The notes under the pieces: generated by a model
Seen by the model: only the letters and a program-made list of their open reading frames with translations
What the model was told of the DNA's origin: nothing
Databases searched by the model: none
NCBI GenBank assembly: GCA_903910385.1
Contig: CAIVZM010000038.1
Location: 1-64,000 of the forward strand
From: an uncultured Armatimonadota bacterium
Lineage (GTDB): Bacteria; Armatimonadota; Armatimonadia; Armatimonadales; Armatimonadaceae
DNA: 64,000 bases
Direction: 5' to 3'
Position numbers and translations under genes: made by a program
In this document: positions 1-64,000 of the stretch, piece by piece
How positions within the stretch are numbered: the stretch's first letter is position 1
Layout of the letters: every line of letters begins with the position of its first letter

Positions 1-142
1 ACTCGGTATTCTTCGCCCGACAGGTGATAAATTCGTGGTGCGGTGTCGCTTCGCCCGCAAAGCCACAAAAATCCAGCATTGTTGATATATGTTGATATTG
101 AGGCGAAATAAATCACTGTCGCTTATCCCGAACTCACGTTAG

Positions 143-148
143 TATAAT
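143..148 (+). promoter_or_regulatory. -10 element directly before a start codon
   Basis: A perfect TATAAT lies five bases before the ATG at 154. With normal spacing transcription would begin at or next to that ATG, giving a leaderless or nearly leaderless mRNA. No convincing -35 hexamer and no Shine-Dalgarno sequence are seen. Confidence 0.4.
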
Positions 149-153
149 AATGT

Positions 154-720
154 ATGGATAGCCACATCTTCTTTTCCCCCGCCCCGCACGACAAGGCGAT
201 GGATGGAGTTCCTGCAGAATCTGATGGTTCTTTTATTGAATTCGCCACGAGTGTGACAGACGAGGCTCCGCTCAGTCATGCAGACGCCTTACGGAATTTA
301 GCATTTCAGTCCGAACTCCGGGAATTCAACCGCCTCAAAGCTCTTGAACGCATTATCGCCTGGGGCGAAGCGTATCAGGAAGCCCTTGGGCTCTCGACCG
401 CCGAATTGGAACGTCTCAGTCAGTGGGCTCGACATTATCATGAAAAAGCGCAATTTCGAGGCGAGACCTACGAAACGTTTTACCGTTTCACCGTTCCTGC
501 AGGATTGTTAGACTCAATACCAGTAGATTTCGGTCTGGTATTTTTTACCATTACCCTTGCCGGTAAAAAGCCTCAACTACTATTGGCTCCTCTCTGTCTG
601 AATCCCCAGTTTGCTGATGCCTTTCATCATGGCACCGGGATGAAATCAGACGTCGTCTTCTATGCCCGCGAAGAGGTGCACGAAGCGATTCTCACTACGC
701 TCAGCGGAAAATTGGCATAA
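154..720 (+). CDS. Hypothetical protein, about 188 residues
   Basis: I do not recognise a family. The protein looks soluble, with no signal peptide or membrane segment. The first 45 residues are polar and low in order. Residues 46-105 are helix-rich (ALRNLAFQSELREFNRLKAL, then ALGLSTAELERLSQWARHYH). Residues 120-150 form a hydrophobic beta-rich stretch (FGLVFFTITLAGKKPQLLLA). The ATG at 154 is chosen because a perfect -10 box sits five bases upstream, and an ATG at 150 is followed at once by a stop. The downstream glycosyltransferase is convergent. Coding character is supported mainly by the long open frame and by the absence of a better frame on either strand. Function unknown. Confidence 0.6.
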   Translation: MDSHIFFSPAPHDKAMDGVPAESDGSFIEFATSVTDEAPLSHADALRNLAFQSELREFNRLKALERIIAWGEAYQEALGLSTAELERLSQWARHYHEKAQFRGETYETFYRFTVPAGLLDSIPVDFGLVFFTITLAGKKPQLLLAPLCLNPQFADAFHHGTGMKSDVVFYAREEVHEAILTTLSGKLA

Positions 721-733
721 CGCCCGCCTCATA

Positions 734-1876
734 CTATTTTACGGACTGATACACCTCGATCACCTGATATGCCATCTCTTCCGGTGTCAGGCGGAAAGGA
801 TTCTGACGAGCGGCGACGGACATTTTTTGGCGCCGCTCGTTATTGTGCAGCAGTTCCGCCAGTGCGTCGTGAAAGGCGGAAAGCTCTGACCTCACTATAA
901 TAGCGTCTATGCCGTCACGAACGGACTCAGGCGCCCCCCCGTCTCCTACTACAACGCAGGGTAGTCCGTAACTCTGCGCTTCCGCGATTGCCAGTCCCTG
1001 AGTTTCCGTTCCGGAGGGAAAGGCGAACAGGGTCGCCGAGGCGTAGACAGGCGGTAATGCCTCATGCGGCATAAACCCGGCGAATCGTACGCGGGAACCA
1101 TTCCCTGCGGCTTCGACACGCGTCTTGACCTCATCAGCATCCGGGCCGTCTCCCACCAGCAACAATAACGCCGTCTCATCTTCAAGCGCCATGAAGGCGT
1201 CTATCAACAAATCGAGGTTTTTCTCCTGCGCCAATCTTCCTACATAGAGGATTACTTTGGCATCTTCTGGCAAGTCGAACTGACGTCGGACACGCTCGAT
1301 TTCGCTCTGCTCTACCGGTTGCGCCGACGGAATGCCGGTCGGAATGACACGTAACCGTCTGGAATCCACGCCAATCGCCTCGAGCCTGCGTCTCGCTTCG
1401 TGAGACGGCAGGATAACGGCGTCGCAGGTCTGGTAAAAACGTCGTAAAGCGACAGCGATAGCAGCGGAAGTCAAGGAGCGAGGCAAGGGCAAGTAGTGGG
1501 TGTAGTCCGTGTAGAGAGTATGGAACGTTGCGATCAGAGGAATTTTCAACAACTGTGCGATACGGTACGCCTGCAACCCCATTCCAAACGGATGCTGGGT
1601 GTGCACGATATCGAATGAAACGCCCCGCAACGCTGCGGGTGACCCTATCAATGGCAGAGGAGGATAGGCGAAAGGGTTATCTGGATTGACTATAGTCCGC
1701 CATGAGGGAATCCGTAACACCGGAATAGGATCGGAATCGACATACCCTGCAAAGCCTGGCGCGATAATAATTGGCTCCTGCCCTGCCCTTGCCAGTTCCT
1801 CAGCGAGCGTCCTGACAGAAGTGGACACTCCATTGATTACCGGTACATAACTTTCCGTAAACAATCCGATACGCAT
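734..1876 (-). CDS. Family GT4 glycosyltransferase (mannosyl/glucosyltransferase-like)
   Basis: A retaining GT-B glycosyltransferase that probably transfers a hexose from a nucleotide sugar to a lipid or glycan acceptor at the inner face of the membrane. The N-terminus FTESYVPVINGVSTSVRTL is the signature of the diacylglycerol glucosyltransferase/PimB-like branch of GT4. The second Rossmann domain starts near residue 207 with ILYVGRLAQEKNLDLLIDAF. The donor-binding E-x7-E motif is seen in ETQGLAIAEAQSYGLP near residue 290. At 380 residues the length is normal. It converges on the upstream hypothetical gene and has no operon partner. The ATG at 1876 lacks a strong ribosome site. The exact sugar and acceptor cannot be read from sequence. 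Confidence 0.85.
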   Translation of the reverse strand: MRIGLFTESYVPVINGVSTSVRTLAEELARAGQEPIIIAPGFAGYVDSDPIPVLRIPSWRTIVNPDNPFAYPPLPLIGSPAALRGVSFDIVHTQHPFGMGLQAYRIAQLLKIPLIATFHTLYTDYTHYLPLPRSLTSAAIAVALRRFYQTCDAVILPSHEARRRLEAIGVDSRRLRVIPTGIPSAQPVEQSEIERVRRQFDLPEDAKVILYVGRLAQEKNLDLLIDAFMALEDETALLLLVGDGPDADEVKTRVEAAGNGSRVRFAGFMPHEALPPVYASATLFAFPSGTETQGLAIAEAQSYGLPCVVVGDGGAPESVRDGIDAIIVRSELSAFHDALAELLHNNERRQKMSVAARQNPFRLTPEEMAYQVIEVYQSVK

Positions 1877-2499
1877 ACTACCGCTTCTTTTTGTGGCGGG
1901 GGGACAAAACTCCTTCCATTTTCCTAATTATTAACTTTTATTATTATTATTGCCTCAAATTATCCGTGATCCATCTTGCCAACGACCAGCAGTCGGGATC
2001 GATCTCAATGGGAATTACGCCACTGCAAATCAACCATCCCTCGTACGGCGTTTCGAAGTCATTGATTCGGTATTCGCTGAATTTGGAATCCGCAAGGCCA
2101 TTATTGATACATCGATTCCGGGCGGCGCCTGTTCGAACAGGCGCGCTATCGCAGTGAAATAAGTTACACATGTTTGAACCAGTTACAACCATTTGTATAA
2201 GAGAGCGAAGTCGCCGATGAAGTAATGCACCTGAGGAGAAACTTCAAGCCGGCGCCCCCGTAGCATACGTCTATTTCCCACCTACCACGTCCTCTAAACG
2301 ACGGATTAGCATATATTTACCACATTTCCCTTCTCTATAAAGTTAAATTAAATTTAAATCACTCAATACTTTCATTTTTCCTACGGAAGGTTGCGTACCG
2401 GAGCTATCAGCAGTTTGAGACAGTGAGGAGAACCTTGCGCTCATATCTATCGGTACGGATTCCGTGGCTCCAGTTCCTGCCGGCCTTTTCCGGATCATT
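1877..2499. other. Long intergenic region without a gene
   Basis: About 620 bases with A+T-rich tracts around 1915-1955 and 2325-2360. Short open frames occur on both strands but none has a ribosome site, a plausible composition or a family resemblance. The only clear structure is the 20-base perfect palindrome listed separately. Confidence 0.6.
2125..2144. repeat. Perfect 20-base palindrome
   Basis: GCGCCTGTTCGAACAGGCGC reads the same on both strands without a mismatch. It could be a dimeric regulator site or a small cruciform. As a hairpin it would have almost no loop, so a protein-binding site is more likely than a terminator. Confidence 0.6.
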
Positions 2500-2865
2500 T
2501 CACCCCTGCGGATCGGTAGGAACGGTCGTTAGAAGGAGCGCCGCGCCAAGAGTGACATAAGGAGCCAAACTGCCTGCACGCGCCTCCCAGACCGTTACCG
2601 CCGCCGGCGTACGGGCAAGCAACCGATTGGGCGAGATAGTGGCGTCAATGCGAAGTACGCGCCCATGAGAATCACAGTAGACGATATCCAGCGGGTACGG
2701 CACGAAGAAGGTATGGACTTGGTTGCAGGGAGTCAATCCCAGAACGCTTCCAGTCGGAATTCCCTTTACCATAGCGCCGAAAAACAAAGACACCGGACTT
2801 CGCGCCAGAATCACGGATTCTGCAACGATTCGTCCGGTGTCTCGATTGATCAGGAGTTGCGTCAT
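2500..2865 (-). CDS. DUF192 family protein
   Basis: A small protein of 121 residues related to the DUF192/COG1430 family, whose biochemical role is not established. The characteristic order of elements is present: an early VILARSPVSLFFGAMVKG segment (compare A-x-R-x-x-GLM), a hydrophobic middle TFFVPYPLDIVYCDSHGRVL (the PLDI-hydrophobic-D-x-x-G-x-V core), and a late AVTVWEARAGSL (the usual vLEl.aG). Many family members are exported, but no signal peptide is visible here. It lies 21 bases downstream of the MerR-like gene on the same strand and may be co-transcribed with it. Confidence 0.65.
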   Translation of the reverse strand: MTQLLINRDTGRIVAESVILARSPVSLFFGAMVKGIPTGSVLGLTPCNQVHTFFVPYPLDIVYCDSHGRVLRIDATISPNRLLARTPAAVTVWEARAGSLAPYVTLGAALLLTTVPTDPQG

Positions 2866-2886
2866 TCGCCCTTGAGCGGGAAACGC

Positions 2887-3492
2887 TTACGCTGTGGTAG
2901 CATCGCTACCGGCGGCTTTCCGCGCCCCACGTTTTCCGATGAACTGTTGTTCCAAAAACATCAGAACGTCCGAGAGGCGGAAGCGGCGTTGTTGCCCCAC
3001 CGTGCGGTAATGAGGCAGGATGCCACGATTAGTGTACCGTCGTACGGTTGCGGGACAAACGCCCAGCACCCGTGCGGTTTCTTCCAAGGTCAGCGTCGGA
3101 TTCAGGAGACGCTCGATGAGGTCTTTGCGGCTTTCGCGGAATCCTCGCGTGTAATACTTTTCAGCGACCTCCTCCTCCGGGATTTCTTCGGGATCGGGAA
3201 TCATCGCCAGCAATTGAATATGCCGGGGGAGTCTGTCCCACGAAATCACATCAGCATTGGTCAGCAGGCCGACATCTTTAGTCCGCTCGACCGGTATCGG
3301 CAATGTCAGACCATTTTTCAGCACATACCGAACATCTGCACCATTCAGAGGTTCGGTCACGACGCGCGGCGGTCGACCCGGCCCACGCTTTTTCACAGGT
3401 TCGCCTTCGGCGGTCAGGGAGCCGTTGAGGGACGCCCCGTCATTCTGTCCCTTGTTGTTCACAAACCGATTGTATTCATCCAAGCCCGGCAA
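2887..3492 (-). CDS. MerR/excisionase-type DNA-binding protein with AT-hook
   Basis: A likely transcription regulator of 201 residues. Residues about 33-43 (KKRGPGRPPR) form a typical AT-hook that binds the minor groove. Residues about 132-190 hold a MerR/excisionase winged helix: LTLEETARVLGVCPATVRRYTNRGI, then a wing of the form LPHYRTVGQQRRFRLSDVLMFL. No effector or dimerisation coiled coil follows, so it resembles the helix-turn-helix 17 class rather than full MerR sensors. The start is TTG at 3492, with AAGGA 12-16 bases upstream; there is no in-frame ATG before the folded region. It probably shares a transcript with the DUF192 gene. The target is unknown. Confidence 0.75.
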   Translation of the reverse strand: MPGLDEYNRFVNNKGQNDGASLNGSLTAEGEPVKKRGPGRPPRVVTEPLNGADVRYVLKNGLTLPIPVERTKDVGLLTNADVISWDRLPRHIQLLAMIPDPEEIPEEEVAEKYYTRGFRESRKDLIERLLNPTLTLEETARVLGVCPATVRRYTNRGILPHYRTVGQQRRFRLSDVLMFLEQQFIGKRGARKAAGSDATTA

Positions 3493-3583
3493 TGTATTTG
3501 TCCGTCCTTACTACGATTGATAATACTGTGTGGGAACGACTGACGTCCCCGCTCAAAAAAGCGACCTACCTTATTCTGCACGA

Positions 3584-4624
3584 TTATATAGCCAGCATCG
3601 CATCGCCAAAGCTCAAGAAGCGATATTTTTCCTCCAGAGCGGTCGCGTACGCACGGCGCATTTGATCCGTCCCAACAAAGGCGGCGACCAAAAGCAAAAG
3701 CGTCGAGTGCGGCTGATGAAAATTCGTTATCAGTCCGTCCACGGCACGGAAAGAATAGCCAGGATACACAAACAACTGCGTTTCGCCGGAAATCGGAGCG
3801 ACACGTCCCGCGCCTGCATTGGGAGTCGCCGATTCCAGCGCTCTCAATGATGTCGTTCCTACGGCGATCACCCGTCCACAGCAAGCGTTTACGGCTTCCG
3901 CCGCTTCCGGCGACACCGTAAACGTTTCCGAATGCATTTCATGTTGCGAAATATCATCGACACGAATCGGGCGAAAAGTCCCTAATCCTACTTCGAGTTG
4001 AACTCGGGCTACCTGAACGCCTATCGCCGTGACTTTCTCCAGCAACCGGGTTGTAAAATGCAACCCGGCAGTCGGAGCGGCGGCGGAACCGGGCGTCCGG
4101 GCGTAGACCGTCTGGTATCGCTCTCGATTCGTTAGCGGTGTGGTGATATACGGCGGAAGCGGAACCCGTCCCTGCGCTTCCAGCGCTTCCATCACCTCAA
4201 TGCCGCCCGAGGAGGAAAAACGAAGTCGTCTTCCCCCTTCTAAAGTCGCTCCGAGAACCTCCGCCGTCAGTCCCGCTTCCTCAAAAATTAATGTGTCGCC
4301 TTCACGAATACGCCGTCCGGGACGAACCAGGGCGTCATAGACATTTTCTCCGTATTCGATAGCGGGTCGCAAAGTCAACGCTTCTACAGCCCCGCCTTCT
4401 TTTCGTACTCCAAGCAGGCGAACAGCCGATACTCGCGTCTCATTGACGACTAAAAGATCATTCGGTTCCAAATATTCCGGCAAATCATAGAAATGGCGAT
4501 GCGAAAACGATCCGCCTTTACGCGGAACTACCAACAACCTCGAAGAATCCCGTGGCTCTAAAGGTTCCTGAGCGATTCGCTCGGGCGGTAATTCATAATC
4601 GTAATCATGAAGAAGAAGGGACAT
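3584..4624 (-). CDS. queA: tRNA preQ1(34) S-adenosylmethionine ribosyltransferase-isomerase
   Basis: QueA transfers and isomerises the ribosyl group of S-adenosylmethionine onto preQ1 at tRNA position 34, the penultimate step of queuosine synthesis. The N-terminus LLLHDYDYELPPERIAQEP and later blocks DSSRLLVVPRKGGSFSHRHF, TAGLHFTTRLLEK, VGLGTFRPI and TNFHQPHSTLLLLVAAF are diagnostic. The length of 346 residues is typical. The start at 4624 is chosen because it gives the conserved N-terminus; upstream codons of the frame (to 4729) do not match the family. No other queuosine gene is in this window. Confidence 0.95.
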   Translation of the reverse strand: MSLLLHDYDYELPPERIAQEPLEPRDSSRLLVVPRKGGSFSHRHFYDLPEYLEPNDLLVVNETRVSAVRLLGVRKEGGAVEALTLRPAIEYGENVYDALVRPGRRIREGDTLIFEEAGLTAEVLGATLEGGRRLRFSSSGGIEVMEALEAQGRVPLPPYITTPLTNRERYQTVYARTPGSAAAPTAGLHFTTRLLEKVTAIGVQVARVQLEVGLGTFRPIRVDDISQHEMHSETFTVSPEAAEAVNACCGRVIAVGTTSLRALESATPNAGAGRVAPISGETQLFVYPGYSFRAVDGLITNFHQPHSTLLLLVAAFVGTDQMRRAYATALEEKYRFLSFGDAMLAI

Positions 4625-4796
4625 GAATTCGCCTGTCTGGTTGTTGTGTTCAGGCAGCGCAACGTAGCTAAAAGGGGTGATTATCCCAACACTGCATAAC
4701 CTGTTCGCCGTCGATTGTAACCTGCACATAGGAGGCTGTCAAGAAGATCAACCCCCCAAGTGCGATTAAACGGTAAAACTGTTACATTATCGAACG

Positions 4797-5207
4797 CTAA
4801 ATTTCAGAAGCCGCAAACCAGAGCTTTATTTCCGCTTCTGCGTTTTCGGGGGAGTCAGAGCCATGGATCAGGTTACTCATAACATCGCAGGTGTAGTCAC
4901 CGCGAATCGTTCCAGGAGTCGCTTCCAACGGTTTGGTCGCGCCAATCATCTGCCGGGTAAGCTTGACCGCCTCCGGGCCCTCCCAGACCATCGCCACCAC
5001 AGGACCTGAGGTCACGAAATCGACCAGATCATTGAAAAAGGGGCGTTCCTTGTGCACATCGTAGTGCGCCGCCGCAGTCTCACGGGAGGGCGTCAACATC
5101 TTTAGCGCTACCAGTGTCAGACCGCGATTCTCAAAGCGACGGATGATCTCACCAGTCAGGCGACGCTGAACGCCATCTGGTTTGATCATGATATAAGTTC
5201 GTTCCAT
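4797..5207 (-). CDS. ndk: Nucleoside diphosphate kinase
   Basis: Ndk transfers the gamma phosphate between nucleoside triphosphates and diphosphates in the cytosol by a phosphohistidine intermediate. The protein begins [17 protein letters not shown] (Lys9 binds phosphate) and carries the active-site block NLIHGSDS with His115 as the phosphorylated residue. At 136 residues it is standard length. The ATG at 5207 matches the family N-terminus; a longer frame reaching 5291 adds unrelated residues. The segment before the active site reads [11 protein letters not shown] instead of the common GDFG...RN, a small local variation. It lies about 170 bases upstream of queA on the same strand. Confidence 0.95.
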
Positions 5208-5497
5208 AAAGGCAATATTCCCGATTAAAATGGTATTTAAGCGCGACTTTTCGCACCGGGGTACAATCACCGCGCCGGAACATTGTATCATTCAACGTTC
5301 GTTTTTATACCATCCCTTTCGGGAACAATCGCCGCTACAGCAGGTAAGCTAAAGCGCATTCTCTTCTCGAATCGGTAGTCGGACACTGAGCGCCCGAGAC
5401 GCAAAAAACTTCCTGCGTCACATCGTCCGCCAGAGCGATATCGCCCGTTTCGTCGCTACCCCTGAACTTGAAAGGATGCTCGAAGTCTACAGGTAAC

Positions 5498-6709
5498 CTA
5501 ATATTTAGGAACGGACGGGTCGACTTCTTCCGACCACGAATTGATGCCGCCCTTGAGGTTCGTCAGATTCTTGAAGCCTTTTCCCCTCAGAATATCCAGC
5601 GCTCTGGCGGAGCGGACGCCCGCTTTACACTGGAGAACGATTTCAGCATCCGGGTCTAACTCGCCGGAACGCTCGCCGATGACTCCGAGCGGAATCAGGG
5701 TTGCGCCCGGAATGCGAGCGATATCCCATTCGTAGGGTTCACGCACATCGACCAGAACGAAATCTTCACCTGCATCCATCTTCGCTTTCAGTTCCGTCAC
5801 CGAGATTTCGCGCATGGGTTCCGTATCCTCTGTACTTTGTGTCGTTTCACCGCCGCGTCCGACGCCGCAGAATTCTTCATAATCGATCAGTTCGGTGATG
5901 GTTCGATGCTCGCCGCAGATGGGGCAGTCGGGGTCTTTACGCAGTTTGAGTTCGCGGAACTTCATGCCCAGCGCATCGAAGAGCAGCAAGCGACCAACCA
6001 GAGGTTCGCCAATGCCAAGAATCAACTTGACCGCTTCATTTGCCTGAATACACCCGACGATGCCGGGAAGGATCCCGATAACGCCGCCTTCCGCGCAGGA
6101 AGGCACGAGTCCCGGCGGCGGCGGTTCGGGATAGAGGCAACGGTAGCAAGGCCCATTGCCCAGAGGGCACCCGGCCCAGAAGACGGTCGCCTGCCCCTCG
6201 AAGCGGAAGATAGAACCATACACATTGGGCTTGCCGAGGAGCACGCAGGCATCATTGACCAGATATCGGGTGGGAAAGTTATCGGTGCCGTCGATGATCA
6301 GGTCGTAGTTCTCGAAAAGCTCCAGCGCGTTCGCCGAGGAAAGCATGGTGTTGTGCGTCTCCACCACGATTTCGGGATTGATATCCAGCAGGGTATCTTT
6401 CGCCGACTCGATCTTCAGGCGACCGACGTCTTTGGTCCCGTGCGCGATTTGCCGTTGGAGGTTGGTCACATCGACCACATCGAAATCCACCAGTCCGATG
6501 CGCCCCACCCCTGCCGCCGCCAGATACATGGTCAGGGGGGAACCCAGTCCTCCCGTCCCGATGCACAGCACGGAAGCCGCCTTGAGCCGTTTCTGACCCT
6601 CGAAGCCCACTTCCGGCAGAATCAGGTGCCGCGAATACCTTAACAGTTCCGCCGAGCTTAACTTTACATCCGCTGGATTCACCGCCAGCGTCGCCGCTAT
6701 ATTACCCAC
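5498..6709 (-). CDS. MoeB/ThiF-like E1 adenylyltransferase with C-terminal rhodanese domain
   Basis: An E1-like enzyme that adenylates the C-terminal Gly-Gly of a MoaD/ThiS-type protein and then helps to put sulfur on it. Residues 1-270 are the ThiF/MoeB fold: GTGGLGSP (51-58), DxxNLQRQ (near 82-87), zinc ligands Cys188/Cys191 and Cys262/Cys265, and a candidate thioester Cys205 (VPSCAEGG). After a polar linker, residues 300-403 are a rhodanese domain with DVREPYEW and the persulfide loop CKAGVRS (Cys361). This is the MoeZ/MOCS3 arrangement, in which one chain activates the carrier and supplies the sulfur. The possible carrier in the window is the MoaD-NIL fusion at 32103, and a JAMM protease lies at 9712. 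Confidence 0.92.
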   Translation of the reverse strand: MGNIAATLAVNPADVKLSSAELLRYSRHLILPEVGFEGQKRLKAASVLCIGTGGLGSPLTMYLAAAGVGRIGLVDFDVVDVTNLQRQIAHGTKDVGRLKIESAKDTLLDINPEIVVETHNTMLSSANALELFENYDLIIDGTDNFPTRYLVNDACVLLGKPNVYGSIFRFEGQATVFWAGCPLGNGPCYRCLYPEPPPPGLVPSCAEGGVIGILPGIVGCIQANEAVKLILGIGEPLVGRLLLFDALGMKFRELKLRKDPDCPICGEHRTITELIDYEEFCGVGRGGETTQSTEDTEPMREISVTELKAKMDAGEDFVLVDVREPYEWDIARIPGATLIPLGVIGERSGELDPDAEIVLQCKAGVRSARALDILRGKGFKNLTNLKGGINSWSEEVDPSVPKY

Positions 6710-7104
6710 GTCTTAATTTTCCTTCTCAAGCTAACGACAAACAATTCGGGACGGCGTTCCCTACCGCCATCTAGTCGGTCTGAAAATCTTCATGAACCTA
6801 TAAATGAAATGTACGATAGAGACCTACTCAAGAAAGGATACCATGCGGAAAACAAGGCGACTGCGCACTGGTTTTCCACTACCGACGCATTCCCTCTTAA
6901 TGTATAGGATTGTGAGCGATTAGGCTGTTCACGCATCCCATTTACTGGCGGCTTTTCCTATCATAATAAGAGCAAAGCTTATTCAAATCTCAACAGCAAA
7001 ACGCGCCTGTGGTTTACCATAACATCTCATGAGTAGACCATTCTTTAAATGATGCGGTCGAAACAGATATGTTATATGTGATTTTTACATAAATACCAAT
7101 ACCC
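6710..7104. other. Intergenic region, nothing recognised
   Basis: About 400 bases between the divergent moeB-like gene and the promoter at 7105. No open frame with a ribosome site, no tRNA and no strong hairpin were seen. It presumably holds the minus-strand promoter of the moeB-like gene. Confidence 0.5.
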
Positions 7105-7133
7105 TTGACTTTAACAACATGCAATAGTATAAT
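7105..7133 (+). promoter_or_regulatory. Sigma70-type promoter
   Basis: TTGACT at 7105-7110 and a perfect TATAAT at 7128-7133 are separated by 17 bases. It would start transcription near 7140 and drive the secreted protein gene at 7198. Confidence 0.75.
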
Positions 7134-7197
7134 CCTTATGCTACAACCACACATCAATATCCAAACAAGGGGATTGTTGTATAAGGAGATTGTTATT

Positions 7198-7749
7198 ATG
7201 GGCGTTAGAGCTCTCTATGTTTTTTTTGGCAGCCTCATAATTACTTGTTCCAGTTCAGTCCGAACAATGGCTCAGGTAACTTATGCAGTTACAGCTTCGG
7301 TAGAAAAGCCCACCGGGGATATTATGGGAGGATGGGTCACTCCTATTGAATCCCCCCCCACAAACCCAGCGGTGTCTCCTGGAGCGAACGTCGAGTTCAA
7401 GAGCAAGCATACCGCCATAGTTCTTGGTGGTCAACCAAACGCGAATTTTGCTGTCAATTTGTCTTTCCTGATCAATCGTGGTTCACGTACGGCAGCGGGG
7501 CAACCCTATACCTTTGAGAAGACTTTAGACCGGCAGTACCTGAACACTAACGTTCAATGTAACGCGCAGGGAATGTGGAGTTACACAACCTACCTGAGCA
7601 AAACGGCTTTTATGGCAGGTATTCCTACTCAAGTGAGCTCTGTGTACGTCGGTGAAGCGGAAACTTACTTCTTTAACGCTTCACCGATTCAGAACGACAC
7701 GAAGCGTAAAGACTTTCGTGTAAGTTTCCCCAACGGAATGCTACCCTGA
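7198..7749 (+). CDS. Secreted hypothetical protein
   Basis: A protein of 183 residues with an N-terminal export signal (ALYVFFGSLIITCSSSVRTMA, cut expected after about residue 25), so it probably acts outside the inner membrane. The mature part is beta-rich and has no recognised domain; it begins VTYAVTASVEKPTGDIMGG and contains a single cysteine in NVQCNAQG. The start at 7198 is supported by AAGGAG at 7183-7188, nine bases upstream. It has its own promoter at 7105 and a hairpin at 7802 behind it, so it is probably a single-gene transcript. Function unknown. Confidence 0.7.
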   Translation: MGVRALYVFFGSLIITCSSSVRTMAQVTYAVTASVEKPTGDIMGGWVTPIESPPTNPAVSPGANVEFKSKHTAIVLGGQPNANFAVNLSFLINRGSRTAAGQPYTFEKTLDRQYLNTNVQCNAQGMWSYTTYLSKTAFMAGIPTQVSSVYVGEAETYFFNASPIQNDTKRKDFRVSFPNGMLP

Positions 7750-7801
7750 CAAAAGCGTTGACAACGGTCGACTAGATCATTCCATTTAACATCAAGCCCG
7801 G

Positions 7802-7830
7802 TTCGCGGCATATAGAAAAAATGCCGCGAA
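7802..7830 (+). terminator. Hairpin between two secreted-protein genes
   Basis: TTCGCGGCAT (7802-7811) pairs perfectly with ATGCCGCGAA (7821-7830) around a nine-base A-rich loop. There is no following U-tract, so termination is only one reading. An in-frame ATG at 7821 lies inside the right arm, which argues for the next ATG (7848) as the start of the following gene. Confidence 0.5.
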
Positions 7831-7847
7831 TCGAATCTGGGTTAATA

Positions 7848-9662
7848 ATGCCATATCCTCTTATCCCGCGCCTTCACGTCTATTTGACTTTTTTGGTCTG
7901 TTGTCTTTCTTTTTCCGCCGCATCCGCGCAGGAGAGAAAGAGCGATAGCCATGCCCCGGAGAATATCGCCCAGTGGCGGGAAAGCGATGACCGACTTGGT
8001 CGCATCGTGACGTTCCGGCAGGAACAGACCCGACTTGGAGAAGCGCTGGAGGCGGCATCTGAGCAAACAGGCGTCAATCTCAAAATAGAGGAAAAAGGGG
8101 GTGCGGCGGGCGAGATAGCATCCATTTATGTTCACAAACTTCCGCTTTCCGACTTTATGACCGCACTCTGGTCGCTAGTCAGTTATCGTGGCGCTATGTG
8201 GCGCTGGGAAAAGGAAGAGGCGAAAGGGGCGCCTGCTGTCTATCGCCTGATAAAAACGCCCGCCGCCCAGAGTTTCCCCCGTCGTCTTCAGGACTCGGTA
8301 CGACAATATCAACGTGACGCCCTTGAGATGAGTATTGCCGGATTGAATATGCCCAAAGAAGAAGGTATCCAAGCCGCCAAATCATTTCCAGAAAGCGTTG
8401 CAGTATTGAGTGACGACCGGAGTCGGCGAGAAATGTCCGCCTTCCAATCGTTAGCGCCGACCCCGGAGCAACGGGAACGCCTCCTGAAAGGGGAAATCAC
8501 TTTAGAGATTCCTCGTTCGAAATGGCCCGACGAAGTTAAAGTCTATGTACGGGAAGAAATGGCGCTGTCGAATCAATTGAATCCCGGGAATCCCGTTCCC
8601 GAACCGCAAAGCATTAGCATCGAAAGTACGCCCGATGGGTTCGGACAAGCGCCGACAAATCTATGGTTCCGGTTCGACACCATGGGCGGAGGCGTCCTGA
8701 CAGGCGGAATGCAGAGCGCCAGATACTGGCAGGGGGAGATAAAGGCGCAGTGGTTACTGCAGGGAGATTCGGTCACGGATGCCAATCAGGGAAGCAAGAT
8801 TGTCAAGGCGTCGCCCGCGCCGCCGCCAACCGTACGCGATGTACCGGGAGTTGGCGCAGTGACTATAGAGCGGCAATTATCTGGCGCAGAATGGCTCAGT
8901 TCTCTACACAGAGCGACAGATATACCGATTATGGCACGCTTGATGGGCGATACACTTAAACTGCCCGGATGGATACCCCGGAGTTCGCTTGCGGATGCCG
9001 TCAAAAGGATACAGGATACGCAACGGATGACGAAGTGGCGTAACGGAATTTTGTTGGTTACCTATCCCGGTTGGATGAACAACGCCGTTGCTTCAGAATC
9101 GAAATTATCTCTATGGAAACCTCTCAAGGAGTTTCGCGCCGAAGCGATGACATCCCGCGAGATTCCCTCGTTGGAATCGTTCGCACGATTAGCGGCTTCT
9201 TTGACCGAGCGGCAAATAGAGTTTCTGGGTGAGCAAAACAACCTGTTTGCCGAACCATCGTCGATGACGGCGATACTGTGCTCACAACTCATATCATTGC
9301 GCCCCTTCCTTGTCGTCTTGCAAACCTCGCCCAATCTGGGAACTCGTTTAACCAGCGGAATGGGCGTTCCGGTTCGGGACTTGCCTCAATCGCTTCGAGA
9401 GATAGTTCGGCAACGCTTCAACGGGAGTCTACCTTCGAATGCCGTTCTACGGATTACCCGGTATGATTTGGCGCCCGCCGAAACATCTCCGAAATCATTC
9501 GCCGATAAAACAATGACACAAAGGTGGCGATGGGATTTTATCGAGCAAGACCCCTCCTCTAAATTGTTAGCGCCGTCCCTGATGATTGATTGGATAAAAG
9601 GCGCCGTCCCTGAAAGAAAACCCGAAAGCAAAAAAGAGGTCTCAACTCTGGCGATAGAATAG
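7848..9662 (+). CDS. Large exported protein with STN-like N-terminal region
   Basis: About 604 residues. The N-terminus (HVYLTFLVCCLSFSAASAQ) is a clear Sec signal peptide with an AxA-like cleavage site. Mature residues about 35-110 (IVTFRQEQTRLGEALEAASEQTGVNL ..., shown in part) resemble the secretin/TonB short N-terminal fold, a beta-alpha-beta module in which a protein must act on several partners; similarity is by pattern only. A second stretch near residue 345 (QLSGAEWLSSLHRATDIPIM) repeats this theme. No secretin barrel or TonB box follows, so it is not a complete secretin. The ATG at 7848 is preferred over 7821 because the latter lies in a hairpin; neither has a strong ribosome site. 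The role is unknown. Confidence 0.65.
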   Translation: MPYPLIPRLHVYLTFLVCCLSFSAASAQERKSDSHAPENIAQWRESDDRLGRIVTFRQEQTRLGEALEAASEQTGVNLKIEEKGGAAGEIASIYVHKLPLSDFMTALWSLVSYRGAMWRWEKEEAKGAPAVYRLIKTPAAQSFPRRLQDSVRQYQRDALEMSIAGLNMPKEEGIQAAKSFPESVAVLSDDRSRREMSAFQSLAPTPEQRERLLKGEITLEIPRSKWPDEVKVYVREEMALSNQLNPGNPVPEPQSISIESTPDGFGQAPTNLWFRFDTMGGGVLTGGMQSARYWQGEIKAQWLLQGDSVTDANQGSKIVKASPAPPPTVRDVPGVGAVTIERQLSGAEWLSSLHRATDIPIMARLMGDTLKLPGWIPRSSLADAVKRIQDTQRMTKWRNGILLVTYPGWMNNAVASESKLSLWKPLKEFRAEAMTSREIPSLESFARLAASLTERQIEFLGEQNNLFAEPSSMTAILCSQLISLRPFLVVLQTSPNLGTRLTSGMGVPVRDLPQSLREIVRQRFNGSLPSNAVLRITRYDLAPAETSPKSFADKTMTQRWRWDFIEQDPSSKLLAPSLMIDWIKGAVPERKPESKKEVSTLAIE

Positions 9663-9711
9663 TTTTATGCTCTATCAACCGAGGGAAAGTGAAGCGGCGA
9701 TGGGAAGAACG

Positions 9712-10518
9712 CTACTCCCCTTCGGCGAAACGGTGCAGGTGGGCGATGACCGCCATCAGGTGTTCCTTATTCGAGCCGCGCAAACCCATCGTTTCCCGTT
9801 CAGTCGTTTGCAAAAAAGCGAGGAATTCGGCATCCGAAGCATTCTGTCGCAACAGAACGGTAATAGCAGGAACATAGCTGGCGTACTCGTCTCGCGCCTC
9901 CGGCGTATCATTGACGCCTATGGGATCCCAGATTTCCCAGAGGATTCTGTCCACCCCTTCTGTGAAGGTCGTATCCGTTCCTGTATCTTTATCTTCTTCG
10001 TTGTTTTCCACTAAGTTGTTTTCCACTAACATGATAGTTTCCGCACGGAACGCCATTGCATCCTCCGTTAGCGCCCAGGCGGTTATTTCCGCAGGGGCGC
10101 CACCAGGAACCGCGATAATAACATAGGAATACCCCGGGAAAATCTCCTGCGCCAGACGCAGATCATATTCGCTCGGAATCGCGGGGCTATCCGGGTGCGA
10201 ATGATAAAAGCCAAGAATATCTTCGCCCTTTGCGCGAGCGGCTTTATCCGCTCGATAAAATTCGTCCGGTGGAATAGCGAACCGTCGCCGACGAGTTCCC
10301 GTGATGAAGTCCGCTCCCACATCCCGGAATGACGCCCCGTCAGACTCCCAATCATTGACAATGGGAAGCAAATGGGAGATGACCTTTTCCTTCACCGTGG
10401 AGACGCCGATCAGGAAACCGCAGATTTCGTTGGGATACCCTTCCGAAGCTTCTTGCGCCAGTTGCCGGGTTTGTGAAGCGGTCAATGCGATTATCAGGGG
10501 GGCAAGCGCGTCGTCCAT
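9712..10518 (-). CDS. JAMM/MPN+ metalloprotease fused to an extra C-terminal domain
   Basis: A predicted zinc isopeptidase/protease of 268 residues. The complete JAMM signature is present: Glu31 (NEICGFLIG), His106 and His108 (HSHP), Ser116 and Asp119 (SEYD). Bacterial members of this Mec/QbsD-like class cut after the Gly-Gly of ubiquitin-like sulfur carriers, for example in CysO-Mec and QbsE-QbsD. Residues about 185-268 form a second, helical domain with WEIWDPIGVND and DEY, followed by ERETMGL; I know similar sequences as free-standing small bacterial proteins of unknown function, so the fusion is unusual. An acidic linker (NNEEDKDTGTD) separates them. TATAGA lies four bases before the ATG, so the mRNA may be leaderless. 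Likely substrate in this window: the MoaD-NIL fusion at 32103. Confidence 0.88.
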   Translation of the reverse strand: MDDALAPLIIALTASQTRQLAQEASEGYPNEICGFLIGVSTVKEKVISHLLPIVNDWESDGASFRDVGADFITGTRRRRFAIPPDEFYRADKAARAKGEDILGFYHSHPDSPAIPSEYDLRLAQEIFPGYSYVIIAVPGGAPAEITAWALTEDAMAFRAETIMLVENNLVENNEEDKDTGTDTTFTEGVDRILWEIWDPIGVNDTPEARDEYASYVPAITVLLRQNASDAEFLAFLQTTERETMGLRGSNKEHLMAVIAHLHRFAEGE

Positions 10519-10719
10519 ATACTCTATAATCGGGTGGGGACGTTCCCGTTCCGGTGCGTCGAAAAAAATATTTCGAATTTTTTCTCACGAAAGCAGGAAT
10601 CTACTTTGTACACGAAGAATTTTTGACTCTTTTTTCAATCAGGGGAACTTCGGCAGGGGGTGATTCGTAATTCTAACCAGCGCATGTCCTCCTTTTCATT
10701 GTCCATCAGGATGATGGAA

Positions 10720-10747
10720 GCCCGGATTTCCCGAAGGAAATCCGGGC
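10720..10747. terminator. Strong GC hairpin after the crtI-like gene
   Basis: GCCCGGATTTCC and GGAAATCCGGGC form a 12-base-pair stem with a CGAA tetraloop. A T-run (ACATTTTTT) follows on the plus strand. It sits just past the end of the minus-strand desaturase gene (10755) and would end transcription from either side. Confidence 0.7.
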
Positions 10748-10754
10748 ACATTTT

Positions 10755-12314
10755 TTATGGCGTCCAGTTTTTTCTAAACATTTTTTCGGCATCCTCCCGA
10801 ACCGCTTCCACCACGATCTTTCCCCCCAATGTGACCAATGGCAGTCCGCCGCCGGGATGTGTCCCACCACCGACGAAGTACAATCCCTGCGCCTCCTTCG
10901 CCCGATTGGGGGGACGTAAAAAGGCGGAACGCCAGTCATTGGCGGAAAGACCATACAAACTCCCTTTCCACGCGCCATAGCGAGAAGCGAACGTTTCCGG
11001 CGTCCAGAGTTGCTCGCAGACAATACGATCTCGCAAACCCTTCAGACCGCATCGGGTTTCCAGAAGCGTCAGTATGCGCTCGCGGTATCTTGCGGTATTT
11101 TCCTCTGTCCATACGAAATTCTCGGAAAGCGGCGGGGGAGATGTCATCACAAAAAGATTGGAGTAACCCGGCGGAGCGCAGTCCGGTTCGGTGACACTCT
11201 GACAGGTGACGCCGATGACTGGATCATCCGCCGGAACGCTCCGTTTGAAAAGGGCGTCGAATTCCGCCGCCGAATCGTCCGGCAGAAACGAATTGAAGTG
11301 CATCAATGACGGAAATTCGCCTTGGACGCCTAGCAAAAGAAGAAAGGCGGATGTGGATGGCTGCAGATGTTCCCGACTCTGTTGCGACAGTCCGGGCGGA
11401 CAGAATCGCGGATCGATCAGGGACGAATACGCGGTCAACGGGTCGGCATTGCAAATGACGGCGTCCGCCGGGCAGGAATCTCCGTCCCGGACAACAACGG
11501 CGCGAACGACATTCCGTTTAGAGAGAGCGTCCTGTTCAATAATGATTCGCTCCGCTTTCGCCCCGGTACGGATCGTGACACCGAACTTTTCAGCAAGTCG
11601 AATCAGAGCGTTCGCATAGGTACGTAGCCCTCCGCGAAGGTAGTAAGTCCCCTCACCCCATTGCACCCAGGCGATCACCGAATAGATGGACGACGCCTTG
11701 TACGGCGAAGAACCATTGTAAAAAGCGTACAGGTCAAAAATCTGGCGCAGACGGGGGTGATTCAGGCGCTTTTTCGAGAGAGCGCTTAGCGTCTCCCAGG
11801 GCTTGAGGCCGATAAAATCGCCTAACTGACGCCATTGCTGAAAAGTCGGTGCGCCTTTTATTGTTGCGCTGAAATCCTGCCGAAGAAAAGTATTCACCGT
11901 TACGTCATTAACGCGCTTCGCATGGGCAAGCAAGATTCGGAAGCCGACCTCATCGCCGGGAAACGTCTGAGCGATACGCCGCGCCGCTTCTTCAGGATCA
12001 GCGGGGGCATCGAAATGAGTCCCATCCGAAAAATGATAACGACAGATGGGGTCAATGCGCTCCAGCGTCAGGTAATCTTCCATCCGTTCGCCCACATCGT
12101 CGAACAGTTCCTGAATCGCCCAGGGCATGGTCAGAACGTGAGGCCCGGTATCGAAACGAAATCGACCCGCACCCGGAACCTCCGGTTCCCAGATATTGAG
12201 TTTCCCGCCGACACGCTCCCCCTGTTCCAACAGAGTGACGGCATGACCCGCTTTCGCCAGACGGACGCTCGCTACCAATCCTCCCACGCCGCCGCCAATA
12301 ATTACGACCCGCAT
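10755..12314 (-). CDS. CrtI-type phytoene/carotene desaturase
   Basis: A membrane-associated FAD enzyme that dehydrogenates a C30/C40 polyene (phytoene desaturase, CrtN-like or carotene isomerase branch). The dinucleotide-binding N-terminus VVIIGGGVGGLVASVRLAKA is followed by LLEQGERVGGKLN; the C-terminal block is GLYFVGGGTHPGGGLPLVTL, the bacterial-type phytoene dehydrogenase signature. At 519 residues it has normal length. No phytoene synthase or other crt gene is adjacent; a CrtU-like desaturase lies at 37263. The exact substrate cannot be told from sequence. The start ATG at 12314 agrees with the conserved nucleotide-binding strand; a Shine-Dalgarno is not evident. Confidence 0.9.
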   Translation of the reverse strand: MRVVIIGGGVGGLVASVRLAKAGHAVTLLEQGERVGGKLNIWEPEVPGAGRFRFDTGPHVLTMPWAIQELFDDVGERMEDYLTLERIDPICRYHFSDGTHFDAPADPEEAARRIAQTFPGDEVGFRILLAHAKRVNDVTVNTFLRQDFSATIKGAPTFQQWRQLGDFIGLKPWETLSALSKKRLNHPRLRQIFDLYAFYNGSSPYKASSIYSVIAWVQWGEGTYYLRGGLRTYANALIRLAEKFGVTIRTGAKAERIIIEQDALSKRNVVRAVVVRDGDSCPADAVICNADPLTAYSSLIDPRFCPPGLSQQSREHLQPSTSAFLLLLGVQGEFPSLMHFNSFLPDDSAAEFDALFKRSVPADDPVIGVTCQSVTEPDCAPPGYSNLFVMTSPPPLSENFVWTEENTARYRERILTLLETRCGLKGLRDRIVCEQLWTPETFASRYGAWKGSLYGLSANDWRSAFLRPPNRAKEAQGLYFVGGGTHPGGGLPLVTLGGKIVVEAVREDAEKMFRKNWTP

Positions 12315-12398
12315 GAGGTTAGTCTACCGCATCGGTAGCGATAGGGATAAATACCGATCAGGAAGAAGCTTCGTTGAATTCGCTATTTTTGCTGTCGT

Positions 12399-12929
12399 TT
12401 ATCTGCGCCGCCGTCGTCGCCGACGCTTGAAAGCGGACCAGCAGATGTCCGCCCCAACATGTAAAGCGGCGCCCAGAACGATGCCCGCTACCATCCACTC
12501 CGTATGAGCGAGGTGGGTTTCCGCCCACTGGAACATGCCATCCCATATCTGGAGGGATAATTCGTTCCGTTTGATGACGAAAGCGAACGTCAATCCCCAC
12601 GTGACGATACGAAATAATGCCCACATGATAAAGAGGAAATAAACAACTCGCAAAATCGGCGCGAGGAAAAAGGAGTGTGACAGCCGCGAGCGATGCGGAA
12701 TAATCTTCTGATATGGCCACCACAGGTATTTGAAAGGCCCCCACCGATGGTAGATGGAAGAGTTTAAATCAAGATCAGGTGAGAGCATCATGCCGGAAAA
12801 TAGCGTTGCGCCGACGAACGCCACTCCCAGAGTATAGTCGACGGGCGTTTGTGCAAAGTGCCACCAGACCGGGGCGGCGACTGTCGCTCCTATCACCGTG
12901 ATTTTGTCATGGGTCTTTCCGTCTGGCAT
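12399..12929 (-). CDS. DUF2227 family membrane protein (putative metal-binding)
   Basis: 176 residues. The N-terminus MPDGKTHDKITVIGATVAAP, the motif MMLSPDLDLNS, the block WGPFKYLWWPYQKIIPHRSRLSHSFF (quoted here only as its family hallmark; key residues are HRSRLSH) and the late LHVGADI are diagnostic of DUF2227, which is annotated as metal-binding because of conserved His and Asp residues. Four hydrophobic helices make it an integral membrane protein. The C-terminus is a run of eight arginines after an Ala-Phe-Lys stretch, an odd highly basic tail on the cytoplasmic side. It lies 84 bases upstream of crtI on the same strand. Confidence 0.8.
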   Translation of the reverse strand: MPDGKTHDKITVIGATVAAPVWWHFAQTPVDYTLGVAFVGATLFSGMMLSPDLDLNSSIYHRWGPFKYLWWPYQKIIPHRSRLSHSFFLAPILRVVYFLFIMWALFRIVTWGLTFAFVIKRNELSLQIWDGMFQWAETHLAHTEWMVAGIVLGAALHVGADICWSAFKRRRRRRRR

Positions 12930-13015
12930 CAGTTTTCTCTCTCATTCGTTACTATTCTACAGCGCGTCACGTTCGTCGGCGACCCTGTGAATGCGTCTTA
13001 AATAGATTCACAAGA

Positions 13016-13045
13016 TTGACATATCGCTTCTGTAGGGGCTATAAT
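13016..13045 (+). promoter_or_regulatory. Sigma70-type promoter
   Basis: Perfect TTGACA at 13016-13021 and perfect TATAAT at 13040-13045 with an 18-base spacer, about 90 bases before the UDP-glucuronate decarboxylase-like gene. The promoter of the divergent DUF2227 gene must lie in the same short region. Confidence 0.8.
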
Positions 13046-13136
13046 CGCGACAGTATCCGCCCCGATACTGCTGATTTACATGACTCACTTTCAAGCATGT
13101 TTTCCAAGTGGGGCGCGAAAGGAAACACGCGCAATT

Positions 13137-14087
13137 ATGCCACGCGCACTGATCACCGGGGGCGCCGGGTTCCTCGGTTCCCATCTTTCAGACCGCCTCC
13201 TTGCCGAAGGCTACGAGGTCGTCGTTTTCGATAACTTTGTCACTGGATCCTCTGATAATGTTGCACATCTTGTAGGAAATCCCGCTTTTCGTCTCGTCCG
13301 CTATGACGTTACCGAATATTTGTATCTCGATGGTCCTGTAGACTGTATCTTCCACATGGCATCCCCCGCTTCACCGATCGACTTCCCGTCCAAGCCGATC
13401 CAGATTATGAAGGTCAACGGAATCGGGACAATGCGAGCGTTAGGATTGGCGCGTGCCAAAGGCGCCCGTTTCCTTCTCGCCTCGACTTCGGAGGTTTACG
13501 GCGACCCACTGGTACATCCTCAGGTGGAGGAATACTGGGGCAATGTTAACCCTATCGGCGTTCGTGGCGTCTACGACGAGGCGAAACGTTATGCCGAAGC
13601 ATTAACCATGGGCTATCGTCGCTTTCATGGCATGGATACGAAAATCTTCCGTATCTTCAATACCTTCGGCCCACGGATGCGCCTTGACGATGGCAGGGTA
13701 GTCCCGAATTTTATCGGACAGGCGTTGCGCGGCGACCCAATCACAGTCTACGGAACCGGACAGCAGACCCGTTCATTCTGTTATGTCTCCGATCTGGTGG
13801 ATGGAATCTTCCGATTGTCGCAAACGCCGCCGGAAGTATCCGGACCAATCAATATCGGTAATCCCACCGAACGCACCATGCTGGAATTCGCTCAGGAAAT
13901 CAAACGGTTGACGGCTTCTTCGTCTGAAATCGTCTATGAAGACCTCAAGACGGTGGATGATCCCAAACAGCGCAAACCCAATATCACCAAAGCGCAACAG
14001 ATTCTCGGATGGGAACCGAAAGTGAGCCTCGAAGAGGGGCTACAGAAAACCATAGAGTACTTCCGGGGAAAACTTGCAGAAGGCTAA
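13137..14087 (+). CDS. NAD-dependent UDP-glucuronate decarboxylase-like epimerase/dehydratase
   Basis: A short-chain dehydrogenase of the extended type, 316 residues, most like UDP-glucuronate decarboxylase (UXS), which makes UDP-xylose for cell-surface glycans. Seen: [10 protein letters not shown] (NAD loop), [20 protein letters not shown] (catalytic Ser), YDEAKR (catalytic Tyr and Lys), then FNTFGPRM and [12 protein letters not shown], which are typical of UXS. The chosen ATG at 13137 places the nucleotide loop at residue 7 as in the family and has AAGGAA upstream; a longer frame from 13080 adds unrelated residues. It has its own promoter and a strong terminator (14103) and appears monocistronic. 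Confidence 0.88.
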
Positions 14088-14102
14088 GAGTCGGACGCCT
14101 CA

Positions 14103-14145
14103 CTATTGATGGGAAAAAGACCGGGTACGCTTTTCCCATCAATAG
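14103..14145 (+). terminator. Long hairpin terminator
   Basis: CTATTGATGGGAAAA and TTTTCCCATCAATAG form a perfect 15-base-pair stem around a 13-base loop, directly behind the UXS-like gene. No U-tract follows, but A/T pairing at the stem base would support termination. Confidence 0.65.
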
Positions 14146-14182
14146 ACCGTAACGAAACTAGTCTACAAACGTATAAACCAGT

Positions 14183-16087
14183 ATGAATGAACTGCCTACC
14201 CTGATTCCGCGTTCGGCGCTGTTCGGTAACCCGGAGAACACAGGGCCTAAAATTTCGCCCGATAGTAAGACACTGGCATTTCTCGCACCCCTCGATGGCG
14301 TCATGAATGTTCATATTCGCCCGGCGCTCGCCCGAGAAAACGCTCACCCGACAGACCCTATCGTTAGCAATCCGGTCACCAGCGATACAAATCGCGGCAT
14401 TTCCGCTTATTACTGGCAACAGGATAGCCAGCATATCCTGTACATTCAGGACACCGGCGGCGACGAAAACTGGCGCGTTTATCAGACCGATATCGAAACG
14501 CGGGAGACCCGCGATCTGACCCCGTTCGACAATGTGCAGGCGCGGATTCTGGCGATCGATCCCCGCTTCCCGGATATCGCGCTGCTGGCGCTGAATACCC
14601 GTGACCCCAGATTGCACGATGTCTATCGGGTTGACCTTAACACCGGCGAATTGATTCTTGTCGAAAAGAACGAGGAGAATTTCGTACAGTACCGACCTGA
14701 CAATCAACTCCGGATTCGCGCCGCTCAGAAGATGCTGCCGGACGGCGGAACGGAAATTTATGTTCGTGACGCCGCCGATAGCGCTCCGTGGCGCTTGCTG
14801 ACCGCCTGGGGACCGGATGATAGCGGGGGCATCGTCGCTTTTTCCCCCGATGATTCAGCGCTCTACATTACGACCAGTGAGGAAGCCAATGCCGCCCGCC
14901 TGCTGGAGATCGACATCGAGAGCGGTATTCCCACCATTCTGGCGCAAGACGAGCAATACGATGTCAGCGGTCTGATGATCAACCCGATCAATCGGGAAAT
15001 AGAAGCGGTCGCCTTTATACGCGCCCGTACGGAATGGACGCCGCTAAATGAAGAAGGTCAGCGCAATCTGGATGAACTGACGCAGGTGCGCGACGGCGAT
15101 TTGCAAATTCTCTCCCGCGATGACGCCGACGACCTCTGGACGGTCGCGTATGTGACCGATGATGGCCCGGTCTACTATTACCTTTATAATCGGGTGAGTC
15201 ATTCGGCGGAACTGCTCTTTTCCAACCGCCCGGCGCTGGGCGTCTATCAGATGGCGAAGATTACGCCCATTGAGTTCGTCGCTCGTGATGGCATGACGCT
15301 CTACGGGTATTTGACCCTGCCGCCACAGAACGCCGCGCAGGCGATCACGCAAAAATGGCCGCTTGTCTTATTCGTACACGGCGGACCATGGGCGCGGGAT
15401 ACCTGGGGCTTCAGTTCGTACGTACAATGGCTGGCGAATCGGGGCTACGCCGTGCTGCAAATCAACTTCCGGGGTTCATCCGGCTATGGCAAATCCTACC
15501 TGAACGCCGGTGACCGTGAGTGGGGCGCAAAGATGCACACCGACTTGCTGGATGGCAAAGCGTGGGCGATCCGGCAGGGTTACGCGGATGCGGATCGTGT
15601 CGCTATCATGGGCGGTTCTTACGGCGGCTATGCCACTCTGGCAGGACTCGCTTTCACTCCGGACGAGTTCGTTTGCGGCGTGGATATTGTCGGGCCGAGT
15701 AACCTGAATACCCTGCTGGCGAGCGTCCCCGCCTACTGGGAACCGATCAAGGCGCAGTTGACCAAGCGCATGGGCGACACCGAGGAATTCCTGACCGAGC
15801 GTTCGCCGTTGTTCAAGGCGCACCAGATCAATAAGCCGCTACTCATTGCACAGGGCGCCAACGATCCGCGTGTCAAAATCGCGGAGAGCGACCAGATCGT
15901 CGAAGCGATGCGTAAGTCGAATCTCCCGGTGGAATATCTGGTTTTCCCGGATGAAGGCCACGGCTTCAACCGCCCGGAAAACACCCTGTTCTTCGTTGCC
16001 AAAGCGGAGGAGTTCTTAGCCAAACACCTGGGCGGACGCGCCGAACCCTTCGCCGAAGTTCCTGGTTCCTCTGGCGAAATCCGCTGA
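14183..16087 (+). CDS. S9 family prolyl-oligopeptidase-type serine peptidase (cytosolic)
   Basis: 634 residues. Residues about 1-370 form a beta-propeller of TolB/PD40-like blades (for example SPDSKTLAFLAP, FSPDDSALYITT). Residues 380-620 are the alpha/beta hydrolase domain: FVHGGPWARD (oxyanion loop), GGSYGGYATLAG with the nucleophilic Ser, ANDPRV with the acidic residue and DEGHGF with the catalytic His. It should cleave short peptides. No signal peptide is present, so it acts in the cytoplasm, unlike the paralogue at 19399. TATAAA ends five bases before the ATG and there is no Shine-Dalgarno, so the mRNA may be leaderless. A GC-rich terminator follows at 16104. Confidence 0.92.
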   Translation: MNELPTLIPRSALFGNPENTGPKISPDSKTLAFLAPLDGVMNVHIRPALARENAHPTDPIVSNPVTSDTNRGISAYYWQQDSQHILYIQDTGGDENWRVYQTDIETRETRDLTPFDNVQARILAIDPRFPDIALLALNTRDPRLHDVYRVDLNTGELILVEKNEENFVQYRPDNQLRIRAAQKMLPDGGTEIYVRDAADSAPWRLLTAWGPDDSGGIVAFSPDDSALYITTSEEANAARLLEIDIESGIPTILAQDEQYDVSGLMINPINREIEAVAFIRARTEWTPLNEEGQRNLDELTQVRDGDLQILSRDDADDLWTVAYVTDDGPVYYYLYNRVSHSAELLFSNRPALGVYQMAKITPIEFVARDGMTLYGYLTLPPQNAAQAITQKWPLVLFVHGGPWARDTWGFSSYVQWLANRGYAVLQINFRGSSGYGKSYLNAGDREWGAKMHTDLLDGKAWAIRQGYADADRVAIMGGSYGGYATLAGLAFTPDEFVCGVDIVGPSNLNTLLASVPAYWEPIKAQLTKRMGDTEEFLTERSPLFKAHQINKPLLIAQGANDPRVKIAESDQIVEAMRKSNLPVEYLVFPDEGHGFNRPENTLFFVAKAEEFLAKHLGGRAEPFAEVPGSSGEIR

Positions 16088-16103
16088 GCCTCCGCGTCAG
16101 GAT

Positions 16104-16137
16104 TCCGGCGGGGCGGGATTATTTCCGCCCCGCCGGA
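16104..16137 (+). terminator. GC-rich terminator hairpin
   Basis: TCCGGCGGGGCGG and CCGCCCCGCCGGA make a perfect 13-base-pair stem with an eight-base loop, 17 bases after the peptidase stop. Only a short T-run (GCTTTCCCC) follows. Confidence 0.7.
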
Positions 16138-16222
16138 GCTTTCCCCACATTTACCAGCCGCAATAAAGCGTGTATTTGAGATTCTACTGAGCGGAAGCTA
16201 TCGTCAGGGCGATACGGCAACG

Positions 16223-17131
16223 ATGACTGCTCAAAAAATGCACCCTGATGAGGTCGAGACCGATGTTTCGCTGGTGGAACGATTGATCGCCGACCAGTTT
16301 CCGCAGTGGGCGAATCTGTCCGTCACCCCGGTTCGCTCTGCAGGAACCGACAATGCGATCTATCGTCTGGGCGAAGATAAATGCGTCCGGTTACCCCGTA
16401 TTGCGGCGACCGTCGCACAGGTAGAGAAAGAACAACAATGGCTCCCCCGATTGGCGCCGCATCTGCCACTTGAAATCCCCGTCCCGCTGGCGGAAGGGAT
16501 CGCGGGCGAGGGTTACCCTTTTCGCTGGTCTGTCTATCAGTGGCTTGAGGGAGCGAACGCCACCCTGGACCGCATCTCCAATCTGGATCAATTCGCGGTA
16601 GCTCTGGCGGAATTTATCGCCGCACTGCAAAAAGTCGATGCGACCGATGGCCCTCCTGCCGGAGAACAGAACTTCTATCGCGGAGCGCCGCTACGCCTGC
16701 GCGACGCTCCCGCCCGCGCGGCAATCGTAGCACTGAATGGCATGATTGATACGGAAGCGGTAATCGCGATATGGGAGGACGCTTTGAACGCGCCCATATG
16801 GACAAACCCGCCAGTCTGGATTCATGGCGATTTGCAGTCAGGAAACCTGCTTTGCCGTGATGGTAAGCTTCATGCCGTGATCGACTTTGGCGGAATGGGA
16901 GTCGGAGACCCCGCCTGCGATCTGATCGTCGCCTGGAATCTTCTTCCCGCCTCGGCGCGGAAGACTTTTCGTGAAACGCTCACGGTAGACACAGCGACCT
17001 GGCGCCGTGGGCGCGGTTGGGCGCTGTCTATCGCTCTGATCGCTCTGCCCTACTACACGGATACCAATCCCGTCCTCGCTGAAATGGCGCGGTTCACCAT
17101 CAATGCCGTCCTCAATGACGCTACCGATTAG
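16223..17131 (+). CDS. APH-family phosphotransferase
   Basis: A 302-residue small-molecule kinase of the aminoglycoside phosphotransferase/choline kinase fold. The phosphate-binding strand region reads SAGTDNAIYRLGEDKCVRLPR; the catalytic loop is IHGDLQSGN and the metal motif is IDFGGMGVGDPACDL. This is the branch often annotated as macrolide/aminoglycoside phosphotransferase-like, but most chromosomal members have other or unknown substrates, so a resistance role should not be assumed. Three ATG codons could start it; the upstream sequence GGCGATACGGCAACG gives no strong ribosome site. The AraC regulator behind it is convergent. Confidence 0.85.
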   Translation: MTAQKMHPDEVETDVSLVERLIADQFPQWANLSVTPVRSAGTDNAIYRLGEDKCVRLPRIAATVAQVEKEQQWLPRLAPHLPLEIPVPLAEGIAGEGYPFRWSVYQWLEGANATLDRISNLDQFAVALAEFIAALQKVDATDGPPAGEQNFYRGAPLRLRDAPARAAIVALNGMIDTEAVIAIWEDALNAPIWTNPPVWIHGDLQSGNLLCRDGKLHAVIDFGGMGVGDPACDLIVAWNLLPASARKTFRETLTVDTATWRRGRGWALSIALIALPYYTDTNPVLAEMARFTINAVLNDATD

Positions 17132-17169
17132 AGAAATTATTCCCCGTTTCGCACACGAAACCGCCGACG

Positions 17170-18165
17170 CTAATTACCGAGGGAGTGACGGCGGTACGTT
17201 CCCGGCGCGATCCCGATCTGTCGTTTGAATGTTTTGCTGAACGCCGCCTCGGAATCGTAGCCCGCCTGACGAGCGATTTCTCCCATGGGATCGCCTGTGC
17301 GGCGCAAGGCGACAGCGGCGCGGTGCATGCGCCAGCGGGTCAGATAACGTAACGGCGGTTCGCCCATCAATTGCGTGAAACGAGCGGCGAAGGTCGAGCG
17401 GGAAAGCGCAGACTCCCGCGCCAGCATTTCCACTGTCCAGTGGTGGGCGGGCGCCGCATGGATTGCGGAAACGGCGCGGCGGATATCAGGATCACGGATC
17501 GCATTCAACCAGCCCGGCGGCGGAACCTCTCCGTCATCGCAGGCATTCGGGGATGTCAGCAAGAAACGGATCGCCTGTATGAACAGAATATCGCACAGTC
17601 GTGAGATAACCGTCGGCGAGGCGGGTCTCTGACTACGGGACTCGCACATCAGGAATGCCATCGTTCCCTCCAGCCAGTCCACCGCTTTATCGTTCTCGCC
17701 CCGCACAATTACCAGAGATGGCAGAGAACGGAGTAACGGATTCATCCCTCCCCCGGAGAAACGCACGGTCCCGCAGAGTATCCGGGCTTGCGCCCCCCCA
17801 CTACCCGTCCCCCCAAAGAGTACCGTTCCCTTTTCATCAAAGGTGACGCGACGAAGCCAGTCTTCCAGAGGTTGCACCAGAGAAGTCGGAGAGTCCCGTA
17901 CACTGTGAGCGTCGCCATGACTGATCAGCGCAAAATCTCCGCTGGACAGGCGTATCAGGGGGGCGTTCTTCTCGGTGTCCAGACGGAGAAAACATTCTCC
18001 CTCCGTCACGATATAAAAACCGGCATCGGCGGCCTCACGTTCACGGGGCGCAAATCCGATTCCCCAAGGCGCCGCCAGCAATGAAAAATGAAGAACGGAG
18101 CTTTCCAGCGAGAAGGTCTTCAGTATGTCATCCAGCATGTCTATCGGCGGGTCGGTGTGCGCCAT
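17170..18165 (-). CDS. AraC-family transcription regulator (cupin sensor)
   Basis: 331 residues. Residues about 25-200 match the cupin_6 sensor of this AraC subgroup (LLAAPWGIGF, GFYIVTEGECFLRL, LSSGDFALISHGDAHSVRD). Residues about 232-331 hold the paired helix-turn-helix domain: VEMLARESALSRSTFAARF, then LRRTGDPMGEIARQAGYDSE and AFSKTFKRQIG. Regulators of this subgroup often sit divergently next to the short-chain reductase they control, and that is seen here: the NmrA-like gene starts at 18334 on the other strand. The 168-base gap would hold both promoters. The ligand is not known. Confidence 0.88.
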   Translation of the reverse strand: MAHTDPPIDMLDDILKTFSLESSVLHFSLLAAPWGIGFAPREREAADAGFYIVTEGECFLRLDTEKNAPLIRLSSGDFALISHGDAHSVRDSPTSLVQPLEDWLRRVTFDEKGTVLFGGTGSGGAQARILCGTVRFSGGGMNPLLRSLPSLVIVRGENDKAVDWLEGTMAFLMCESRSQRPASPTVISRLCDILFIQAIRFLLTSPNACDDGEVPPPGWLNAIRDPDIRRAVSAIHAAPAHHWTVEMLARESALSRSTFAARFTQLMGEPPLRYLTRWRMHRAAVALRRTGDPMGEIARQAGYDSEAAFSKTFKRQIGIAPGTYRRHSLGN

Positions 18166-18333
18166 CAGGGTTTCTCCCAGTCGTTTCTTCCGGCATTATT
18201 CGGACGAATAGACATAAAACACGGATGAAATCACATGGATAGTCCGAATCGTCACCTGCATAATATCGATATCGGGAACAACAGTCAAGATGATGTCACC
18301 GGAACTGTCCCACAATGGAAAGAGAAGAAACAC

Positions 18334-19212
18334 ATGGCAATCGTAGTCACGACCCCGACCGGACATATCGGTCGGAAAATCGTTGAGTATCTTCTGGATC
18401 AGAACGCGGAGGTCGCCGTTATCGTGCGCGATCCGGCGAAACTGGCTCCGGAAGTTCGGGAACGCGCTATCGTTCATCAGGGCGATCTGTACGATACGGC
18501 GTTCGTTCAAAAAGTGACGGAAGGCGCGGACGCCTTGTTCTGGCTCACTCCGCCCAACTATACGGCCCCCGACTGGAAAGCGTCGTATGTCGATTCCGCC
18601 GCTTCCGCCGTTGCGGCGATCAATGCCAACCGGCTTCCCTATGTTATACATCTATCGAGCGCGGGAGCGGACCGATCGAGCGGTTTCGGTCCGGTATCGT
18701 TCCTGCATCTGGTGGAAAACGCCCTGAACGAGACCGACGCTCATGTCCTGCACCTGCGTCCCACCTATTTCTATGAAAACTATCTGAGTAATCTGGATAC
18801 CATCAAGACGCATGGGGCTATCTACAGTCCTATCCCCGCTTCCATTTCCTACCCAATGATTGCGACAAAGGATATTGCGGCGGTCGCCGCACGTCGTTTA
18901 CAGGCAAAGGATTGGTCGGGAAAGGAAATTATGGGATTGCACGGACCTGCCGAACAGCCAACGTTCGGCGAAGCGGCGACGATTATCGGGGAAGCCATCG
19001 GCAAGCCCATCCAGTATATCGAAGTCCCGCTCGAATCCGTGAAGCCTCAACTGTTGCAAATCGGCTTTTCTGAATCCGTCGCCAGCATCTACCCGGAATT
19101 GCTGGACGCTCTGGCGCGTAACGAACAGCCCGCCGAACCACGCACGCCGGAAACCACGACGCCGACCACCCTGCGCGAGTGGGCGACGGAGACGCTACGC
19201 CCCCTGATATAA
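18334..19212 (+). CDS. NmrA-family NAD(P)-binding protein
   Basis: 292 residues, an atypical short-chain dehydrogenase of the NmrA/QOR2-like group. The nucleotide loop is VTTPTGHIGRKIVEYLL near the start, followed by VAVIVRDPAKL, which suggests NADP(H) binding by the Arg after the second strand. ALFWLTPPNY and YVIHLSSAG are typical of the family. Members act either as redox-sensing regulators or as quinone reductases, and these cannot be separated here. The ATG at 18334 is preceded by GGAAAGAGAAG. Longer upstream codons (from 18235) lack similarity. Transcribed away from the AraC gene, which is its likely regulator. Confidence 0.85.
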   Translation: MAIVVTTPTGHIGRKIVEYLLDQNAEVAVIVRDPAKLAPEVRERAIVHQGDLYDTAFVQKVTEGADALFWLTPPNYTAPDWKASYVDSAASAVAAINANRLPYVIHLSSAGADRSSGFGPVSFLHLVENALNETDAHVLHLRPTYFYENYLSNLDTIKTHGAIYSPIPASISYPMIATKDIAAVAARRLQAKDWSGKEIMGLHGPAEQPTFGEAATIIGEAIGKPIQYIEVPLESVKPQLLQIGFSESVASIYPELLDALARNEQPAEPRTPETTTPTTLREWATETLRPLI

Positions 19213-19398
19213 GCGTATCCTGTGACATAAGCTGAACCGTTCGAAACGAAGCCAATGGTCGGATAAACCGCCGACCATCGGTTTCGTCTCACGCTTATCA
19301 GGGATTTAGTAATCCCGGCAATCTTCCCGCCACTCAAAAAATCCTCGGGGCGGGTATGATAACCGTATCCTCTGATAATTCGGAATTTTGATTTTCTT

Positions 19399-21378
19399 AT
19401 GGTAAAAAGCCCCTCACTTCTGTCACTGATTCGATGCTCTCTATCGCCTCTAGGCGTTATTGGCGGTATGGCTCTCAGCGGAGTCGCCCTGGCGCAGTCC
19501 CCTACTATTACGCCCGGCGAGAATCTGACCGTGGAAGGCATTCCGGCGCTTTCGGCGACGATTGCGGAATCGGTCAGTCGCTACACCGAGTTCCGGTCGG
19601 CGGGGTTTTCGGACTGGCATCCGAAACGACGGGAAATCCTGATCGGCACCCGCTTCGCTGACACCAACCAGATTCACGAGGTCAAAATGCCAGGCGGGGC
19701 GCGAACGCAATTGACCTTCTTCCCGGATAGCGTCGGCGGAGCGACTTTCCAGCCGACCGAGGGAGATTACTTCCTGTTCACCAAAGACACCGGCGGCAAC
19801 GAGTTCACCCAGATCTATCGCTATGATCTCGCCAACGGAGCCATTACCCTCTTGACAGACGGCAAATCGCAGAATGGTGGGGCGCGGTGGTCGCATCGCG
19901 GCGACCGTATCGCGTATACATCCACTCGCCGTAATGGGCGCGACCGCGATATCTACGTGATCGATCCCCGTGACCCGAAAACAGATAAAGTGGTCGCCAC
20001 TCTGGCGGGCAGTTGGAGCGTCGGCGATTGGTCGCCGGACGATGAATCACTCATTATCGCCAACTATGTCTCCATCAATGATTCCTCACTCTGGCTTTTG
20101 AATCTGAAGACCGGCGAAAAGACGTTGTTGACCCCGCGTAACAAAATGCAGGAGCCGTTCGCCTATGGCGGCGTCAAGTTTTCGCCGGATGGCAAAGGCT
20201 TCTACACCACAACGGACCGGGACAGCGAGTTCCGGCAATTAGCGTATGTAGACCTTGCCACCCGCGCCCATCGCTATCTGACAAAAGATATTCTGTGGGA
20301 TGTGGAAGGGTTCGACCTGTCGCCCGACGGCAAGGTCATCGCGCTGACCACCAATGAAAATGGCGTCAGCGTCCTGCGTCTGCGCGATACGGCAAGCGGA
20401 AAAGACCGAAAAGCGCCGCAGCTTCCGCTGGGAGTCATCAGCGGTCTGACATTCCACCCCAATGGCAAAGAAATCGCGTTCGCCCTGAATTCCGCCCGTT
20501 CTCCGAGCGACGTGTACTCTTATGAGCTCCGTTCCGGCAAGATAGACCGTTGGACGACCAGTGAGACGGGCGGACTTCCCGCCGCCACTTTCGTTGAGCC
20601 GACTCTGGCAACCTGGAAAGCCCCGGACGGCAAAACTATTTCGGGTTTCCTGTACCATCCCGATCCGAAGAAGTTTCCCGGCAAACGCCCGGTGATTATC
20701 AATATTCACGGCGGCCCGGAAAGTCAGTCTCGACCGGGTTTTATCGCCCGGATCAACTACTATCTGAATGAAATGGGCGTCGCCGTCATCTTCCCAAATG
20801 TGCGTGGTTCGACGGGATTCGGCAAGTCGTTCGTGAAGGCGGACAACGGTATTTTACGCGAAGGAACCTACACGGATATCGCCGCCCTCCTCGACTGGAT
20901 TGGAACGCAGTCCGATTTGGATGCCAGTCGAATCATGGTCACCGGGGGCAGTTATGGGGGACACATGACCCTTGCGCTGGCAACCCGCTACTCTGACAGG
21001 GTCGCCTGCGCTCTGAGCGTCGTCGGCATTTCCAATTTCATTACCTTTCTGGAGCGCACGGAAGCGTACCGTCGCGACTTGCGCCGTGCGGAATATGGCG
21101 ATGAACGCGACCCGGAAATCCGAGCCTACTTCGAAAAGACCGCGCCGTTGAATAACGCCGGCAAGGTCAAGAAGCCGCTCTTTATCGTTCAGGGCAAGAA
21201 TGACCCCCGCGTACCCTACACGGAAGCGATTCAGATGAAAGAGGCGGTACAGAAAAACGGCGTCGAAACATGGTTTTTAATGGCTTCCGATGAGGGGCAT
21301 GGCTTCGCCAAGAAGAAAAACCAAGACTTTCAGTTCTATGCCACTGTCGCCTTTATCCAGAAATATCTCCTGAAATAG
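19399..21378 (+). CDS. Exported S9 family peptidase
   Basis: 659 residues. The N-terminus (LSPLGVIGGMALSGVALAQS) is a Sec signal peptide, cut after about residue 33, so this peptidase works in the periplasm or outside. Residues about 60-390 are PD40/TolB-like propeller blades (WSPDDESLIIANY, FSPDGKGFYTTT, LSPDGKVIALTT). The hydrolase domain has INIHGGPESQ, the nucleophile elbow GGSYGGHM, NDPRVPY and DEGHGF. It is a paralogue of the cytosolic enzyme at 14183 with the same architecture. No operon partner; a terminator hairpin at 21406 is shared with the convergent glutathione peroxidase gene. Confidence 0.92.
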   Translation: MVKSPSLLSLIRCSLSPLGVIGGMALSGVALAQSPTITPGENLTVEGIPALSATIAESVSRYTEFRSAGFSDWHPKRREILIGTRFADTNQIHEVKMPGGARTQLTFFPDSVGGATFQPTEGDYFLFTKDTGGNEFTQIYRYDLANGAITLLTDGKSQNGGARWSHRGDRIAYTSTRRNGRDRDIYVIDPRDPKTDKVVATLAGSWSVGDWSPDDESLIIANYVSINDSSLWLLNLKTGEKTLLTPRNKMQEPFAYGGVKFSPDGKGFYTTTDRDSEFRQLAYVDLATRAHRYLTKDILWDVEGFDLSPDGKVIALTTNENGVSVLRLRDTASGKDRKAPQLPLGVISGLTFHPNGKEIAFALNSARSPSDVYSYELRSGKIDRWTTSETGGLPAATFVEPTLATWKAPDGKTISGFLYHPDPKKFPGKRPVIINIHGGPESQSRPGFIARINYYLNEMGVAVIFPNVRGSTGFGKSFVKADNGILREGTYTDIAALLDWIGTQSDLDASRIMVTGGSYGGHMTLALATRYSDRVACALSVVGISNFITFLERTEAYRRDLRRAEYGDERDPEIRAYFEKTAPLNNAGKVKKPLFIVQGKNDPRVPYTEAIQMKEAVQKNGVETWFLMASDEGHGFAKKKNQDFQFYATVAFIQKYLLK

Positions 21379-21405
21379 ATAGAGCGACGCTCAAAGACAA
21401 ATAGC

Positions 21406-21432
21406 GAAGGACAGCGTGTACCGCTGTCCTTC
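21406..21432. terminator. Bidirectional terminator between convergent genes
   Basis: GAAGGACAGCG and CGCTGTCCTTC form a perfect 11-base-pair stem with a five-base loop. T-rich sequence (TCTCTGGTTCTTGTT) follows on the plus strand. It separates the S9 peptidase and glutathione peroxidase genes. Confidence 0.7.
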
Positions 21433-21460
21433 TCTGGTTCTTGTTACCTGTGCTCTGCGC

Positions 21461-22054
21461 TTATTTGGCGAGTTGCTTCAAAGCGGCTTCGACCGCTGCC
21501 GTGAATTCCGGGGACATCGGATCAACATTGGACTTGAAGCGGGCGACAACGTTGCCCTTGCGATCCACGAGGAACTTGGTGAAGTTCCACTCAATCGGAC
21601 CAGCGAACTTACCATTAGTATCAGCGCTGGTGAGGTACTTGTAGAGCGGCGCCTGCGCTGGTTCTTTGGTCGAGATTTTCGAGAACAAATCAAAGGAAGT
21701 CTTGTAGTTCAGGGAGCAAAACTGCTTGATCTCGGAATCTGCGCCCGGTTCCTGCGCTCCAAAATCATTGGCGGGGAAAGCGAGGACGCGAAGACCCTGC
21801 TCTTTATACTGGCTGTACAGTTTTTCCAGCGAGGCGTACTGGGGCGTATACCCGCATTTGGACGCCGTATTGACGATCAGAACTACCTGTCCACGGTACT
21901 TTTTCAGGTCAACATCCTTGCCATCAATGGATTTCACCTTAAAATCCAGCGGGCTTTTCGGTCCCGCCGCATCCGCCATAGGCGTTACAGTGGCGAGCAA
22001 TACGGTAGAGACCGCTAATCCTACTCCGGCGGCAATCAGTCGGGAGAAAGACAT
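21461..22054 (-). CDS. Exported glutathione peroxidase-like protein
   Basis: 197 residues. A Sec signal (LIAAGVGLAVSTVLLATVTPMADAA) precedes a complete peroxidase fold: LIVNTASKCGYTPQY with the peroxidatic Cys in place of selenocysteine, FPANDFGAQEPG with the catalytic Gln, and EWNFTKFLVDRKG with the catalytic Trp/Asn. A second Cys in IKQFCSLNY is the expected resolving residue of thioredoxin-dependent enzymes. It should reduce peroxides outside the cytoplasm. The ATG at 22054 is preferred over 22075 because AAGGAA lies eight bases upstream of it. Convergent with the S9 peptidase. Confidence 0.93.
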   Translation of the reverse strand: MSFSRLIAAGVGLAVSTVLLATVTPMADAAGPKSPLDFKVKSIDGKDVDLKKYRGQVVLIVNTASKCGYTPQYASLEKLYSQYKEQGLRVLAFPANDFGAQEPGADSEIKQFCSLNYKTSFDLFSKISTKEPAQAPLYKYLTSADTNGKFAGPIEWNFTKFLVDRKGNVVARFKSNVDPMSPEFTAAVEAALKQLAK

Positions 22055-22366
22055 TTTGAAAATTCCTTTCAGCATTGGCGAAAAATGGTTTCGCCGCTTC
22101 TAATCCTTTATATCTAACGTGAAAGAAAAAAGCGACGTTCCCAAAGAGACGGAATGTGGCGATTATTGGGGCGATTCTTACCGAAAAAACGATCAGAATC
22201 GCAAAACCTACCCTTATCGACAACAGCGCAACCCCCTGCTATCATCAGGTGTCCGTACCGTATGCAATCTTTCTGCGTAAAAGGCGTATAAGAAAGTGAA
22301 ATAGAGAGCGGAGCGGTATAATAGACGAATCCGCTCGCGCACTTTACAGGTGAGGCAAGACAAATT
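22055..22366. promoter_or_regulatory. Intergenic promoter region
   Basis: About 310 bases between the divergent peroxidase and M48 genes. A perfect TATAAT occurs at 22317-22322, about 45 bases before the M48 gene; the -35 region is weak. No other gene or RNA is recognised. Confidence 0.45.
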
Positions 22367-23470
22367 ATGACAGGAAGCGATACGACTCCCGCTCTGGATA
22401 CCCCTCGACGACGCTACCCCGGAATCGCTCCGGAAGCGTACCGCCATCCACTGGATCAGCAGGCGACCGCCGCTCTGCGGGCGGTTCCAGGGTTTGAGTT
22501 CGCCATCTCCAAGCTCTCCCGGTTTAGCGTCGAACATCTCATATATGTTGAGTTTTGCGCTAACGGGGTCAAGGTGACGCCCAAACAGTGTAAAAGCATC
22601 TATGCCCTGTTGCGCGAAGCGTGCGCTATCATGGATGTTCCTGAGCCGTCGCTGTTCCTGTCCCAGACCCCAATCGCCAACGCTTTTGCGCTCGGAAAAG
22701 AACGCCCGACCATGGTGTTGCACACGGGTCTGGTGGAACTTCTGACGGAAGAAGAGTTACTCGGTGTCATCGCACACGAACTCGGGCATATCCATGCGGG
22801 ACATTCCATTTACCGCTTGATGCTTCTCCTGATCCAGCTTGCGGCGCAGGCGGGCGGGGCGCGTTACGGTCTGGGCGATGTCCTCTCCCTGCCGATTCAA
22901 CTGGCGTTACTGGAATGGGCGCGTAAAGCGGAATTCACGGCGGATCGCGCCGCGATTCTGGTGACGCAAAACCCGGAGACCGTGTTTTCCTCCCTGTTCA
23001 AGCTGACCGGAGGATCGCCGAAGATTTTTGAGCAGATGGATCGCGAAGAATATCTCAATCAGGCGGAAGAGTACGACAAGCCAGATTCCGGACGATTGGA
23101 TAAATTTTTCAAGGGCATGATCGAAGCGGGCATGACGCACCCTATTCCGGTGTTACGCGCTCGCGAAGTGTTGCGCTACGGGGATAGTGACGACTACAAA
23201 GCGATCCTGTCGGGTCGTTATGTCCGACGAGAGAAGGACGGCACCCTTGCCTCCGCTCTGCTGGATGCGCCGATCCAATGTCCGAACTGCGGTGTGGAAG
23301 CGAATACTTCCTTTTCCTTCTGTACCAATTGCGGCGCCGATCTGCAACCGTCGTCCAGTAACGTGATAGACAAACCGGAGTCGTCGGCAAGCGAGAAGAG
23401 CGAGGACGCCGAATTCCGTATTTTCGATACCGCAGGGGAATTCCGTTCCGAGGAGGGTGACAATGCTTGA
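22367..23470 (+). CDS. M48-family zinc metalloprotease with C-terminal zinc ribbon
   Basis: 367 residues. The protease core is in residues about 75-250: VIAHELGHIHAGH gives the HExxH zinc site, and KAEFTADRAAIL supplies the third ligand Glu and the ADR motif. Unlike HtpX it has only one hydrophobic stretch near residue 140-175 (LMLLLIQLAAQAGGARYGLG), so membrane attachment is loose or absent. Residues 303-330 form a zinc ribbon (CPNCGVEANTSFSFCTNCGAD). Its stop codon overlaps the start of the next gene by eight bases, so the two are translationally coupled, and the partner also carries zinc ribbons. A protein quality-control role is plausible but inferred. Confidence 0.85.
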   Translation: MTGSDTTPALDTPRRRYPGIAPEAYRHPLDQQATAALRAVPGFEFAISKLSRFSVEHLIYVEFCANGVKVTPKQCKSIYALLREACAIMDVPEPSLFLSQTPIANAFALGKERPTMVLHTGLVELLTEEELLGVIAHELGHIHAGHSIYRLMLLLIQLAAQAGGARYGLGDVLSLPIQLALLEWARKAEFTADRAAILVTQNPETVFSSLFKLTGGSPKIFEQMDREEYLNQAEEYDKPDSGRLDKFFKGMIEAGMTHPIPVLRAREVLRYGDSDDYKAILSGRYVRREKDGTLASALLDAPIQCPNCGVEANTSFSFCTNCGADLQPSSSNVIDKPESSASEKSEDAEFRIFDTAGEFRSEEGDNA

Positions 23471-24344
23471 GGAGCGTTTCTGCCCGCACTGCGGACGCTC
23501 AAACCCAAAGACGATGCCGCGTTGCATTAATTGCGGTCAGCGTATTGTCAAGACAAATTCCGCTTCTGGAACAGAATCACTGTTACTGGAAGAAGAGTCC
23601 GCTACGCTTGAAACGTCTCATACGCCCTGGTGGCAGACGGACGCTCGCAGTCCAGTCCCACCGCCGCCTCAGGTTCGCGAGCAACGGGCGCGTGAGGAAG
23701 CTAAACAGCGTGATCTAGACCGAGTTGCGGAACAGGAACGATTGTTTGAAGAACGTCTGCGCACCCATGAAGCCTCCCGTGACAGGATTTATAATGAGAA
23801 GCAGGCGAGTTTCGGACAGCGAAACCCGTCGTCCGGTAGAGGAACCGGCAACTGCTGGCGTTGCGGAACGGCTATGGGAGAAGGCGGAGCGTCGTTTTCG
23901 TTCTGTCTGCATTGCGGCGCCGACCTTTCCGCAGCAGGAAAAACCGGCGCCACCGGTACGCAAAGCCGTTTTACCTCGGCGGCGGCGCCCGAATACCGCT
24001 CCACTTTCCAGACGACGCAAGAGGAACGATACGAACAGCATAACCGGCAACGGACGACAGTAAACGCCAATATCGCAACTACCCGGCGCACCACCAGTCC
24101 CGCTGCCGCTGCGTTGTTCTCTTTCTTTATTCCCGGCGTCGGGCAGTTCATGAACGGGCAAACGGCGAAGGGCATTTTGTTACTCCTTGCCAGTATCGTA
24201 TTCGGCGCAGTTGTCATCGGCGCTCCGGCAGCGGGTTTGATTCGTCTGGGCGTCAGCATCATTGCGGCAATTGACGCTTACCGTGTGGCGGAACGCCGTC
24301 GTATGGGTAAAGAAGTCCGACGCGAAGAATGGGATTTAGGTTGA
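23463..24344 (+). CDS. Zinc-ribbon protein with coiled coil and C-terminal membrane domain
   Basis: 293 residues. Domains in order: zinc ribbon 1 (CPHCGRSNPKTMPRCINCGQ, residues 7-26), a charged coiled coil (about 75-115, rich in Arg/Glu), zinc ribbon 2 (CWRCGTAMGEG...CLHCGAD, about 130-155), a basic linker, and a TM2-like membrane hairpin (ALFSFFIPGVGQFMNGQTAK, then a second helix) near the end. The start is ATG at 23463, with GGAGGG just upstream inside the preceding gene; a GTG at 23457 is in the same frame. It is coupled to the M48 protease. A paralogue with the same ribbon-plus-membrane plan is at 27022. Function unknown; a membrane anchor or adaptor role is inferred. Confidence 0.75.
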   Translation: MLEERFCPHCGRSNPKTMPRCINCGQRIVKTNSASGTESLLLEEESATLETSHTPWWQTDARSPVPPPPQVREQRAREEAKQRDLDRVAEQERLFEERLRTHEASRDRIYNEKQASFGQRNPSSGRGTGNCWRCGTAMGEGGASFSFCLHCGADLSAAGKTGATGTQSRFTSAAAPEYRSTFQTTQEERYEQHNRQRTTVNANIATTRRTTSPAAAALFSFFIPGVGQFMNGQTAKGILLLLASIVFGAVVIGAPAAGLIRLGVSIIAAIDAYRVAERRRMGKEVRREEWDLG

Positions 24345-24436
24345 TACAGGTGCGGCTTATCCGGTCTCTCCTGTATTTACCTCAGGATCAAAACCGATTT
24401 TTGTGCGCTGGATTCAGCGTCCAAAAGGGATAAGTC

Positions 24437-25711
24437 ATGCAGGAAGTAGACGAAAAGGCGCGGACGGCAAAGGAAGCGGCAAGGAAACTCGCCACCGTTG
24501 GAACAACGGTCAAAAATAACGCCTTGCGGGCGATGTCAGAGGCGTTGGGCGATACCAGAACGGCAATTCTGGATGCCAACGCACGGGATTTAGCGACCGC
24601 CGCCGACAAGGGCGTCCCCGTACATATGCGCGACCGCCTCACTCTGAATGAGAAGCGGATCGCCGCTATGCAGGAAGGTCTGCATCAATTGATCGCTTTG
24701 CCTGATCCAGTAGGCATTGTCATGGGCGGCTGGCGTCGCCCGAACGGTCTCCAGATCAACAAGGTACGCGTTCCGCTCGGCGTCCTCGGCATTATCTATG
24801 AATCCCGCCCGAATGTGACTGTTGACGCCGCTTCGCTGTGCCTGAAAGCCGGGAATGCGGTCGTATTACGTGGCGGTTCGGAAGCGATTCATTCCAATAT
24901 CGCTCTGACCAATATCATCGCGCAGGCGGCGGAAAGCGCAGGCGTTCCAGAAGGAACTATCGCCCTGATTGAAAACACGGATCGCGCCGCCGCACGTCAC
25001 CTGATGACGTTGAACCGGTACATCGACTGCCTGATTCCCCGTGGCGGCGCCGCGTTGATTGAGACCGTCGTCAAAAATGCGACGGTGCCTGTCATTGAGA
25101 CCGGCGCCGGCAACTGCCATATCTATGTGGATGCCAGCGGCAATTCGGATATGGCGGAAAGCATTCTCCTGAACGCCAAAACGCAACGACCTTCGGTATG
25201 TAACGCCGCAGAGACCCTGCTTGTCCATCGCGATCATGCGGGTATCCATTTCGCCCGATGGATCAGCGCTCTACAGGAAAACGGCGTCGAAGTCCGGGGA
25301 TGTCCGCGAACGCTGTCCGTTACCCATGATTATCTGCATTCCCAATCCGGTTTCCGCCCCATAACGCCCGCTACTGAAGAAGATTACTTTACCGAATTCA
25401 ATGATCTGATCATCGCGGTCAAGATCGTCGATTCTGTCGATGAAGCGATTACGCATATCAATCATTACGGAACACGTCATAGCGAGGCGATCATTACAGA
25501 AGATTACGCCGCCGCGCAAAAATTCACCGATGAAGTGGATGCCGCCGCCGTATATGTCAACGCTTCCACACGATTCACCGATGGTTACGAGTTCGGATTC
25601 GGTGCAGAAATTGGGATCAGCAATCAAAAACTCCATGCAAGGGGTCCTATGGGGTTAGAAGAGCTCACCACCTACAAATATATCGTTCGCGGAGAGGGAC
25701 AGAAACGATGA
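24437..25711 (+). CDS. proA: Glutamate-5-semialdehyde dehydrogenase (gamma-glutamyl phosphate reductase)
   Basis: ProA reduces gamma-glutamyl phosphate to glutamate-5-semialdehyde with NADPH, the second step of proline synthesis. Diagnostic blocks: VRVPLGVLGIIYESRPNVTVD, KAGNAVVLRGGSEA, IDCLIPRGGAALI, the catalytic Cys in KTQRPSVCNAAETLL, and VNASTRFTDGYEFGFGAEIGIS (key residues F-GAEIGIS). Length of 424 residues is normal. The partner kinase proB is not in the window. An ATG with a GGGATAAGTC upstream context starts the gene. It belongs to the plus-strand run that continues with nadD and rsfS. Confidence 0.97.
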   Translation: MQEVDEKARTAKEAARKLATVGTTVKNNALRAMSEALGDTRTAILDANARDLATAADKGVPVHMRDRLTLNEKRIAAMQEGLHQLIALPDPVGIVMGGWRRPNGLQINKVRVPLGVLGIIYESRPNVTVDAASLCLKAGNAVVLRGGSEAIHSNIALTNIIAQAAESAGVPEGTIALIENTDRAAARHLMTLNRYIDCLIPRGGAALIETVVKNATVPVIETGAGNCHIYVDASGNSDMAESILLNAKTQRPSVCNAAETLLVHRDHAGIHFARWISALQENGVEVRGCPRTLSVTHDYLHSQSGFRPITPATEEDYFTEFNDLIIAVKIVDSVDEAITHINHYGTRHSEAIITEDYAAAQKFTDEVDAAAVYVNASTRFTDGYEFGFGAEIGISNQKLHARGPMGLEELTTYKYIVRGEGQKR

Positions 25712-25786
25712 GGTTTCACGCCGCCCTATCCGTTTGCGTTTCGCGTTCTGCCCGTCTCCTTGCGATGAAGTCCGGGCGGTGAGCAA

Positions 25787-26401
25787 TTGAGTCGAATCGG
25801 CATTTTCGGCGGCAGTTTCGATCCGGTGCATATCGGTCATTTACGAATGGCGGAAGTGGCGCGGGAGGCGGCGAATCTTGACAGGATTATTTTTGTCCCG
25901 GCGCAGGTATCTCCCTTCAAGACCGACCGCAAAGTGACTCCCGGCGAACTGCGACTCGAGATGTTGCGATTGGCGATTGCGGATAATCCGGCTTTTGCCG
26001 TCAGCGATGCGGAACTTCAACGACCGGGACCCAGTTTTACCGTTGACACTCTGCGGACGCTAAAAGCGGAATCGCCCGATGCGGATTTTTTCTTTCTTAC
26101 GGGAACGGATACGATTCGCGATTTACCAAAATGGCGTGATCCGGAGATAGCGTTATCGCTGGCGACGTTTCTGGTAGCGACACGCCCGGGGGTCGCTCCA
26201 TCGGATGTGCTTGCGGCTCTGCCAGATGCATGGGAGTCGCGTATACTGTTTGTAGAGATGCCCGGTCTGGATATATCATCGTCTTACCTGCGGGCGGCGC
26301 TTGCCGCCGGACGTTCGACGCGATATCTGCTGACGGATGCAGTGCGCGATTTTGTCGCCGCTCATGGTTTCTACGGAAATCAGGCGACAGCGCCGGACTA
26401 A
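25787..26401 (+). CDS. nadD: Nicotinate-nucleotide adenylyltransferase
   Basis: NadD adenylates nicotinate mononucleotide to deamido-NAD in NAD synthesis. The nucleotidyltransferase signature FGGSFDPVHIGHLRMAE (HxGH) is at the very N-terminus and LDISSSYLRAAL (ISSxxxR) lies near residue 160. The 204-residue length is typical. The start is TTG at 25787 after GGCGGTGAG; no ATG is available before the conserved strand. It lies 75 bases after proA and 23 bases before rsfS; the nadD-rsfS pair is a common bacterial arrangement. Confidence 0.95.
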   Translation: MSRIGIFGGSFDPVHIGHLRMAEVAREAANLDRIIFVPAQVSPFKTDRKVTPGELRLEMLRLAIADNPAFAVSDAELQRPGPSFTVDTLRTLKAESPDADFFFLTGTDTIRDLPKWRDPEIALSLATFLVATRPGVAPSDVLAALPDAWESRILFVEMPGLDISSSYLRAALAAGRSTRYLLTDAVRDFVAAHGFYGNQATAPD

Positions 26402-26424
26402 GGGCTACAGGAGAAAATTAGAAC

Positions 26425-26961
26425 GTGGCGCGAAAAATTGAAATGCCTTCGGAAGAGAAGGCGAACCTGTTGTTAGAGGCGGTAGAAGATCGCAAGGCGA
26501 TTGACCCCAAATTACTGGACTTGCGCGGCAAGACGGTATTGGCGGACTTTTTCCTGATCTGCTCCGGCACCTCGATTCCCCATATCAAGGCGATTTCGGA
26601 AAAGGTGCAGGAGATCGCGGATGACAACCGTCTGCCCACACCGAAAATGGCGGGCGAGCAGGTCAACGAATGGGTCTTACTGGACTTTGGCGATGTCGTC
26701 CTGCACATCATGGGTGAAGAACAGCGAGAACGGTATAAATTAGAGGAGTTCTGGTCTACCCCGCAACCCAAGGGAGCATTGCCCCCGATGCCGGGTTCCG
26801 TTTCGGAGGAGGATGCCGAATCGGAAGAGGATGACGGAGACTGGGACGACGAAGAAGATGACCTTGAAGACGATGAAGCGTTCTTCAATGAGGCCGATCA
26901 GAAAGTCGAACCTATTGACGAAGACGATCTGGATAACGAGGAAGATTCAGTCAAAAAGTAA
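26425..26961 (+). CDS. rsfS: Ribosomal silencing factor with long acidic tail
   Basis: RsfS binds ribosomal protein uL14 on the large subunit and blocks subunit joining in starvation. Residues 10-120 are the family domain: LEAVEDRKAIDPKLLDLRGK, LADFFLICSGTSIPHIKAI, GEQVNEWVLLDFGDVVLHIM and ERYKLEEFWS. The start is GTG at 26425 with CAGGAG upstream. Beyond residue 125 the protein carries a tail of about 55 residues made largely of Asp and Glu (EEDDGDWDDEEDDLEDDEAF), longer than the usual 105-120-residue protein. Such a tail could mimic nucleic acid or tune ribosome binding; this is inferred. Directly follows nadD. Confidence 0.93.
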   Translation: MARKIEMPSEEKANLLLEAVEDRKAIDPKLLDLRGKTVLADFFLICSGTSIPHIKAISEKVQEIADDNRLPTPKMAGEQVNEWVLLDFGDVVLHIMGEEQRERYKLEEFWSTPQPKGALPPMPGSVSEEDAESEEDDGDWDDEEDDLEDDEAFFNEADQKVEPIDEDDLDNEEDSVKK

Positions 26962-27021
26962 CGTCCGACAGATAGCGTCCGATACATAGCGGACGGGCGA
27001 AAGTAGCGTAAGGAAAAGAAC

Positions 27022-28143
27022 ATGGCGGAAGGCGATATTATCCCGGTCTGTAGCAAATGCGGACGTCCCAATCCGGCGCAGAATCGCTTCTGCGGTTCCT
27101 GTGGGGCGCCGCTGGCTATAGTGTCGTCAGCGGCCAGTCCCATTCCGCCTGCTGCGCCGGAACCTGCGGCGCCTGCGCCTTCCCCCGTAGCGATAGTCGC
27201 CTCCCCAGAGATAGCGCCGGTTATTACCTCCGAAGAAACCGTTGTCGCAAAAAGGGAGCCTGACGAGCTTGCCGCCCTGATCGCCGCCAAAGCGGCGACG
27301 CAAAAACCGCGAAAGAGCGTCCAACCAACACCCGCTTCGGGAGCGGTTCGCAACCTTCCGCCCGCCGCGCCGTTACCGAAAGCGTCGCCAAAGCCAGTTC
27401 AGATGATAACGCCGCCCGCCGATCCGATTGCCCGGGAACGCGAACGCGAACGGATGATCACTCAGGCGAACGCCTTTCGCGCCAAAGGGCAGGTGACGGA
27501 CGCCCGCGAGACATTACAGAAGACGATTCCTTTTTTCGAGGGTCGTCCGCCTCGGGAAATTGCGCCGATCCATGAACAAATCGGCGATCTTCTGGATATC
27601 GAGGAATTCGGCGATCAAGCGATGGCGGAATACGAGACAGCGTTCGATTTAGACCCGAAACGCGTCTCCGCCGACCGGAAGCGCGCCGCGCTCGCCCTTT
27701 CTCTGGCGAATCGCCGTAACCCGAATATGATCAGTGAGGCGCTATTAAAAGGCGAAGACCTGAGTTCCATACTGGGTGAAGGCGGCGGCCCGCTGACCCG
27801 ACGAAACGCCGGACTTGCGATGTTTCTTTCGGTAGTTTTCCCAGGGTTCGGTCAGATATACAACGCACAGGTCATCAAGGGCGGCGTTCTGATGGCAATC
27901 GCCATCGTGAGCTTATTTGTTGTCAGCGGCGCTTCAGACCGTGATACGCTATTTCATTATATTAAAGGGTTGTTCGCTTTACGCCCGGTAACTGCAACGC
28001 CTTCCCTGACTACTTCGTTTTTTGCGCTGTCCTATTTCGTCTCCTGGGTATACAGCATTGTGGACGCTCCCTTCTTCGCCGGGAAAGCGGGCGGGTCTGC
28101 CGTTCCGCGCCATGATGTCGATAAAAGCGGTTGGGAAGTATAA
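27022..28143 (+). CDS. Zinc-ribbon/TPR protein with C-terminal membrane domain
   Basis: 373 residues. Order of elements: zinc ribbon CSKCGRPNPAQNRFCGSCGA (10-29); a low-complexity Ala/Pro-rich linker (32-135); a helical region of TPR type (about 145-230, including AKGQVTDARETLQKTIPFFE and QAMAEYETAFDLDPKRVSAD); and a membrane domain from residue 265 (NAGLAMFLSVVFPGFGQIYN) with two more hydrophobic segments. The last part resembles the end of the protein at 23463, so the two are likely paralogues with different middle domains. ATG with AAGGAAAAGAAC upstream. The cytosolic ribbon and TPR suggest a membrane-bound docking protein; no function can be named. Confidence 0.75.
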   Translation: MAEGDIIPVCSKCGRPNPAQNRFCGSCGAPLAIVSSAASPIPPAAPEPAAPAPSPVAIVASPEIAPVITSEETVVAKREPDELAALIAAKAATQKPRKSVQPTPASGAVRNLPPAAPLPKASPKPVQMITPPADPIARERERERMITQANAFRAKGQVTDARETLQKTIPFFEGRPPREIAPIHEQIGDLLDIEEFGDQAMAEYETAFDLDPKRVSADRKRAALALSLANRRNPNMISEALLKGEDLSSILGEGGGPLTRRNAGLAMFLSVVFPGFGQIYNAQVIKGGVLMAIAIVSLFVVSGASDRDTLFHYIKGLFALRPVTATPSLTTSFFALSYFVSWVYSIVDAPFFAGKAGGSAVPRHDVDKSGWEV

Positions 28144-28234
28144 GCGCGATTCCCCGATATTGACGCCTCTTAAATTGCAGGTTTACCTTACGCTCAAGCC
28201 GGGAATAATGAGGGTTGACTGACATAGCGCCCCT

Positions 28235-28456
28235 ATTCCCGAATGAATCAGGTTCGTATCGGGAATTTATCCTCACAAACGGCGTCTTTATTTTACACAG
28301 ATTTCAATCAGACCTATTTCATTGCCACGAATCGCCAATAGCCATAATGCAACGTTGATGGTGATTCGTGCGTATCATTTACAGGAAAGGCCAAATGGCA
28401 GGCGAAACGACGTTTCAGACGTCGCCTGACGTGTAATCCGGCGGAAGTGGTATAAT
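28235..28456 (+). promoter_or_regulatory. Structured intergenic region and promoter before ftsH
   Basis: The 411-base gap upstream of ftsH has three inverted repeats: ATTCCCGA/TCGGGAAT (28235-28242 and 28259-28266), CACGAATC/GATTCGTG (about 28327 and 28364), and CAGGCGA/TCGCCTG (28399-28405 and 28422-28428) with an inner CGACGT/ACGTCG. A perfect TATAAT stands at 28451-28456, giving a leader of about 95 bases that ends in AGGAGG before the TTG start. The role of the repeats is not known. Confidence 0.5.
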
Positions 28457-28554
28457 TCCTCTTACCAAAGGCGGTATGCAAGCGTTCTTGAAGCGTTTGA
28501 TCCGCGTCCCGGAGTGCGCCTACGGTTCGCGCCGAGCCTGAGGAGGCTTAAGTT

Positions 28555-30594
28555 TTGAATAGATATGCCAGACCGCTAATAATGGTAGTCGCCCTGGTAG
28601 TGGCGGCTCTGATACTGATGAAAGTTTTTGTCGGTAAGGCTTTTCCGTCCTTTATGGAAAGTCCCCGATCGATTCCTTTGAGTCAGTTCCGTGAGGAAGT
28701 GGACGCCGGAAATATTGTTAAGAGCGCTGTTTTCAAGAAAGATAGCGTCGAAGGCGAATACTTCGAAAAGGCTCCGGGTCAGGTAGGTAACAATCGCAAG
28801 TTCGTTGCCGTTATCCCCCCGGAAATTTCTCCTTCGCGCACCGATTTGTACAATCGACTCAGTGAGAAGAAGACGACGTATGCTATCGCACCGACGGGCT
28901 ACAGCGAGATGCTGACCAGTATTTTGTTATCGCTCCTGTTGCCGATTCTGGTCTTCGTCGTTTTCTGGGTGCTGTTCATCCGACAGGCGCAGTCAGGCGG
29001 AAATCAGGCGCTCAACTTTACCCGCGCTCGCGCCCGACGTCTTGGCGACAATGTCCCGAAAGTCACATTCGATGATGTCGCGGGAGTCGATGAAGCCAAG
29101 CAAGACCTTCAGGAAATTGTCGAGTTCCTGCGGAACGCCAAGAAATTTCAGGCATTGGGTGCAAAGATTCCCAAGGGAGTTCTGCTGCTCGGCCCTCCCG
29201 GATCGGGCAAGACATTGCTTGCTCGCGCTATTGCTGGTGAGGCAGGGGTGCCGTTCTTCCATATTTCCGGTTCTGACTTTGTCGAAATGTTCGTCGGCGT
29301 TGGCGCTTCACGCGTCCGTGATCTTTTCGATACTGCCAAGCAAAACCGACCGGCTCTCATCTTTATCGATGAGATTGATGCGGTAGGTCGTCAGCGTGGC
29401 GCAGGTTGGGGCGGTGGTCATGATGAGCGCGAACAAACGCTCAACCAGTTGCTTGTGGAAATGGACGGATTTGATCCCAACTCGGGAGTTATTCTGATTG
29501 CGGCGACGAACCGACCGGATGTTCTTGACCCGGCTCTGTTGCGTCCCGGTCGTTTCGACCGACGGGTTGTGGTCGACGCTCCAGACTTCCCGGGTCGCAA
29601 GGCGATTCTTGGCGTTCATACGCGGGGCAAACCGCTCGGCGATGACGTTAATCTGGAAAGTCTGGCGCGACGCACCCCCGGTTTCTCCGGCGCTGATCTC
29701 GCCAATCTGGTGAACGAAGCGGCACTGCTGGCGGCGCGACGTGAAAAAGCGAAGATTGAAATGATCGATCTGAACGACTCGATTGATCGGGTCGTGATGG
29801 GGCCGGAACGTCGTAGCCGTGTCATTGGTGAGCATGAGAAAGAAATCATCGCTTACCATGAACTGGGTCATGCTCTTGTCCATGAATTGCTGCCATTGGC
29901 GGATCCGGTCCATAAAGTGACTATTCTGCCGCGTGGTCGCGCTCTGGGTCTCATGTGGAGTATGCCGACCGAGGACAAATACCTGACAACCAAGCAGGAA
30001 TTCCTCGATAATATCGCGTCCTTGCTGGGCGGACGCGTCGCCGAGCAACTGATCTTCAATGAAGTGACGACCGGCGCATCTAATGACCTTGATCGTGCGA
30101 CCGACATGGCGCGTTCTATGGTCACGGAATACGGTATGACCGAACGTCTCGGTACGCTGAAGATCGGCAACCGGCAGGAAAATCCGTTCCTGGGTCGTGG
30201 TTCGATGCAGGAAGAGCGAAACTACTCCGAAGATATCGCCAGTGCGATCGATCAGGAAGTTCGCGCCATTATGGATGCCTGCTATGAAACGGCGCGGCTC
30301 GTTCTCGCCGGTAACCGTGAAGTGATGGATCGAATGGCAAAAGTCATTCTGGAAAAGGAAAATCTGGAGCGTGAAGAGTTCCTGCGATTACTCGTCGGAG
30401 TCAAGTGGCCGGAAGGTCGCCGACAACGAGATTATTCGCCTGAGGAGCGAGCGATCCTTTTCCCGGTCGATCCGACATCGGATTCGCCTGAAACTCCGGA
30501 TCGACCGGAAAGCCCGAACGCGCCAAGTGGCGGTGATACGCAGGCTCCCCGCCCGCCTATGCCAAGGCCACGGTTAGAGCCCGGCATGGCCTGA
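28555..30594 (+). CDS. ftsH: ATP-dependent zinc metalloprotease FtsH
   Basis: FtsH degrades unneeded or damaged membrane and soluble proteins as a membrane-bound hexamer. Seen in order: TM1 (residues 8-26), periplasmic segment, TM2 (about 122-142), AAA+ domain with Walker A GPPGSGKT (213-220), Walker [10 protein letters not shown] (267-275) and the second region of homology [20 protein letters not shown], then the protease domain with HELGH (435-439) as the zinc site. The C-terminal 35 residues are Pro-rich and not conserved. Total length is 679. The start is TTG at 28555 with AGGAGG about eight bases upstream. A long hairpin terminator follows at 30654. Confidence 0.97.
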
Positions 30595-30653
30595 TCTCTG
30601 GATTCAGGCAACAGGGGACAGGGTCACCGGTCTCCTTCGGCATCTGTTGAAAG

Positions 30654-30700
30654 AATGAATAAACGCCGCCAATGAGTAGCATTGACGGCGTTTATTCATT
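30654..30700 (+). terminator. Long terminator hairpin after ftsH
   Basis: A 21-base-pair stem with a single mismatch: 30654-30674 (ending AAACGCCGCCAATG) pairs with 30680-30700 around the loop AGTAG. The stem base is A/T-rich, so it can work in both directions. Confidence 0.8.
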
Positions 30701-30751
30701 TGTGCGGTATGATACGAACGCCTTTTAAAGAGGCTAGGGAGACAGTTTTCG

Positions 30752-31090
30752 GTGAGTGACGAACGTATAGCGACGAATTACAAATTGACCCGCCTCGTGC
30801 GGACGCAATCGAGCGAGATTTATCTTATCTGGGACGAAGACCGACGTCTGGGTCAGTTAGATCTTCATTTTGCTCATGACACCATTCATGGAACGCTGAT
30901 CCTTGAGGCGGACCTATCGGTTGAGCAGGAGGAAGGCTTGATTGCACAGATCGATGATGATGTCGTCCATGCTTATTTGCCTTCTTTTGATCGTGAGGAT
31001 TTCCTGATTACCGTCTTCCGGGGTGAAGAAATCAGCAACTACACGGACTCTTCCGGGGCAATGGATGATATGGAAGATGAGGAGGAGTAA
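30752..31090 (+). CDS. Small acidic hypothetical protein
   Basis: 112 residues, soluble and acidic (the tail ends DDMEDEEE). The pattern YKLTRLVRTQSSEIYLIWDE, then RLGQLDLHFAHDTIHGTLIL and LPSFDREDFLITVFRGEEI, suggests a compact alternating beta sheet, but no named family is recognised. The start is GTG at 30752 with the sequence GAGGCTAGGGAGACAG upstream. It stands alone behind the ftsH terminator and is convergent with the methyltransferase. Function unknown. Confidence 0.65.
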   Translation: MSDERIATNYKLTRLVRTQSSEIYLIWDEDRRLGQLDLHFAHDTIHGTLILEADLSVEQEEGLIAQIDDDVVHAYLPSFDREDFLITVFRGEEISNYTDSSGAMDDMEDEEE

Positions 31091-31217
31091 AATTCTCCTT
31101 AGCCGGTGAAAAAAACGAATGCGCTGACCGGTTGTCAAAAATGACCCGGTCAGCAGTTGCGACGGTATTTTTCGAAACGCCTCATTCACAGAAGAGTTCG
31201 GCGACAGTGTGAGGGAA

Positions 31218-32099
31218 TTACAGACCCGATGGTTGCAGAAAGCCAGCAGTGATGCAGGTTTTATCTTTGCTGAAGAGCATTAGACGGTATGTTTTGTAGA
31301 TAGCGAAGTTCGCTCCCGTTCGCTGTCCGGTGAAGTACTTTTTGTTGACCTGCTCTATGGGCTTACTAAGAGTCCATCGTATCATTTTATACAGGAATGG
31401 CTGCCGCTGTCGCGCTAGTTCACAGGCTCGTTCCTTCATGGGTTGAACAACAGCAGTAACAAATCCCTGAGTCAGGTCAAGATTCGGTGCGGTCTGCGCC
31501 GTGATATCAATATCTGTGACAAGGGTCAGAGGCTGACAACTTATGCTGTCGTGGAATTTTGCCAGATAGTGACCACCGCCCATCGGCCCACGGTCTGGCA
31601 TCGGGTTTTTAAAGAAATCACAGATGAGCAAGTACCCATCGGGTTGGAGCAGCTCACATGTATGCTTGAGGGCGATATCCAGTTTCATGTACTGGAAACT
31701 TTCGCTGAACAGTACCATGTCATATCGCTTCTCTGTTTGAAATTCCTCAAACCGAGACTCAAAAATCGGCGTGTCTGACCCAAGGCGACGACGCGCCCGC
31801 TCATTCAGGAAAGGGCTGGGAGAAACGCAATCCACCTCATAACCCGCCGCTTTTAGCCGACTGGCAAGCGCCCCTACGCCGGAGCCTACATCCAGAATTG
31901 TCTTGACGCCCGGCGGGATATGAGAAAGGAGGAAGTTGGAATGCGCTTCCTGCGCCTGCTTCAGGTTCGCCAGTTCTAGTGGGACATCACTGTCCCAATA
32001 GCCATAGTGAAGGTCATCCGTCTTTGCCAAATACTCAGCGAGGACGATTGCGCATTCAAGACCGAGTTCCTGGACGGAAAGTTTTTGGTTCTTTTCCAA
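31218..32099 (-). CDS. Class I SAM-dependent methyltransferase
   Basis: 293 residues with a Rossmann methyltransferase core. Motif I is ILDVGSGVGALASRL, motif II acidic end is in VDCVSPSP, motif post-I EFQTEKRYDMVLFSESFQYM and motif III LLQPDGYLLICDFF. The N-terminal LHYGYWDSDVPLELANLKQAQ resembles gamma-tocopherol/cyclopropane-type enzymes acting on lipids or isoprenoids, but the substrate is not clear. The start is TTG at 32099, three bases after the stop of the MoaD-NIL gene, so the two are almost certainly in one transcript and perhaps translationally coupled. This association is the main functional clue. Confidence 0.82.
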   Translation of the reverse strand: MEKNQKLSVQELGLECAIVLAEYLAKTDDLHYGYWDSDVPLELANLKQAQEAHSNFLLSHIPPGVKTILDVGSGVGALASRLKAAGYEVDCVSPSPFLNERARRRLGSDTPIFESRFEEFQTEKRYDMVLFSESFQYMKLDIALKHTCELLQPDGYLLICDFFKNPMPDRGPMGGGHYLAKFHDSISCQPLTLVTDIDITAQTAPNLDLTQGFVTAVVQPMKERACELARQRQPFLYKMIRWTLSKPIEQVNKKYFTGQRTGANFAIYKTYRLMLFSKDKTCITAGFLQPSGL

Positions 32100-32102
32100 C
32101 AG

Positions 32103-32663
32103 TTACGTGCCGCGTCCGACAGAAGCCGGGATATACGCTTCATCCGGTTCGACCAGATCGGACACTGGCCCGGTGACATTGACGCCCGTCGTATGGAGTT
32201 CCGCGATGGCGCGACCGATTTCCTCAGCCGGTCCGGTCAGAGCGATTTCCGCCCAACCGGATTCTTCGGACATATTGGCGCGTCGGATATTGACGACAAC
32301 CCGAAATTTCTTACCGAGGGTAAAGAGGATCGGGTTATTGAACATCCCGCGATGAAAGCTCAACTGATACACTTCCGTACCGTTAGCGCCGCCAGCAATC
32401 GCCGGGACAATCGAGACTTCGTCGCCGTCCTTGAGGGGCGTTTCCGCATTTTGCAGAAAGCGCACATCTTCACCACCCAGGTAGATGTTGACGAATTTTC
32501 GCGGGTTCCCGTTTTCGTCAATCAATGGCTTGCCCAACCCGGGATGCGCCGCATCGAGAGCCTTGAGCATTGCGCCGATGGTATCGGCATCCACAGTCAC
32601 AGTATCCGCCTCGCCCGTAAACTTGCGAAGAGGAGTCGGTATTAACACCTTCACGGTGGCCAT
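32103..32663 (-). CDS. MoaD/ThiS-like sulfur carrier fused to a NIL domain
   Basis: 186 residues. Residues 1-92 are a beta-grasp sulfur carrier: MATVKVLIPTPLRKFTGE, VNIYLGGEDVRFLQN, then LKDGDEVSIVPAIAGG with the diagnostic Gly91-Gly92. Instead of ending there, the chain continues into a NIL domain (about 98-170; VYQLSFHRGMFNNPILFTL, VVVNIRRANMSEE, ALTGPAEEIGRAIAELHTTG), a fold otherwise seen in methionine-related ABC transporters and ferredoxins. To be adenylated by an E1 such as the one at 5498, the Gly-Gly must be exposed by cutting after residue 92, a reaction expected of JAMM proteases such as the one at 9712. The ATG at 32663 is chosen by family alignment; the frame extends to 32720 without similarity. 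Followed after three bases by a methyltransferase. Confidence 0.88.
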   Translation of the reverse strand: MATVKVLIPTPLRKFTGEADTVTVDADTIGAMLKALDAAHPGLGKPLIDENGNPRKFVNIYLGGEDVRFLQNAETPLKDGDEVSIVPAIAGGANGTEVYQLSFHRGMFNNPILFTLGKKFRVVVNIRRANMSEESGWAEIALTGPAEEIGRAIAELHTTGVNVTGPVSDLVEPDEAYIPASVGRGT

Positions 32664-32872
32664 CAGTCTATGAATCCTCACGAGTAAAATCGTCGTTATA
32701 GCCCTCTGGTTATACCCCAATTTACTGCGGAGCGCCGGAAATCCTTGCCTTACCGACGCCCATTTCGACGGATTTTGGCTCCTGCTATATGTTTTTCAGC
32801 CATAAATCGACGGGTTTCACTTACTCCGCTTATCAGAGTTCCATCCCGGTTTCATGACTCGGAGAGTTTTCG

Positions 32873-33940
32873 TTACGTGGTTTGGACACATGGAAGATTA
32901 AAGGCGGCGGCAAGCAGCTCGTAAGAACGAACGCGTTCGACGTGACCATAGGTGAACGTGGTTATCATGACCTCATCCGCTTGCGTTTTCGCCACCAGCG
33001 CATCTATTAATGGTTTGACAGTGGTCGGGGAACCGATCAGATGCCGTTCACGCAGGGATTCCGCTACCGCCCGCTCCATCGGTGAGAATTCATAGGCGAG
33101 GGCTTGCTCCGGCGGAAGCAACAGCGATGATTGCCCGGTTCGCAGTCGCGTAAAAGCGACCACCAGGCTGGATGCCAGACGCTCCGCTTCGGCGTCCGTC
33201 TCCGCGCAAATCACGGACAGGGTCAGGATAGCGTGGGGTTGCGACAACTCCGCTTCCGGGCAAAATTCTTCACGATAGATGCGAAGCGGCTCTTCCGGCG
33301 GAAAATCGCTGAAGTGCGCGGCGAAGGCGTATCCCAGACCGAGTTGCGCCGCAAGAACGGCGCTGAAATCGCTGGAGCCCAGCAGGAAAATCGGTGGCAG
33401 GGGCGCTTTTCCCGGCACGGCGGCGATATGTCCCGGCATTCCCGGCGGGAAGGGATCGATCTTCGGATCATAGGGGTTTTTCCAACCGCCGTACTGTCGT
33501 AGTTCCGCCAGTTGAGCGGGAAACTGGTCGCCGGATGCGCCCCGCGTTCCCCGCAACGCTCGCGCCGTTCCCGGATCGGTTCCCGGCGCTCGCCCGAGTC
33601 CGAGGTCGATTCGTCCCGGATACAGCGATTCGAGCATCTTGAAGGTCTCGGCGACCTTGATGGGCGCATGATTGGGTAGCATGATGCCGCCAGAACCGAG
33701 ATGGATGCGTTGTGTCCGCTCCGCTGCCAGCGCAATCAGGAGTTCCGGCGTCGTGCTGGCGACCGAGGGCATATTATGGTGTTCCGCGAACCAGTACCGG
33801 GCGTAGCCCAACGCATCCGCACGTTGCGCCAGTTCCAGACTATTTCTCAAAGCCCGACCATTGACCAGACTTTCTTCGCCTTCCGGAGCGGCGGGAAGGG
33901 GAACCAGGTCCAGAATGGACAGGGGGTATGAACTTTTCAT
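32873..33940 (-). CDS. LLM-class flavin-dependent oxidoreductase
   Basis: 355 residues of the luciferase-like monooxygenase TIM barrel, MsnO8/YhbW-like subgroup. Characteristic are LSILDLVPLPAAPEGE at the start, ARYWFAEHHNMPSVASTTPE, IHLGSGGIMLPNHAPIKVAE and GRIDLGLGRAPGTDPGTARA (R-APG-D). These enzymes use reduced flavin to oxidise small molecules; the real substrates of this subgroup are mostly unknown. The ATG at 33940 is preferred because GAGAGAAAAG lies upstream; an ATG at 33955 is also in frame. No partner gene is close, since about 415 bases separate it from the SUMF1-fold gene. Confidence 0.88.
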   Translation of the reverse strand: MKSSYPLSILDLVPLPAAPEGEESLVNGRALRNSLELAQRADALGYARYWFAEHHNMPSVASTTPELLIALAAERTQRIHLGSGGIMLPNHAPIKVAETFKMLESLYPGRIDLGLGRAPGTDPGTARALRGTRGASGDQFPAQLAELRQYGGWKNPYDPKIDPFPPGMPGHIAAVPGKAPLPPIFLLGSSDFSAVLAAQLGLGYAFAAHFSDFPPEEPLRIYREEFCPEAELSQPHAILTLSVICAETDAEAERLASSLVVAFTRLRTGQSSLLLPPEQALAYEFSPMERAVAESLRERHLIGSPTTVKPLIDALVAKTQADEVMITTFTYGHVERVRSYELLAAAFNLPCVQTT

Positions 33941-34355
33941 TATCTTTTCTCTCATTACCTATACCTTCTCCGTTGGCATGGGTTCCCAATGGACGGCGTT
34001 TGACGGTAGGTTTGGTTCGAGAGCGTTGATCCGCCACAATCCGTTCCATCCGTAAAAACGCACAGGCAAGCGCACGCTCCGGCGACGACAGGGACGATTT
34101 TTCTGTAGGATTTACAACTCGCCTCGTGAGCAGGTTTCTTTCCGAAAGGTTCTATGTCTCAAAGTCACCCACCATCGCATCAATCCTGACCCCGTTCCAA
34201 CACCGCGCGCGAGCGATGCCTTCAACCTGCCGCCGTGTGTAGAAGGGGATGATTTTGAAAAAAATTCCGAGAGCTTCGCGCCTATCTTAAACTATTCTCT
34301 CTTAAACTCTTCCCTGTCAAAGGGTAAAAGAGATAAAGCCAAAAGACTAACGGAG
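33941..34355. other. Intergenic region without a recognised gene
   Basis: About 415 bases between two minus-strand genes. It holds a near-repeat TCTTAAACT at 34284 and 34300 and a minus-strand TTGACA at 34315-34320 that may be part of a promoter for the LLM gene. No copy of the downstream SUMF1 coding end (a template repeat) was found by eye. Confidence 0.4.
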
Positions 34356-35045
34356 TCATGGGAGAGCGCAACAACGGAAGCCGCTGACGTAGCTCCTGTA
34401 GTAGGTTGGATTGAACCTGATCCGGAGAGCGGTACGGAAGTAAGCAGGATTAAGGTTGAGCCAAGAACCGCCGCGCAACACACGGCTATCTTTTTTGTCG
34501 TCATACCAATCCGCACACCACTGCCAAACGTTCCCTGCCATATCCAACACGTCATAAGGACTGGCGCCAGCAGGAAAACTGCCTACCGACGCTGTACCGT
34601 CTGCATCACTCCACTGGGGTTTACTATTGTCAAACGTGTCTCCCCATGGGAACCTCCGGCCTTGCGTTCCCCGCGCCGCTTTTTCCCACTGCGCCTCCGA
34701 AGGTAACGCGACGCCCGCCCAATCGCAGTAGACTTTGGCATCGTCCCATGAAACATTGACTATTGGATGGTCTTTCTTCGACCAATCAGGATTGAAACTG
34801 GGAGCAAAAGGTATCTTGGGCGCAGAAGGCATCTTTCGTCCCGTGTCCTGACAGAATTTCTCGTACATCCCCACCGTCACAAGATTTTTGTAGATATAAT
34901 AATCAAACAGAATCACCTTATGGCGAGGGTTATCCTGCATATCATCGTCGCCCATCAGGAACTCGCCCGCCGGGATGAGAATCATCTCCGCGCCGTCTCT
35001 CGGGTTGATTTTCGTGACGGGCAATTGCGCCTTATGTTCTGTCAT
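34356..35045 (-). CDS. SUMF1/FGE-fold protein lacking the catalytic cysteines
   Basis: 229 residues of the formylglycine-generating enzyme/C-type lectin fold: MILIPAGEFLMGDDD, HPIVNVSWDDAKVYCDWAG, LPSEAQWEKAARGTQG, FPWGDTFDN, DVLDMAGNVWQWCADW and the closing block LRGGSWLNLNPAYFRTALR...GFRCC. In true FGE two cysteines lie after RGGS (in the L-C-x-x-S-Y-C pattern); here the positions hold Asn and Phe, so sulfatase activation is not expected. The last 35 residues are rich in NNC-type codons (CTC, AAC, TTC, ATC, TAC, AGC), as in the variable regions of diversity-generating retroelement targets, but no reverse transcriptase is in the window. The ATG at 35045 follows AAGGAGAGA at 35054-35062. Confidence 0.85.
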   Translation of the reverse strand: MTEHKAQLPVTKINPRDGAEMILIPAGEFLMGDDDMQDNPRHKVILFDYYIYKNLVTVGMYEKFCQDTGRKMPSAPKIPFAPSFNPDWSKKDHPIVNVSWDDAKVYCDWAGVALPSEAQWEKAARGTQGRRFPWGDTFDNSKPQWSDADGTASVGSFPAGASPYDVLDMAGNVWQWCADWYDDKKDSRVLRGGSWLNLNPAYFRTALRIRFNPTYYRSYVSGFRCCALP

Positions 35046-35164
35046 TTCAACGTTCTCTCCTTGTATTACTACCCTAAAATGTACACGCACCGTGTGAATA
35101 ACGGATAGATCGTCTGGCGAACCTGCCGGGCGGGGCTGGTTCGGGAACGTCACCTTCGGGCATA

Positions 35165-35210
35165 AAAACGCCCTCCGCTGAGCATGACTCGAAATAGCGG
35201 AGGGCGTTTT
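35165..35210 (-). terminator. Terminator of the M29 peptidase gene
   Basis: AAAACGCCCTCCGCT (35165-35179) and AGCGGAGGGCGTTTT (35196-35210) form a perfect 15-base-pair stem with a 16-base loop, and A/T pairs at the foot give a T-run on either strand. Confidence 0.8.
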
Positions 35211-35221
35211 CTGCCACACTA

Positions 35222-36331
35222 TCACACCAGATTTTCGGGGTTCAAACCCTGCAGGTCAGCGGGGATAAAGCGACCGTCCTTGCGGATCAATTCGCCATCG
35301 AACCAGATTTCGCCGCCGCCGTAGTCTTCCCGCTGAATCAGTACCATATCCCAGTGCACCTGAGATTTATTGCCGTTACCGGGCGTTTCGTAGGCGTTAC
35401 CGGGGGTAAAGTGCAGACTTCCGGCGATTTTCTCATCGAAAAGAACGTCGCGCATCGGGCGCAGGATATACGGGTTGAAAGCGATAGAGAACTCACCGAT
35501 ACGGCGGGCACCCGGATCGCTGTCCAGCACCGCGTTCAGACTTGCCGTATCGCTGCCGGTCGCCTCGACGATAACGCCATCCTTTAGAACGAGACGGATA
35601 TCATCGTAGGGCTTGCCCTGATAGATCGTCCCGGCATTGAAGTGAATGACGCCGTTCGCGCTATCGATGGTCGGGCAGGTGAAGCATTCGCCATCGGGGA
35701 TATTGCGTGCGCCGCCACAGATTTGCGCTCCGATTCCCTTGATCGAGAAGGAAATATCGGTGTCTCGCGCCGTCAGACGGACTTTATCGGCGTTCTTCAT
35801 GCGCTCCGCCAGCGGAATCTGCGCCGCCGCCATTTTCGCATAATCCAGGGTGCAGACATCGAAATAAAAATCGGTGAACTGCTCCGTGCTCATGCCTGCC
35901 GCCTGCGCGAAGGAAGGCGTCGGATAGCGAAGGACGACCCAACGCGTCTTATTGACGCGATAATCCTGCACCGGACGCATCTTGCCCTGAATCAGGTTCA
36001 TCTTCTCCGAAGGGACGTCCGATAATTCGAAGGCATTGTCGGCGCCGCGCACCCCGATGTAGGCGTCCATATCCTGCATTCGCGCCAGTTCATGACGGGT
36101 GCGAATTTCCATCATTTCTTCGGTCGCATTCCGGGCAAGGGCACGCTGGACGCTTTGCCGGACGGTATTCACAAACGGAATCGCGCCAACGGACGCCGCC
36201 TTCTCAATCAGCGCCGCCACCACTTCATCCGGCGTATCGAAGGCTTCGATGAGGACTTTCTCCCCTTCCTTCAACTGGGTCGAATGCGAGATAAGAACAT
36301 CGGCGAGTTTGCCGATACGTGGGTCTGCCAT
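35222..36331 (-). CDS. M29-family aminopeptidase (AmpS/AmpT type)
   Basis: 369 residues of the thermophilic metalloprotease family M29, which removes N-terminal residues using a two-metal centre. Blocks seen: EGEKVLIEAFDTPDEVVAAL, RWVVLRYPTPSFAQAAGMS, GARNIPDGECFTCP, GVIHFNAGTIYQGKPYDDI, GEFSIAFNP and the ligand motifs HFTPGNAYETP and SQVHWDMVLI (HxD). The length of the family (about 370-410) is matched. It acts in the cytosol. The ATG at 36331 has only AGAAAGAA upstream. It probably forms its own transcript ended by the hairpin at 35165. Confidence 0.93.
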   Translation of the reverse strand: MADPRIGKLADVLISHSTQLKEGEKVLIEAFDTPDEVVAALIEKAASVGAIPFVNTVRQSVQRALARNATEEMMEIRTRHELARMQDMDAYIGVRGADNAFELSDVPSEKMNLIQGKMRPVQDYRVNKTRWVVLRYPTPSFAQAAGMSTEQFTDFYFDVCTLDYAKMAAAQIPLAERMKNADKVRLTARDTDISFSIKGIGAQICGGARNIPDGECFTCPTIDSANGVIHFNAGTIYQGKPYDDIRLVLKDGVIVEATGSDTASLNAVLDSDPGARRIGEFSIAFNPYILRPMRDVLFDEKIAGSLHFTPGNAYETPGNGNKSQVHWDMVLIQREDYGGGEIWFDGELIRKDGRFIPADLQGLNPENLV

Positions 36332-36408
36332 TAATTTTTCTTTCTACATTTGTCAAATAGGGACGATAGGAACGGGTTACGCGAACGACTTCTCCGCAAT
36401 ATTATCTT

Positions 36409-37068
36409 TTACCACTTATGCACCAGAGCGAGTCGCGGCGTTTGCGTCGCGTTGCGACTGCCGGAGTGGGCGGTCAGGTAATGGTAGAACAGCACATCGC
36501 CTCGCTTACCCAGCAACTCGACGGGTTCGCCCAGATCTATTTTGCCCAGATCATTGTTCAATGTCGCCATCAGTTCGTATTTTTGCGGGTCGCTCTGCGC
36601 CAGCGCTTCGATTTTCCGGAAGGAACCCGGCCATACGACTGTCCCGGCGCCGTGCCGGGGTACATCATTCAGGTAAGTGATAGAGGCGACTCGCATCGGG
36701 CGCGGGAAGACTTTGAATCCGTCCCGGGGCAGGGCATGGTCGATATGTGGCCCATGGTGGCTCCATGCTCCCTCCTGCGGAAAGATATTGAGGGTTAATG
36801 TCCCGGTGACGGGATTTACCGCTTCTCCCGCCAGTTCCGATGCCGCCTGCATGGCTTCGGGCGTAAAGCAAGCGATAATATCCGGGTCGCTGTGCCCGCT
36901 TGCCAGCGGGACATTACCCCAGGTAGTCGGATCATCGGGGTTCGCGTTCAACCTGCGCCAGAGCGCCGCCGCGCCCCGTTGCGAAATATCATCGGCGATC
37001 AATCCAGAGACAAGGACGTAGCCTTCTTCCACAAATTGATGATGTTGTTCCGGTGTGAGAATACTCAT
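36409..37068 (-). CDS. Phytanoyl-CoA dioxygenase-like (PhyH) protein 1
   Basis: A predicted Fe(II)/2-oxoglutarate-dependent oxygenase of 219 residues with a double-stranded beta-helix. The iron triad is visible as HIDHALPRDGFKV (His and Asp) and the distal His in FYHYLTAHSGSRNATQTPR, whose Arg would hold 2-oxoglutarate. TPEQHHQFVEEGYVLVSGLI is the usual PhyH opening. The substrate is unknown; such genes are strongly expanded in Armatimonadota, Planctomycetota and Verrucomicrobiota. The ATG at 37068 is chosen from the family start although its AAAGG is only one base away; a TTG at 37113 in the same frame is possible. Divergent from the CrtU-like gene. Confidence 0.82.
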   Translation of the reverse strand: MSILTPEQHHQFVEEGYVLVSGLIADDISQRGAAALWRRLNANPDDPTTWGNVPLASGHSDPDIIACFTPEAMQAASELAGEAVNPVTGTLTLNIFPQEGAWSHHGPHIDHALPRDGFKVFPRPMRVASITYLNDVPRHGAGTVVWPGSFRKIEALAQSDPQKYELMATLNNDLGKIDLGEPVELLGKRGDVLFYHYLTAHSGSRNATQTPRLALVHKW

Positions 37069-37262
37069 ACCTTTCGGTTCGCCGCAGAGAATGTCGTCTC
37101 CTGCCAAAAGCAAAAAAACGGTCGGCGCGATGGCTTGAAGTTCTATTCGATTTCCCGCTTTTCCGAACGTTGTCGCCGGGGAGGAACGCCCGATAGAATA
37201 GGAGGGCGATTTCTCCCCGGATTTCGGGGTATGAGAGTGGTGACGAGTTGACTCAGGGGACG

Positions 37263-38726
37263 ATGAACGGAAAACAGGACGATTCCCGGCGTTATGTTGT
37301 GGTAGTGGGTGGCGGTCTTGCCGGGACAGCGGCGGCGACGATTCTGGCGGAACAGGGCGTACACGTCACGGTTCTGGAACGCGAAAACTTTCTGGGCGGG
37401 CGGGCGGGCGCATGGACAGATACTCTGCAAGATGGCTCCGCTTTCGAGATGGAACGCGGCTTTCATGCCTTTTTCCGCAACTACAAGAATCTGCGTTCAC
37501 TGTTGCGCCGCATCGATCCCAAACTACGATTTTTGACGCGCCTGCACGACTACCCCCTGCTCGGACCGAATGGTCAGTCGGAATCCTTCGCCCGGTTGCC
37601 TAAAATTCCGCCGTTCAATATTATCGAACTGGTGCGCCGCTCTCCTTCGATTCATTTCCGCGATTTGATGAAAGCGGATCTGGATCGCACTAACGCGATG
37701 CTGGCATTCGACCCGGAACGGACTTATCAGGAAAGGGATGAAGAAACGGCGAAAGAATTCCTCGACGGTCTGAACTTCCCGCCTAAAGCGCGTCAGATGC
37801 TGTTCGATGTCTTCGCCCATTCGTTTTTCAATCCGGAGGAGCGGTATTCGGCGGCGGAACTGCTCGCCATGTTCCACTTTTACTTCACCCGAAACCCGGA
37901 AGGATTGGTCTTCGATGTCATGAACCAGCCGTTCAGCGTCGCCTTCTGGAAGCCGATGGAAAGCTATCTTCGGGATCGCGGCGTGGACATTTATCTCAAT
38001 AGTGTCGCGGAGGTTATTGAAGCGCAGGGAAATCGATACGCCGTACGCTTCCGCCACGGAGACGAGTCAAATGTCCTCGAAGCGGATGCTGTCGTTCTGG
38101 CGGTAACGGCGCCGGGATTGAAGGCGCTGGTCGCCGCGTCGCCGTCTCTTTCCCCTCTGAAGCGATCCGTCGATTCTCTGGAGACGACCCTGCCTTTTGC
38201 GGTATGGCGCCTGTGGCTGGATCGTTTTTGTCATCCGCATCGTCCGCCGTTCGCCGGCACGACCGGGGTGGGTCTTCTGGAAAATATCTCGCTTTATGAG
38301 AAAATCGAGAGCGAAAGCAAACGCTGGTCGGCGGCGAATCACGGTAGCATCGTCGAACTCCATGCCTATGGGATTCCCGAATCACTGACGGAAGAGGAAA
38401 TCAAACGCGATTTGCTTGCCGGGATGCATGCCGTCTACCCGGAAACCTGCGGCGCAACCATTCGAGAGGAGCGGTTCCTGCGACGACAGGACTGCCCCGC
38501 CTTCGCGCCCGGTTCACACGCCCATCGCCCCGGCGTTATCACTCCCCTGCCGACCGTCGTTCTGGCGGGGGATTTCGTCAAGTTACCTTTTCCCAGCGCC
38601 TTGATGGAAAGAGCGACATCCTCCGGCTTCATTGCCGCCAACGCCCTGCTCGCCCGCTGGAAACTGCCCGAAACCCGGGTCGAACATGGCCCCACGCATG
38701 GCATCTTTGCCAGTCGCAAGCGGTAA
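37263..38726 (+). CDS. CrtU-like carotene desaturase/FAD oxidoreductase
   Basis: About 487 residues. The FAD-binding start VVVVGGGLAGTAAATILAEQ is followed by LERENFLGGRAGAW. The blocks ERGFHAFFRNYKNLRSLLRR, LARLPKIPPFN-like (here FARLPKIPPFNIIELVRR), FDVFAHSFFNPEERYSAAEL and MFHFYFTRNPEGLVFDV closely follow the CrtU/isorenieratene synthase and carotene desaturase group, which act on the ends of beta-carotene or gamma-carotene. Aromatic carotenoid formation is thus possible, but the assignment rests on pattern recall. The C-terminal VVLAGDFVKLPFPSALMERA closes the FAD site. The start could be TTG 37248 or ATG 37263; the ATG is preferred. The CrtI-type gene at 10755 is the only other carotenoid gene seen. 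Confidence 0.8.
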   Translation: MNGKQDDSRRYVVVVGGGLAGTAAATILAEQGVHVTVLERENFLGGRAGAWTDTLQDGSAFEMERGFHAFFRNYKNLRSLLRRIDPKLRFLTRLHDYPLLGPNGQSESFARLPKIPPFNIIELVRRSPSIHFRDLMKADLDRTNAMLAFDPERTYQERDEETAKEFLDGLNFPPKARQMLFDVFAHSFFNPEERYSAAELLAMFHFYFTRNPEGLVFDVMNQPFSVAFWKPMESYLRDRGVDIYLNSVAEVIEAQGNRYAVRFRHGDESNVLEADAVVLAVTAPGLKALVAASPSLSPLKRSVDSLETTLPFAVWRLWLDRFCHPHRPPFAGTTGVGLLENISLYEKIESESKRWSAANHGSIVELHAYGIPESLTEEEIKRDLLAGMHAVYPETCGATIREERFLRRQDCPAFAPGSHAHRPGVITPLPTVVLAGDFVKLPFPSALMERATSSGFIAANALLARWKLPETRVEHGPTHGIFASRKR

Positions 38727-38789
38727 CGCCTCTGCCCTATTTCGCTTCCAATGCGGTAAAGTAGAATTGGAGAAACCGACCTTACTCTT

Positions 38790-39896
38790 ATGCGAATCTT
38801 GCCAGTGTCCGCCGCCTTGAGCGCTCTTTTGCTTGTCCTTGTTCCCGTTGTCATCGCGCCTGCGCAACCACCTGCGCCGTCTCCGGAAGACCTGCCGCTT
38901 GCCGGGTTACTCGACTCACGCGAAAAGCGCTTTAAAAATGTGCGGCAGATTACGTTCGGCGGCGATAATGCGGAAGCGTACTGGAGTTTCGATAGCAAAC
39001 GCCTGATTTTCCAGCACAGCGGCAGCGAAGGCGTTAAAGCCGACCAGATGTTCGTCATCAATGCCGATGGAACCGGGCGGAAATTGGTCAGCGATGGGCG
39101 CGGACGTTGTACGTGCGGCTACTTCCTGAAGAATAACCGCGAGATTATCTACGCCAGCACCACCGCCTACGGCGCAGAAATCCCTCCTCCGCCCGACCGT
39201 ACGCACGGTTATGTCTGGGCGGTCTATCCGTATTACACCATCTTCCGCGCCAATGCCGATGGAACCAATACCCGACCGCTTTTCCCCAAAAACGCCGGGC
39301 CGGGCATCCTCACGGGCTACAACGCCGAATCTACCGTCTCCCCAGATGGTAAGCGCATCATTTTCACCTCCGATAAAGACGGCGACCTCGAACTCTATTC
39401 CATGAACACGGATGGCGGCGATGTGAAACGACTGACCCACCGCACTGGGTATGATGGCGGCGCCTACTTCTCCCCGGACAGTAAGCGCATTGTCTGGCGA
39501 GCGGGACTGCCCAAAGATGAGGCGGAAGCGGCGGAGTATAAACGTCTGTTGAAGATGGGACTGGTGCGCCCCTCGCGTATGGAAATCTGGGTGGCGGACG
39601 CCGACGGTTCCAACGCCCGACAGGTAACTAACAACGGCGCGGCGAACTTCGCCCCCTTCTTCACGCCGGATGGCAAGCGCATCATCTTCGCCAGCAACCA
39701 TGAGGACAAACGAGGGCGCAAATTCGAAACTTACCTGATCAATGTGGATGGCTCCGGGTTAGAGAGGGTGACCTACGGCAACCAGTTCGACTCGTTCCCG
39801 ATGTTCTCCCCGGACGGCAAGCGCATCGCCTGGGCTTCCAACCGTAACGGCAAAAACCACGAAACCAATATCTTTGTCGCCGACTGGGTTCCCTGA
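38790..39896 (+). CDS. Exported TolB-like beta-propeller protein
   Basis: 368 residues with a Sec signal (ILPVSAALSALLLVLVPVVIA), followed by PD40/WD40-like blades: YWSFDSKRLIFQHSG, VSPDGKRIIFTSDKDGDLEL, FSPDSKRIVWRAG, FTPDGKRIIFASNH and FSPDGKRIAWASNRNG. The repeats carry the SPDGKR...I.F.S signature of TolB-type six-blade propellers. No catalytic hydrolase follows, so it is a binding or scaffold protein in the periplasm rather than a peptidase. An odd insertion with CTCGYF lies near residue 107. A TAGAAT -10-like box lies about 25 bases before the ATG. It may be transcribed with the small membrane protein at 39967. Confidence 0.85.
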   Translation: MRILPVSAALSALLLVLVPVVIAPAQPPAPSPEDLPLAGLLDSREKRFKNVRQITFGGDNAEAYWSFDSKRLIFQHSGSEGVKADQMFVINADGTGRKLVSDGRGRCTCGYFLKNNREIIYASTTAYGAEIPPPPDRTHGYVWAVYPYYTIFRANADGTNTRPLFPKNAGPGILTGYNAESTVSPDGKRIIFTSDKDGDLELYSMNTDGGDVKRLTHRTGYDGGAYFSPDSKRIVWRAGLPKDEAEAAEYKRLLKMGLVRPSRMEIWVADADGSNARQVTNNGAANFAPFFTPDGKRIIFASNHEDKRGRKFETYLINVDGSGLERVTYGNQFDSFPMFSPDGKRIAWASNRNGKNHETNIFVADWVP

Positions 39897-39966
39897 CCCC
39901 GCCACGAACCCGAATATTCACCCCCTGACCGCAGGGATACAGCACAGAAACAGGAGAGATAAATCG

Positions 39967-40311
39967 ATGGATTCGATCAAAAGAATGAGCGGCGCCTTCG
40001 GGATACTGCTGATGATTGTCGCAGTTCTACTGCTGATCCCGACCTATCTGGTATCCACTACCGATCTCCAGAAGAATATAACCTACGACGGTTGGGGGCG
40101 CATGCAGTTTCCCGCTCCCGCGATTCTCACCGAAATCACCGGCGGCGCATGGAAGCATTGGGCGGGCGGTTTCTGGTTTGTAATAGATACGCTTATCTTC
40201 TGGATACTGGCGGGAACCGGGTTCAACTTCTACAACAAAATATTAAAAGGCGTTCACCGCAACGACGACTACGAACTGTACCAATCCGACTACTGGCGTC
40301 ATGGTCGGTGA
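39967..40311 (+). CDS. Small two-helix membrane protein
   Basis: 114 residues with two membrane helices (GILLMIVAVLLLIPTYLVS at 11-29 and FWFVIDTLIFWILAGTGF at about 68-85) and a soluble segment between them that probably faces the periplasm. The C-terminus reads YELYQSDYWRHGR. No family recognised. AGGAGAG at the correct distance supports the ATG at 39967. The last codons matter because 19 bases from them (40282-40300) recur exactly at 47009-47027 inside the accessory island, a sign that DNA from this side of the RHS gene was copied downstream. Confidence 0.75.
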   Translation: MDSIKRMSGAFGILLMIVAVLLLIPTYLVSTTDLQKNITYDGWGRMQFPAPAILTEITGGAWKHWAGGFWFVIDTLIFWILAGTGFNFYNKILKGVHRNDDYELYQSDYWRHGR

Positions 40312-40345
40312 GATAGTCGCTCTTGAATCTCTTCAAAATTAACTA

Positions 40346-40374
40346 TTGACAACACAATAAAAGCCGGGTATATT
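40346..40374 (+). promoter_or_regulatory. Sigma70-type promoter of the RHS gene
   Basis: Perfect TTGACA at 40346-40351 and TATATT at 40369-40374 with a 17-base spacer, about 90 bases before the RHS start. The RHS gene is therefore probably transcribed on its own. Confidence 0.7.
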
Positions 40375-40466
40375 TCAGGCATAGGTTGATTGGTATAACC
40401 CGCTTTTGCGATGTTGCCCAATCCAGTATAAAGATGCGCCTTACCTGCGCAACGAGGGAAGACACA

Positions 40467-43400
40467 ATGAAGAAGGAACGCATTGAGGCAGGAGCCGACG
40501 AAGGTCTGTCCAACGTAGAAAAGACATCCGAGGAGATACTCCACGAATCCCGTCGACGATTTTTGAAACAGGCAGTGACAGCGGGAGTTACCGCCGCCCT
40601 TTTGCCGGGCCTTTCCTTAGGAAAGGCGTTTGCAGCGGGAAGACCTATTCCCCCCGCGCCCGGCGCTCCCCTGCCGTGGCAGATAGGCGAGAATGTGTAT
40701 TCCGGTATCCTTAACGTCGCTACAGGGAACTACCAACTCACTCAGCCGATTTGCGGGTGGGCGGGAATCGGCGGCGGGATAGCGCTGAGCCTGTACTTCA
40801 ACAGCCAGAGCTCCCGTACGGACACGCCGCTTGGCTCCAAATGGAGCCATAGTTTCTCTCTCCGCATTATCGGGACCAGTCCCGCCATTGTGGTCGCCGG
40901 AGATGGAACGGAAACGAAGTTCACTCTGTCCGGTAACGCTTATACCGCCCCTGCCGGAATTTATGACCGCCTCGTCCGTAACGCCGACAATACCTGGACA
41001 TTGACCAGAAAAGGCGGCTATCAGGTCTACCGCTTCAACGCCAGCGGCGTCCTGACCACCATTACCGACAATAACAATAATGTCACAACCTGCGCCTACA
41101 GCGGGAGGCAATTGGCAGCCGTCACTGACCCGACCGGACGCGCCCTCACGTTTGGATATACCGGCGGCAAACTGACCTCAATCACCGATTTTGAAAGCCG
41201 CGTCTGGACTCTGACCTATACAGGCAGTCAACTTACGCAAGTCTCCGACCCGGTTCTTTCGGGCGTGACCTACCGGACAGCGTTCGCCTACACGAGCGGC
41301 AACGTCACTGGCGTCACCAATCGCCTGAACAAGACGTGGGCGTTCACGTACGGGTCGGTCAATGATCTGATTACCATGACCGATCCGGACGGTAAAATCT
41401 GGAATTATTCTCTGACAATTCCGAGCGCCGGAGCCGGAGCGCGTACCGCTCTTCCCACCGACCCCTGGCCCAGCGATGTGGTCGCCGTCGGCGGCGTGAC
41501 CGACCCGACGAATGTGGTCGTGCAATACGGATTCGACAGCGCCGCCCGCGTCAGCGCGATTCGCGGCGCGACCGACAACCGGGCGGTTTATTCTTACAAC
41601 AGCGCAAACAACCGCCTTTCCCTGCAAACCGATAGCGGCGCAACCTGGAACTGGTCGTATGACACGCAGGGTAACCCACTTCAAGCCTCCGACCCGCTGG
41701 GTAAAATCACCCAGATGACCTATGACAGCGCCAGTCGTCCGCTGACCGTCAAAGACCCACTGAACAACACAACCACTTATCAGTATGACACAGCAGGCAA
41801 TCGGACGCAAGTAATAGACCCTCTCGGAAATGCCACTATCACCGCTTACAATACGGTCGGTCTTACAACTCAAATCACAGACGCTCGCGGCAAAAATACG
41901 CAATTCCTTTACGATGCCTACGGGAATCAAACGCGCATCACTGACCCTTTGGGTAATCAGATTAACTTTCAGTTCCAGAATGGCAACGCCGACCGCGTAT
42001 CCCGCCGCACGGACGCGATGGGTCGCATCACCGACTACAATTACGATGCGTGGGGGCGCCAGACGGGCATTCGCTACGTTACGACAGGTAATCCATCCAT
42101 TCTCTCCACTTATGACGCCGAAGGTCGACTGACGCAAAGCGTAGACGGCACGGGAACGCGCACCTACTCCTACGATGCTTGGAGTCGTCGGATCAGCATG
42201 ACCGACCCGATGGGTAACACACAAGCCACCTACGACAACGCTGGACGATTGAAAACGCAAACGGATGTAGCGGGCCGCACCCACACCTATGGCTATGACA
42301 ATTACCAGCGCCTTGCCTCCGTCAGCGATGGTTCACAGACCGTGCAGTATACCTATACTCCTGACAACAAGGTAGCAACTTGCCTGTACCCCAATGGAAC
42401 CCGCGCCGATTACGCTTATGATCTTGTAGGTCGTCCGACCGCCATCGTTCATAAACGCGTCTCGAATAACAGCGTCATAGTCGGCTACGCCGCCGCTTAT
42501 GATAACGCTGGTCGCGTTATGCAAGTCACCGAAACTCCGAGCGGAGCCGTTACTACCTACCAATATGACAATGCAGGACGTCTGCTACGAGAAGAGCGCA
42601 CGATTGACCCTCCGTACTTAGGTGTCTATACTTATAACGCCAAAGGCAATCGCCTTACCGCCCTCCGCTCTGAAAATGGTATTGTGTCGCATAACGGAAC
42701 TTATTCTTACGATGACGCTTCTCGATTAATTCAGGTGGTTGACCTTGCCATTGGAGTGACTGACCTCTACACATGGAACAGCGATGGTACACTCGCCGCT
42801 TATCCTGGCTCAGGCTACATTCGCCGCCTTTCCTATAATGAAGAAGGTCATCTGACCGCCATCAATCGTGATTACGGCGGGGGAAACATCCAACTCGGCT
42901 ATGAGTATGGCTATGCCGCTGATGGTGGACGACGTTGGGGCAAAGATTACAGCGCTAACCAGTGGACTTGGTACCCATGTGGCGTCTCTTGCTCTGGCGG
43001 TGAGTTAGTCGAGTTGCAAAAACCGCTAAACGGGGGAACATGGCAAATATCGGTTCTTTATGAGAGCATAGGGCGCCAACCTATTATTCGGAATGGTACA
43101 AGCCTTCACACAGATATTTCTGGGGCTGTGACTATGATGTATGATAGCAACAATGTTTCGACCGTAGTTTACGACAGCTTTGGGTTATCCAGATACGCTA
43201 CGGGGAATCCCGGTAATCAGCGTAACCAATGGGGCCGCGAAGCGGCGGAAGGGTTGTATTACGGATCAACTTCGTATTACCTACCACAAACGGCAACAAC
43301 ATTGAACCAAGTCACGCCACAGCAACAGCAGTATCCCTATAAAAGGAACTGCGCAACTGTTCTGAGCACATGTATGACCAACGCATCAACCGCCAACACC

Positions 43401-43610
43401 AATTGCGTTGGCGCAGTCCAGATATGGGTCATGGGATGCCTTGCTATCTGCTTGCGTTTCAAGGAACCTAGGGCATTTGCGGCGTGCAGCGCTGGGTGTG
43501 CCGCGACTGGTCTGCTCTTTTTGGGCTACTGCCAATATAGGTACTATACGGATCAAGCCGCCTGCCGTGAAGCCTACTGGATATGTGTGAAGAACGGCGG
43601 AACCCCATAG
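40467..43610 (+). CDS. Tat-exported RHS/YD-repeat protein with cysteine-rich C-terminal tip
   Basis: 1047 residues. Residues 29-58 form a twin-arginine signal (RRRFLKQAVTAGVTAALLPG, cut near AFA). Residues about 75-170 resemble the DUF6531-type start of RHS proteins (NVYSGILNVATGNYQLTQP, LGSKWSHSFSLRI). Residues 190-940 are YD repeats (for example YDSASRPLTVKDPLNNTTTY, YDAWGRQTGIRYVT, YDNAGRLLREERTID), which build a hollow shell in known toxins. The usual RHS end motif is degenerate (AEGLYYGSTSYYLPQ). The last 90 residues (958-1047) are unrelated to the core: hydrophobic, with ten cysteines (from KRNCATVLSTC to YWICVKN). By analogy with polymorphic toxins this is the toxic tip, here probably membrane-active. 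GAGGGAAG supports the ATG. Small membrane-protein genes follow, candidate immunity genes. Confidence 0.88.
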   Translation: MKKERIEAGADEGLSNVEKTSEEILHESRRRFLKQAVTAGVTAALLPGLSLGKAFAAGRPIPPAPGAPLPWQIGENVYSGILNVATGNYQLTQPICGWAGIGGGIALSLYFNSQSSRTDTPLGSKWSHSFSLRIIGTSPAIVVAGDGTETKFTLSGNAYTAPAGIYDRLVRNADNTWTLTRKGGYQVYRFNASGVLTTITDNNNNVTTCAYSGRQLAAVTDPTGRALTFGYTGGKLTSITDFESRVWTLTYTGSQLTQVSDPVLSGVTYRTAFAYTSGNVTGVTNRLNKTWAFTYGSVNDLITMTDPDGKIWNYSLTIPSAGAGARTALPTDPWPSDVVAVGGVTDPTNVVVQYGFDSAARVSAIRGATDNRAVYSYNSANNRLSLQTDSGATWNWSYDTQGNPLQASDPLGKITQMTYDSASRPLTVKDPLNNTTTYQYDTAGNRTQVIDPLGNATITAYNTVGLTTQITDARGKNTQFLYDAYGNQTRITDPLGNQINFQFQNGNADRVSRRTDAMGRITDYNYDAWGRQTGIRYVTTGNPSILSTYDAEGRLTQSVDGTGTRTYSYDAWSRRISMTDPMGNTQATYDNAGRLKTQTDVAGRTHTYGYDNYQRLASVSDGSQTVQYTYTPDNKVATCLYPNGTRADYAYDLVGRPTAIVHKRVSNNSVIVGYAAAYDNAGRVMQVTETPSGAVTTYQYDNAGRLLREERTIDPPYLGVYTYNAKGNRLTALRSENGIVSHNGTYSYDDASRLIQVVDLAIGVTDLYTWNSDGTLAAYPGSGYIRRLSYNEEGHLTAINRDYGGGNIQLGYEYGYAADGGRRWGKDYSANQWTWYPCGVSCSGGELVELQKPLNGGTWQISVLYESIGRQPIIRNGTSLHTDISGAVTMMYDSNNVSTVVYDSFGLSRYATGNPGNQRNQWGREAAEGLYYGSTSYYLPQTATTLNQVTPQQQQYPYKRNCATVLSTCMTNASTANTNCVGAVQIWVMGCLAICLRFKEPRAFAACSAGCAATGLLFLGYCQYRYYTDQAACREAYWICVKNGGTP

Positions 43611-43742
43611 CAAGCGATCTTCCCTCTGCCCGTATGTTCGAGACAAGTCTATAATCATACGGGTGGGCTTGCCACACATGACCAACATCCGTGTATCCTA
43701 TGCCTGTTTGCCAGTATTATGGATAACAAAGGACGAAAAACA

Positions 43743-43988
43743 ATGTTTTCTCTGACACCGATTGCCATTAATGCCGTAGTCGTCGTAGTGACTGCTGTAT
43801 TCATTGTGACGAACTATCTTCGTGGCAATAACAGAGCCGTGATGACAATGTTTTGTTGCTTATTGTTCGAGATAGGATCGGTTTTCTTAACATTCACCTC
43901 AACAACCAGAGCGGCAAACGAGGTAATCTCGGCGCTAACTAACTCGGTGGAACAGTGTGAGTCGAATGGGAGCGCTAAACTTCATTAA
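43743..43988 (+). CDS. Small membrane protein, candidate immunity protein 1
   Basis: 81 residues with two hydrophobic helices (IAINAVVVVVTAVFIVTNYL and AVMTMFCCLLFEIGSVFLTF) and a short polar tail. No family recognised. AAAGGACGA lies about nine bases before the ATG at 43743; an ATG at 43719 is also in frame. It is the first gene after the RHS protein, 132 bases behind it on the same strand, which is the usual position of an immunity gene for the RHS tip. A membrane location would fit a tip that attacks membranes. The immunity role is an inference from position and size. Confidence 0.6.
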   Translation: MFSLTPIAINAVVVVVTAVFIVTNYLRGNNRAVMTMFCCLLFEIGSVFLTFTSTTRAANEVISALTNSVEQCESNGSAKLH

Positions 43989-44114
43989 CTAACAATACAT
44001 CTGCTCCTGTTGTTCACCCATGTTACACGCTCGCATATGGATTCTTGAGCGTATATACTCTCAAAAATACGGCTCACAGCATATTTATAACAAAGTAATA
44101 GCTATGCAATATAA
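43989..44114. other. Island spacer before the orphan tip
   Basis: Together with the orphan-tip segment (44115-44291) and 44292-44430 this makes a stretch of about 440 bases without a complete gene. It contains the first copy of the 33-base repeat (44086-44118). Confidence 0.4.
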
Positions 44115-44118
44115 TTCG
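44086..44118 (+). repeat. Short repeat, copy A
   Basis: TATAACAAAGTAATAGCTAT followed by GCAATATAATTCG. It matches copy B at 44806-44838 in about 25 of 33 positions. Copy A precedes the orphan tip segment and copy B precedes the signal peptide of the exported protein gene, suggesting that upstream regions were duplicated. Confidence 0.55.
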
Positions 44119-44291
44119 GCTGTGTCGCTGGCTGTTGGGCGGCTGCCGCCGCTATATGCGCCGCTATCATCGGAGCCTGCTGGTTAGGTTACGTCGCATG
44201 GAGGTTGTACTGTGACATATACCATAGAGACTGCTCTAAACGTCGGGGAGAAGCTGTGCGCTGGCAATTAAACCCACGAGAAGCCACGTAG
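44115..44291 (+). pseudogene. Orphan cysteine-rich tip segment without a start codon
   Basis: An open frame of 58 codons, closed by TAG at 44289-44291 and opened by a TAA at 44112, with no start codon near its beginning. It encodes a hydrophobic, cysteine-rich peptide: FGCVAGCWAAAAAICAAIIG, then ACWLGYVAWRLYCDIYHRDC, then a basic tail ending LNPREAT. The spacing of Cys, Ala and Gly and the aromatic Cys-Tyr segment recall the end of the RHS protein (AACSAGCAATGLLFLGYC). In polymorphic-toxin loci, displaced C-terminal tips often follow the main gene and can be recombined into it. Here it looks like such an orphan cassette or its remnant. Similarity was judged by eye only. Confidence 0.5.
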
Positions 44292-44430
44292 ACTAAGAAC
44301 GGTAGGTCGCCAGTTCCTTACGATAGGCGACCTGCCTTTAGACACTTACCGGAATCATCTTCCAATAAACTTCTAGGTTCTGTAATTTTGGACTTAGAGC
44401 TGAACCCGAGCATCAGCAAGGCGACCATTT

Positions 44431-44700
44431 ATGTCAAAGATATTGTTTGTGACAATCATATTAGCTATAGTAGCAGTTACGGCTGATTTTCTGTTAAAGA
44501 AGAACCTTACCGCTGTTACGGTTATTCATGTCGTAAATCTTGGTTTTTGTTGCATAGCGCTGGCGCCATACATCTGGACAGCTTTTTACAACGATAAAAA
44601 CCTATTCTCGTTAACTGACACGCGGCTCTTAATTTTTGCAGGAACTTTCTTACTTCTACACTCTATTGTCGGCTTAGTGCGGATGTTTAGCAGGATATGA
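44431..44700 (+). CDS. Small membrane protein, candidate immunity protein 2
   Basis: 89 residues with three predicted membrane helices (KILFVTIILAIVAVTADFLL, VIHVVNLGFCCIALAPYIWT and LLIFAGTFLLLHSIVGLV). No family recognised. Upstream GCATCAGCAAGGCGACC is not a clear ribosome site. Its first 24 codons and about 35 bases before them (44396-44490) are repeated, diverged, at 46446-46540, where only a truncated copy remains. Position directly behind the orphan tip segment suggests it was the immunity partner of that tip; this is inferred. Confidence 0.6.
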   Translation: MSKILFVTIILAIVAVTADFLLKKNLTAVTVIHVVNLGFCCIALAPYIWTAFYNDKNLFSLTDTRLLIFAGTFLLLHSIVGLVRMFSRI

Positions 44701-44805
44701 CGTTACCATAAACTTACCGGATGAATGACGCTACTAAAACGGGGGGCTAATACGGATTCATTTCGTGTGATAAACCTAAATCATTTGTCAGATTCAATTT
44801 CTGTT

Positions 44806-44838
44806 CATAACAAAGTAATGTCTATGGAATATCATAAC
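44806..44838 (+). repeat. Short repeat, copy B
   Basis: CATAACAAAGTAATGTCTAT followed by GGAATATCATAAC, partner of copy A at 44086-44118. The ATG codons of the following exported-protein gene lie inside it. Confidence 0.55.
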
Positions 44839-45555
44839 GCTTCGCGTCCGCTCGTTGTAGCGCTGACGTGTTTTCTTGTCTTGTTTCCTTATATTGCGTA
44901 TTGCGCCCCCCCAAAAACGGAAAACGCACAAGAGGCACTGACGGAAATGGTAGCGTCCTATGCTACGCTGAAAACCCTACGCCTTGAAGCGAGCGCCTAT
45001 AAAAATGACAGAATGGTCTCGACGAGCGCCATTACCTACGTCAGCCCGAACCGGCTCCGGATTGAGACGACGCGCCAAAATCAAAAGAGAGTCGTAATCT
45101 ATAACGGAGAGAAAATTGGCGTAATGGATGCGGACGGAAATCTGCTTAAAAATCTTGTTGCAAACCCTGATGCCATGTTGGCGCGATCTGAAACATTCGA
45201 CACCGCAGATGCCAAATATGTCATGCTAAATTTCCTTCTCAGCGGAAACGAAATGACACATGAAGTTCCAGAAGCCTCTCGCCGAATACGTTTCGGCGCT
45301 ACAAAAATGGTTGAAGGCGCCCCCGTTCGTGAGATTATTATCGATATTGATGTCGAGGGTGACAAAAGCCGAATCATTTACGGCATTGGGATGAGCGACT
45401 ACTTGTTGCGCTACTGTATTATTTCTTCGCCTCAAGACAAAGAGCATTCGTACAAGGAATTGTATTCCTCGGTTGTAGCTAATAGAAAGGCGCCAGAATC
45501 CGCCTTTGTGATTACGCCTACTTATCTGCCGGACGCGCTACTACCGCAAGAATAG
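44818..45555 (+). CDS. Exported LolA/DUF2092-like protein
   Basis: About 245 residues. A Sec signal (PLVVALTCFLVLFPYIAYCA) starts near residue 10. The mature part, NAQEALTEMVASYATLKTLR, ITYVSPNRLRIETTRQNQKR, VVIYNGEKIGVMD and YVMLNFLLSG, follows the half-barrel pattern of LolA/LolB-type and DUF2092 outer-membrane lipoprotein-sorting proteins, which hold lipid acyl chains. A lipid-binding role in the periplasm is therefore possible. The start is uncertain: ATG 44818, ATG 44824 or ATG 44725 are in one frame, none with a good ribosome site; 44818 gives the best signal peptide. It sits among the small membrane-protein genes of the RHS island. Confidence 0.65.
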   Translation: MSMEYHNASRPLVVALTCFLVLFPYIAYCAPPKTENAQEALTEMVASYATLKTLRLEASAYKNDRMVSTSAITYVSPNRLRIETTRQNQKRVVIYNGEKIGVMDADGNLLKNLVANPDAMLARSETFDTADAKYVMLNFLLSGNEMTHEVPEASRRIRFGATKMVEGAPVREIIIDIDVEGDKSRIIYGIGMSDYLLRYCIISSPQDKEHSYKELYSSVVANRKAPESAFVITPTYLPDALLPQE

Positions 45556-45643
45556 TTGCGCCGAGGATTGCGGTCACGGGTTGGAGGGGTTGACCGATAG
45601 TATGGACTTCATTGAGGTTGGCGTTACCGGGGACGCCTCAGGG

Positions 45644-45735
45644 AAAATTATATGGTGTGGCACGCTATACTCAAAAGGAAAGACTATGAAAACAACGATG
45701 ACAAAGTTTCCTTATGCCAGGGCGCTTCGTATTAT
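45644..45735 (+). repeat. 91-base duplicated segment, copy A (intact gene start)
   Basis: From AAAATTATATGGTGTGGC to GCGCTTCGTATTAT. It covers the ribosome site and first 16-17 codons of the membrane-protein gene at 45686. Copy B at 47077-47167 differs in roughly ten positions and is joined to a broken toxin gene. Confidence 0.8.
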
Positions 45736-46000
45736 GGACTTCACCGTTCGCGTCAGCGCATGTGTAATCGTATTGAGTGGAATCACTTCCTTCCTGGCCA
45801 GCACTCGAGCCTGGCGCATAGCCGACCCTAACAACCTCTGGTCGCATCTCGCCCTTGACTTCTCCATTCTGATGAAGGTAATTTTTTGTGCCGTCTGGGT
45901 TCTGTTTCTGGGGGAACTTATCAAGTTCAGGGTTGACAGGAATCAATCGCTCTTACGCTTCCTGTGGAAAAGCCATTGGAAGAAAAGGGTCAATACCTGA
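45686..46000 (+). CDS. Small membrane protein, candidate immunity protein 3
   Basis: 104 residues. Two hydrophobic helices: VRVSACVIVLSGITSFLAST (about 22-41) and FSILMKVIFCAVWVLFLGEL (about 61-80), then a basic tail (KSHWKKRVNT) that should stay inside. No family recognised. AAAGGAAAG at 45674 is well placed for the ATG at 45686; the upstream part of the frame is not needed. Its 5' end is duplicated at 47077-47167. Like its neighbours it is a candidate immunity or accessory membrane protein of the RHS island, by position only. Confidence 0.6.
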   Translation: MKTTMTKFPYARALRIMDFTVRVSACVIVLSGITSFLASTRAWRIADPNNLWSHLALDFSILMKVIFCAVWVLFLGELIKFRVDRNQSLLRFLWKSHWKKRVNT

Positions 46001-46081
46001 ACTCCTCAATTGCCACCGAGGTTACGTATTGAGGTAGCCATTAGCGACAGATTCTCCCCAGCAAAGTGTAGAGGAGTAACA

Positions 46082-46315
46082 ATGATTACAGAAAAAACCA
46101 ACCGCCGCCTCTTTTTGTGGGTAGCGGGGGTTGGGTGTCTCTTTATTAGAGGTTTACTCATCAATATCCCCTATCACCTCAGAGTATTGAACAGCGCCTA
46201 CGCTTCGCAGAAGGGTGATGTCATTCTTCATTGGGTGATGACGGATGGGGTTATTTTCCTGCTGGTAATCCTGTTCTGGATTTACTGCTTCAAACTTGCT
46301 CGATCCCGAATGTAG
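46082..46315 (+). CDS. Small membrane protein, candidate immunity protein 4
   Basis: 77 residues with two membrane helices (LFLWVAGVGCLFIRGLLINI and VIFLLVILFWIYCFKLA) separated by about 25 polar residues. AGAGGAG five bases before the ATG at 46082 supports the start. It lies 81 bases after the previous membrane-protein gene and is probably in the same transcript. No family recognised; role inferred from context. Confidence 0.6.
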   Translation: MITEKTNRRLFLWVAGVGCLFIRGLLINIPYHLRVLNSAYASQKGDVILHWVMTDGVIFLLVILFWIYCFKLARSRM

Positions 46316-46445
46316 AGAGTATCCGCTTGCTCTCCAATACATCATTCCGCCCCGGTTGCAGAGGCGTGAACGCAACGATACGTTTATCCCTTTATACCGA
46401 GATTTATGGCTTTTTAGAGGTTTTGCCGCATAAAAGGGATGTGGG

Positions 46446-46613
46446 CGCTGAACGCGAGCGAAAGCAAGGCGACAATTTATGTCAACTGTATGGTTCGTTA
46501 CGGTCATATTGATCTTAGTGGCAGTTAGTGGTGATTTACTACTGATGAGGAGAAGAAATGTCCCTCTTTTCATTTTTGGCGAAAAAGAATATCTATTCGG
46601 AACCCCTGGATAA
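46446..46613 (+). pseudogene. Truncated copy of the candidate immunity gene 2
   Basis: Bases 46446-46540 repeat 44396-44490 (GCTGAAC-CGAG-AGCAAGGCGAC-ATTTATGTCAA). An ATG at 46479 opens a frame whose first 22 residues, MSTVWFVTVILILVAVSGDL and on, parallel MSKILFVTIILAIVAVTADF of the gene at 44431. After that the frame leaves the family and stops at 46613, inside the next gene. It is best read as a 5' remnant left by duplication and replacement. Confidence 0.65.
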
Positions 46614-46947
46614 TGCCTCGCTAAGAAAACTCCAGGCAACCTATGAACGAAACGAGGAGGAAGGTGAAGAAGAAGCGAAAAAGCTCATTGACGCTTTTCC
46701 AGACAGCGCTTTTCTTTCTCACGTATTAGCGCAGTTCGCTCTCAAACGAGAAGATTGGGTTTCGGCGCTTGCATACTCTTCGATGGCTTTAAGCCTTGAT
46801 CCCGATAATCCCAACCATTATCGCCTGCTCGCGTTCATAATGGATAAGAATGGCTTCAACGATTTCTCGCGGGTATTGACACAAATAGGAGTGGGAAAAT
46901 ACGTTCACTTAACGGGATCAAAACCATCTGTCTCTCCTCCTCCATAG
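46558..46947 (+). CDS. Small TPR-like soluble protein
   Basis: 129 residues without signal or membrane segment. Residues about 22-105 are helical with the TPR pattern (LRKLQATYERNEEEGEEEAK, HVLAQFALKREDWVSALAYS, SMALSLDPDNPNHYRLLAF). The C-terminal tail is short and Pro-rich. GAGGAGAAGA directly before the ATG at 46558 is a good ribosome site. Because it follows a truncated immunity-like gene, it may have replaced that gene's 3' part. It could be a soluble immunity protein or a chaperone of the RHS locus; both are guesses. Confidence 0.6.
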   Translation: MSLFSFLAKKNIYSEPLDNASLRKLQATYERNEEEGEEEAKKLIDAFPDSAFLSHVLAQFALKREDWVSALAYSSMALSLDPDNPNHYRLLAFIMDKNGFNDFSRVLTQIGVGKYVHLTGSKPSVSPPP

Positions 46948-47008
46948 ATATCCTTGGTGACGGTGCGTCATTCCATGTTATTTCAGACCCGAGACCATTG
47001 AATCATAG

Positions 47009-47027
47009 CAATCCGACTACTGGCGTC
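47009..47027 (+). repeat. Exact 19-base copy of the end of the gene at 39967
   Basis: CAATCCGACTACTGGCGTC is identical to 40282-40300. There it encodes QSDYWR near the end of the small membrane protein before the RHS gene; here the same frame continues RDGNVTS and stops. It marks copied DNA from the left side of the RHS gene. Confidence 0.65.
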
Positions 47028-47076
47028 GCGACGGGAACGTGACAAGTTGATGGCTCAGAATGCGCCATACTCAGCA

Positions 47077-47167
47077 AAAATTTAGGGTGTGGCGCACTGC
47101 ACTCAACAGGAAAGACAATGAAAACAACGATGACAAAGTTTCCTTATGTCAGGGCGCTTCGTATCAT
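47077..47167 (+). repeat. 91-base duplicated segment, copy B (fused to toxin remnant)
   Basis: Diverged copy of 45644-45735 with the ribosome site AACAGGAAAG and the same first codons. The homology ends exactly where the YoeB-like sequence begins, so the junction at about 47167 is a recombination point. Confidence 0.8.
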
Positions 47168-47657
47168 AGCCCTTGTCGAAGCGATCATGGAAGACCCTTT
47201 TGACGGTATCGGAAAGCCAGAACCGCTCAAGTATCTTGCTGCAAACACCTGAGCGCGGCGTATTACTCAGGAGCATCGCCTCGTTTACCTGATAAGTCGT
47301 GATCGGATTGACTTCCTGCAGGCTCGCTACCATTACGAGTAAACCCTGTTTGTCTGTGGTCACCAAACGAACTGCGTCTCGGTTCGGTAAAAGGAACAGC
47401 AGGGGCGCGGCGCGGACGATGGCGAAGTCGAGGCCGAGGGTTTGCAGGGCGGTTTGCACGGCGTTCAGGGACACGTCGCCGCCTTCCGTGAGAGAGCGAT
47501 ACCGGGAAGGTCGCGCTCCATCAGCGGCAGGGGCGATTTCGCGCTGGGCGCGAATCATGCCGTCCGCTCCCTCCTCGTAAGCGGCGGCAAGATATTCTCG
47601 CGGGGATTCCGGGTCGCATAAATCAGCCGCGAAACTCTCTCGATAGTCCTTCAACAT
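47103..47657 (-). pseudogene. HigA-like antidote protein relic
   Basis: The first 80 codons from 47657 resemble the small HigA-like addiction-module antidotes: DPESPREYLAAAYEEGADGM, then IRAQREIA, LTEGGDVSLNAVQTALQTLG. In the family a full helix-turn-helix (iA...tGlsres lYraLs) stands between these parts; here it is shortened to about ARPSRYRSLTEGGD, so some ten residues seem lost. The frame has no stop after the family end and reads on antisense through the YoeB remnant to 47103; that part is not a real domain. No intact toxin partner is next to it. I call it a relic with moderate certainty. Confidence 0.5.
47118..47342 (+). pseudogene. YoeB/Txe-type toxin remnant fused to a foreign leader, with Trp-to-stop
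   Basis: From the ATG at 47118 the first 16 codons are a copy of the start of the membrane protein at 45686 (MKTTMTKFPYVRALRI). The frame then runs directly into YoeB-family sequence: LVEAIMEDPFDGIGKPEPLK, a stop TGA at 47250-47252, and after it in the same frame ARRITQEHRLVYLISRD and ARYHYE, ending TAA at 47342. In YoeB the position before ARR/SRR is usually Trp (GxWSRRI), so TGA is most simply a mutated TGG. The toxin N-terminus (about 25-30 residues) is missing. YoeB cleaves mRNA at the ribosome; this copy should be inactive. No YefM antitoxin is seen upstream. Confidence 0.75.
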
Positions 47658-47978
47658 CGTCTTTAACGGGGGTAACGCCCGTTATTATCTGGTCGTTTTG
47701 CCCCGGAATCAGCCGGATGAATTTTTCACCCACGAACAGCAGGAGCGCTTATCAGGAATTGATAGGCGAGAAGCGCCGCCGTTCCCTCACTAACACGGAA
47801 TCTGAAGAACTCGCGGTAGTTGATGGCGCGGTAATGAAGACGGACTCGCACCTTCCTCTGTGATATTGTACCGATAAAGCGTCGTCGGGGGCGGAAAGTT
47901 TGATAGAGTTCACGCTACCGGAAACGCCGAAGGTGGTTCTGGCGTTATGTAGCGATCATCTTGAGGACGAGGTTCAAA
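47658..47978. other. Degenerate stretch at the end of the island
   Basis: About 320 bases with several short open pieces on both strands (for example a plus-strand frame reading NQPDEFFTHEQQERL) but no start, ribosome site or recognised family. It looks like decayed coding DNA rather than a designed spacer. Confidence 0.35.
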
Positions 47979-48010
47979 GGCGAGAGGCGCAGACCTATGC
48001 GCCTCTCGCC
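47979..48010 (-). terminator. Terminator of the PhyH-2 operon
   Basis: GGCGAGAGGCGCA and TGCGCCTCTCGCC form a perfect 13-base-pair stem with a six-base loop; on the minus strand TTTGAACC follows. Confidence 0.75.
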
Positions 48011-48024
48011 GGGGGATGGTGTCG

Positions 48025-48864
48025 TTAAGCGACAGCGGCGATGCGTCGTTCAGGGTTGTTTTCGACGCGGGTGAGCCAGTAGTGCGTGTCGTAGTGGTCG
48101 TTGTCGGTCAGGAAGCGCCAGAGCTTGATACGCTGGGCGTACTCCAGGCGGTCGTCGTTTCCGTACCAGCCGTGATTGCGGAACAGAATGTTGCCGATTT
48201 CCGGACTGTCCAGATCGTCCGTGTTCCACAGGAGGGCCTGCCGGACGGTCGGATTGATCCGCAGTTTGAACATGTAACGCATGGAATCGGTGGCGTTCGG
48301 CTGAGCGCAGTGCCAGATGCCGTGATGCGCCACGGCGACTGTCCCTGCCTTGCAGACCATCGGCATCTGTCCCCGGAAGTTCTGATACCGACCGATATCA
48401 GTCTCATGGATACGCCGCAGATGCGATCCCGGCAGGAACATCGTCCCGCCCATTTCACGGGGCGTATCGTGCGGGTAGTAGAACAACTGGATATCGAACG
48501 CGAGTCGCGGGTCGATGATATTATCCGCGTGCCAGATTTGCCCCTCGACATGGCGCGGCCCGACCTTGTGGAACGCATGATGATCGTACAGCGGTTCCGT
48601 CCCGACCAGCGAGCGGATCAATCCCTGTACCTGCGGCAATCGGAACATCGCGCCGAAGCCGTCCGATTCCGGCCACAGACCGCTCAGTTCACGCCCGGAG
48701 CGCTCATAATGGGACGGGACACGCTTTTCATCGATCTCGCGCATCGACGCCTGATTGATTTCATCGGGAACGATTTCGTCAAAGCGCAGAAAGCCGTCCG
48801 AGATGAAGTTCGCCATCTGCACCGATGTCAACAAGTCCTTTTTTTCCACCATGGGAAATGACAT
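48025..48864 (-). CDS. Phytanoyl-CoA dioxygenase-like (PhyH) protein 2
   Basis: 279 residues of the Fe(II)/2-oxoglutarate PhyH fold. IWHADNIIDPR supplies His and Asp of the iron triad; VAHHGIWHCAQPNATDSMRY supplies the distal His and the Arg for 2-oxoglutarate. MGGTMFLPGSHLRRI is a typical PhyH block. GGAGGAGG stands before the ATG at 48864, so the long in-frame extension to 49194 is not used. It follows the small protein at 48867 by two bases and ends at a strong terminator, so they form a two-gene operon. A divergent AraC gene (49230) is the likely regulator. The substrate is unknown. Confidence 0.85.
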   Translation of the reverse strand: MSFPMVEKKDLLTSVQMANFISDGFLRFDEIVPDEINQASMREIDEKRVPSHYERSGRELSGLWPESDGFGAMFRLPQVQGLIRSLVGTEPLYDHHAFHKVGPRHVEGQIWHADNIIDPRLAFDIQLFYYPHDTPREMGGTMFLPGSHLRRIHETDIGRYQNFRGQMPMVCKAGTVAVAHHGIWHCAQPNATDSMRYMFKLRINPTVRQALLWNTDDLDSPEIGNILFRNHGWYGNDDRLEYAQRIKLWRFLTDNDHYDTHYWLTRVENNPERRIAAVA

Positions 48865-48866
48865 AA

Positions 48867-49136
48867 TCAAACCTCCTCCAGTTTTTCCAGTACGAACTCC
48901 CACCGCAGGTAAGAGGTCGTTAATTCCATACCCGGATACGCCGGGAACTGCGCGGGGAATTGGATCACCCGCCACCCATCCTGCATCGCCGCGAACACCG
49001 AGGGATACGGCGGCTCTTCGCTGTCGCCCGTCGTGTGATGTTCTTTGCCGGTGGCGTCGTACAGCGTCCATGCGCCGACCCGGTCGGTGAGCATCGGCGT
49101 CGCCGAGTAAAGTATGAGTAGTTTCTGTCGAACCAT
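48867..49136 (-). CDS. Small conserved-looking partner of PhyH 2
   Basis: 89 residues, soluble. QKLLILYSATPMLTDRVGAW, then PPYPSVFAAMQDGWRVIQFP and a closing LRWEFVLEKLEEV. I have a vague recall of small proteins with DGWRVIQ...YEFVLEK next to PhyH genes in Armatimonadota-like genomes, but cannot name a family. It overlaps the frame of the longer PhyH extension on the same strand in another reading, and this frame is preferred because its stop lies two bases before the PhyH start with a strong ribosome site between. An operon partner of the dioxygenase; a substrate-binding or assembly role is conjecture. Confidence 0.65.
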   Translation of the reverse strand: MVRQKLLILYSATPMLTDRVGAWTLYDATGKEHHTTGDSEEPPYPSVFAAMQDGWRVIQFPAQFPAYPGMELTTSYLRWEFVLEKLEEV

Positions 49137-49229
49137 TATCGCCCTTCGCCTTCTTCGTTGCGCTTATTGTGCCAGAAGGCGACGCGACTGACAATTGCCC
49201 TCAAACGCGATTACTGGTATATTTTCGCT

Positions 49230-50078
49230 ATGGCGACCAACGCGACAACCGTAGAAGCGACCGGGTGGGAAGAAATTCGCTGGCCGATTGCGCTGGGGAC
49301 GCCGCCCGATTTCGTCTCGGTAGGAATAGGGTTGCACGGAAGGCGGGGGCCGATAGACCGCTACCTTCTCCCCGATCTCTGGTGCTTGCATCTCTACACC
49401 TATTCCGCGACACTGCTCCTGGGAAAACAAACCTTTCCCATTCGCCCCGGTTTCGCCGGACTGATTCCGCCGAATATGCCCACTGAGTATCGGTATCGTG
49501 GCGTATCGCAACATCTCTTTGTGCATTTTCGCTGGTCGACAAACGCGCAAGCGACAGGAGAGAGCGCCGAGCGTATCCCGGCGATGCAGGATATGGGCGC
49601 AGAGTTCGCCCGCTACTACGGGCAATTGGAACGTGTCGTGCGCGGCGTCGGACGCGCCCCCTCGCGGGCGCAATCGTGCGTCTGGGATATCCTCTGCGAA
49701 CTCTGCGACCGGCAGGACTCCCGCCCGACAGACGCCCCGGACGCCCACCCTGCCGTCCGCGCCGCCGTTTCCCTGATCGAACTGCGCCTTGCCGAACCGC
49801 TCAGCGTCGCGCAGTTAGCGGACGAGTGCCATATCTCCTACAGTTATCTGGGCCGTCTTTTTCAGGAAGCGTATGGAACGACGGTCGTCGGCTATATCCG
49901 GGATCGCCGCATGCAACGCGCCGCGCACCTTCTGAGCCAGTCCACCCTGCCCATCAAAGTCATCGCCGCCGCCGTCGGCATCCCCGACCTGCACCTCTTT
50001 AATAAAACCGTCCGTCACACCCTCGGAGCCTCCCCCCGCGCCATCAGACAGGGAATTGGTAGCGCAGAACGCCGATAA
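49230..50078 (+). CDS. AraC-family transcription regulator
   Basis: 282 residues. Residues about 45-125 form a cupin-like sensor (LHLYTYSATLLLGKQTFPIR, PGFAGLIPPNMPTEYRYRG, LFVHFRW). The C-terminal domain has two helix-turn-helix motifs: SVAQLADECHISYSYLGRLF and PIKVIAAAVGIPDLHLFNKT. Sensors of this type usually bind a sugar or sugar acid. The ATG at 49230 is chosen because residues before it are not family-like. It is divergent from the small-protein/PhyH operon (gap of 93 bases), which it probably controls. Confidence 0.85.
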   Translation: MATNATTVEATGWEEIRWPIALGTPPDFVSVGIGLHGRRGPIDRYLLPDLWCLHLYTYSATLLLGKQTFPIRPGFAGLIPPNMPTEYRYRGVSQHLFVHFRWSTNAQATGESAERIPAMQDMGAEFARYYGQLERVVRGVGRAPSRAQSCVWDILCELCDRQDSRPTDAPDAHPAVRAAVSLIELRLAEPLSVAQLADECHISYSYLGRLFQEAYGTTVVGYIRDRRMQRAAHLLSQSTLPIKVIAAAVGIPDLHLFNKTVRHTLGASPRAIRQGIGSAERR

Positions 50079-50126
50079 AATCAACGTTAAATCCACTTGC
50101 TTTTCTACGTTCAGGAACTTCACGAC

Positions 50127-50609
50127 CTACGAACCTTTCCATTCCGCCACTGCCTGCAGAAATTCCACCGGGCTAACAATGCGGGTGTGCGGGCAAAGCC
50201 GCTGGAAGGTCGGGTCGTCGTTCAGGTAAAGTAAGTCATTGTCCCGCGTCACGATGAAATCGGCGGAGCGCTCGATGGCTAAGTTGATGGTCATGGCGTC
50301 TTTGGGGTCGCGGGGAAAGAAAACGCGCTCCGGGGCATTGGGAACGCGAGTCGCCAGAGCGTCTATGCGTCCCAATTGCGCCTCGACCACTTCAGGGTCT
50401 TGCAGCAGAGGGTATTTGCGCCGCAACTCCTCGCGGGTAAGAACCGCTTCGTACTCGCTTCGGAGGCGATTGCCAACAAAGGCGTCAGTGCGGTCCGCTG
50501 TCAAGAGTTACAGGGCGCGTTCGGCGGAACCATCGGGGTTAAGGGCGTCTTGAAGCAAAATACCAGTATCGTAAATGATGCTTGGCTTGACGGATTCGCT
50601 CGTTGTCAC
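50127..50609 (-). pseudogene. PIN-domain toxin (VapC-like) with an in-frame stop
   Basis: A PIN nuclease toxin broken by one nonsense codon. From GTG 50609 the frame reads MTTSESVKPSIIYDTGILLQ and DALNPDGSAERAL, then TAA (50508-50510), then in the same frame LLTADRTDAFVGNRLRSEYE and on to 50127. All four acidic residues are kept: Asp in IIYDTG, Glu in RSEYE, Asp in PRDPKDAM and Asp in TRDNDLLYL. TAA could come from CAA (Gln) by one change. PIN toxins of this COG2402-like group cleave RNA. A shorter product starting after the stop would lack the first catalytic Asp. The start lies two bases behind the antitoxin stop. A sequencing error remains possible. Confidence 0.78.
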
Positions 50610-50611
50610 CG

Positions 50612-50899
50612 TTACGCTTCCTGATTACGGCGCTCGGTGCGATAGGCTTTGATTTCGGCGTCAATGTCGGCGGCGATTTCTTCTTCGGTCAGACCACTCT
50701 CTATGAACGCTTGCTGCGCCTTCTCCTGACTGCGCCGGAGTTTAGCTTTCCATTCGGGTTCGGTAACGGTCTCGGTCAGGGCGTCAAGTACGAACTTATC
50801 AGGGTCTTCCCCTTTGGCCCGGGCAGTCTCCGCGATGCGGGCGAACAGGTCGGCGGGAATGGCGATGGTATGCGGTTCCGAGTGCGTCGAGGTCGACAT
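50612..50899 (-). CDS. CopG/RHH-like antitoxin
   Basis: 95 residues, highly charged. HTIAIPADLFARIAETARAK at the start has the ribbon-helix-helix form (strand, helix A, turn GEDPDKFVLDALTE, helix B). The C-terminal half (EWKAKLRRSQEKAQQAFIES, LTEEEIAADIDAEIKAYR) would wrap the toxin. AAAGGGC about eight bases before the ATG at 50899. It is placed directly before the PIN toxin gene in the usual antitoxin-toxin order. Because the toxin frame carries a stop, the antitoxin may now act alone or as an orphan regulator. Confidence 0.78.
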   Translation of the reverse strand: MSTSTHSEPHTIAIPADLFARIAETARAKGEDPDKFVLDALTETVTEPEWKAKLRRSQEKAQQAFIESGLTEEEIAADIDAEIKAYRTERRNQEA

Positions 50900-51022
50900 G
50901 GCTAATGCCCTTTCGTGTAACATCGAATCTTGTAAGTCCAATTATATCCCTGCCGCGTCGGGCGTCAAAAATCTTCCGCCAGATACTGCCCTATCATCTA
51001 CTCTTATCTACCGATAAAAACC

Positions 51023-51054
51023 AATGGGGTGACGCCACTTGGCGTCACCCCATT
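51023..51054 (-). terminator. Terminator of the PhyH-3 gene
   Basis: AATGGGGTGACGCCA and TGGCGTCACCCCATT form a perfect stem with a minimal loop; on the minus strand GGTTTTTATC follows, giving a proper U-tract. Confidence 0.85.
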
Positions 51055-51079
51055 ACATTCTCAACTCAAACTATAACGC

Positions 51080-51934
51080 TTACCATTTGTCATAGCCCAG
51101 TAGTTTTCGACCGAGTGGGGTGAGTTCGGCGTGGGGGTACTTGCGTTCGCGGCCTTTGTAGGGTTCGGGGACTTCGCGTTCCCAGGAGAGGGTGGCGCGT
51201 TTCTCTTCGAAGGACGCGATACGGTCGGCGACGCCCTCTTCGAAGTTTTCCGGGACGCGATGCATGGTCAGGTATTGCGCGAGGCGTGGGCGCGTCCCCT
51301 CATTCCGTCCGTTACCGTGCGCCAGCAGACTGTTCCAGATGACCAGATCGCCCGCCTTCATGGGAATGGGCGTAATCGCCATACCTTCCGGCAACGGGAA
51401 CGACTTCGGGGAACGGGCGGGACGGGCTTCGGGATACGCGTCCAACCATTTGTCCAGATCCTTGTGGAATCCGGGGATACATTGAAAGCCGCCCATATCC
51501 GCATCCGTGTCCGTCAGCGAGAGGACTCCCTGCACGAAGGGACGGGTCGGCAACGGCTTCGTGGTGTCCAGATCCCAGTGAATGAAACCGTTATCGTCAC
51601 CGAGGGGATGGTCGGGATTGACCGGCGGCTTCATTCCGGCGCGATCCAGAGAGACCCAGAGTTTTTCCGTGCCGAGCAGATCGGTGAAAATATCATGCAC
51701 CTTCGGATATTGCCGGTTCGCCCAGAGCGCCGGATGCTGATGAAAATGGACGAGCGCGCTTTTCCGTTCCGCCGGATACCAGGTGGATGGATCATTGGCA
51801 TCCATTTCCAGATACTCGAAGATTGCGGATATCAAGGCGTCCAGATTTTCCTGCGGAACCGCGTTCGGTACAACCAGATACCCATTATCCTCAAAGAAGG
51901 TCATGTCCTTTTCGGACAGGACTCGTAATTCCAT
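51080..51934 (-). CDS. Phytanoyl-CoA dioxygenase-like (PhyH) protein 3
   Basis: 284 residues, Fe(II)/2-oxoglutarate oxygenase family. The start MTFFEDNGYLVVPNAVPQEN is typical. The iron ligands are in FIHWDLDTTKPLP (His, Asp) and NSLLAHGNGRNEGTRPRLAQ (distal His, with Arg for 2-oxoglutarate). MGGFQCIPGFHKDLDKWLD is the conserved PGSH-like block, here PGFH. This is the form common in Planctomycetota and Armatimonadota, substrate unknown. AGAGG lies 12 bases before the ATG. A single-gene unit ended by the hairpin at 51023. Confidence 0.87.
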   Translation of the reverse strand: MELRVLSEKDMTFFEDNGYLVVPNAVPQENLDALISAIFEYLEMDANDPSTWYPAERKSALVHFHQHPALWANRQYPKVHDIFTDLLGTEKLWVSLDRAGMKPPVNPDHPLGDDNGFIHWDLDTTKPLPTRPFVQGVLSLTDTDADMGGFQCIPGFHKDLDKWLDAYPEARPARSPKSFPLPEGMAITPIPMKAGDLVIWNSLLAHGNGRNEGTRPRLAQYLTMHRVPENFEEGVADRIASFEEKRATLSWEREVPEPYKGRERKYPHAELTPLGRKLLGYDKW

Positions 51935-52055
51935 CGCTTCATCGCCTCTTTCAAAAAACTTTCTTCATTATTACCTCTCCGTCAGGGGAAGTCCTTTTCC
52001 GGTTTTTGCTCAGCGAACCGCCTGCGATATGAAATTGCCCTGAATCCGGCGCTCC

Positions 52056-52514
52056 TCAGGCGTTGGAATCCCTGCCATTATCCTTCAGCCAGAGGAAAGT
52101 GAATCGTTTTCCGCCAAATTCAGAGAGAACGGACAGGTCAAGGTCATACATTCCGGTATGCACTCCCAGGAATTTCGCCTTCCACAGTTCGAGTTTTTTA
52201 TCCGCCAGATTGGCGACATCAAGCAAGATCGTCGCGCCGGTATGTACATTGTCCTGAGTCTCGCTTACCCCGACCAGAAGACCATCCGTAGTTATCAAAC
52301 GTAGTCCTTTCCACCATCGAATCGGTTCAGGATCAGTCGCGGAAGTGAGGACAAATTCGATGTTCTCCGCACCGCAGACGCTATCCTCGACATTCAGACG
52401 GATAGTGTCCTCCGGATTCCAGGAAAGTCCTTCATCATCAATTGGTAATGTCAGGTTGAGCGACCCGTAAAAGACCGATCCACTCACGCCAAAAAAACGC
52501 CAATCTACTGTCAT
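52056..52514 (-). CDS. Hypothetical beta-rich protein
   Basis: 152 residues without signal peptide or membrane helix. Hydrophobic and charged residues alternate (SLNLTLPIDDEGLSWNPEDT, IEFVLTSATDPEPIRWWKGL, RLITTDGLLVGVSETQDN), which suggests a beta sandwich. No family recognised. AGGAG seven bases before the ATG at 52514 gives a well-supported start. It has no operon partner; the neighbouring PhyH gene is 121 bases downstream on the same strand. Confidence 0.65.
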   Translation of the reverse strand: MTVDWRFFGVSGSVFYGSLNLTLPIDDEGLSWNPEDTIRLNVEDSVCGAENIEFVLTSATDPEPIRWWKGLRLITTDGLLVGVSETQDNVHTGATILLDVANLADKKLELWKAKFLGVHTGMYDLDLSVLSEFGGKRFTFLWLKDNGRDSNA

Positions 52515-52835
52515 CGTTGACTCCTAATCGTGCGGGGCATCTTTTTTTGATACCAGTGCATCCCGCACGCTACCTACGATAGATACTACGGAATGCGCCG
52601 GGTAATAGCAAGGGAGTGTGAGCAAATGCATAGTGCGATGACTCAGTGACGACGCTCCTATGCTGTGAGTTACTCCTTCGTCAAATAGATGAGGAATTCT
52701 TATTCCAAATATGCCATATTAAGGTAAGGAACCTGCCCTGCATAAAATAACCTTATGCGGTATTCATAGGAGAGCGCCTGAAACGCCTCCCGATTGGTGG
52801 GCATTCCCAAGCGACGCATTAAAGGAAATGAATAG
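52515..52835. other. Intergenic region, nothing recognised
   Basis: About 320 bases between the divergent hypothetical and carbonic anhydrase genes. A minus-strand open frame overlaps it and the anhydrase start, but has no ribosome site and is taken as a chance frame. Confidence 0.45.
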
Positions 52836-53540
52836 ATGTACCTCTGTACAAACAACTTTCGAGCGGCGGGATTGTCCGCCTTACTGACCATTATGCTGAG
52901 TCTGACTTCGGCGGCGATAGCCAACGATGCGCCCAAAGCGGGCGTCACTCCGGCGACGGCATTGAACCGTCTGGTAGCCGGGAACCAGCGCTTCGCCAGC
53001 GGAAAGATGACTCGTCCGAACGATGATCCGGCGCGAATCAAGTCGCTTGCCAGTGGTCAGGCGCCTTTTGTGACCGTTTTGTCCTGTAGCGATTCCCGCG
53101 TCCCGCCGGAACTGGTCTTCGATCAGGGTCTGGGCGATGTCTTTACGGTGCGCGTCGCCGGGAATATCGCGGATGCGGCGGCGATTGGCAGCATCGAATA
53201 TGCGGCGGCGCATCTGGGTTCGTCGCTGATCATTGTCATGGGTCATGAAAAGTGCGGCGCGGTGACGGGCGCTCTGGACGCTAAAAACGGAAAAAAGGAC
53301 AGCATTCCCGGGATCGCCGCATTGCTGGACAGCATCGTCCCCGCTTATGACAGCGTGAATGCCAACCTTGGTCGTGATGCACAGGTGCATGCGGGTATCG
53401 AAGCCAATGTTCTGCAGACGGTCGCCAAACTCAAGGAGCTTCCGGAATTAAAGAGCGTCATGGTCTCACGGGGCATCTGGATCCTCGGGGCTATCTATGA
53501 TGTCTCTACCGGAAAAGTGCGGTTCTTGAAGACCCCGTAA
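52836..53540 (+). CDS. Exported beta-class carbonic anhydrase
   Basis: 234 residues. A Sec signal (ALLTIMLSLTSAAIANDAP) precedes a complete beta-carbonic anhydrase: TALNRLVAGNQRFASGK, VLSCSDSRVPPELVFDQ (Cys zinc ligand and the Asp-Arg dyad), FTVRVAGNIAD, and IVMGHEKCGAVTGA (His and Cys ligands). It interconverts CO2 and bicarbonate, here in the periplasm. AAAGGAAATG eight bases before the ATG supports the start. A long terminator shared with the convergent MFS gene follows. Confidence 0.95.
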   Translation: MYLCTNNFRAAGLSALLTIMLSLTSAAIANDAPKAGVTPATALNRLVAGNQRFASGKMTRPNDDPARIKSLASGQAPFVTVLSCSDSRVPPELVFDQGLGDVFTVRVAGNIADAAAIGSIEYAAAHLGSSLIIVMGHEKCGAVTGALDAKNGKKDSIPGIAALLDSIVPAYDSVNANLGRDAQVHAGIEANVLQTVAKLKELPELKSVMVSRGIWILGAIYDVSTGKVRFLKTP

Positions 53541-53551
53541 TTTCTCTTGAT

Positions 53552-53600
53552 GTCAAAGATTCCTGAAAAATGTTCAGGAACGTTTTCAGGAATCTTTGAC
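53552..53600. terminator. Shared terminator of convergent genes
   Basis: GTCAAAGATTCCTGAAAA (53552-53569) and TTTTCAGGAATCTTTGAC (53583-53600) form a perfect 18-base-pair stem with a 13-base loop. The stop codon of the MFS gene lies inside the right arm. Confidence 0.85.
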
Positions 53601-54833
53601 ACGACGGAAATCACGGTACAGAAGGAGATCGTAGACGATTTTAAGACCGCCCGCAATGAAGAAGGGCAGGCTTATCAGTGTCCCTACCCCCAGTAATGGC
53701 CCCGCCAGCAACGGCGCGAAGGCAGTCCCTAACGTGCGGGCGACGCCGGTTACTCCCGCCGCCGCCGAGCGCTCGTCCGGCTGTACCACCGCCATCACGT
53801 AAGCCTGACGGGTCGGCACATCCATCTGAGAGATCGCGAAACGTAACAACAACATCAAAATAGCAAGCGGCAGCGTCGGCATCAATGGGACGAGGATCAG
53901 CAACACATTCGAGGGAAGGTGCGTGAAGACCATCGTGTTGAGCAGACCGATCTTCTTCGCAAGCCATACCGCCGAGAGCGCGGAAATGCCCGCCAGAACG
54001 TTCGCCCCGAAGAAAATGCCGCCGATCAGCGCCGGAGACACGCCCCACCGGAGGTGAAACCAGTATGCCATGAAACTCTGCACCACCAGACCGCCCGCGA
54101 AGGCATCCAGCGAAAACAGAGCGGAAAGACCGAGGACGACCCGGCGCGAGACGTGCAGACCGAGCCATTGATGCCAGGGATCCTTTGGCGGCACCGGAGG
54201 CGTATCGGTGGGAACAATCTCCACACGAGGCGACACAAAAAGAAATAAGACTGCCAGTAAAAGCCCCAGCGCCCCATACGCCAGAATCACTGCCTGATAA
54301 CTACTCAAGGCAGAGACGCCACGCGCCTGTAAAATACCCGTCAGTCCGCCGCCACAGAGCGCTCCCAGTGCAGTGGCGAATGACCCCACCAGGTTGTACC
54401 AGGCGAAGACCGAGGTGCGTTTCTCTTCTCCCACCGTCTGCGATAATGCCGCCTGCTCGACGGCAAGGAAAGGGCCGACTTCGCTTCCGCTCGGGGAGAT
54501 GACTCCGATTGTCGCAGCCAGCGCCAGAAGCCATACGTTCCGTGTCAGCGCAAAGACAATCGCCGCCAGAAGCATCAGACCCGCTCCCACCAGTAATGTC
54601 TGGCGTCGTCCGGCGCGATCCGCTTTTGTCGTCAAATACAGCGAGATGAGGGTGTCACCGATAAGAGTGGCGGTAAAAAGCGCTCCGACCTGTGTCGTTG
54701 TCAGACCAGCGGCAGTCAGATACAACACCAGCACAACGGCGAGCAGACCATAGGCGAACAATCGAATGATGCGCGTCGCAAAGAGCAGACGCACATCCCC
54801 ATTCATGGCCTTGGCGCTGAGGGCAGTAGACAT
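53586..54833 (-). CDS. Major facilitator superfamily transporter
   Basis: About 415 residues with twelve predicted membrane helices and the MFS motif-A-like loop ADRAGRRQTLLVGAGLML between helices 2 and 3. LAVEQAALSQTVGEEKRTSV and QMDVPTRQAYVMAVVQPDER resemble the drug/metabolite efflux type of MFS carriers. The substrate is unknown. The ATG at 54833 is chosen for its position before the first helix; ATG codons at 54875 and 54806 are in the same frame and none has a clear ribosome site. A GC hairpin (54851-54868, CCGGCGC/GCGCCGG) lies just upstream. The mannonate dehydratase-like gene is upstream on the same strand. Confidence 0.85.
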   Translation of the reverse strand: MSTALSAKAMNGDVRLLFATRIIRLFAYGLLAVVLVLYLTAAGLTTTQVGALFTATLIGDTLISLYLTTKADRAGRRQTLLVGAGLMLLAAIVFALTRNVWLLALAATIGVISPSGSEVGPFLAVEQAALSQTVGEEKRTSVFAWYNLVGSFATALGALCGGGLTGILQARGVSALSSYQAVILAYGALGLLLAVLFLFVSPRVEIVPTDTPPVPPKDPWHQWLGLHVSRRVVLGLSALFSLDAFAGGLVVQSFMAYWFHLRWGVSPALIGGIFFGANVLAGISALSAVWLAKKIGLLNTMVFTHLPSNVLLILVPLMPTLPLAILMLLLRFAISQMDVPTRQAYVMAVVQPDERSAAAGVTGVARTLGTAFAPLLAGPLLGVGTLISLPFFIAGGLKIVYDLLLYRDFRRVKDS

Positions 54834-54904
54834 AACTTTAAAAGAGAGAACCGGCGCGGGAGCGCCGGGGCGCATTGACCGATTTTTTTGACGCTATCGC
54901 AGGT

Positions 54905-55912
54905 TCACCTTACCATATCTCCGCTCCGGTCAGGCATTTCCTGTACGGATTTTCCATAGACGGCTTCCCGTAGCCCGGTGATATAGCCGATGGCGAGGAG
55001 ACGACCGATAGTGGAGTAACAGGGATTATCGTTACTGTCTCCTTCCATGGTCGGAACGTGATCGGGGCGCAAGACCCCCTCGAATCCGATTTCCTGGTAG
55101 ACCTTCATACACGCCAGCATATCGGTCTTCCCGATTTCATGGAATGTCTCCACAAAATTGTCCGGGGTTCCCTGCACATCTCGAAAGTGGACGAAGTGGA
55201 TACGACCCTGTTTCCCGAAACGGCGGATTACCGGGGGCAAATCGTCCGTCATCAGTGTGAAATTGCCCTGACACATCGTGATGCCGTTCGCTTCGCTCGG
55301 AACCAGTTCCAGCAGTCGCTCGAAGTTTTCGATGGTGCGCATGATACGCCCGATCCCGCGTAGCGGCGAAAGCGGCGGGTCGTCGGGGTGTATCGCCAGT
55401 TTCACCCCTGCCTTTTCCGCGACAGGAATGACACGATGAAGGAAATATTCCAGATTGTCCCACAATCGTTCTTCTGGCACGATGCCGTACTCGGTGATCG
55501 TCCCATCGTTGAAAGTGGAATCGCGGTAGCCGGTCACCATCGCGCCACCCCGCGCCGGAATGTTGACATGCGTCCGCAACCAGCCGAAAATTGCCATAAA
55601 GTTATAGCAGATCACCGGGACGCCGACCGCACCCATACTGCGGATCATCGTACAGAACTGCTCGATTTCCTCATCGCGCCCCGGTAGTCCCAGACGGATC
55701 ATTTGCATCGGCGGCGTCGCCTCGATGACCGCCAGTTCCAGCCCCGCCTTCTCAAAACTATCTTTCATGCGTCCCATAGGCGCGGCATCCCACGGCGCTT
55801 CGCCAGGTTCCACAGCGGGCAGTGTCCCGACGGCATGTGTTACTCCGGCTTGCGCCGCCAGCTTCCATAGCGGCGTCGGCGTAGCGGTGAAATATTCGGC
55901 GATTTTGATCAT
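54905..55912 (-). CDS. Mannonate dehydratase-like (UxuA family) protein
   Basis: 335 residues of the TIM-barrel xylose isomerase-like/UxuA group. UxuA removes water from D-mannonate to give 2-keto-3-deoxygluconate in glucuronate breakdown. Seen: VICYNFMAIFGWLRTHV, KLAIHPDDPPLSPLRGIGRI, ITMCQGNFTLM, HFVHFRDVQGTPDNFVETFH and LRPDHVPTMEGD, all family blocks with metal-binding His, Cys and Asp. The length is somewhat shorter than E. coli UxuA but usual for the Gram-positive-type subgroup. ATG 55912 is preferred over 55930; GAGGC stands seven bases upstream. It may be co-transcribed with the MFS gene. Confidence 0.87.
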   Translation of the reverse strand: MIKIAEYFTATPTPLWKLAAQAGVTHAVGTLPAVEPGEAPWDAAPMGRMKDSFEKAGLELAVIEATPPMQMIRLGLPGRDEEIEQFCTMIRSMGAVGVPVICYNFMAIFGWLRTHVNIPARGGAMVTGYRDSTFNDGTITEYGIVPEERLWDNLEYFLHRVIPVAEKAGVKLAIHPDDPPLSPLRGIGRIMRTIENFERLLELVPSEANGITMCQGNFTLMTDDLPPVIRRFGKQGRIHFVHFRDVQGTPDNFVETFHEIGKTDMLACMKVYQEIGFEGVLRPDHVPTMEGDSNDNPCYSTIGRLLAIGYITGLREAVYGKSVQEMPDRSGDMVR

Positions 55913-55958
55913 GATCAAGCCTCTATCCACAAGTATACCGTGCTGAAATCACAGCATA

Positions 55959-55993
55959 TAGTAAGGAACCGTAGTAAGTAGTAAGGAACCGTA
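55959..55993. repeat. Tandem 20-base repeat
   Basis: TAGTAAGGAACCGTAGTAAG is followed at once by a second partial unit TAGTAAGGAACCGTA. It lies in the gap between the UxuA-like gene and the small membrane protein, possibly within the promoter of one of them. Confidence 0.7.
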
Positions 55994-56145
55994 AATTTTT
56001 TTTCAGCGCCGCCATATCTTAATCTTCGCTTAACTTAATTTTATGTACGCGTAAGGTATGCTGTTAGTAGTTGGTCAGAATACTGGCGCACTTCCACTGG
56101 CGCAGGAAAATTGGTTCTCACGCCCACTCACAAGGAGAACAAATT

Positions 56146-56304
56146 ATGAAAGAACAGGTCAGCCCAACAGTTTTAATCTCAATTGCTGTCGCTACGGCTC
56201 TTGCGGTCTGCATACTCGCCTACTGGCTCTTCTGGTCTCCCAATAGCGCTACGATTAATACGAATACGATTAATGAACGCATCGCCAAAAAGGGCGGGCA
56301 TTAA
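56146..56304 (+). CDS. 52-residue single-helix membrane peptide
   Basis: A very small protein, KEQVSPTVLISIAVATALAV with a hydrophobic helix (about residues 9-29) and a polar tail ending RIAKKGGH. CAAGGAGAAC before the ATG at 56146 is one of the best ribosome sites in the window, which supports translation. It lies 89 bases ahead of the prepilin gene and may be part of the same transcript. Similar one-helix peptides preceding prepilin-like genes are common in Armatimonadota-like genomes as far as I recall; no function is known. Confidence 0.65.
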   Translation: MKEQVSPTVLISIAVATALAVCILAYWLFWSPNSATINTNTINERIAKKGGH

Positions 56305-56392
56305 CGATTCGCCTGGCTACTCGTTTATCCTAAAAAGACAGACCCGCGCCGGATTCATGTCAGTCCGGTCGCACGGTCGAAAGGACTCCCTA

Positions 56393-57316
56393 ATGAAGGT
56401 CATTAAAAACGCCTTTACACTCATTGAGCTTCTCGTCGTTATCGCTATAATCGCGATTCTTGCTGCGATTCTTTTTCCGGTTTTTGCCCAGGCGCGAGCC
56501 AGCGCACGGGCTATCGCCTGTCTGAGTAACGTCCGCCAGGTTGGTACCGCCTACGCTATGTACAATCAGGACTACGATGAAATGACCCCACATATCAATG
56601 GGGACTGGTGGTATGGTCTGGTTCCGTACTTCAAGTCGTATAACCTTTTGAACTGCCCCGAACGCAACGATCGCGCCACCCGCGGTGCCTACGAAATCGG
56701 TCTGATTGGCGGGCCAGGAGCCGCTGGTTGTGACCCCACCCCCAACTCGGACGGTTCGTACAACAACTGCCGTATCTCCGGCTATGCGTACAACTGGGGA
56801 CCGGCAAACTCACGCGGCGGCGGTCTGACCGAGCAGAAAGGCTACTACGATAACACCGGAAATGATTACGCTCCCGGTATCAGCATCGCCAAGATCGTCG
56901 CACCCGCCGACACTTTCGCTTTCGGTGACACCTATGATACGCCCCGTATGAATCTGGGGATGTGGACGCAACTCTGTACTTACAACGGCACATCCACCTC
57001 TGCACTGCGCCACCGGGGCGGTTCCTTCAATATCGCCTTCGTGGACGGTCACGCCAAATCGGTCAAGTTCAAGGCAGGTTACTCCTCCGGTGGCGAGAAT
57101 TACCGCTGGGCCCGACCCGCCAACACCAGCATGATCCGCGACTACTGCGCCGACCCGGACTATATCATCAACTACCAGGACAACGACCTGCACGATGATA
57201 TCCAGATTCCCAAGTCTATCCGCTGTGGCGATTTGGGCGACTGGTTAGACAAAAACTTCAGCGGAACCTGCGCGGCGAACGACACCAGCAACCCCGGCTG
57301 CCTCTGGGCGAACTAA
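56393..57316 (+). CDS. DUF1559-type prepilin-like protein
   Basis: 307 residues. The N-terminus KNAFTLIELLVVIAIIAILA is a type IV pilin/type II pseudopilin signal with Glu5 of the mature helix; the residue before the cut is Ala in place of the usual Gly. The continuing AILFPVFAQARASARAIACL and NVRQVGTAYAMYNQDYDEM are typical of the H-X9-DG/DUF1559 family that is greatly expanded in Planctomycetota and Armatimonadota. The H-X9-DG-like motif is LRHRGGSFNIAFVDGHA. The mature domain holds several Cys pairs. AAAGGA eight bases before the ATG at 56393 supports this start; longer frames do not match. A hairpin terminator follows. Confidence 0.92.
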   Translation: MKVIKNAFTLIELLVVIAIIAILAAILFPVFAQARASARAIACLSNVRQVGTAYAMYNQDYDEMTPHINGDWWYGLVPYFKSYNLLNCPERNDRATRGAYEIGLIGGPGAAGCDPTPNSDGSYNNCRISGYAYNWGPANSRGGGLTEQKGYYDNTGNDYAPGISIAKIVAPADTFAFGDTYDTPRMNLGMWTQLCTYNGTSTSALRHRGGSFNIAFVDGHAKSVKFKAGYSSGGENYRWARPANTSMIRDYCADPDYIINYQDNDLHDDIQIPKSIRCGDLGDWLDKNFSGTCAANDTSNPGCLWAN

Positions 57317-57342
57317 ATCAGCAGGTATCCTATGCAGAATCA

Positions 57343-57380
57343 GGACGCACGTAGCACAACCGTAAGGGTTACGTGCGTCC
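57343..57380 (+). terminator. Terminator after the prepilin gene
   Basis: GGACGCACGTA (57343-57353) pairs with TACGTGCGTCC (57370-57380); within the loop AACC and GGTT can extend the structure. CTTCAACC follows, so there is no strong U-tract. Confidence 0.7.
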
Positions 57381-57390
57381 CTTCAACCAG

Positions 57391-57422
57391 CTAATGGCAT
57401 CTATTTCTAATGGCATCTATTT
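57391..57422. repeat. Tandem 16-base direct repeat
   Basis: CTAATGGCATCTATTT occurs twice without a gap (57391-57406, 57407-57422), ending seven bases before the ATG of the CxxCH protein gene. It replaces a normal ribosome site there. Confidence 0.8.
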
Positions 57423-57428
57423 CCGACT

Positions 57429-57734
57429 ATGATGAAACGCAAACTGTCTCCGCTTACTATCATCAGTCTCCTTGCGGTCACTCTCGCCGTTGTCGTCGTG
57501 GCGGAGGAAAGCGCACTGCAAGCGGATGAACAGGCGAAAAATCCGCCGCAGGTAGTGGACACGAAGAACTGTATCAAATGCCATCATGACCCTGCCTTCC
57601 TCCGAAAGATGCGTGCAAAAGAGGGCAACGGGCAGACACTGTTCGACGCCACAGGCAACCTGCGCGACGCACAGTGGGCGGAGCATTACAAAAAGTACGA
57701 CACCAACCATAAATCCGACGAGGCGAAGAAATGA
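57429..57734 (+). CDS. Small exported protein with one CxxCH motif
   Basis: 101 residues. A signal peptide or anchor (LTIISLLAVTLAVVVVAEES) is followed by a polar domain with C48-I-K-C51-H52, the attachment motif of c-type haem, and a second His at 53. This could be a small monohaem cytochrome c-like protein, though a distal Met ligand is not evident and a metal-binding role is an alternative. DAQWAEHYKKYDTNHKSDEA closes the chain. Its stop overlaps the next start (ATGA at 57731-57734), so the two proteins are translationally coupled. No Shine-Dalgarno is seen because the tandem repeat takes its place. Confidence 0.6.
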   Translation: MMKRKLSPLTIISLLAVTLAVVVVAEESALQADEQAKNPPQVVDTKNCIKCHHDPAFLRKMRAKEGNGQTLFDATGNLRDAQWAEHYKKYDTNHKSDEAKK

Positions 57735-60280
57735 TAGCGCAGAAAATACGATTGTATTGGGTCGCCGGTTCTGCGCTAACAGTTATCGCCCTGACGCTGG
57801 GCGCAACGCGCATGACCGCTGTCGGGATGGGCAGACAGTCAGATGGTTCTTTTCTGGTCAGTAGCGGACAGCGGATCGAGGGGGACGGACTGGCGTTCAA
57901 TGGCAGACCCAGCGACCTTGCCCAGCATCCGACCGAGAATGTTGTCGCGGTGTTGAGCAACAGAGAGGTCTTTATCTCCACCGCGAAGGGCATCGTCGCC
58001 CGGTCACATACGCCACTCGCCAATAACGCCAACGCCGGATTTCATGGCATCCTCTGGACGGGCGATCATAGCGGTCACGATTGGTGGCCAAACGCCCATA
58101 AATTTCTGATTAGCACGGATCAGGGGACGCTACAGGAATACCGCTACTCCGATTTACAACTGGAAAATATCGCCACAATCCCTCTCGCTCCGGAGGGAAG
58201 CAAGAAAAACGCCTACCCCGGCGGAATGTGCGTCGCCCGCGACACGAAGACGGTTTTTGTCGCAGCCGCTGGCCTTAATGCTGTCGTTGAGGTAAATACG
58301 ATGACGCATAAGCGGGTGCGCGAATTCCCGGTACAGGTCTTGCCCTATGATGTGCGCCTCTCCGACGATGAACAAACCCTGATCGTCAGCAACTGGGGGG
58401 GACGCAAACCGCTCCCCGGCGACGCCACCGCCCGTAGCGCAGATGAATCGATTGTCGTGGACAAGCGCGGCGTCGCTTCTACAGGGGTCGTGTCTCTGGT
58501 GGATCGGGCGACGGGACAGACGACCGATATTGCAGTCGGTCTGCACCCGAGCGCTATCGTGGTCAGCGGCGATAAAGCCTTCGTCGCCAACGCCATGAGC
58601 GATTCGATCACAGAAATCAGCATTGCGGAGCGAAAAATCCGGCGAACGATCCCCGTGCAGACAGGCAAGGCGCAAATCTTTGGCGCTATGCCTAACGCCC
58701 TCGCCGTCAATGGAGACACGCTGTATGTCTGCAATGGCGGTGATAATGCCCTGTGTGAGGTGGATATTCCGAGCGGAACCGTGCGTGGTTATCGGCACGC
58801 AGGCTACTTCCCCTGCGCTATCACTCTCAGCCACGATAAGAAGACAGCTTACGTTCTCAACTCCAAAGGCAATGGTTCGGTCGAGAATACTGCACATGGC
58901 AACCCCGGCAGTCCGCACGATTTTCAGGGAACCATCTCGGTCATTGACTTAACAAAAGACCTTCGGAAAGAGACAGCGCTGGTTTCGCGTAACAATCACT
59001 GGGATATTGATCCCAACGCCAACCGCCCGAAGTTAGCCGTCTACAATGGAGCTATCAAACACGTCCTTTACATTATCAAGGAAAATCAGACGTACGACTC
59101 CATCTTCGGCGATATGAAGCAGGGTAATGGCGATCCGTCCCTGTGCGTTCTTGGGGAAACCGTGATGCCGAACCATCGCGCCCTCGCCCGACAGTTTACG
59201 CTCTTTGATAACGGCTATGTTAGCGGGACAAACTCGGCGGATGGTCACGCCTGGAGTACGCAGTCCATCGCCAACGACTACATGGAGCATTTCTATGTCT
59301 CCTCCCGCACCTACCCCGATGATGGTGACTGCGCAATGTCGCTCTCAGCGGGCGGTTGTTTGTGGGACACAGCGGCGAAGAAAGGCAAGAAAATCCGCGT
59401 TTACGGCGAATACTGTGATGAGGATTTGGCGGAATACACCCCGACAAAACCCAAAAACTGGTTCGAGGCGTATGAGGACTACAAGAACGGCGAGACGAAG
59501 TTCTCCTATACCGCTCATACGCTGGTCGCCGGATTAAAGCCCTATATCTGTCCAAATGTTCATTACTGGCCCCTGATTCAGAGCGACCAATCCCGTGCCG
59601 ATGCATTCCTGAAGGAATATAGGCAGTACAGCAAGACTGATTCCGTCCCTGACTTGATGATTCTCTGTCTGCCCTGCGACCATACGGAGGGACTGAACCC
59701 GGACTACCCGACGCCTCGCGCCATGCAGGCTGACAATGATCTTGCTCTGGGTCGTATCGTGGAAGCGGTCAGCAAGTCGCCGCAATGGAAAGATACCTGT
59801 ATCTTCGTTATTGAAGACGATGGGCAGGCCCTCCCTGACCACGTGGATGGGCATCGCGTGCCCTACATGGCGCTCAGCCCGTACACGCGCCGTCGCGTCG
59901 TGGACTCAACGATGTACAATACCGCCGATATGCTGCGATCCATTGAGTTAATGCTCGATCTTGACCCGATGACACGCTTCGACGCTCTGGCGAAACCGCT
60001 GACGACCTGCTTCACCGACAAGCCCGACCTGACGCCCTACACGCACGTCCCCAATAATATCCCCCTCGACGAGCGAAACCCCTCCCCGGCAAAAATGACC
60101 GCGTCTCAGCATTACTGGTATGCCAAAACCCGCACCCTCGACTGGGACGAGATAGACGCAGCAGACCCTTACTGGCTCAGTCGCATCAATTGGTACTGCG
60201 CCACGGGTGGCAAAGTCCCGTTCCCGCAAACCCCCGGTCAACCCCGAATGATGAATCAGGAGTTTGACGCGAATCACTGA
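57731..60280 (+). CDS. YncE-like beta-propeller fused to a phosphoesterase domain
   Basis: 849 residues. A signal/anchor helix (AGSALTVIALTLGATRMTAV) leads into a YncE/YVTN seven-blade propeller (about 50-430; VLPYDVRLSDDEQTLIVSNW, HPSAIVVSGDKAFVANAMSD). The C-terminal half is an alkaline-phosphatase-superfamily phosphoesterase of the PF04185 type: LYIIKENQTYDSIFGDMKQG, ARQFTLFDNGYVSGTNSADG, LMILCLPCDHTEGL and FVIEDDGQALPDHVDGHRV, with metal-binding Asp, Asn and His. Such bifunctional proteins are known in Bacteroidota, Planctomycetota and Acidobacteriota and are presumed to cleave phosphate esters outside the cytoplasm. Coupled to the CxxCH protein by a four-base overlap. Confidence 0.9.
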   Translation: MIAQKIRLYWVAGSALTVIALTLGATRMTAVGMGRQSDGSFLVSSGQRIEGDGLAFNGRPSDLAQHPTENVVAVLSNREVFISTAKGIVARSHTPLANNANAGFHGILWTGDHSGHDWWPNAHKFLISTDQGTLQEYRYSDLQLENIATIPLAPEGSKKNAYPGGMCVARDTKTVFVAAAGLNAVVEVNTMTHKRVREFPVQVLPYDVRLSDDEQTLIVSNWGGRKPLPGDATARSADESIVVDKRGVASTGVVSLVDRATGQTTDIAVGLHPSAIVVSGDKAFVANAMSDSITEISIAERKIRRTIPVQTGKAQIFGAMPNALAVNGDTLYVCNGGDNALCEVDIPSGTVRGYRHAGYFPCAITLSHDKKTAYVLNSKGNGSVENTAHGNPGSPHDFQGTISVIDLTKDLRKETALVSRNNHWDIDPNANRPKLAVYNGAIKHVLYIIKENQTYDSIFGDMKQGNGDPSLCVLGETVMPNHRALARQFTLFDNGYVSGTNSADGHAWSTQSIANDYMEHFYVSSRTYPDDGDCAMSLSAGGCLWDTAAKKGKKIRVYGEYCDEDLAEYTPTKPKNWFEAYEDYKNGETKFSYTAHTLVAGLKPYICPNVHYWPLIQSDQSRADAFLKEYRQYSKTDSVPDLMILCLPCDHTEGLNPDYPTPRAMQADNDLALGRIVEAVSKSPQWKDTCIFVIEDDGQALPDHVDGHRVPYMALSPYTRRRVVDSTMYNTADMLRSIELMLDLDPMTRFDALAKPLTTCFTDKPDLTPYTHVPNNIPLDERNPSPAKMTASQHYWYAKTRTLDWDEIDAADPYWLSRINWYCATGGKVPFPQTPGQPRMMNQEFDANH

Positions 60281-60394
60281 CTCGTTACTCACAGTACGCC
60301 ATACTGGCGGGAATCTTTTTTAATGGGCATTCTTCTTTAATGAGCATCCTTCCAACGGTGGGTTCCAGTTTCCTGCTGACCGAATGAGATCCAC

Positions 60395-61639
60395 TCAACT
60401 CCAGAGACGGTCTGCGGATCTTTCGTTGTCCCATTCCGGGGTCGGTTCGAAGAAACCGGGTTCCTGTAGATGCTCCTTCACTACATCCTCATTCAGAGTA
60501 ACGCCCAGTCCCGGAGCGTCCGGAACCGTAATGAAACCATCCTTGACAATGGGTTTATCTATCCCGAAAACCAGATCGTCCCACCAGGGGACATCACAGG
60601 AATGATGCTCCAGTACCAGAAAGTTCTCCGTCGCAGCGGCGCAGTGGACATTCGCCATACAGGAAATTGGCGTTCCGGCGAAGTGCATCGCCATCGGGAT
60701 ACCGTAATCCTGCGCGATATCGCCGATCTTTTTGGTTTCCATAATTCCGCCGGAGGTGGCGAGATCGGGGTGAATCACATCGACGGCGTGATGGCGACAG
60801 AGTTCGAGGAATCCTTCCTTGCAGTAGATATCCTCGCCCGTACAGGTCGGGAGCGCGACAGCGTCCGTGATCCGCTTCCACAGCTCGGTGCAATGCCAGG
60901 GAATCAAATCTTCCAGCCATGCAAGGTTAAGCGGTTCTAACGCCCTGCCCAGTCGAATCATGGTATTGACGCCGAAATGCCCGAAATGGTCAGCGGCAAG
61001 AGGAATATCCGGACCGATCAGGCGACGGACTTCAGCGATATATTCGACGGTCTGCGCAATCTGCCCCTCGGTCATTTCCATGCCGGTGAACATATGTTGC
61101 GTATTCATTACCTGATGCAGGGTTGTATGCGGAGGAAGGACAAGGTCGCCATAGAGCATCCCGGCGACGCCTTGCGTCGACCCTTTGCCCATCAAATCCA
61201 TTTTGAGGAAGGTGTAGCCTTCATCGATACGTTCCTGAAGTCGCCGGGCGGTATCGGCAGGATGCGGCGACATATCGGTATCGCAATAGACGCGCACCCG
61301 ATCACGAAACTTGCCACCGAGCAATTGCCACACCGGGACGCCATAGTACTTACCGATGATGTCCCACAACGCCATTTCGACAGCGCAAACTCCGCCCGCC
61401 TGCCGCGCATGAAAGCCAAATTGTTTGATTTTGCGGAAAAGTTTGTCGACATTGCGCGGGTCTTCCCCAACGATACGACTCTTGAGCTGAAGAGCAAAGG
61501 TTTTACTCGCGCCATCGCGCACTTCGCCCAATCCGTAGAGACCTTCCTGATTCGTATCGATACGAATGATCGGGCAGGTCATAGGCGCACGACCGATGAC
61601 TGCAACGCGCAAATCAGTGATTCGGAGGTCAGATGCCAT
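60395..61639 (-). CDS. Enolase-superfamily (mandelate racemase/galactonate dehydratase-like) enzyme
   Basis: 414 residues. The N-terminal cap (LRITDLRVAVIGRAPMTCPI, GLYGLGEVRDGASKTF) and barrel are complete. Metal ligands are Asp in LAADHFGHFG, Glu in AWLEDLIPW and Glu in CTGEDIYC. The late His in AMHFAGTPISCMANVHCAA is the catalytic base of the galactonate/mannonate dehydratase subgroup. It should dehydrate an acid sugar to a 2-keto-3-deoxy acid, and fits with the UxuA-like gene at 54905 and the AraC regulators nearby; the exact sugar is unknown. The ATG at 61639 fits the family start. Single gene, convergent with the phosphoesterase gene. Confidence 0.9.
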   Translation of the reverse strand: MASDLRITDLRVAVIGRAPMTCPIIRIDTNQEGLYGLGEVRDGASKTFALQLKSRIVGEDPRNVDKLFRKIKQFGFHARQAGGVCAVEMALWDIIGKYYGVPVWQLLGGKFRDRVRVYCDTDMSPHPADTARRLQERIDEGYTFLKMDLMGKGSTQGVAGMLYGDLVLPPHTTLHQVMNTQHMFTGMEMTEGQIAQTVEYIAEVRRLIGPDIPLAADHFGHFGVNTMIRLGRALEPLNLAWLEDLIPWHCTELWKRITDAVALPTCTGEDIYCKEGFLELCRHHAVDVIHPDLATSGGIMETKKIGDIAQDYGIPMAMHFAGTPISCMANVHCAAATENFLVLEHHSCDVPWWDDLVFGIDKPIVKDGFITVPDAPGLGVTLNEDVVKEHLQEPGFFEPTPEWDNERSADRLWS

Positions 61640-61851
61640 ATCTGCATTGTGGAGCGCCGCCTTCCTAGCGCGCCCTCTCTCCTACATGAGATTTGGCGTT
61701 TAATTCTGTTTAAGGAAGGGGTATTCCTTGTTTCGGTCGCAAATTTATCGAATGGAATCCGTACTATCGACTTCGATATCAGGAATTCTGCAAGGGCGGC
61801 GACAGCTACTCCACCCCTGCATTCAACAGAAATTCATACAAATGAGAACGC

Positions 61852-62355
61852 TTAGCGACGCCCAGACTCCAGAAGTAGCCCTTGGTGTTCGGGCACGGCC
61901 TCTTCTTCCAGCAAATCGTTCCACAGACGATGCGCTTCCCACGACCCTGTCATGCGAACAGACTTCCTCTGACGGGCGCCCCGGTAATCGAGTTGCCATT
62001 TCCCGGAGATACGTTTGCCATCTTCGGAGAGGGTTCCCTCATAGGTGATCGGGTGGACGCTATGCCCCTGCGGGGGGCTGATATAGACTTTGGTAAAGGA
62101 AACGCTCCGTCCGCTCTGCAAACCTTCGAGAACCCGCGCTTCGCCCAGTACGGCGTCGTCCAGAATGGAGCCATCGAAGCGCCCTTCGCGTCCATTTCGT
62201 GAAAAAGTCGCCTCAAAGCGAGCAGGTTGATTCCCGGAGCGCTTATCGTAGTAATAGGAGCCGAGCCATCCTCCGGAGACGGAATGTTCCGTCGTTCCCG
62301 TGTCGCTCAGCAGATTCAGGTCATATTTACCCATTCGTTCTTCAGGCGTTTCCAT
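61852..62355 (-). CDS. Hypothetical beta-rich protein
   Basis: 167 residues, soluble, no signal. Residues 25-135 show alternating strands with many Gly and aromatic residues (HSVSGGWLGSYYYDKRSGNQ, RFEATFSRNGREGRFDGSIL, YEGTLSEDGKRISGKWQLDY) like a small lipocalin-type or MORN-like barrel that compares a signal with its background; no named family is recognised. The C-terminal tail is helical and charged. GGGAGAATAGCG before the ATG at 62355 supports the start. It follows the GlyS-like fragment gene by 150 bases on the same strand. Confidence 0.62.
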   Translation of the reverse strand: METPEERMGKYDLNLLSDTGTTEHSVSGGWLGSYYYDKRSGNQPARFEATFSRNGREGRFDGSILDDAVLGEARVLEGLQSGRSVSFTKVYISPPQGHSVHPITYEGTLSEDGKRISGKWQLDYRGARQRKSVRMTGSWEAHRLWNDLLEEEAVPEHQGLLLESGRR

Positions 62356-62505
62356 CGCTATTCTCCCGTATCTTCTTCAAACGATCTGCATCAAACTTTT
62401 CCAAGGCATCCCTGCAGTATCAACAGTAGGAAAATGCGACAGAAAAGTTCCCTTGGCGCCGTTTCCACCGTTTGTACGGAGGGTGATACGACCGGATACT
62501 CGCTG

Positions 62506-63099
62506 TTATATTTCCAGACAGGAAAAATCCGCCAGACGCAAGTACAACCGATCCGCCTGCGCCAACAAAGCGAGCCGCGCTACCCTTGCCGATTCGTCTT
62601 CTGGCAGATCAGGATGTTTGTCCAGCAGGCGATGGATCGGTTCGGAAAGAGCGTCCAGAGTATCCAGCGCATCCGTATAATCGCCCGCTTTGATCGCTTG
62701 CTCAATTTGTGGAGAGATCGTACCCACAAACGCCAGTAATATCCGCTCTTCGCCGACTGTGAGAGCGGCGCGATCCGGCGCAGTCGAAGAAGAGTCAGGA
62801 GTGGCTTGCAAAATACGTCGGACACGCGTTGCAGCGGCGGCGACGGACTGCTCGTGCACATCATTCAGCAAGGAGCTCAGCGCTTCCGCCCGTTTCAATA
62901 CCGACATGATTTTCTGGTAGGGTACGTAAAGCACGGCTTCGATCAGGTCATCGCGCACCCCGCGATCTTTCAGGGTTTCCCGAAGCCGGGCATCAATAGT
63001 CAGAGGCAGTTCTTCGTCCGTTGACGATTCCGTCACCCATCCAAGATGCTGGGCTTCTGCGCGGAGCGAAGCAAGGCGGTTAGCAACCTCAGTTAGCAT
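62506..63099 (-). CDS. Free-standing C-terminal domain of glycyl-tRNA synthetase beta subunit (DALR-like)
   Basis: 197 residues that match only the end of GlyS. The parts RLRETLKDRGVRDDLIEAVL, SVLKRAEALSSLLND, and AIKAGDYTDALDTLDALSEP, RLLDKHPDLPEDESARVARL and ALLAQADRLYLRLADFSCL follow the helical tail and anticodon-binding DALR-type module of the GlyS beta subunit in order. A full GlyS has about 700 residues; nothing of the catalytic-assist or editing parts is upstream. Yet the gene has its own ATG with a strong GAGGAGGG ribosome site, so it is an intended short gene rather than a random break. It might bind tRNA in trans, or be a domesticated fragment. Divergent from the barrel-protein gene at 63264. 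Confidence 0.75.
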   Translation of the reverse strand: MLTEVANRLASLRAEAQHLGWVTESSTDEELPLTIDARLRETLKDRGVRDDLIEAVLYVPYQKIMSVLKRAEALSSLLNDVHEQSVAAAATRVRRILQATPDSSSTAPDRAALTVGEERILLAFVGTISPQIEQAIKAGDYTDALDTLDALSEPIHRLLDKHPDLPEDESARVARLALLAQADRLYLRLADFSCLEI

Positions 63100-63226
63100 T
63101 CTGATCCCTCCTCAGTGAATGGACACTTTAATGAAACAACGCTTTATTGTACCGAAAGCGGGAAAAATAGTAAATGTACCCCCCTGATTTTCCGCCGATA
63201 AATGCGACTATTGTCGCAAATACATC

Positions 63227-63262
63227 TTGACACATATTGACCGTCTCCTTATAATGACGGTC
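63227..63262 (+). promoter_or_regulatory. Consensus sigma70 promoter with operator-like inverted repeat
   Basis: Perfect TTGACA (63227-63232), 17-base spacer, perfect TATAAT (63250-63255). GACCGTC (63239-63245) and GACGGTC (63256-63262) form an inverted repeat that brackets the -10 box, as expected of a repressor site. The promoter would drive the exported barrel protein. Confidence 0.8.
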
Positions 63263-63263
63263 A

Positions 63264-63818
63264 GTGTGTGAAAGGGGGTTTGGAGCTATTCTTCAGAAGA
63301 ATTTTTGCCTGGTTATGGTAGCAACGGCTTTAGTGGGAGCCATCGCAACAGCGCGACCCGCTCAAGCGCAGTCGCCGATACCGATTCGCCTGAAACTGGG
63401 CGTCCTTGCCGCCACCGATCCGGATGTGCGCGATGTCACTCATTCGCCGATGTTTTCCGGAGAAGTGGAAGTTCGGCTTCCTGTCTCACAGCTATCCGTC
63501 AGTCTTGGCTACGCATATGGTGAAAAGGGCGGAACCAATTTCCGTTCGATTCCATTGCTGGTCAATAAAATTTTTTCGCCCCCGAATCCCCTTGCGGGAA
63601 CGGTCGGCAATCTGTATTATGGCGCGGGACTGGGTCTGTACTTTCTCCATCGTGGCGGACATGACTCCGGCAGTAATACCAATTTCGGCGGTCGCGGGAC
63701 AATAGGTTATCAGTTCCCGAACCCATTTTTCGTAGAGGCGCAGTACCATATGGTTGCAGGCGGGGTCAAGGGGCTCAGTCCGAATGGTCTCGCGCTTTAT
63801 GGCGGATATAAGTTTTAA
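63264..63818 (+). CDS. Exported outer-membrane beta-barrel-like protein
   Basis: Up to 184 residues. A signal peptide (LVMVATALVGAIATARPAQA, cut after AQA) is followed by amphipathic strands rich in Gly and aromatic residues (RLKLGVLAATDPDVRDVTHS, LSVSLGYAYGEKGGTNF, GNLYYGAGLGLYFLHRGGHD) and a last strand ending in YGGYKF, the C-terminal Phe typical of outer-membrane barrels. The start is uncertain: GTG 63264 lies too close to the promoter to be reached by a normal leader, while AAAGGGGG at 63270 points to a start a little further in, for which only non-standard codons or ATG 63315 are available. Confidence 0.7.
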   Translation: MCERGFGAILQKNFCLVMVATALVGAIATARPAQAQSPIPIRLKLGVLAATDPDVRDVTHSPMFSGEVEVRLPVSQLSVSLGYAYGEKGGTNFRSIPLLVNKIFSPPNPLAGTVGNLYYGAGLGLYFLHRGGHDSGSNTNFGGRGTIGYQFPNPFFVEAQYHMVAGGVKGLSPNGLALYGGYKF

Positions 63819-63897
63819 GGCTCAACCCCGTCGGACTATACTGTTCTTCGCCGGGGAAAAAAAGACGGAAACCATGCAATTGTGCAGGAGGCATAAG

Positions 63898-64000
63898 TTG
63901 GCAATAGAACTTCGCGGCATCGTCCGGCGCAACGGCGCGATGTCGGCGGCGCGGAAATGTATCGGGGCGGCAAGCCTCCTTGTCGGCGCGGGAGTCATAC
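63898..64000 (+). CDS. Partial gene running off the window
   Basis: A frame that begins TTG at 63898 with AGGAGG seven bases upstream and stays open to the end of the window. The visible 34 residues read MAIELRGIVRRNGAMSAARK and then a hydrophobic stretch (AASLLVGAGVI), probably a signal peptide or membrane anchor. An ATG at 63874 is in the same frame, and ATG 63940 is another option. The family cannot be told from this part. Confidence 0.55.
   Translation, partial: MAIELRGIVRRNGAMSAARKCIGAASLLVGAGVI

Follow-up and report, generated by a model that had tools for sequence, protein, structure and literature searches.

The window analysed here, i.e. the whole stretch of 64,000 nucleotides from an uncultured member of the Armatimonadaceae, belongs to a genome that we label G000 (other G and L labels stand for compared genomes and loci) and whose assembly is 95.2% complete and divided into 84 contigs. 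On its minus strand it encodes a two-domain protein, P0001, and at some distance a candidate activating enzyme and a candidate protease. The features concerned are the following:

32103..32663 (stop codon included), minus strand: ThiS/MoaD-NIL fusion protein P0001, 186 amino acids, ATG start (ORF, Pfam, AlphaFold)
32388..32663, minus strand: beta-grasp sulfur-carrier domain of the CysO/MetO type, residues 1-92 (Pfam ThiS 6-92; phmmer to CysO 3dwg_C, E 1.6e-17; VIA Z 16.8)
32388..32393, minus strand: Gly91-Gly92, an internal Gly-Gly with a predicted cut after Gly92 (AIAGG invariant in the fusions; coil at 88-93 in the model)
32106..32372, minus strand: NIL domain with C-terminal tail, residues 98-186 (Pfam NIL 98-163; profile match to MetN 3dhx, E 5e-10; VIA Z 10.8-12.8 to MetN chains)
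5498..6709, minus strand: E1 (ThiF) of the MoeB/MoeZ type with rhodanese domain, candidate activating and sulfurating enzyme (Pfam ThiF 5.4e-82, Rhodanese 2.2e-17; NCBIfam MoeB/MoeZ)
9712..10518, minus strand: metalloprotease of the JAMM/Prok-JAB type, candidate for cutting the fusion (Pfam Prok-JAB 1.6e-23; active-site residues kept)

Both parts of P0001 exceed their Pfam gathering scores (ThiS with E 2.7e-15, NIL with E 9.6e-9). The solved structure nearest to the carrier part is CysO, by phmmer as well as by VIA, and the second part combines a match to PF09383 with the fold of the C2 domain of MetN, a methionine importer. Gly91-Gly92 is followed by ANGTEVYQ, which means that in the protein as translated the Gly-Gly does not lie at a free C-terminus: 94 residues stand beyond it and it becomes free only once the chain is cut. 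In the AlphaFold model (mean pLDDT 91.4, pTM 0.59) residues 88-93 are modelled as coil, with a folded domain on either side; this is compatible with domains that are independent of each other and joined by an accessible linker, their arrangement being uncertain. The initial annotation had described a ThiS/MoaD carrier fused to NIL with its Gly-Gly buried in the chain, and this is borne out by the open reading frame, by Pfam and by twelve further fusions; the E1-rhodanese and JAMM genes that it had listed are likewise both real according to Pfam. An open reading frame for a class I methyltransferase (31218-32099, minus strand) begins 3 bases past the stop codon of P0001.

Related fusions were sought in 291 genomes from the phylum and, by a single scan, among GTDB species genomes. 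The search gave 13 distinct in-frame ThiS-NIL fusions, namely that of the window and those of G095, G249, G274, G275 (L210), G282 (L196), L201, L132-L136 and L146, where G282/L196 and G275/L210 are one genome each and were counted once. The Gly-Gly, whose conservation among homologues with the same fusion had been put forward as a point to check, is invariant: AIAGG precedes the NIL part in 13/13, and the next residue varies (A, G, D, N). Given twelve other in-frame fusions that all contain this motif, the architecture is not a product of chance. In close relatives the carrier and NIL are encoded by separate genes a short distance apart. The carrier of G002 ends with Gly-Gly-stop and its NIL protein starts with M-AQASEVY; that of G006 ends with Gly-Gly plus two residues and NIL is again separate. 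Most homologues end at Gly-Gly and others bear one to nine extra residues. At the join in the window Gly92 leads directly into the counterpart of NIL residue 2, the methionine of NIL is lost and no ATG remains for it. Judged from these relatives, two adjacent genes are the usual state and the fused state is derived. An assembly or sequencing error that merely simulates a fusion of genes that are really separate might be suspected from the 84 contigs, from the separate genes of G002 and G006, which represent sister genera, and from the position of the window genome as single representative of its genus in the comparison. However, the join is clean, one base change would not yield two normal genes and the same fusion recurs in other genomes; we consider such an error very improbable.

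The carrier used by the enzyme MetM is MetO. MetM itself is a threonine-synthase-like enzyme from Streptomyces that makes homocysteine, from which methionine is formed (Hasebe et al. 2024, as cited in PMC12172450). In 70 of 80 homologous loci the flanking sequence retrieved around the carrier and/or NIL gene contains a MetM-like gene, nearly always directly adjoining both, and these loci are spread over Verrucomicrobiota, Chloroflexota, Actinomycetota, Armatimonadota and deltaproteobacteria. One arrangement is the operon CysH-TusA-MetM-[ThiS-NIL]-E1-JAMM of L196, L201 and L210, accompanied by CysM and/or sulfite reductase. A close variant is found in L126, with the run MetM-[ThiS-NIL]-E1-JAMM-CysM and CysH upstream, and L132 and L135 show the order MetM-[ThiS-NIL]-CysM-JAMM-E1. 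In Verrucomicrobiota MetM-carrier-NIL is found mostly without a strong JAMM match, and JAMM is therefore not needed for the core pathway. Neither the window nor five related MetM/carrier loci gave an Rfam match to a SAM or other riboswitch.

Several further arrangements were observed. Loci L019, L020, L024 and L026 as well as L105-L108, L114 and L119 encode carrier-E1-rhodanese fusions of about 480-500 amino acids with internal Gly-Gly, directly behind a JAMM gene. In L162, L166, L169, L191 and L203 (mostly Chloroflexota) MetM-NIL-ThiS is followed by clusters of two CysM-like genes, E1 and two more ThiS matches, some with JAMM. L038, L040, L033 and others, from several relatives that belong to the same taxonomic order, have a chlorite-dismutase-like gene (HemQ-like, as judged by eye) between MetM and carrier. 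On contig 82 of G006 (L031, L113) the MetM-like gene is broken into frames, and this genome also has MetX and PF01053 matches.

The history of the fusion can be followed partly on the tree of linked MetM proteins. There the fusion label requires four changes, at least three of which are forced by well-supported branches and one of which is maybe a loss; the second tree excludes the MetM of G006, whose reading frame is broken. G095 has no MetM match; with the split state of its relative G097 it likely represents a further origin. The ThiS-NIL fusion thus probably originated about four times. Two genes downstream of the G095 fusion (L121:10070-11227) a Cys/Met PLP enzyme of the PF01053 type is encoded, as if the carrier-NIL pair served a MetY-type enzyme there.

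In G000 the MetM-like protein is located on contig 10 (C10) and the ordinary threonine synthase ThrC on contig 75 (C75). Their identities to the linked MetM of a relative are 58% and 37%, respectively. The genes for MetM, E1, JAMM and the fusion lie apart from one another in G000, so the carrier is unlinked to metM. The search for the ThiS family gave two proteins: P0001, which is the sole carrier of the CysO type detected, and a short protein of about 80 amino acids. Searches of G000 detected neither MetX nor DUF39/HcyBio, nor any PF01053 protein (Cys/Met PLP enzyme, the family of MetY-type sulfhydrylases) at E 1e-30. Since none of these was detected, MetM together with P0001 is the only recognised homocysteine route there. 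Read from gene content, the pair likely constitutes the homocysteine route of G000, whose missing sequence could hide another gene. In the phylum at least one of MetX, HcyBio and MetM occurs in 59 of 61 genomes, and MetM and MetX tend not to occur together (counts 6/20/26/9, Fisher p 1e-4, kinship uncorrected). A link to methionine or homocysteine sulfur assimilation, as the initial annotation had suggested, is well supported by the MetM neighbourhood and by the absence of other routes from G000. By this route an organism for which the searches gave no textbook genes could still make methionine.

A carrier of this type could also serve mainly cysteine synthesis in the manner of CysO-CysM-Mec, with the MetM-like protein as a second threonine synthase and JAMM releasing cysteine from the carrier. 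CysO is indeed the nearest solved carrier, CysM-like genes occur in several of the operons and the NCBIfam name for the MetM-like protein is threonine synthase. Yet most loci conserve MetM-carrier-NIL without CysM, MetM is anti-correlated with MetX, no other homocysteine route was detected in G000 and NIL is a methionine-linked domain (MetN profile match; PMC5764234). We regard a primary role in cysteine synthesis as unlikely. A role as protein modifier like SAMP or Urm1, with JAMM as de-modifying enzyme, is suggested by NCBIfam matches to SAMP1 and desampylase that lie below the cut-off; sulfur amino-acid genes consistently neighbour the homologous loci, and we give this explanation hardly any credence. 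Rather, we consider it reasonably probable that P0001 provides the carrier for a homocysteine pathway that depends on thiocarboxylate, and that it is made as a pro-protein with NIL placed after the Gly-Gly.

For such a pro-protein the cleavage step is decisive. Adenylation of carriers like MoaD, ThiS and CysO needs a free C-terminal glycine. The pair CysO-Mec, which had been named as a precedent for cutting after Gly-Gly, is a weak one: Mec acts on CysO-cysteine, from which it releases cysteine, and MoaX and the MoaD-MoaE protein of Deinococcus are closer. MoaX requires cleavage between Gly82 and Ser83 for activity (PMC4326299), MoaD-MoaE is cut by DRJAMM (PMC8832034), and release of fused ThiS/MoaD by JAB proteins was proposed already in 2006 by Iyer et al. 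(PMC1779556). Given this chemical requirement, and following the example of MoaX and MoaD-MoaE, the carrier of the window must probably be cut free before it can work.

The JAMM protein of the window keeps the active-site residues Glu, HSH, Ser and Asp and is the only Prok-JAB match in G000. The JAMM proteins of the operon loci keep them as well, the match in L201 being cut by the contig end. The proposed check for co-occurrence of JAMM and E1 with the fusion did not speak against the idea of a cut: JAMM matches are present in 11 of the 13 fusion genomes, the two others being small genomes of 1.8 Mb, and E1 and JAMM share one gene run with the fusion in two fusion lineages. Carrier and JAMM also co-occur tightly across the 61 phylum genomes (30/2/1/28, kinship uncorrected). 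The counts for JAMM are 26/4 with fused or tailed carriers vs 13/42 with Gly-Gly-stop carriers (Fisher p 1.7e-8, kinship uncorrected; L201 scored as JAMM-positive despite its truncation). A test of independent pairs for anything after Gly-Gly vs JAMM gave 0.7 vs 0.7 (p 1), and under a constant rate the lack of any extension in the Verrucomicrobiota clade has P of about 0.12-0.14. The presence of JAMM was therefore rejected as proof of cleavage: the raw association stems from one large JAMM-poor clade of Verrucomicrobiota and loses significance after phylogenetic correction. This makes cleavage by JAMM the best inference and not a result.

The same loss of significance, together with the report that the protease of MoaX is unidentified (PMC4326299), leaves room for another protease that cuts the fusion, in which case the JAMM of the window would work on carrier adducts or other carriers. 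We think this quite improbable, as the operons of two fusion lineages include JAMM and an equivalent fusion is cut by DRJAMM (PMC8832034). The JAMM protein itself has a C-terminal extension (residues about 176-262) for which no Pfam family was found and which matches stand-alone open reading frames in the relatives G003:C467, G001:C57, G030:C32 and G014; some relatives have this frame without a JAMM match. The joining of JAMM to this extension could be another case of gene fusion in G000.

The pro-carrier pathway that we propose would comprise four steps. At first JAMM would cut after Gly92 and yield a carrier with free C-terminus and a NIL protein. The E1 would then adenylate the freed glycine and its rhodanese domain would help to convert it to the thiocarboxylate. 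The MetM-like threonine-synthase homologue encoded on the other contig would put this sulfur on O-phosphohomoserine, thereby forming homocysteine. Finally NIL, which is related to the C2 domain with which MetN senses methionine, might assist or regulate this last reaction, perhaps by binding methionine.

Some features of the NIL part bear on this last role. In the profile alignment Asn125 of P0001 corresponds to Asn295 of MetN, a residue needed for methionine binding (PMC12357092). NIL is also part of a NIL-ferredoxin protein in the homocysteine route of DUF39, in which no function has been assigned to it (PMC5764234). In P0001 NIL could plausibly sense methionine or bind a substrate. Several genomes of the family to which the window belongs retain NIL although no CysO-type carrier was detected in them, so NIL may have a function that does not depend on the carrier. 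The initial annotation had regarded NIL as the partner released by the cut. This can stand for the derived fusions but does not apply in general, because NIL is normally a separate neighbour protein. More speculatively, NIL could act as a methionine sensor in the pro-carrier, where bound methionine would control either the cut by JAMM or how the carrier docks on MetM. We attach only a small probability to this idea; if true, it would represent a direct end-product feedback of methionine on the release of the sulfur donor.

The chemistry of sulfur carriers and the MetM pathway are already known. A steady partnership of carrier and NIL with repeated fusion that keeps the internal Gly-Gly was not found described in the literature examined. 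The literature search yielded no paper that brings NIL domain, MoaD and sulfur carrier together, and NIL and threonine synthase are unmentioned in PMC1779556 and in PMC2948915. NIL, unexplained in the DUF39 route, is now tied to a second, unrelated and carrier-based homocysteine route. The repeated joining with retained Gly-Gly makes both maturation by JAMM and methionine sensing by NIL testable with small soluble proteins.

Among the closest known systems is MetM/MetO of Streptomyces (PMC12172450): most homologous loci likewise place a threonine-synthase-like enzyme beside a small carrier with Gly-Gly. In contrast with it the carrier of the window bears NIL in the same chain and its gene lies apart from that for MetM, and the sources examined do not mention NIL as a regular third partner. 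With CysO-CysM-Mec of Mycobacterium tuberculosis the system shares carrier fold and sequence, E1 with rhodanese and JAMM, as well as CysM in related operons, whereas CysO ends at Gly-Gly and has no NIL. MoaX of M. tuberculosis and MoaD-MoaE of Deinococcus radiodurans are likewise carriers with internal Gly-Gly fused to a partner, and cleavage after the second glycine has been shown for them, by JAMM in Deinococcus. Their partner is however MoaE and their product molybdopterin, instead of NIL and, as we infer, homocysteine. The HcyS/HcyD route uses a carrier extended past Gly-Gly, JAMM and a MetY-type PF01053 enzyme and leads to homocysteine. Extended carrier, JAMM and the expected product are thus similar, but the PF01053 enzyme was not found in G000, although the related fusion of G095 does sit near a gene of this type. 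This protein-thiocarboxylate methionine route of Wolinella is cited in PMC5764234. The MoaD-related protein of T. thermophilus (PDB 1v8c) also has a MoaD-like domain, an internal Gly-Gly and then a second domain, which differs in not being recognisable as NIL by sequence. With the C2/NIL domain of MetN and the NIL-ferredoxin of the DUF39 route P0001 has the NIL fold in common, including the match of Asn125 to Asn295 of MetN; what distinguishes it from both is the attachment of NIL to a sulfur carrier.

Follow-up and report, generated by a model that had tools for sequence, protein, structure and literature searches.

What does an exported RHS protein do with a C-terminal tip that carries ten cysteines? 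The question is raised by one gene in the window, the 64,000-nucleotide stretch of an Armatimonadota contig analysed here. What is known of RHS toxins mostly concerns T6SS effectors and Gram-positive surface proteins, whose tips act inside cells. The first-pass annotation of this DNA had proposed a Tat-exported RHS protein with a hydrophobic, ten-cysteine tip that could be a new membrane-acting polymorphic toxin. We analysed the protein, its tip, the relatives of both within the phylum, and the genes encoded downstream.

An exported RHS protein with a degenerate core

The gene (40467..43610, + strand) encodes an RHS/YD-repeat protein of 1,047 aa in one uninterrupted translation, with GAGGGA upstream of its start codon. 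Residues 1-56 (40467..40634, +) read as a Tat-type signal peptide. The N-terminus, HESRRRFLKQAVTAGVTAALLPGLSLGKAFA followed by AG after the cleavage site, contains a twin-arginine motif (SRRRFLK), a hydrophobic stretch and an AxA cleavage site (between AFA and A), all three as in a Tat substrate. A DUF6531 domain occupies residues 83-152 (40713..40922, +; Pfam, E 2.3e-8). The RHS/YD-repeat shell, with a degenerate core at its end, covers 40923..43286 (+) and was recognized by TIGR01643 and by 13 PF05593 stretches (Pfam, E 4e-68). Searched by sequence against solved structures, the protein matched Rhs, Tse and teneurin-like proteins. The sequence immediately before the tip, in the degenerate core, is YYGSTSYYLPQTATTLNQVTP. 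The protein sequence does not contain the DPxGL autocleavage/release motif, and the NCBIfam search gave no match to an Rhs-associated core model. Because this core motif is absent, we class the protein as a variant RHS polymorphic toxin and not as a canonical member.

The same genome encodes both TatC and VKOR, which would permit export by the Tat route as well as the formation of disulfides outside the cytoplasm. Tat-type motifs also occur in relatives (L025 ARRQFL, L086 SRRSFL and L090 SRRDFL), and the type of signal follows the family of the relative. Relatives of family f8 are Tat-type and those of f15 have a Sec-like leader, and no Tat or Sec signal was recognized at the N-termini of the full-length RHS proteins of family f19 (L036 and L078). 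The proposed Tat signal therefore stands for the window protein and is common to the f8 relatives, but it is not universal. The f19 tips of L036 and L078 are equally cysteine-rich despite the lack of a recognized signal.

The ten cysteines are arranged in an exact mirror

The tip (residues 959-1047; 43341..43607, +) is about 90 residues long and contains exactly ten cysteines, as had been noted, at 962, 969, 980, 991, 995, 1007, 1011, 1022, 1033 and 1040. Pfam gave no match to it above the cut-off, and NCBIfam none at E ≤ 1, which bears out the earlier view that it is a new kind of RHS tip. Searches for solved relatives of the tip found none by sequence and none by fold at E ≤ 0.001. The tip had also been likened to halocin C8. 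We dropped this kinship, given that neither Pfam nor NCBIfam returned a family match and the fold prediction shows a long hairpin of two helices.

The first-pass annotation missed the mirror symmetry of the cysteines. Their spacing is 6-10-10-3, then 11, then 3-10-10-6, an exact mirror. With residue 960 of the protein counted as 1, they fall at 3, 10, 21, 32 and 36 and at 48, 52, 63, 74 and 81, and the five nested pairs each sum to 84. The permutation p-value of this layout is 0.0035 for the window tip alone. At the 100 degrees of an alpha helix for every residue, the five cysteines of either set lie on one helix face. Equal-sum pairs on a single face are what an antiparallel hairpin of two helices needs if five disulfide rungs are to join them, and for such a hairpin the cysteine positions predict the pairs 962-1040, 969-1033, 980-1022, 991-1011 and 995-1007. 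AlphaFold2 predicted a two-helix hairpin, with helices at 962-995 and 1001-1042 and a mean pLDDT of 89.5 from a shallow alignment of four sequences, a score that says nothing of bonds. The hydrophobicity claimed for the tip holds to a moderate degree: the best 19-residue window has a Kyte-Doolittle mean of 1.86, but only 1.34 when cysteines are counted as serines.

Relatives carry arrays of interchangeable cysteine-rich tips

When 291 genomes of the phylum were searched with a single sequence, three relatives of the tip turned up, all from other families and each in an ORF that contains RHS sequence or remnants of the core. The window tip and these relatives align with almost no gaps outside the loop. 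Searched as a profile, the tip gave matches in 15 of the 291 genomes, and every match at E < 1e-5 sits on an RHS-type ORF. Fusion of the tip to non-toxin proteins, which the earlier annotation held would speak against a toxin, was not seen in this set. The cores of the matching ORFs are in some cases classical (DPTG) and in others degenerate like that of the window protein; DPTG/DPSG motifs occur in L026, L029, L035 and L037, which have the same tip. Among the 291 genomes, the tip had no match in the family or order to which the window belongs, and with the sequences used we found no relatives on plasmids or viral contigs. One cysteine-rich, secreted-looking ORF (L039, 5962-6582) contains no RHS sequence and matched the hairpin profile weakly (E 0.002). 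Similar cysteine layouts may therefore occur outside RHS proteins.

A profile of the core end (alignment A2) matched 26 genomes, with up to 18 matches in a single genome; records found by a scan with the core have names that place the relatives in Chthonomonadia/Armatimonadota. We extracted the sequences that follow the shared core at many of these loci, which resulted in 98 distinct tips, the window's included. The median number of cysteines per tip is 12, and 92 of the 98 have at least eight. The tips are hypervariable beside a conserved core and comprise several types, of which the mirror hairpin is one. Many are short ORFs, arranged one after another and preceded by only a piece of core, an orphan-module arrangement that has been described for CDI and Rhs loci (PMC3150448). 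Since many contigs end in or near RHS arrays (loci L081-L129), the arrays are probably larger than assembled. As the relatives hold arrays of interchangeable cysteine-rich tips with their own downstream genes, the window tip is probably part of a large, undescribed set of bacterial weapons whose site of action is the cell membrane or the space outside it.

Two tips from different genomes, L105 (507-983) and L085 (2343-2729, - strand), contain the phospholipase A2 motif CCxxHDxCY at the same position, with weak family matches (E 0.02 and 9.6e-4, respectively) that both fall below the Pfam cut-off. The L105 tip is followed by a gene whose product begins with a hydrophobic segment and matches a WD40-like repeat; the gene after the L085 tip resembles it by eye.

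Mirror symmetry recurs across the tip set

Exact contiguous mirrors with at least four rungs were found in 16 of the 98 tips; 300 shuffles gave 0.52 such tips on average and never more than 3. These 16 tips have 14 different arm patterns. When the cysteine spacings were permuted, p ≤ 0.01 was reached in 15 of the 98 tips where one is expected; the tips are related to varying degrees, and neither this nor the other mirror statistics come from independent events. The left arm mirrors the right arm of another tip in 6 of 74 cases, and its own right arm always, the latter by selection. In L025 each arm has an extra cysteine at exactly mirrored places, a co-gained rung. Arm spacings in the mirror hairpins are 3, 6, 10, 14, 15 or 21, which mostly keep the cysteines on one helical face. 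For the L137 hairpin, which differs in cysteine pattern and has a hydrophilic surface, AlphaFold2 predicted two long helices from a single sequence with a pLDDT of 95.6.

The majority of mirror hairpins are sufficiently hydrophobic to span a membrane. Four of the 18 listed (L036, L078, L081 and L096) are hydrophilic, so membrane action is not implied by the fold alone.

Genes that follow the tips are enriched in membrane proteins

We defined the downstream gene as the longest ORF starting within 400 bp of the tip, with no gene caller, and used the ORFs after other large ORFs at the same loci as the control. At least one hydrophobic segment was present in 75.5% of the ORFs after tips and in 29.6% of the control, a count in which some of the single segments may be signal peptides; two or more segments were present in 38% and 13%, respectively. 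The small downstream membrane-protein genes to which the first-pass annotation had pointed are present in the window, and the relatives, far from missing such a gene, show the same tendency through this enrichment.

The identity of the downstream gene goes with that of the tip. Similar downstream proteins were found for 24 of 53 pairs of similar tips, against 11 of 4,318 other pairs, where tip similarity was computed with cysteines masked, some pairs are syntenic copies and the tips are not statistically independent. Polytopic downstream proteins accompany 15 of the 27 clusters of hydrophobic tips and 5 of the 35 others (p = 0.0009) at a hydrophobicity cut-off that we chose; at a cut-off of 1.7, p = 0.09. 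Tip hydrophobicity and polytopic downstream proteins are correlated (Spearman 0.42, p = 0.0007). Several mirror hairpins (L030, L034, L070, L123 and others) are followed by a gene of one family, for a protein with a single transmembrane (TM) segment and TPR repeats. Similar-looking TM-plus-TPR genes also follow hairpins on classical RHS cores (L026 and L029).

Together, this tip/immunity organization and the phospholipase A2 motif in the sister tips make a polymorphic toxin/immunity system that works outside the cytoplasm likely.

The region downstream of the RHS gene in the window

Judged by the downstream genes of the relatives, the candidate immunity gene in the window is an 81-aa protein with two hydrophobic segments (43743..43988, +). 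Its ORF opens at 43719, and the ATG at 43743 is preceded by AAGGA; the gene starts 132 bp downstream of the RHS gene and has only a modest ribosome-binding site. A phmmer search found no homologue of it among the relatives' loci.

Further downstream lies the probable relic of an orphan hairpin tip, of which the 3' half remains (44115..44291, +; CX3CX7CX6CX10CX6C). When the 1,261 six-frame segments of the window were compared with profile A1, it ranked second, in an alignment to the profile's right arm (E 0.02). The next ORF (44431..44700, +) encodes a small protein of 89 aa with three hydrophobic segments, possibly the orphan immunity gene of the relic tip. It is followed by a 276-aa protein of the DUF2092 family with an N-terminal hydrophobic segment (44725..45555, +; Pfam, E 1.1e-8). 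Lying inside a putative immunity array, this gene may be another candidate orphan immunity gene; phmmer found no homologue of it among the relatives' loci, and none beside a tip. Two small membrane proteins, recognized from their ORFs, are encoded at 45686..46000 (+; hydrophobic segments) and 46082..46315 (+; 77 aa from an ATG after GAGGAGT). A TPR-like protein of 129 aa (46558..46947, +), identified with Pfam, recalls the TM-plus-TPR proteins after the relatives' hairpin tips. The other downstream genes of the window have no clear homologue in the relatives' loci, the single match being that of the TPR-like gene (E 0.022).

Two direct repeats duplicate the starts of genes in this region: 44399-44503 and 46447-46551 (73%) that of the 44431 gene, and 45644-45735 and 47076-47167 (92 nt, 88%) that of the 45686 gene. 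Both pairs look like modules that were copied and then lost. The GC content is 0.548 in the shell, 0.459 in the downstream region and 0.543 in the whole window. We read the low-GC region as a decaying array of orphan modules, for which the direct support consists of the relic and the duplications.

A stapled hairpin as the proposed toxin

We propose, with a probability of roughly 70%, that the gene encodes an exported RHS polymorphic toxin whose stapled-hairpin tip attacks the envelope of a neighbouring cell, and that a membrane protein encoded downstream protects the producer. The Tat pathway would carry the protein over the inner membrane, with the shell probably already folded. In the oxidizing space outside the cytoplasm, five disulfides would staple the tip, the putative toxin, into a long antiparallel two-helix hairpin. 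Once released and delivered, the tip would act at or within a neighbouring cell's envelope, and the small membrane protein encoded just downstream would be the cognate immunity protein. The low-GC region after the RHS gene would be a store, now decaying, of orphan genes for tips and immunity proteins. The suggestion of a membrane-acting polymorphic toxin is thereby backed in its polymorphic toxin/immunity organization and in export, but membrane action of the window tip is plausible and not established.

For a hairpin as moderately hydrophobic as that of the window, the most likely mode of action would be insertion into the membrane. We favour insertion for the hydrophobic hairpins by analogy with Tse5, the CDI ionophores and a teneurin-like C-terminal domain. 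The tip could also be a polymorphic toxin that does not insert: outside the cytoplasm, a rigid stapled hairpin might bind or inhibit a protein of the envelope, or might serve as a module for entry or receptor binding. We consider this unlikely, albeit the most serious of the alternatives. It would account for the hydrophilic mirror hairpins of L036 and L096, whose downstream genes encode one hydrophobic segment, at the N-terminus, as fits exported soluble proteins, and it agrees with the lower value of the window tip once cysteines are read as serines and with the recurrence of the hairpin on widely differing surfaces. However, the hydrophobicity of most mirror hairpins would suffice for spanning a membrane, and the polytopic downstream proteins go with the hydrophobic tips.

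A structural role, in which the hairpin is a stapled plug or a membrane anchor of a non-toxic surface RHS protein, is improbable. A rigid hairpin could anchor the shell, the window protein has no DPxGL motif for release, and teneurins are YD-shell proteins that serve as adhesion receptors. Yet a plug needs neither hypervariability nor orphan-cassette arrays nor co-segregation with downstream families, all of which the tips display, and two sister tips are phospholipase A2-like. Tat-exported four-helix copper storage proteins bind Cu(I), and the Tat-type signal, the CX3C steps along the helices and one weak fold match (7vw1, E about 1), to a periplasmic protein that contains cuprous ions, could suggest a metal-binding protein that handles copper, but this is very improbable because strict mirror pairing and the co-gain of partner cysteines are required by disulfide rungs and not by a cysteine-lined core, phospholipase A2-like domains such as those of the sister tips are disulfide proteins, and copper storage does not agree with orphan arrays and co-segregating downstream genes.

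Returning to the stapled, membrane-directed toxin, we tentatively extend the proposal, at somewhat less than even odds, to a class of toxin tips, the disulfide-zipper hairpins. Their rung number and spacing would be free as long as the two helices mirror each other, and they would insert into membranes, be neutralized by membrane proteins, some with TPR repeats, and be carried by exported RHS proteins of Armatimonadota. The phylum, which has been little studied, seems to possess a large repertoire of tips, nearly all cysteine-rich, for work outside the cytoplasm. As a rule for a new fold family, the mirror-symmetric cysteine code is simple and can be tested: it would allow disulfide bonding to be predicted from cysteine spacing alone, and would provide dozens of candidate toxin/immunity pairs at once.

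Comparison with known systems

Antiparallel helical hairpins with nested, mirror-placed disulfides are known from CHCH and small Tim proteins and from plant alpha-hairpinins. Compared with the window tip, these have fewer disulfides and other spacings, and their sequences and contexts are unrelated. Nigellin-1.1 and hairpin chains of ciliate complex IV were among the weak fold matches of the tip, none at E ≤ 0.001. In the open-access literature we found no report of mirror-symmetric cysteine hairpins as toxin tips, nor of cysteine-rich RHS tip arrays in Armatimonadota.

The closest organizational parallel is with Rhs-CT/RhsI and CdiA-CT/CdiI (PMC3150448), which share the conserved shell, the variable C-terminal tip and the downstream gene, as well as arrays of orphan tip/immunity modules with short core homology. 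The Rhs tip is marked there by PxxxxDPxGL, a motif missing from the window protein. The system described here further differs in its Tat-type export, in its tips, nearly all cysteine-rich, and in its downstream proteins, which are mostly membrane or exported proteins. Tse5 (PMC10684867) likewise combines an RHS shell with a membrane-active tip, one that depolarizes the target membrane, whereas pore formation here is what we infer. Tse5 belongs to the T6SS effectors and requires autoproteolysis at its C-terminus, and we saw no disulfide hairpin described for it. The CDI ionophore toxins (PMC11630599) are also helical membrane toxins, and they are neutralized by highly polymorphic immunity proteins; they are five-helix bundles with entry domains on CdiA, in contrast to mirror-symmetric two-helix hairpins on RHS proteins.

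Bacterial teneurin-like proteins (PMC13018210) resemble the window system in their exported YD shells, variable C-terminal toxins and downstream immunity genes. Tat is one of the signal categories in the figure of these proteins, and a teneurin-like C-terminal domain permeabilizes E. coli only when exported (PMC13018210). Their FN-plug and NHL domains were not found in the window protein, in which Pfam detected only DUF6531 and RHS repeats above the cut-off. RHS polymorphic toxins with orphan modules are already known, as are exported YD-shell toxins with membrane-active ends, which were published in 2026.
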